DNA of 7,206 nt from Desulfobacterales bacterium (GTDB lineage Bacteria > Desulfobacterota > Desulfobacteria > Desulfobacterales > BuS5). A model generated the notes under the pieces. The model made no database searches, was not told the origin of the DNA, and was given only the letters and a program-made list of their open reading frames with translations. The stretch spans positions 1 through 7,206 of the forward strand of contig JAERRQ010000183.1 of assembly GCA_016735355.1 (NCBI GenBank), read 5' to 3'. Position 1 is the stretch's first letter. Every line of letters begins with the position of its first letter. The position numbers were made by a program, and so were the translations under genes. Shown here piece by piece: positions 1-7,206 of the stretch.

Positions 1-400
1 GCGATCTGGAATCGGCTCTGAAATACCACAGCCAGGCGCTTGAGATTGATAAAAGGATCGGTTATCTTCAGGGAGAGGCCTCAGACTTAGGCAACATAGG
101 CTTGGTCTATCAGGATATGGGCGACCTGGAATCGGCACTGAAATACCACAGCCAGGCCCTTGAGATTGATAAAAAAATCGCTTATCTCCAGGGAGAGGCC
201 AATCAACTTGGCAACATCGGCCTGGTCTATCAGGATATGGGCGATCTGGAATCGGCTCTGAAATACCACAGCCAGGCGCTTGAGATTGATAAAAGGATCG
301 GTTATCTTCAGGGAGAGGCCTCAGACTTAGGCAACATCGGTGCTGTCTATCAGGCTATGGGCGACCTGGAATCGGCTCTGAAATACCTTAGCCAGGCAAA
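1..400 (+). repeat. 120-bp tandem coding repeats (40-aa TPR units)
   Basis: Units start at 1, 121, 241 and 361 with an exact 120-bp period. Units 1 and 3 are identical over their first 97 bases and differ at about 6 of 120 positions. Unit 2 differs from unit 1 at about 16 positions, mostly around 181-220. This ABA pattern suggests a 240-bp higher-order unit copied by recent duplication or gene conversion. The array runs off the left edge of the window, so copy number is unknown. Confidence 0.93.
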
Positions 401-545
401 AGCAATCTTTGAAAAGATCGGGATGATCAACCAGGCTGAAATATTGGGTAAATGGATCAAAGAAGAAATAAACCCGACAAATCCGACTGCGCCAGGGGGC
501 ATATGGAAATGGATCAAAAAGCTGATCTCGTCAATCCTGGGTTGA
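3..545 (+). CDS. TPR-repeat protein, C-terminal part (5' end outside window)
   Basis: The reading frame is open from the window edge (first full codon at 3) to TGA at 543-545, giving 180 residues of a longer protein. It consists of 40-residue tetratricopeptide units, each with a helix A such as LGNIGLVYQDMGD and a helix B such as LESALKYHSQALEIDKRIG, the long-period TPR type related to kinesin-light-chain repeats. Three whole units and one degenerate final unit (LSQAKAIFEKIGMINQA) are present. Such solenoids bind protein or peptide partners; no enzymatic domain is visible here, and any effector domain would be upstream. After the repeats come a capping helix, a Pro/Thr linker (NPTNPTAPG) and a cationic, Trp-containing amphipathic tail, GIWKWIKKLISSILG, at residues 166-180. 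Partner and pathway cannot be told. The TPR assignment is secure; the function is not. Confidence 0.9.
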   Translation, partial: DLESALKYHSQALEIDKRIGYLQGEASDLGNIGLVYQDMGDLESALKYHSQALEIDKKIAYLQGEANQLGNIGLVYQDMGDLESALKYHSQALEIDKRIGYLQGEASDLGNIGAVYQAMGDLESALKYLSQAKAIFEKIGMINQAEILGKWIKEEINPTNPTAPGGIWKWIKKLISSILG

Positions 546-558
546 TAGGTGAGAAAAC

Positions 559-580
559 GGGGACGTCCATTGGAATATTA
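559..580 (+). repeat. Left copy of ~22-bp imperfect inverted repeat (RAYT-end-like)
   Basis: The sequence GGGGACGTCCATTGGAATAT and two following bases match the reverse complement of 2548-2570 with one 1-base gap and two mismatches. The similarity stops abruptly outside the GGGG. The copy overlaps the stop codon of the transposase-relic tail (578-580), as expected of a terminal motif next to a REP-associated transposase gene. The partner lies just after the sensor gene. Confidence 0.55.
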
Positions 581-794
581 TTTAATTTGTTTTGACAGCT
601 TTAATCCGGCTTTTATGGCAGCTTTTTGCCCCCGCATAGCTGACGCCATGTCGTCGATGACGATGGTTAAAACTGACTGCATGTCCGGTCAAAAGCCGCC
701 GCATTACTTTGGCTATCGGCGCTACTCCATAAAATATCTTTCGACGTTCTATTCCTCGTAGTATTATATGATGTAAGGCCCCCTTCTGGCCCTT
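578..794 (-). pseudogene. Decayed REP-associated tyrosine transposase (RAYT, Y1/HUH family)
   Basis: Read on the minus strand, the frame with stop at 582-584 and open back to a stop at 795-797 gives GALHHIILRGIERRKIF followed directly by GVAPIAKV and RRLLTGHAVSFNHRHRRHG. These are hallmark N-terminal and central stretches of RAYT (Y1_Tnp) proteins. The part that should lie between them, including the catalytic HxH (normally within a PNHFHLL-like stretch), is deleted. After RHRRHG the family's NRYKS-type continuation and much of the C-terminus are missing. A RAYT-like C-terminal tail, AMRGQKAAIKAGLKL, appears in a shifted minus frame ending at TAA 578-580. About 75 codons remain of an enzyme normally well over 200 residues, with no start codon, so it is dead. 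Intact members mobilise REP-type palindromes as single-stranded DNA. Recognition is from family knowledge, not a search. The rest of 546-933 holds no gene; it has an imperfect 22-bp repeat and a weak candidate promoter. Confidence 0.8.
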
Positions 795-837
795 TTAAAT
801 GGAACTGTCACGGGCAGACCTGATTCTTTACCTTGAT

Positions 838-867
838 TTGTCACAACAAAGCATGAAAGCCGATGAT
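838..867 (+). promoter_or_regulatory. Candidate sigma-70-type promoter for the Cache-AlbA_2 gene
   Basis: TTGTCA (838-843, 5 of 6 to TTGACA) is followed after 18 bp by GATGAT (862-867, 4 of 6 to TATAAT), about 65 bp upstream of the start codon. A weaker alternative is TTGCAA at 872-877 with CATTAT at 893-898. Both are motif matches in AT-rich DNA and have no further support. Confidence 0.2.
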
Positions 868-933
868 AGAGTTGCAAAGACTTTCATACAAACATTATAA
901 AGCCAAAAATAGGATTTTTGAACTGAAAATGCT

Positions 934-2526
934 ATGATAAAACTACAATCACTATTTTTTAAAGGCCATCCACAAAATATTCGCAAAAGATTACTCCGGG
1001 ATATTATTTTTGTGGTGGCAATTACCTTTTGTTGCCTGGTGGCGCTCAGTATTTACCAAGCTCGAACTGTACGTAAAAAAGTCTCTAAAACCATTATAAG
1101 TGATGCTGCCACACTTGTTAAAAAGAGGGTTGTCCGCTTTTTAGATCCCATTGAAAACTATCTTGCCGTTATCAGCGAGTGGGAAAAAAACGGCGCTATT
1201 GACCAACGAAATGACCAGGAATTAACCAGACTTTTTATTCCTTTGCTCAGCGCCCATGCCCATATTGCAGGCTTGTTAATTGCAAATAGTAATGGTGCTG
1301 AATTTTTCTTGCAACAATACGATGGTGGCTGGCGTTCCAGGCGGCTTCATCCTGGCGATGGTGAAAGAACTGCAACCTGGCGCTCCTGGCATCTTGATGG
1401 TCAGCAATGTAATGTCTGGCAAGAAAAAACTAATTATCAGTCTGCAAATAGACCATGGTACAAAGAAGCTTTAAGCAAAGAACCCGGCAAAATCAGCTGG
1501 ACTGAACCCTACACTTTTTTTACGACTCAGGAAATTGGAGTTACCGCTGTTACCCATTGGCAAGCAGAAGAGGATCTCGACTCTGAGCACATTATTGCCA
1601 TTGACCTCTTGGAAAATAATCTCCTTGAATTTTTAAATACTCTCCAGGCAGGTAAAGATGGCCATATTATTGTAATAGAAAAAGATGGTTCAATTATTAC
1701 TTATAATCAACTTAAACCAGGCAAAGTTGATCAACGACCTGCCCCCTTGCAAGCTGCACTGAAAATTTGGCAATCTCATAAGGGAAAAGAAGTTTCAGCC
1801 CTGGAATTCACCAGCAACGGCCAAGTCTGGTGGGCAGGCTTTAGCAAATTGGGCCAAGGTGATCCAAGTTCCTGGGTTGGCATTATCATTCCCCAGTCAA
1901 AAATCATGGATCACGTTGTCCAAAAATGGAGGCAAATCGGCACACTCGGCATCGCTGTCCTCATTTTTGCAATCTTTCTGGCTTTTCGACTTGTAAAAAA
2001 ATACAGCTATCAGCTCAAAGATCTTCCCACCCAGCACATCGGCAGTCATAATTTCACTGATGAGTTAATGGCCCTTATTGATGCCGGAGAAAGTACCACC
2101 CTGGAATTTAAATCAACCCTGCGAACAAATCTTAAGACTGGAAAAAAGGGTAAGGAAATTGAAATTGCCTGGCTCAAAACCATAACAGCCTTTATGAATT
2201 CCGATGGCGGCATCTTACTTGTAGGGGTTGAGGATAACGGCAATATTCTCGGAATCCAGGTGGATAATTTTGAGAATGAAGATAAGTTGCGCCTATATTG
2301 TAAAAGCCTGATTAATAACCATATAGGTCCTGAATTTGTTCGTTTTATTAATTTAAAACTAAAACTTGTTAAAGAAAAACAAGTTGTGGTCATTGAATGT
2401 GAGCGAGTACGAAAGCCTGTCTTTTTGTCCATTGGTAAAAATGAAGAATTTTTTGTACGTTCCGGACCATCAAGTATGAAGATCACCATGAGTCAACTGG
2501 TGAAATACCTTGAAGAAAGAAGATAA
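934..2526 (+). CDS. Membrane dCache sensor fused to a Schlafen/AlbA_2 domain
   Basis: This is a 530-residue protein. An in-frame stop at 919-921 leaves ATG 934 as the first start; the Shine-Dalgarno is poor (AGGA at 911-914 is too far upstream). Order: short basic N-terminus; TM helix about 24-42; extracytoplasmic region about 45-330; TM helix about 335-351; cytoplasmic AlbA_2 domain about 374-530. The outer region has the dCache signature NRPWYKEA (172-179) and SWTEPY (to 193), with Y168, R173, W175, Y176, Y193 and D224 spaced as in amino-acid-binding dCache domains. The inner domain has GESTTLEFKS (385-394), AFMNSDGGILLVGVEDNG (419-436) and a C-terminal FFVRSG, typical of AlbA_2. E386, E391 and D434 sit where Schlafen nucleases carry their acidic triad. 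There is no HAMP, kinase, GGDEF or methyl-accepting domain, and no HATPase of the kind often joined to AlbA_2. It is a single gene between repeats. A ligand-controlled nucleic-acid-binding or RNA-cleaving output is inference; a transcription-regulator role is equally possible. Confidence 0.88.
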   Translation: MIKLQSLFFKGHPQNIRKRLLRDIIFVVAITFCCLVALSIYQARTVRKKVSKTIISDAATLVKKRVVRFLDPIENYLAVISEWEKNGAIDQRNDQELTRLFIPLLSAHAHIAGLLIANSNGAEFFLQQYDGGWRSRRLHPGDGERTATWRSWHLDGQQCNVWQEKTNYQSANRPWYKEALSKEPGKISWTEPYTFFTTQEIGVTAVTHWQAEEDLDSEHIIAIDLLENNLLEFLNTLQAGKDGHIIVIEKDGSIITYNQLKPGKVDQRPAPLQAALKIWQSHKGKEVSALEFTSNGQVWWAGFSKLGQGDPSSWVGIIIPQSKIMDHVVQKWRQIGTLGIAVLIFAIFLAFRLVKKYSYQLKDLPTQHIGSHNFTDELMALIDAGESTTLEFKSTLRTNLKTGKKGKEIEIAWLKTITAFMNSDGGILLVGVEDNGNILGIQVDNFENEDKLRLYCKSLINNHIGPEFVRFINLKLKLVKEKQVVVIECERVRKPVFLSIGKNEEFFVRSGPSSMKITMSQLVKYLEERR

Positions 2527-2547
2527 CAGCCATAATCGGTTGTCAAT

Positions 2548-2570
2548 CAATATTTCAATGGAACGTCCCC
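2548..2570 (-). repeat. Right copy of ~22-bp imperfect inverted repeat
   Basis: The reverse complement begins GGGGACGTTCCATTGAAATA and pairs with 559-580 (about 20 matches, one gap, two mismatches). It lies 21 bp after the stop of the Cache-AlbA_2 gene. It also has a local near-palindrome with the bases that follow, GGAACGT (2560-2566) with ACGTCCC (2575-2581). It may be a solo end of a RAYT-type element. Confidence 0.5.
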
Positions 2571-2581
2571 AAACACGTCCC

Positions 2582-2725
2582 GTTACCATCTGGCTTCCCA
2601 TGCAAAACTTGGGAACCTTTTACATAGAGCCTTGTAAAAGCAAATTTTTGGTTCCCAGTTTAGACTTCTATTTTTGCTATGTTTTTTTAACCGTTAACTG
2701 TAAACCGGCAACCGTGAACGGTTAC
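2582..2725 (+). repeat. Left copy of 144-bp inverted repeat flanking the three-gene operon
   Basis: This segment matches the reverse complement of 6300-6442 with about 13 mismatches and one single-base gap (a 7-T versus 6-T run), roughly 90% identity by hand alignment. It contains nested palindromes: TTCCCA-9 nt-TGGGAA (2595-2615), CTTTTAC-10 nt-GTAAAAG (2617-2640), and an outer GGGAACC/GGTTCCC pair (2611-2617 with 2650-2656). Its 3' part is a 7-bp-period array. Several differences between the copies fall in loops or spacers while stem motifs are kept. Weak similarity (TTTCAAT at 2553-2559) may extend the outer edge. The inner edge is sharp and lies 31 bp before the kdsD start. REP/MITE-like in character; the family is not identified. 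Confidence 0.9.
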
Positions 2726-2726
2726 C
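2687..2726 (+). repeat. Heptad array A (NNAACCG, 7-bp period)
   Basis: Successive 7-mers read TTAACCG, TTAACTG, TAAACCG, GCAACCG, TGAACGG, TTACC. Five units with the first two positions variable and the AACCG core largely kept. It forms the inner end of the left 144-bp repeat and would fall in the 5' leader of the operon if transcription starts upstream. Confidence 0.85.
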
Positions 2727-2756
2727 AATAATAATAAGGCGATAAGAATTTGCATA

Positions 2757-3731
2757 ATGGTTATTAAACAGGCAATAGAAGTTCTTAAATTAGAGGCAGA
2801 AGGGGTATTAGGCTTAATCGACAAAATCGATGAAGGTTTTACCAAAATGGTAGAATTGATTTGTAATTCACAAGGACGTCTTATAGTTGGCGGTATAGGC
2901 AAATCCGGTATTGTAGGCAGAAAAATAGTGGCCACCTTGAACAGTACCGGAACAAGGTCACTTTTTTTACACCCGGTTGAAGCCATGCACGGAGATCTCG
3001 GAATGGTAAGCAGGAACGATATCTTTCTTGCTCTTTCTAACAGTGGAGAAACAGACGAACTTAACATTCTCCTTCCAAGTATACGAAGTATAGGCTGCCC
3101 GATTATTGCTTTGACAGGCAACATAAGGTCCACTTTGGCAAAGCAGAGTGACATAATTGTTGATGTTGGGGTTGATAAAGAGGCTTGCCCGCTTGGTCTG
3201 GCTCCCACTTCCAGCACAACAGCCCTGCTTGCCATGGGAGATGCGCTTGCCGTAGTTTTGATTAATAAAAAACATTTTAAACAGAGTGATTTTAAAAAGA
3301 TCCATCCCGGAGGAGCCCTAGGCCAAAGGCTTTCGGCAATGGTGAAGGATATCATGCTCACCGGCGACTCCCTACCGCTTGTATCCGATTCCGCTTCTTT
3401 GAGGGAAGCAATTGAAGAGATAAACCGTCGTGCTTTAGGGACTGTTCTTGTTGGTAATGATAAAAACAGACTTGCAGGCATTATAACGGATGGTGATTTA
3501 AGACGCCTTTTGGCAGATCAAAGGCCTATCGATGATCTAACCGCCAGTGAAGTAATGACCAAAAAACCTCGCGCAGTCAGCCCCGAATCTCCTGTTTATG
3601 ATGCCCTGAATATTATGGAGAGTTTCCAGATCACAATTTTGCCGGTTACCGATTCATCCGGCAGGATAGAGGGTATACTCCATTTGCATGATATATTGGG
3701 TAAGGGGGAATTCAAATTTAACGGAAAATAA
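2757..3731 (+). CDS. kdsD: D-arabinose-5-phosphate isomerase (KdsD/KpsF family)
   Basis: The 324-residue product has the usual length and order of KdsD/KpsF/GutQ: a SIS domain (about 35-185) followed by two CBS domains (about 195-257 and 266-320). It interconverts ribulose-5-phosphate and arabinose-5-phosphate in the cytoplasm, the first committed step towards Kdo. Visible signatures are GGIGKSG (45-51), HPVEAMHGDLGMV (72-84), SNSGETDE (94-101), KEACPLGLAPTSSTTA (141-156) and HPGGALG (183-189). K49, E101, E142 and H183 line up with the catalytic residues K59, E111, E152 and H193 of E. coli KdsD at a constant offset of 10. The CBS pair carries ITDGDLRR (242-249) and the terminal ILHLHD. ATG 2757 is the only sensible start; the Shine-Dalgarno is weak (AAGG at 2736-2739, 17 nt away). 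It heads an operon with a CoA transferase and a HAD phosphatase. Whether it serves LPS Kdo, a capsule, or another arabinose-phosphate use cannot be decided here. Confidence 0.95.
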   Translation: MVIKQAIEVLKLEAEGVLGLIDKIDEGFTKMVELICNSQGRLIVGGIGKSGIVGRKIVATLNSTGTRSLFLHPVEAMHGDLGMVSRNDIFLALSNSGETDELNILLPSIRSIGCPIIALTGNIRSTLAKQSDIIVDVGVDKEACPLGLAPTSSTTALLAMGDALAVVLINKKHFKQSDFKKIHPGGALGQRLSAMVKDIMLTGDSLPLVSDSASLREAIEEINRRALGTVLVGNDKNRLAGIITDGDLRRLLADQRPIDDLTASEVMTKKPRAVSPESPVYDALNIMESFQITILPVTDSSGRIEGILHLHDILGKGEFKFNGK

Positions 3732-3733
3732 AT

Positions 3734-3768
3734 AGGCAATCTCAAAATGTTTAATTTTGAAGATGCCT
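3734..3768 (+). other. Imperfect stem-loop between kdsD and the CoA-transferase gene
   Basis: AGGCAATCTCAAAAT (3734-3748) can pair with ATTTTGAAGATGCCT (3754-3768) across a 5-nt loop, 12 of 15 positions. No T-tract follows at once, so it is not a standard intrinsic terminator. It could be an mRNA processing or stability hairpin that sets different expression of the first gene. Confidence 0.4.
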
Positions 3769-3785
3769 CTAATGAATAGAGTTTT

Positions 3786-3791
3786 GAGGGG
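3786..3791 (+). promoter_or_regulatory. Ribosome binding site for the CoA-transferase gene
   Basis: GAGGGG lies 8 nt before ATG 3800 and is followed by a T-run. It is much stronger than the site of kdsD and fixes the start. Confidence 0.75.
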
Positions 3792-3799
3792 TTTTTTAT

Positions 3800-5011
3800 A
3801 TGATAAGACCATTGGAAGGAATCAGAGTAATTGAATGCGCTATATTTCATGCAGGGCCTGGAGCTTCCGCAATTATGGGAGATCTTGGCGCTGAAATAAT
3901 CAAGATAGAGCAGCCGGGTTCGGGCGATCCTATAAGATTTTTGAAAAAAATTGGAAAAATACCTTTTGGCCTGCCGGGCGGAAGAAATATTTTTTGCGAA
4001 GGTGCTAACAGGAATAAAAAGTCTGTTACCGTTAACCTGATGACAGAAAAAGGACAGGCTATTGTTCACAGATTAGCAAAAGATGCCGATGTGTTTTTGA
4101 CTAATTTCAGAAGGCCTGCTCTTGAAAAAATGAATATTACTTATGATGTAATCAGGCGGATAAATAAAAATATTATTTATACATCAGTATCCGCTTATGG
4201 TCCCAAGGGCCCTGACAGCGATCAGGGCGGATTCGATTACCAAGGCCAGGCCAGATCCGGAGTAATGTATTCCATGGGCGAAGAAGGTATGCCGCCTTTA
4301 GTCTGTCAGTTCGGTATTCTTGATCAGGCTACGGCATTTAATGCAAGCCACCAGATTATCGCCGCTCTTCTGGCGCGAGAGCGTTTCGGAATAAGTCAGG
4401 AAATCAAGATCTCCATTTTAGGTTCTTCAATGAATCTTATTTACTTTAATATTCTTACTTCTCTCGTGGGAGGTTTTAATGTTCCGCGGCACAAGCGTTC
4501 AGAGGAGCATCCCATGCGGAATCATTACAAGTGCAAAGACGGCAAATGGTTTATGATGACTCTTAATCCACCGAACAAAAACTGGGAATCTTTATGCCTC
4601 GCCCTGGAACATCCTGAGTTTATAAATGACCCCCGCTTCAACACCGATGAGCAGAAACTTGAGAATGCGGAAGAACTGGTTGCTATTTTTGATAAAATCA
4701 TTGCCGAGCGGACGCGGGCGGAATGGCTTGAGATATTCAACCGGTATGATTTTTTCTGTTGTGCCGTAAATACCATGGAGGATCTTACTGAAGATCCCCA
4801 AATCCTGAAAAATAATTATATCGTAGATTTTGATCACCCTGACATGGGTAAAATTAAAATTCCCGGGTATCCGGCCTACTTCAGTGAATGTGAAGCGGGT
4901 ATGGTAAGTGCTGTGCCTGAACTGGGAGAGCATACTGAGCAGGTTCTCCTTGAACTGGGAGGATATACTTCAGAAGAAATATCAACAATGAAAGATGAAG
5001 GAGTGGTTTGA
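3800..5011 (+). CDS. Family III (CaiB/BaiF-type) CoA transferase
   Basis: This 403-residue protein has the normal length for a family III CoA transferase, a cytoplasmic enzyme that moves CoA between carboxylic acids through an aspartyl-CoA intermediate. Family features in order: PLEGIRVIE (4-12) and GPGASAIMGDLGAEIIKIE (19-37); GANRNKKSVTVNL (68-80); TNFRRPALEKM with NIIYTSVSAYGPKGP, the CoA-binding part; FGILDQATAFNA, whose D175 aligns with the catalytic aspartate of CaiB and formyl-CoA transferase; and ALLARERFG with QEIKISIL. The C-terminal part (NHYKCKDGKWFMMT, then GKIKIPGYP) is also typical. The acids used cannot be read from sequence; members include formyl-, carnitinyl- and benzylsuccinyl-CoA transferases and 2-methylacyl-CoA racemases. 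It is the middle gene of an operon, 68 bp after kdsD and 1 nt before the phosphatase gene. Its place between two sugar-phosphate-type enzymes is unusual. Confidence 0.93.
   Translation: MIRPLEGIRVIECAIFHAGPGASAIMGDLGAEIIKIEQPGSGDPIRFLKKIGKIPFGLPGGRNIFCEGANRNKKSVTVNLMTEKGQAIVHRLAKDADVFLTNFRRPALEKMNITYDVIRRINKNIIYTSVSAYGPKGPDSDQGGFDYQGQARSGVMYSMGEEGMPPLVCQFGILDQATAFNASHQIIAALLARERFGISQEIKISILGSSMNLIYFNILTSLVGGFNVPRHKRSEEHPMRNHYKCKDGKWFMMTLNPPNKNWESLCLALEHPEFINDPRFNTDEQKLENAEELVAIFDKIIAERTRAEWLEIFNRYDFFCCAVNTMEDLTEDPQILKNNYIVDFDHPDMGKIKIPGYPAYFSECEAGMVSAVPELGEHTEQVLLELGGYTSEEISTMKDEGVV
4998..5003 (+). promoter_or_regulatory. Ribosome binding site that fixes the phosphatase start
   Basis: AAGGAG inside the end of the CoA-transferase gene lies 9 nt before ATG 5013. 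The in-frame ATG at 4995 precedes this site and has no Shine-Dalgarno of its own. ATG 5013 is one base after the upstream TGA (5009-5011), so translational coupling is likely. Confidence 0.75.
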
Positions 5012-5012
5012 T

Positions 5013-6263
5013 ATGATAATAGAAAAGCATGAGATACGCCTGTTAAAGGAATTTTACGATCTTATGGCACATACCCGTGCAATACGATTTATTATTGTTG
5101 AGAACATATTTAATAATAACCTTGAATCATCAGACTCCGATGCAATAAATAACGCAAGGATTAATGTTGAAAAGTTACAGATCACTTCTCTTGAGAATGC
5201 ACTTTTTTCTCTTGAGAATATTCCTTTTGAAGGGACAAGGCGAATTTTGTTTCTGGATTCCTCAAAAAAAATAGAGGTAGATCTTGCATATGAAATAGAA
5301 GAGCTGAAAAAGGATATTTTCTACCTTAAAAATGGAGAAAAAAAATTTTTCGGTTATCTTGAAAATATACATTCCGGCTTCACGGAACAGGTAGAAGCTG
5401 GAGTAAAAAGACTGGAAGGGCTTGATTTTAACTGTTTCATAACCGACCGGGACGGCACCACCAACAATTACTGCGGCAGGTACAGATCTTCAATCCAATC
5501 TGTTTATAATGCTGTTTTTATTACTCGTTTTGCAAAAAAAAGAGCTGAGCATCCTATTATTATAACTTCCGCGCCGTTGAAGGATTGCCCGGGCATAGTC
5601 GATGTAAGCGTAAATCCTGAAAATACAATTATTTATGCCGCATCCAAGGGGCGTGAATGTATAGATCTGGGCGGATTACGCCGAACTTATCCCATAGAAG
5701 AAAACAAACAACAACTTATCAACGAATTGAATGAAAAACTTTCCTCTCTATTAACGGACCCAGAGCTGGAAAAATTTACCTTAATAGGCTCCGGGTTGCA
5801 GTTTAAATTCGGACAAACAACAATTGCACGGCAGGATATAAACGGATCTATTCCCCAGGATGAATCTGCTAAATTTTTAAAACTTGTACAAGGCATTGTT
5901 ACGGATGTCGATCCGGATGGGAACAATTTCAGAATCGAAGATACCGGCCTTGATATTGAGATAATCCTTACAATTGAAGATTCGGAATCAGTACTAAAGG
6001 ACTTTGACAAGGGGGATGCAGTCAGGTACCTTAATACCGAATTAGATCTCTCAATGTCCAAAGGACCACATCTGATATGCGGAGACACAGCATCAGATAT
6101 TCCCATGATAGAAGCTTCCATTGAACAGAGCGATGATACATGGACTGTTTTTGTAACTAAAAACAGGGCACTTATAGAAAGAGTGTCGGCAATATCTTCT
6201 AATACCGTATTAGTAACGGAGCCGGACATGCTGGTTGCCATGCTGGCCTGTTTGTCACGATAG
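5013..6263 (+). CDS. HAD-superfamily phosphatase with unrecognised N-terminal region
   Basis: From ATG 5013 the product is 416 residues (six longer from ATG 4995, which is less likely). HAD motif I is TDRDGTTNN with nucleophile D145 and acid D147; motif II is ITSAP with T185; motif III is probably K350; motif IV is GDTASDIPM with D358 and D362. The large insertion between motifs II and III (about 190-345) and the SDIPM form fit the cap-type IIB group that includes trehalose-6-phosphate and Cof-like sugar phosphatases. Substrate is not identifiable. Residues 1-140 (mostly helical, charged, no motif I know) do not resemble the usual HAD start; no glycosyltransferase signature is visible. It is not KdsC, which is a capless protein of about 180 residues. 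It is the last gene of the operon and probably coupled to the CoA transferase. Assignment to HAD is firm; sugar-phosphate specificity is inferred from fold type and from kdsD in the operon. Confidence 0.85.
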   Translation: MIIEKHEIRLLKEFYDLMAHTRAIRFIIVENIFNNNLESSDSDAINNARINVEKLQITSLENALFSLENIPFEGTRRILFLDSSKKIEVDLAYEIEELKKDIFYLKNGEKKFFGYLENIHSGFTEQVEAGVKRLEGLDFNCFITDRDGTTNNYCGRYRSSIQSVYNAVFITRFAKKRAEHPIIITSAPLKDCPGIVDVSVNPENTIIYAASKGRECIDLGGLRRTYPIEENKQQLINELNEKLSSLLTDPELEKFTLIGSGLQFKFGQTTIARQDINGSIPQDESAKFLKLVQGIVTDVDPDGNNFRIEDTGLDIEIILTIEDSESVLKDFDKGDAVRYLNTELDLSMSKGPHLICGDTASDIPMIEASIEQSDDTWTVFVTKNRALIERVSAISSNTVLVTEPDMLVAMLACLSR

Positions 6264-6299
6264 CCTATACCTCTCAAGGCTACAAAACGTATATTTTTT
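6261..6299 (+). terminator. Weak candidate terminator after the operon
   Basis: TAGCCT (6261-6266, including the stop codon) pairs with AGGCTA (6277-6282) around a 10-nt loop; a run of six T lies at 6294-6299. The gap of 11 nt between stem and T-run makes this atypical. The adjoining right 144-bp repeat, with its own hairpins, could end transcription instead. Confidence 0.3.
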
Positions 6300-6336
6300 G
6301 TAACCGTTCACGGTTGTCGGTTTACAGTTAACGGTT
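6300..6336 (-). repeat. Heptad array B (TTNACGG, 7-bp period)
   Basis: Seven-mers GTAACCG, TTCACGG, TTGTCGG, TTTACAG, TTAACGG follow one another. It is the inverted counterpart of array A within the right 144-bp repeat. Confidence 0.85.
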
Positions 6337-6442
6337 AAAAAACATACCAAAACTCGAATTCTAAACTGGGAACCAAAGGTTTGCTTTTACAAGGCTCTGA
6401 GTAAAAGCTTCCCAAGCTTTGCATGGGAACCCGGATGGTAAC
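6300..6442 (-). repeat. Right copy of 144-bp inverted repeat flanking the operon
   Basis: This is the inverted partner of 2582-2725. It keeps the same palindromes: CTTTTAC/GTAAAAG (6384-6390 with 6401-6407, extended to 8 bp here by G and C) and TTCCCA/TGGGAA (6409-6414 with 6424-6429). The inner edge starts 36 bp after the last stop codon. A transcript covering the whole operon would carry complementary ends. Confidence 0.9.
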
Positions 6443-6506
6443 TGATGATCGAAGCCTAATGATTGAAACATTTTAGCTATAAATTTCAAAATTTTTTGGT
6501 TTTTTC

Positions 6507-6543
6507 AACCGTGAACTGATAAGTGTAAACCGTGAACGGTTAC
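6507..6543 (+). repeat. Heptad array C (AACCGTG, 7-bp period)
   Basis: Seven-mers AACCGTG, AACTGAT, AAGTGTA, AACCGTG, AACGGTT are in tandem. The end (GTAAACCGTGAACGGTTAC, 6525-6543) and the preceding T-run resemble the inner end of the left 144-bp repeat, so this may be a truncated third copy in the same orientation as the left one. Confidence 0.75.
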
Positions 6544-6743
6544 AAAAATAGTGATCAAATGTGTATCTATTTGCATACAACAATGGTTTTGGTTTCGATG
6601 GTTGAGGATGGATTCGGACTATGCCAACTAAAACCGGCCAAGTTAATTTTTTTCCCATGCGCTGCCAAAAGACATATAATTCAACTTTCTGACTTATATT
6701 ATTTGTTTTGATTATCGGTGCTTTCTGTGGTTGATCCGTGCCT

Positions 6744-6773
6744 GGTTTACGGTTTACAGTTTACGGTTACCGG
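6744..6773 (-). repeat. Heptad array D (GGTTTAC, 7-bp period)
   Basis: Seven-mers GGTTTAC, GGTTTAC, AGTTTAC, GGTTACC are in tandem, in the orientation opposite to array E. Confidence 0.8.
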
Positions 6774-6862
6774 TCAGCTCAAAACAGGGTAGTGTTTTTA
6801 TTTATTTGAAATTGCATAGAAAATAGTTGGAATAAATACCAAACAATTCCTCAATGTAATTT

Positions 6863-6897
6863 CCGTAAACCGGCAACTGTAAACCGTAAACTTTAAA
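6863..6897 (+). repeat. Heptad array E (CCGTAAA, 7-bp period)
   Basis: Seven-mers CCGTAAA, CCGGCAA, CTGTAAA, CCGTAAA, CTTTAAA are in tandem. The array is the inverted partner of D. Confidence 0.8.
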
Positions 6898-7079
6898 ACG
6901 AACTGGTAGCAAGGCTCATATTATTTGTAAAACCAAAAGGTTATGCCAAGTCAGAAAGTTGAAACATATAACATATAAACTTGTTGAAATTATTGATCTG
7001 CACTCTTTTGTATGGACTACAAGAAATTGAGCCTGATGCATGGATAGGGTAGGGTGAGCGTTTTGAAAATGGTTTTTTG

Positions 7080-7119
7080 TATGAAATAAACTACATAATT
7101 AGTGGTAGTTTATTTCATA
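7080..7119. promoter_or_regulatory. Perfect 15-bp inverted repeat with 10-nt loop
   Basis: TATGAAATAAACTAC (7080-7094) is exactly complementary to 7105-7119. Arms are AT-rich and no T-tract follows, so an operator-type protein-binding site or an RNA hairpin is more likely than a terminator. It has a different sequence from the heptads and the 144-bp repeat. Any gene it would control lies beyond the right edge. Confidence 0.5.
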
Positions 7120-7206
7120 AATATAGGCAAAACTTTCATTTCTTTTGGGATGTTAAAAAACACTACACGGTATAACCACCTGAAAAATAATGCTTTATTA
7201 AAGTAA

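What the first reader, a model, noticed from the sequence alone, without database searches (positions are those of the whole stretch)
934..2526. Transmembrane dCache sensor fused to a Schlafen/AlbA_2 domain
The translation shows TM-dCache-TM followed directly by AlbA_2, with no HAMP, kinase, GGDEF or HATPase part. Cache domains normally feed kinases, cyclases or chemoreceptors, while AlbA_2 acts on nucleic acid. A direct link would let an extracellular ligand control a DNA- or RNA-acting domain at the membrane: a one-component signalling or stress/defence system. Domains are seen; the mechanism is inference.
Basis: partly seen in the sequence, partly recalled or inferred. Interest (0 to 1): 0.72.

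Follow-up and report, generated by a model that had tools for sequence, protein, structure and literature searches.

The report
Membrane sensor with Schlafen nuclease-like output
This bacterial gene encodes a membrane protein that joins a chemical-sensing domain, predicted to face outside the cell, to a Schlafen-type domain whose RNA-cutting residues are intact, so an outside signal, likely an amino acid, would switch on RNA cutting inside the cell.

Summary
The ORF at 934-2526 (530 aa) is TM, dCache, TM, then a C-terminal SLFN_AlbA_2 domain, with no HAMP, kinase, GGDEF or HTH part. 108 of 120 listed homologues pass an automated test for the whole architecture. AlbA_2 keeps the Schlafen active-site residues (E386, E391, K393, D434) and is far more conserved (57% mean pairwise identity) than the sensor (25%). 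The sensor fits the published dCache_1AA motif, predicting an amino-acid ligand. The same AlbA_2 subfamily is the C-terminal output of other inputs: receiver (REC) domains, SBP_bac_3 binding domains, short membrane modules, and the defence proteins GmrSD and BrxL: a general signalling output built from a predicted RNase. Best reading: a ligand-gated membrane receptor whose paired AlbA_2 domains are predicted to cleave RNA, likely tRNA. Ligand, nuclease activity and substrate are untested. The commonest neighbour family is NhaA antiporters (9 of 120 scanned, eight in one clade); defence matches are sporadic. Searches of an open-access library found no description of the architecture.

The parts
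934..2526 (+). CDS, 530 aa: TM - dCache - TM - SLFN_AlbA_2
   Evidence: ORF; Pfam; 663 proteins at E <= 0.001
991..1059 (+). first transmembrane helix (residues about 20-42)
   Evidence: hydropathy; single long helix 15-85 in the model
1060..1923 (+). dCache_1 sensor, predicted periplasmic (residues 43-330)
1435..1605 (+). published dCache_1AA amino-acid-binding motif: Y168, R173, W175, Y176, Y193, D224
   Evidence: regular expression from PMC11237719 run; pattern seen in passages
1936..1998 (+). second transmembrane helix (residues about 335-355)
   Evidence: helix 321-362 in the model
1999..2088 (+). short cytoplasmic linker (356-385) with Y357, Q360 and P365 each conserved in 120 of 120 listed homologues; no HAMP
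2053..2523 (+). AlbA_2 output domain with its subfamily-specific flanks (residues 374-530; Pfam match 386-517)
2089..2112 (+). Schlafen ExxxxExK active-site motif (E386, E391, K393)
   Evidence: 84 of 84 domains; motif named in PMC12215978 (passages)
2233..2235 (+). third active-site acid D434 (aligned to the tandem-aspartate site of Schlafens, D248 of rat SLFN13)
   Evidence: 83 of 84 domains; alignments; PMC5862951 (passages)

Best explanation
The gene encodes a transmembrane receptor whose dCache domain, predicted to be periplasmic, carries the published amino-acid-binding motif, and whose AlbA_2 domain, predicted to be cytoplasmic, carries the intact Schlafen active-site residues, so that an extracellular ligand, likely an amino acid, is predicted to switch on cleavage of RNA, likely tRNA, at the inner membrane. 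Inferred steps: dCache receptors generally work as dimers (recalled), so ligand binding would shift TM2 and the short linker and bring the two AlbA_2 domains into the paired, RNA-clamping arrangement that Schlafen proteins reach with two lobes or by dimerising. Cutting tRNA or other RNA would then slow or retune translation in response to the environment. Shown here: the architecture, the intact residues, the fold match to the SAMD9 tRNase domain and Schlafens, and the reuse of the same output behind receiver domains (with the phospho-acceptor set intact) and binding-protein domains. Not shown: ligand, dimerisation, nuclease activity, substrate, and the direction of control (on or off).
Against: No member of this subfamily was found with a tested function. 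AlbA_2 domains can bind nucleic acid without cutting it: passages in PMC11221667 say SLFN5 binds tRNA without cleavage. The rabbit SAMD9 tRNase domain alone was not the minimal active module (PMC12331169 abstract and passages). 39 of 87 Cache-type loci and 67 of the 80 more distant listed homologues lack the amino-acid motif, so the ligand differs across the family or the motif is permissive. The Asp that PctA has two residues after its conserved PY is F195 here (alignment). The dCache_1 Pfam score is below its cut-off. Dimerisation was not modelled. Of the four REC-AlbA_2 loci only L114 shows an adjacent kinase.
Confidence: 0.5

Rival explanations
1. Membrane-bound one-component transcription regulator: the AlbA_2 domain binds DNA (or RNA) without cutting it, and the Cache ligand controls binding to a target promoter, in the way of ToxR or CadC (recalled).
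For: AlbA_2 domains bind double-stranded nucleic acid (SAMD9 with DNA, 7ksp). One source names a relative HTH domain-containing putative transcriptional regulator (P0070), although only dCache_1 and AlbA_2 are listed in it. Some receptors of this kind sit beside transporter genes they could control.
Against: The catalytic acids and the lysine are kept (84 of 84; D 83 of 84), which pure binding would not need. No HTH is present. In the window protein the chain ends 1 residue after the AlbA_2 profile match.
Confidence: 0.25
2. Anti-phage sentinel: an envelope-sensing defence protein that cuts tRNA on infection to abort phage growth.
For: The same AlbA_2 subfamily is fused to GmrSD (32 of 120 listed) and BrxL (3 of 120); Schlafen RNases occur with BREX systems (PMC12839542, passages); a bacterial Schlafen defence preprint exists (cited there, not read).
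Against: Among 120 immediate-neighbour ORFs (of 163 found), defence-model matches at E <= 1e-10 are sporadic, at most 2 per model, while Na_H_antiport_1 matches 9. One partial match in phages and no full-length plasmid copy. A small-molecule Cache sensor with an amino-acid motif is an odd phage detector.
Confidence: 0.12
3. The AlbA_2 domain is a protein-protein or oligomerisation module (or a nucleotide-derivative binder), and the receptor signals through an unknown partner.
For: There is no conserved operon partner, but partners need not be adjacent; some source names call relatives ATP-binding protein.
Against: Active-site conservation across unrelated inputs; closest folds are nucleic-acid-acting proteins.
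Confidence: 0.1

Closest known systems
dCache_1AA amino-acid chemoreceptors (PctA type)
   Different: No HAMP or MCP signalling domain; the output is AlbA_2.
Schlafen RNases (SLFN11/12/13/14) and the SAMD9/9L tRNase domain
   Same: AlbA_2 fold; for Schlafens also the ExxxxExK and third-acid residues.
   Different: One AlbA_2 copy per chain instead of two lobes, bacterial, predicted membrane-tethered with a periplasmic sensor; no SIR2, helicase or NTPase part. SAMD9 spaces its first two acids differently (E184, E196; passages) and I made no residue-level alignment to it.
Classical bacterial AlbA_2 proteins (AlbA_2 followed by further C-terminal parts)
   Same: SLFN_AlbA_2-type domain; three distant ones are in the same genome.
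   Different: There AlbA_2 is N-terminal and a long C-terminal part follows (ORFs printed); here AlbA_2 is the C-terminal output of a sensor. That such C-terminal parts are a minimal kinase-type ATPase and winged helix is from PMC12839542 passages, not tested on these.
Two-component response regulators
   Same: Sister proteins put the same AlbA_2 behind an intact receiver domain.
   Different: AlbA_2 as output; I met no such output in the search listings or in the passages read of the Cache census.
IRE1 of eukaryotes (recalled, no call)
   Same: Works like it in outline: a sensor across a membrane and a cytosolic RNase expected to be switched by oligomerisation.
   Different: No sequence relation claimed; no kinase; different sensor and RNase folds.

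Membership tests
dCache_1 sensor family | Pfam PF02743 score above the curated cut-off | tested here: not met
   32.5 bits against 45, E 8.3e-08; the precomputed Pfam column nevertheless lists PF02743 for the 99% identical P0001
dCache_1 sensor family | double Cache fold between two TM helices | tested here: met
dCache_1AA amino-acid sensors | motif [YFWL]....[RK].W[WYF] x13-17 [YF] x27-34 D | tested here: met
   residues 168-224; motif from PMC11237719 passages
dCache_1AA amino-acid sensors | binding of L-amino acids | not testable with these tools
   needs thermal shift or calorimetry
SLFN_AlbA_2 domain family | Pfam PF04326 above the curated cut-off | tested here: met
   78.5 bits against 25.3
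Schlafen-type RNases | ExxxxExK plus a third acid at the active site | tested here: met
   E386, E391, K393 in 84 of 84; D434 in 83 of 84
Schlafen-type RNases | two lobes clamping base-paired RNA (pseudo-dimer) | tested here: inconclusive
   one AlbA_2 domain per chain; a homodimer could supply the second, but no dimer was modelled
Schlafen-type RNases | endoribonuclease activity on tRNA or rRNA | not testable with these tools
   needs an assay
Anti-phage defence systems | match to a PADLOC defence model or a recurrent defence-gene neighbourhood | tested here: not met
   only a weak pAgo-model match by the AlbA_2 part (19.4 bits, E 4.3e-05); neighbour matches sporadic; the library dates from 2023

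The most novel reading that the evidence does not exclude
A class of bacterial receptors in which the output of environmental sensing is an RNase: a Schlafen/SAMD9-type half-nuclease that is paired and switched on by whatever module is fused in front of it (amino-acid-sensing Cache, periplasmic binding protein, phosphorylated receiver, GmrSD or BrxL). Extracellular amino acids would directly gate tRNA cleavage and translation, an IRE1-like logic in bacteria, and the effector known from immunity would also be an everyday signalling output.
Probability: 0.4. Interest if true: 0.9.

Novelty: new variant of a known kind. Interest (0 to 1): 0.76.

Why it matters
Bacterial sensors are taught to end in kinases, cyclases, chemotaxis signallers or DNA-binding domains. 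Here a large family ends in a domain whose nearest solved relatives include tRNA-cutting enzymes of vertebrate innate immunity, with the catalytic residues kept. If the output cuts RNA, ligand-to-translation control would take a single protein, with no phosphorelay or second messenger. It would also give the AlbA_2/Schlafen superfamily a physiological context outside defence. The prediction is concrete: named ligand class, named residues, cultured hosts, and a two-component version that could be switched by phosphorylation.

Tried and rejected
Considered and rejected: (1) a misread ORF or chance AlbA_2 match, rejected. (2) A chimeric gene from misassembly, rejected because full-length relatives occur in independent assemblies and cultured strains (titles; P0070 on a 3.99 Mb contig). 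(3) A fixed operon partner: none found; NhaA-type genes lie in 12 loci within the fetched flanks. (4) Carriage on phages or plasmids: not found full-length. (5) Purine motif of dCache domains: read about but not tested by pattern.

Led nowhere: paper searches for the architecture gave zero papers, four papers for the words AlbA_2 domain, none on bacterial receptors by title or abstract start, or listings without anything relevant. No bioRxiv library was held, so preprints could be missed. The fold search with the whole model was filled by Cache domains, so the AlbA_2 domain was folded alone. REC-AlbA_2 genes in L144-L146 showed no adjacent histidine kinase by eye in the ORF list; L145 has a PAS-like ORF about 2.4 kb away, not scanned.

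Against my reading: the NhaA-linked Desulfocapsa-type relatives (L037, L067-L071, L073, L074) lack the amino-acid motif. Two of 78 SBP-type proteins (P0243, P0247) do not fit the active-site pattern, and 16 of 32 GmrSD-type fit only the ExxxxExK part of my regular expression because F is M there; their D is present by eye in the printed segments. L013 has N at the third acid. Some input labels rest on sub-threshold Pfam scores: GmrSD_N in L055 and L057, Methylase_S in L016, ATPase_2 in L017; GmrSD_N in L061 and P0334 is above its cut-off. On the tree, several non-Cache rows are long branches and the four REC rows join with support 76/40 only.

Counts with dropped rows: 123 AlbA_2 ORFs (E <= 1e-15 in 143 loci) were reduced to 111 distinct; A2 used 107 of 111; A3 used the window, 45 of the 120 listed homologues and 44 loci; A4 used 84 of 110 domains; the tree used 110 of 111; the neighbour scan used 120 of 163 ORFs, chosen by hand to drop likely antisense or GC-artefact frames and near-duplicates. 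The 111 ORFs are best matches, not an unbiased census; the 663 proteins need not all have both domains, and the 7,133 include plain receiver proteins. In the automated architecture test 12 of 120 failed: five of full length where a second short profile envelope misplaced the AlbA_2 start (my reading), and seven shorter ones, possibly start-truncated.

Full report

FAMILY. A protein search found 663 proteins at E <= 0.001 (120 listed; only the 7,995 candidates sharing most words were scored). Of the 120 listed, 108 pass an automated test for TM, Cache profile, TM and C-terminal AlbA_2. A scan of named genomes with the AlbA_2 alignment kept the 80 best loci of at least 560; by their titles and the tree labels they lie in Thermodesulfobacteriota, gammaproteobacterial Chromatiaceae and Competibacteraceae, Kiritimatiellota, Verrucomicrobiota, Krumholzibacteriota, Aminicenantes, a planctomycete MAG and one archaeal MAG. 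In the window's phylum 37 of 395 genomes have the subfamily at E <= 1e-22; among 96 genomes, own genome included, 6 have a match over more than 90% of the query. The nearest named relative is a Desulfobacteraceae MAG (93% over AlbA_2, L064).

SENSOR. The published amino-acid motif of dCache_1AA domains, [YFWL]....[RK].W[WYF]{n1}[YF]{n2}[D] with n1 about 13-17 and n2 about 27-34 (PMC11237719, passages), fits the window protein at 168-224 (Y168, R173, W175, Y176, Y193, D224). It is found in 39 of the 40 closest listed homologues, 13 of the other 80 listed, and 48 of 87 Cache-type loci; against that, 8 of 10,000 shuffles of the query's Cache region and 2 of 565 neighbour ORFs fit. One of those two, in L053, starts with a TM stretch directly before an AlbA_2 fragment and reads as the sensor half of a broken member of the family. 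So the window's own clade is predicted to sense amino acids; a large part of the wider family has changed the pocket.

INPUT SWAPPING. In 111 distinct ORFs with this AlbA_2 subfamily, 93 have the Cache input (86 of them at least 480 aa with two predicted TMs), 4 a receiver domain, 5 a short two-TM module, 3 GmrSD, 2 a multi-TM module, and one each SBP_bac_3, an HsdS/methylase-like part and a STAND-like ATPase; one is a fragment (domains, some sub-threshold; TM labels by hydropathy). On the AlbA_2 tree of 110 rows these labels need 8 changes (minimum 7) and GmrSD at least 2, so the output appears to have moved between inputs a few times and then bred true; long branches and a midpoint root limit this. 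Two inputs were checked in depth. REC-AlbA_2: 120 of 120 listed best matches carry both domains, phospho-acceptor Asp in 119 of 120 (one gap), conserved Lys in 120 of 120, active-site acids in 120 of 120. SBP_bac_3-AlbA_2: 78 of 120 listed; the same list holds 32 GmrSD_N-AlbA_2, 3 BrxL-AlbA_2, 6 with AlbA_2 alone and 1 without it. Seven of the 78 bear a source name ABC-type amino acid transport substrate-binding protein: a second, unrelated amino-acid sensor candidate on the same output. In L114 the REC-AlbA_2 gene starts, as called, 3 bases after the stop of a hybrid kinase with dCache, PAS, GAF, HisKA, HATPase_c and REC domains: the same signalling logic, split into two proteins. The other three REC loci show no adjacent kinase.

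NEIGHBOURHOOD. In the window the gene stands between a TPR gene, cut by the contig end, and a KpsF/GutQ-like gene. In relatives the commonest immediate neighbour family is Na_H_antiport_1 (NhaA), in 9 of 120 scanned neighbour ORFs: immediately upstream on the same strand, within 23 bases or overlapping as called, in the Desulfocapsa-type clade (L037, L067-L071, L073, L074) and in L044, which is on another branch. NhaA itself is found in only 5 of 20 genomes of the window's relatives. L075 has a Na_H_Exchanger/TrkA_N gene 7 bases upstream, L089 a Na_Ca_ex gene 29 bases downstream, L064 a convergent Na_sulph_symp gene. In five gammaproteobacterial genomes the gene sits between squalene/phytoene-synthase-like genes (cluster; Pfam on one of them). 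This leans towards a role in envelope and cation physiology; no statistical test of the association was run, and most of the NhaA cases are one clade. Defence-model matches among the same 120 neighbours are few: mad2, mad3 and DrmC in 2 each, three RtcR-type models and QatD in 1 each.

MECHANISM. Shown: architecture, residues, folds, input swapping. Inferred: dimeric receptor; ligand-driven rearrangement of TM2 and the conserved linker (Y357, Q360, P365; 120 of 120 each); pairing of AlbA_2 domains; RNA cleavage. Pairing is a reasonable switch because SLFN13 uses two lobes as a pseudo-dimer (passages), and passages of PMC12215978 link SLFN11 dimerisation and SLFN12-PDE3A assembly to nuclease activation. 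I put 0.9 on a membrane signal receptor with AlbA_2 output, about 0.55 on an RNase output, and 0.5 on the whole statement.

NOVELTY. Both domains are known. The combination was not found in the open library under the terms used (zero papers; nothing relevant in the listings), and passages of the Cache-superfamily census name known signalling outputs (PMC4822843). Preprints and most subscription papers were not searchable. I file it as a new variant of a known kind (one-component membrane receptors) whose bolder reading, a class of ligand-gated RNase receptors, is given as the novel case.

Noticed in passing
window 2582-2733 and 6292-6442: A pair of inverted repeats (106 nt at 89% and 51 nt at 94% complementarity) brackets the three genes at 2757-6263 (KpsF/GutQ-like isomerase, CoA-transferase III, T6PP-type HAD), like a cassette; the close relative L064 has a Na_sulph_symp gene beside its receptor gene instead.
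   Followed up: partly
window 1-420: TPR gene, cut by the contig end, made of 120-nt repeats (88-89% identity over 180 nt).
   Followed up: no
P0336, P0337, P0360: BrxL-type proteins with the same AlbA_2 subfamily fused at the C-terminus (P0337 confirmed with BrxL_N and BrxL_ATPase); a possible RNase arm on a BREX component.
   Followed up: partly
L055, L057, L061; P0322-P0359: GmrSD-type proteins with a C-terminal AlbA_2; a Sinorhizobium plasmid also has an AlbA_2 match in a DUF262 protein.
   Followed up: partly
L053:2-1986: Another NhaA-adjacent member whose sensor and AlbA_2 parts lie in two overlapping ORFs, so the gene reads as broken there; described only.
   Followed up: partly
L058, L059, L060, L062, L063: Short two-TM AlbA_2 proteins (268-311 aa) with a conserved YPINE(F/Y)V segment between the helices; input unknown.
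   Followed up: no
L129:4347-5522: A multi-TM AlbA_2 protein in a Thermoplasmata archaeon MAG, sister to a bacterial one (L013) on the tree.
   Followed up: no
L118:8785-9642: ORFs whose translation repeats a short unit, as a CRISPR array would; not examined.
   Followed up: no
L081, L088, L090, L091, L106: The Cache-AlbA_2 gene sits inside a squalene/phytoene-synthase-like gene cluster, possibly hopanoid synthesis (name recalled).
   Followed up: partly
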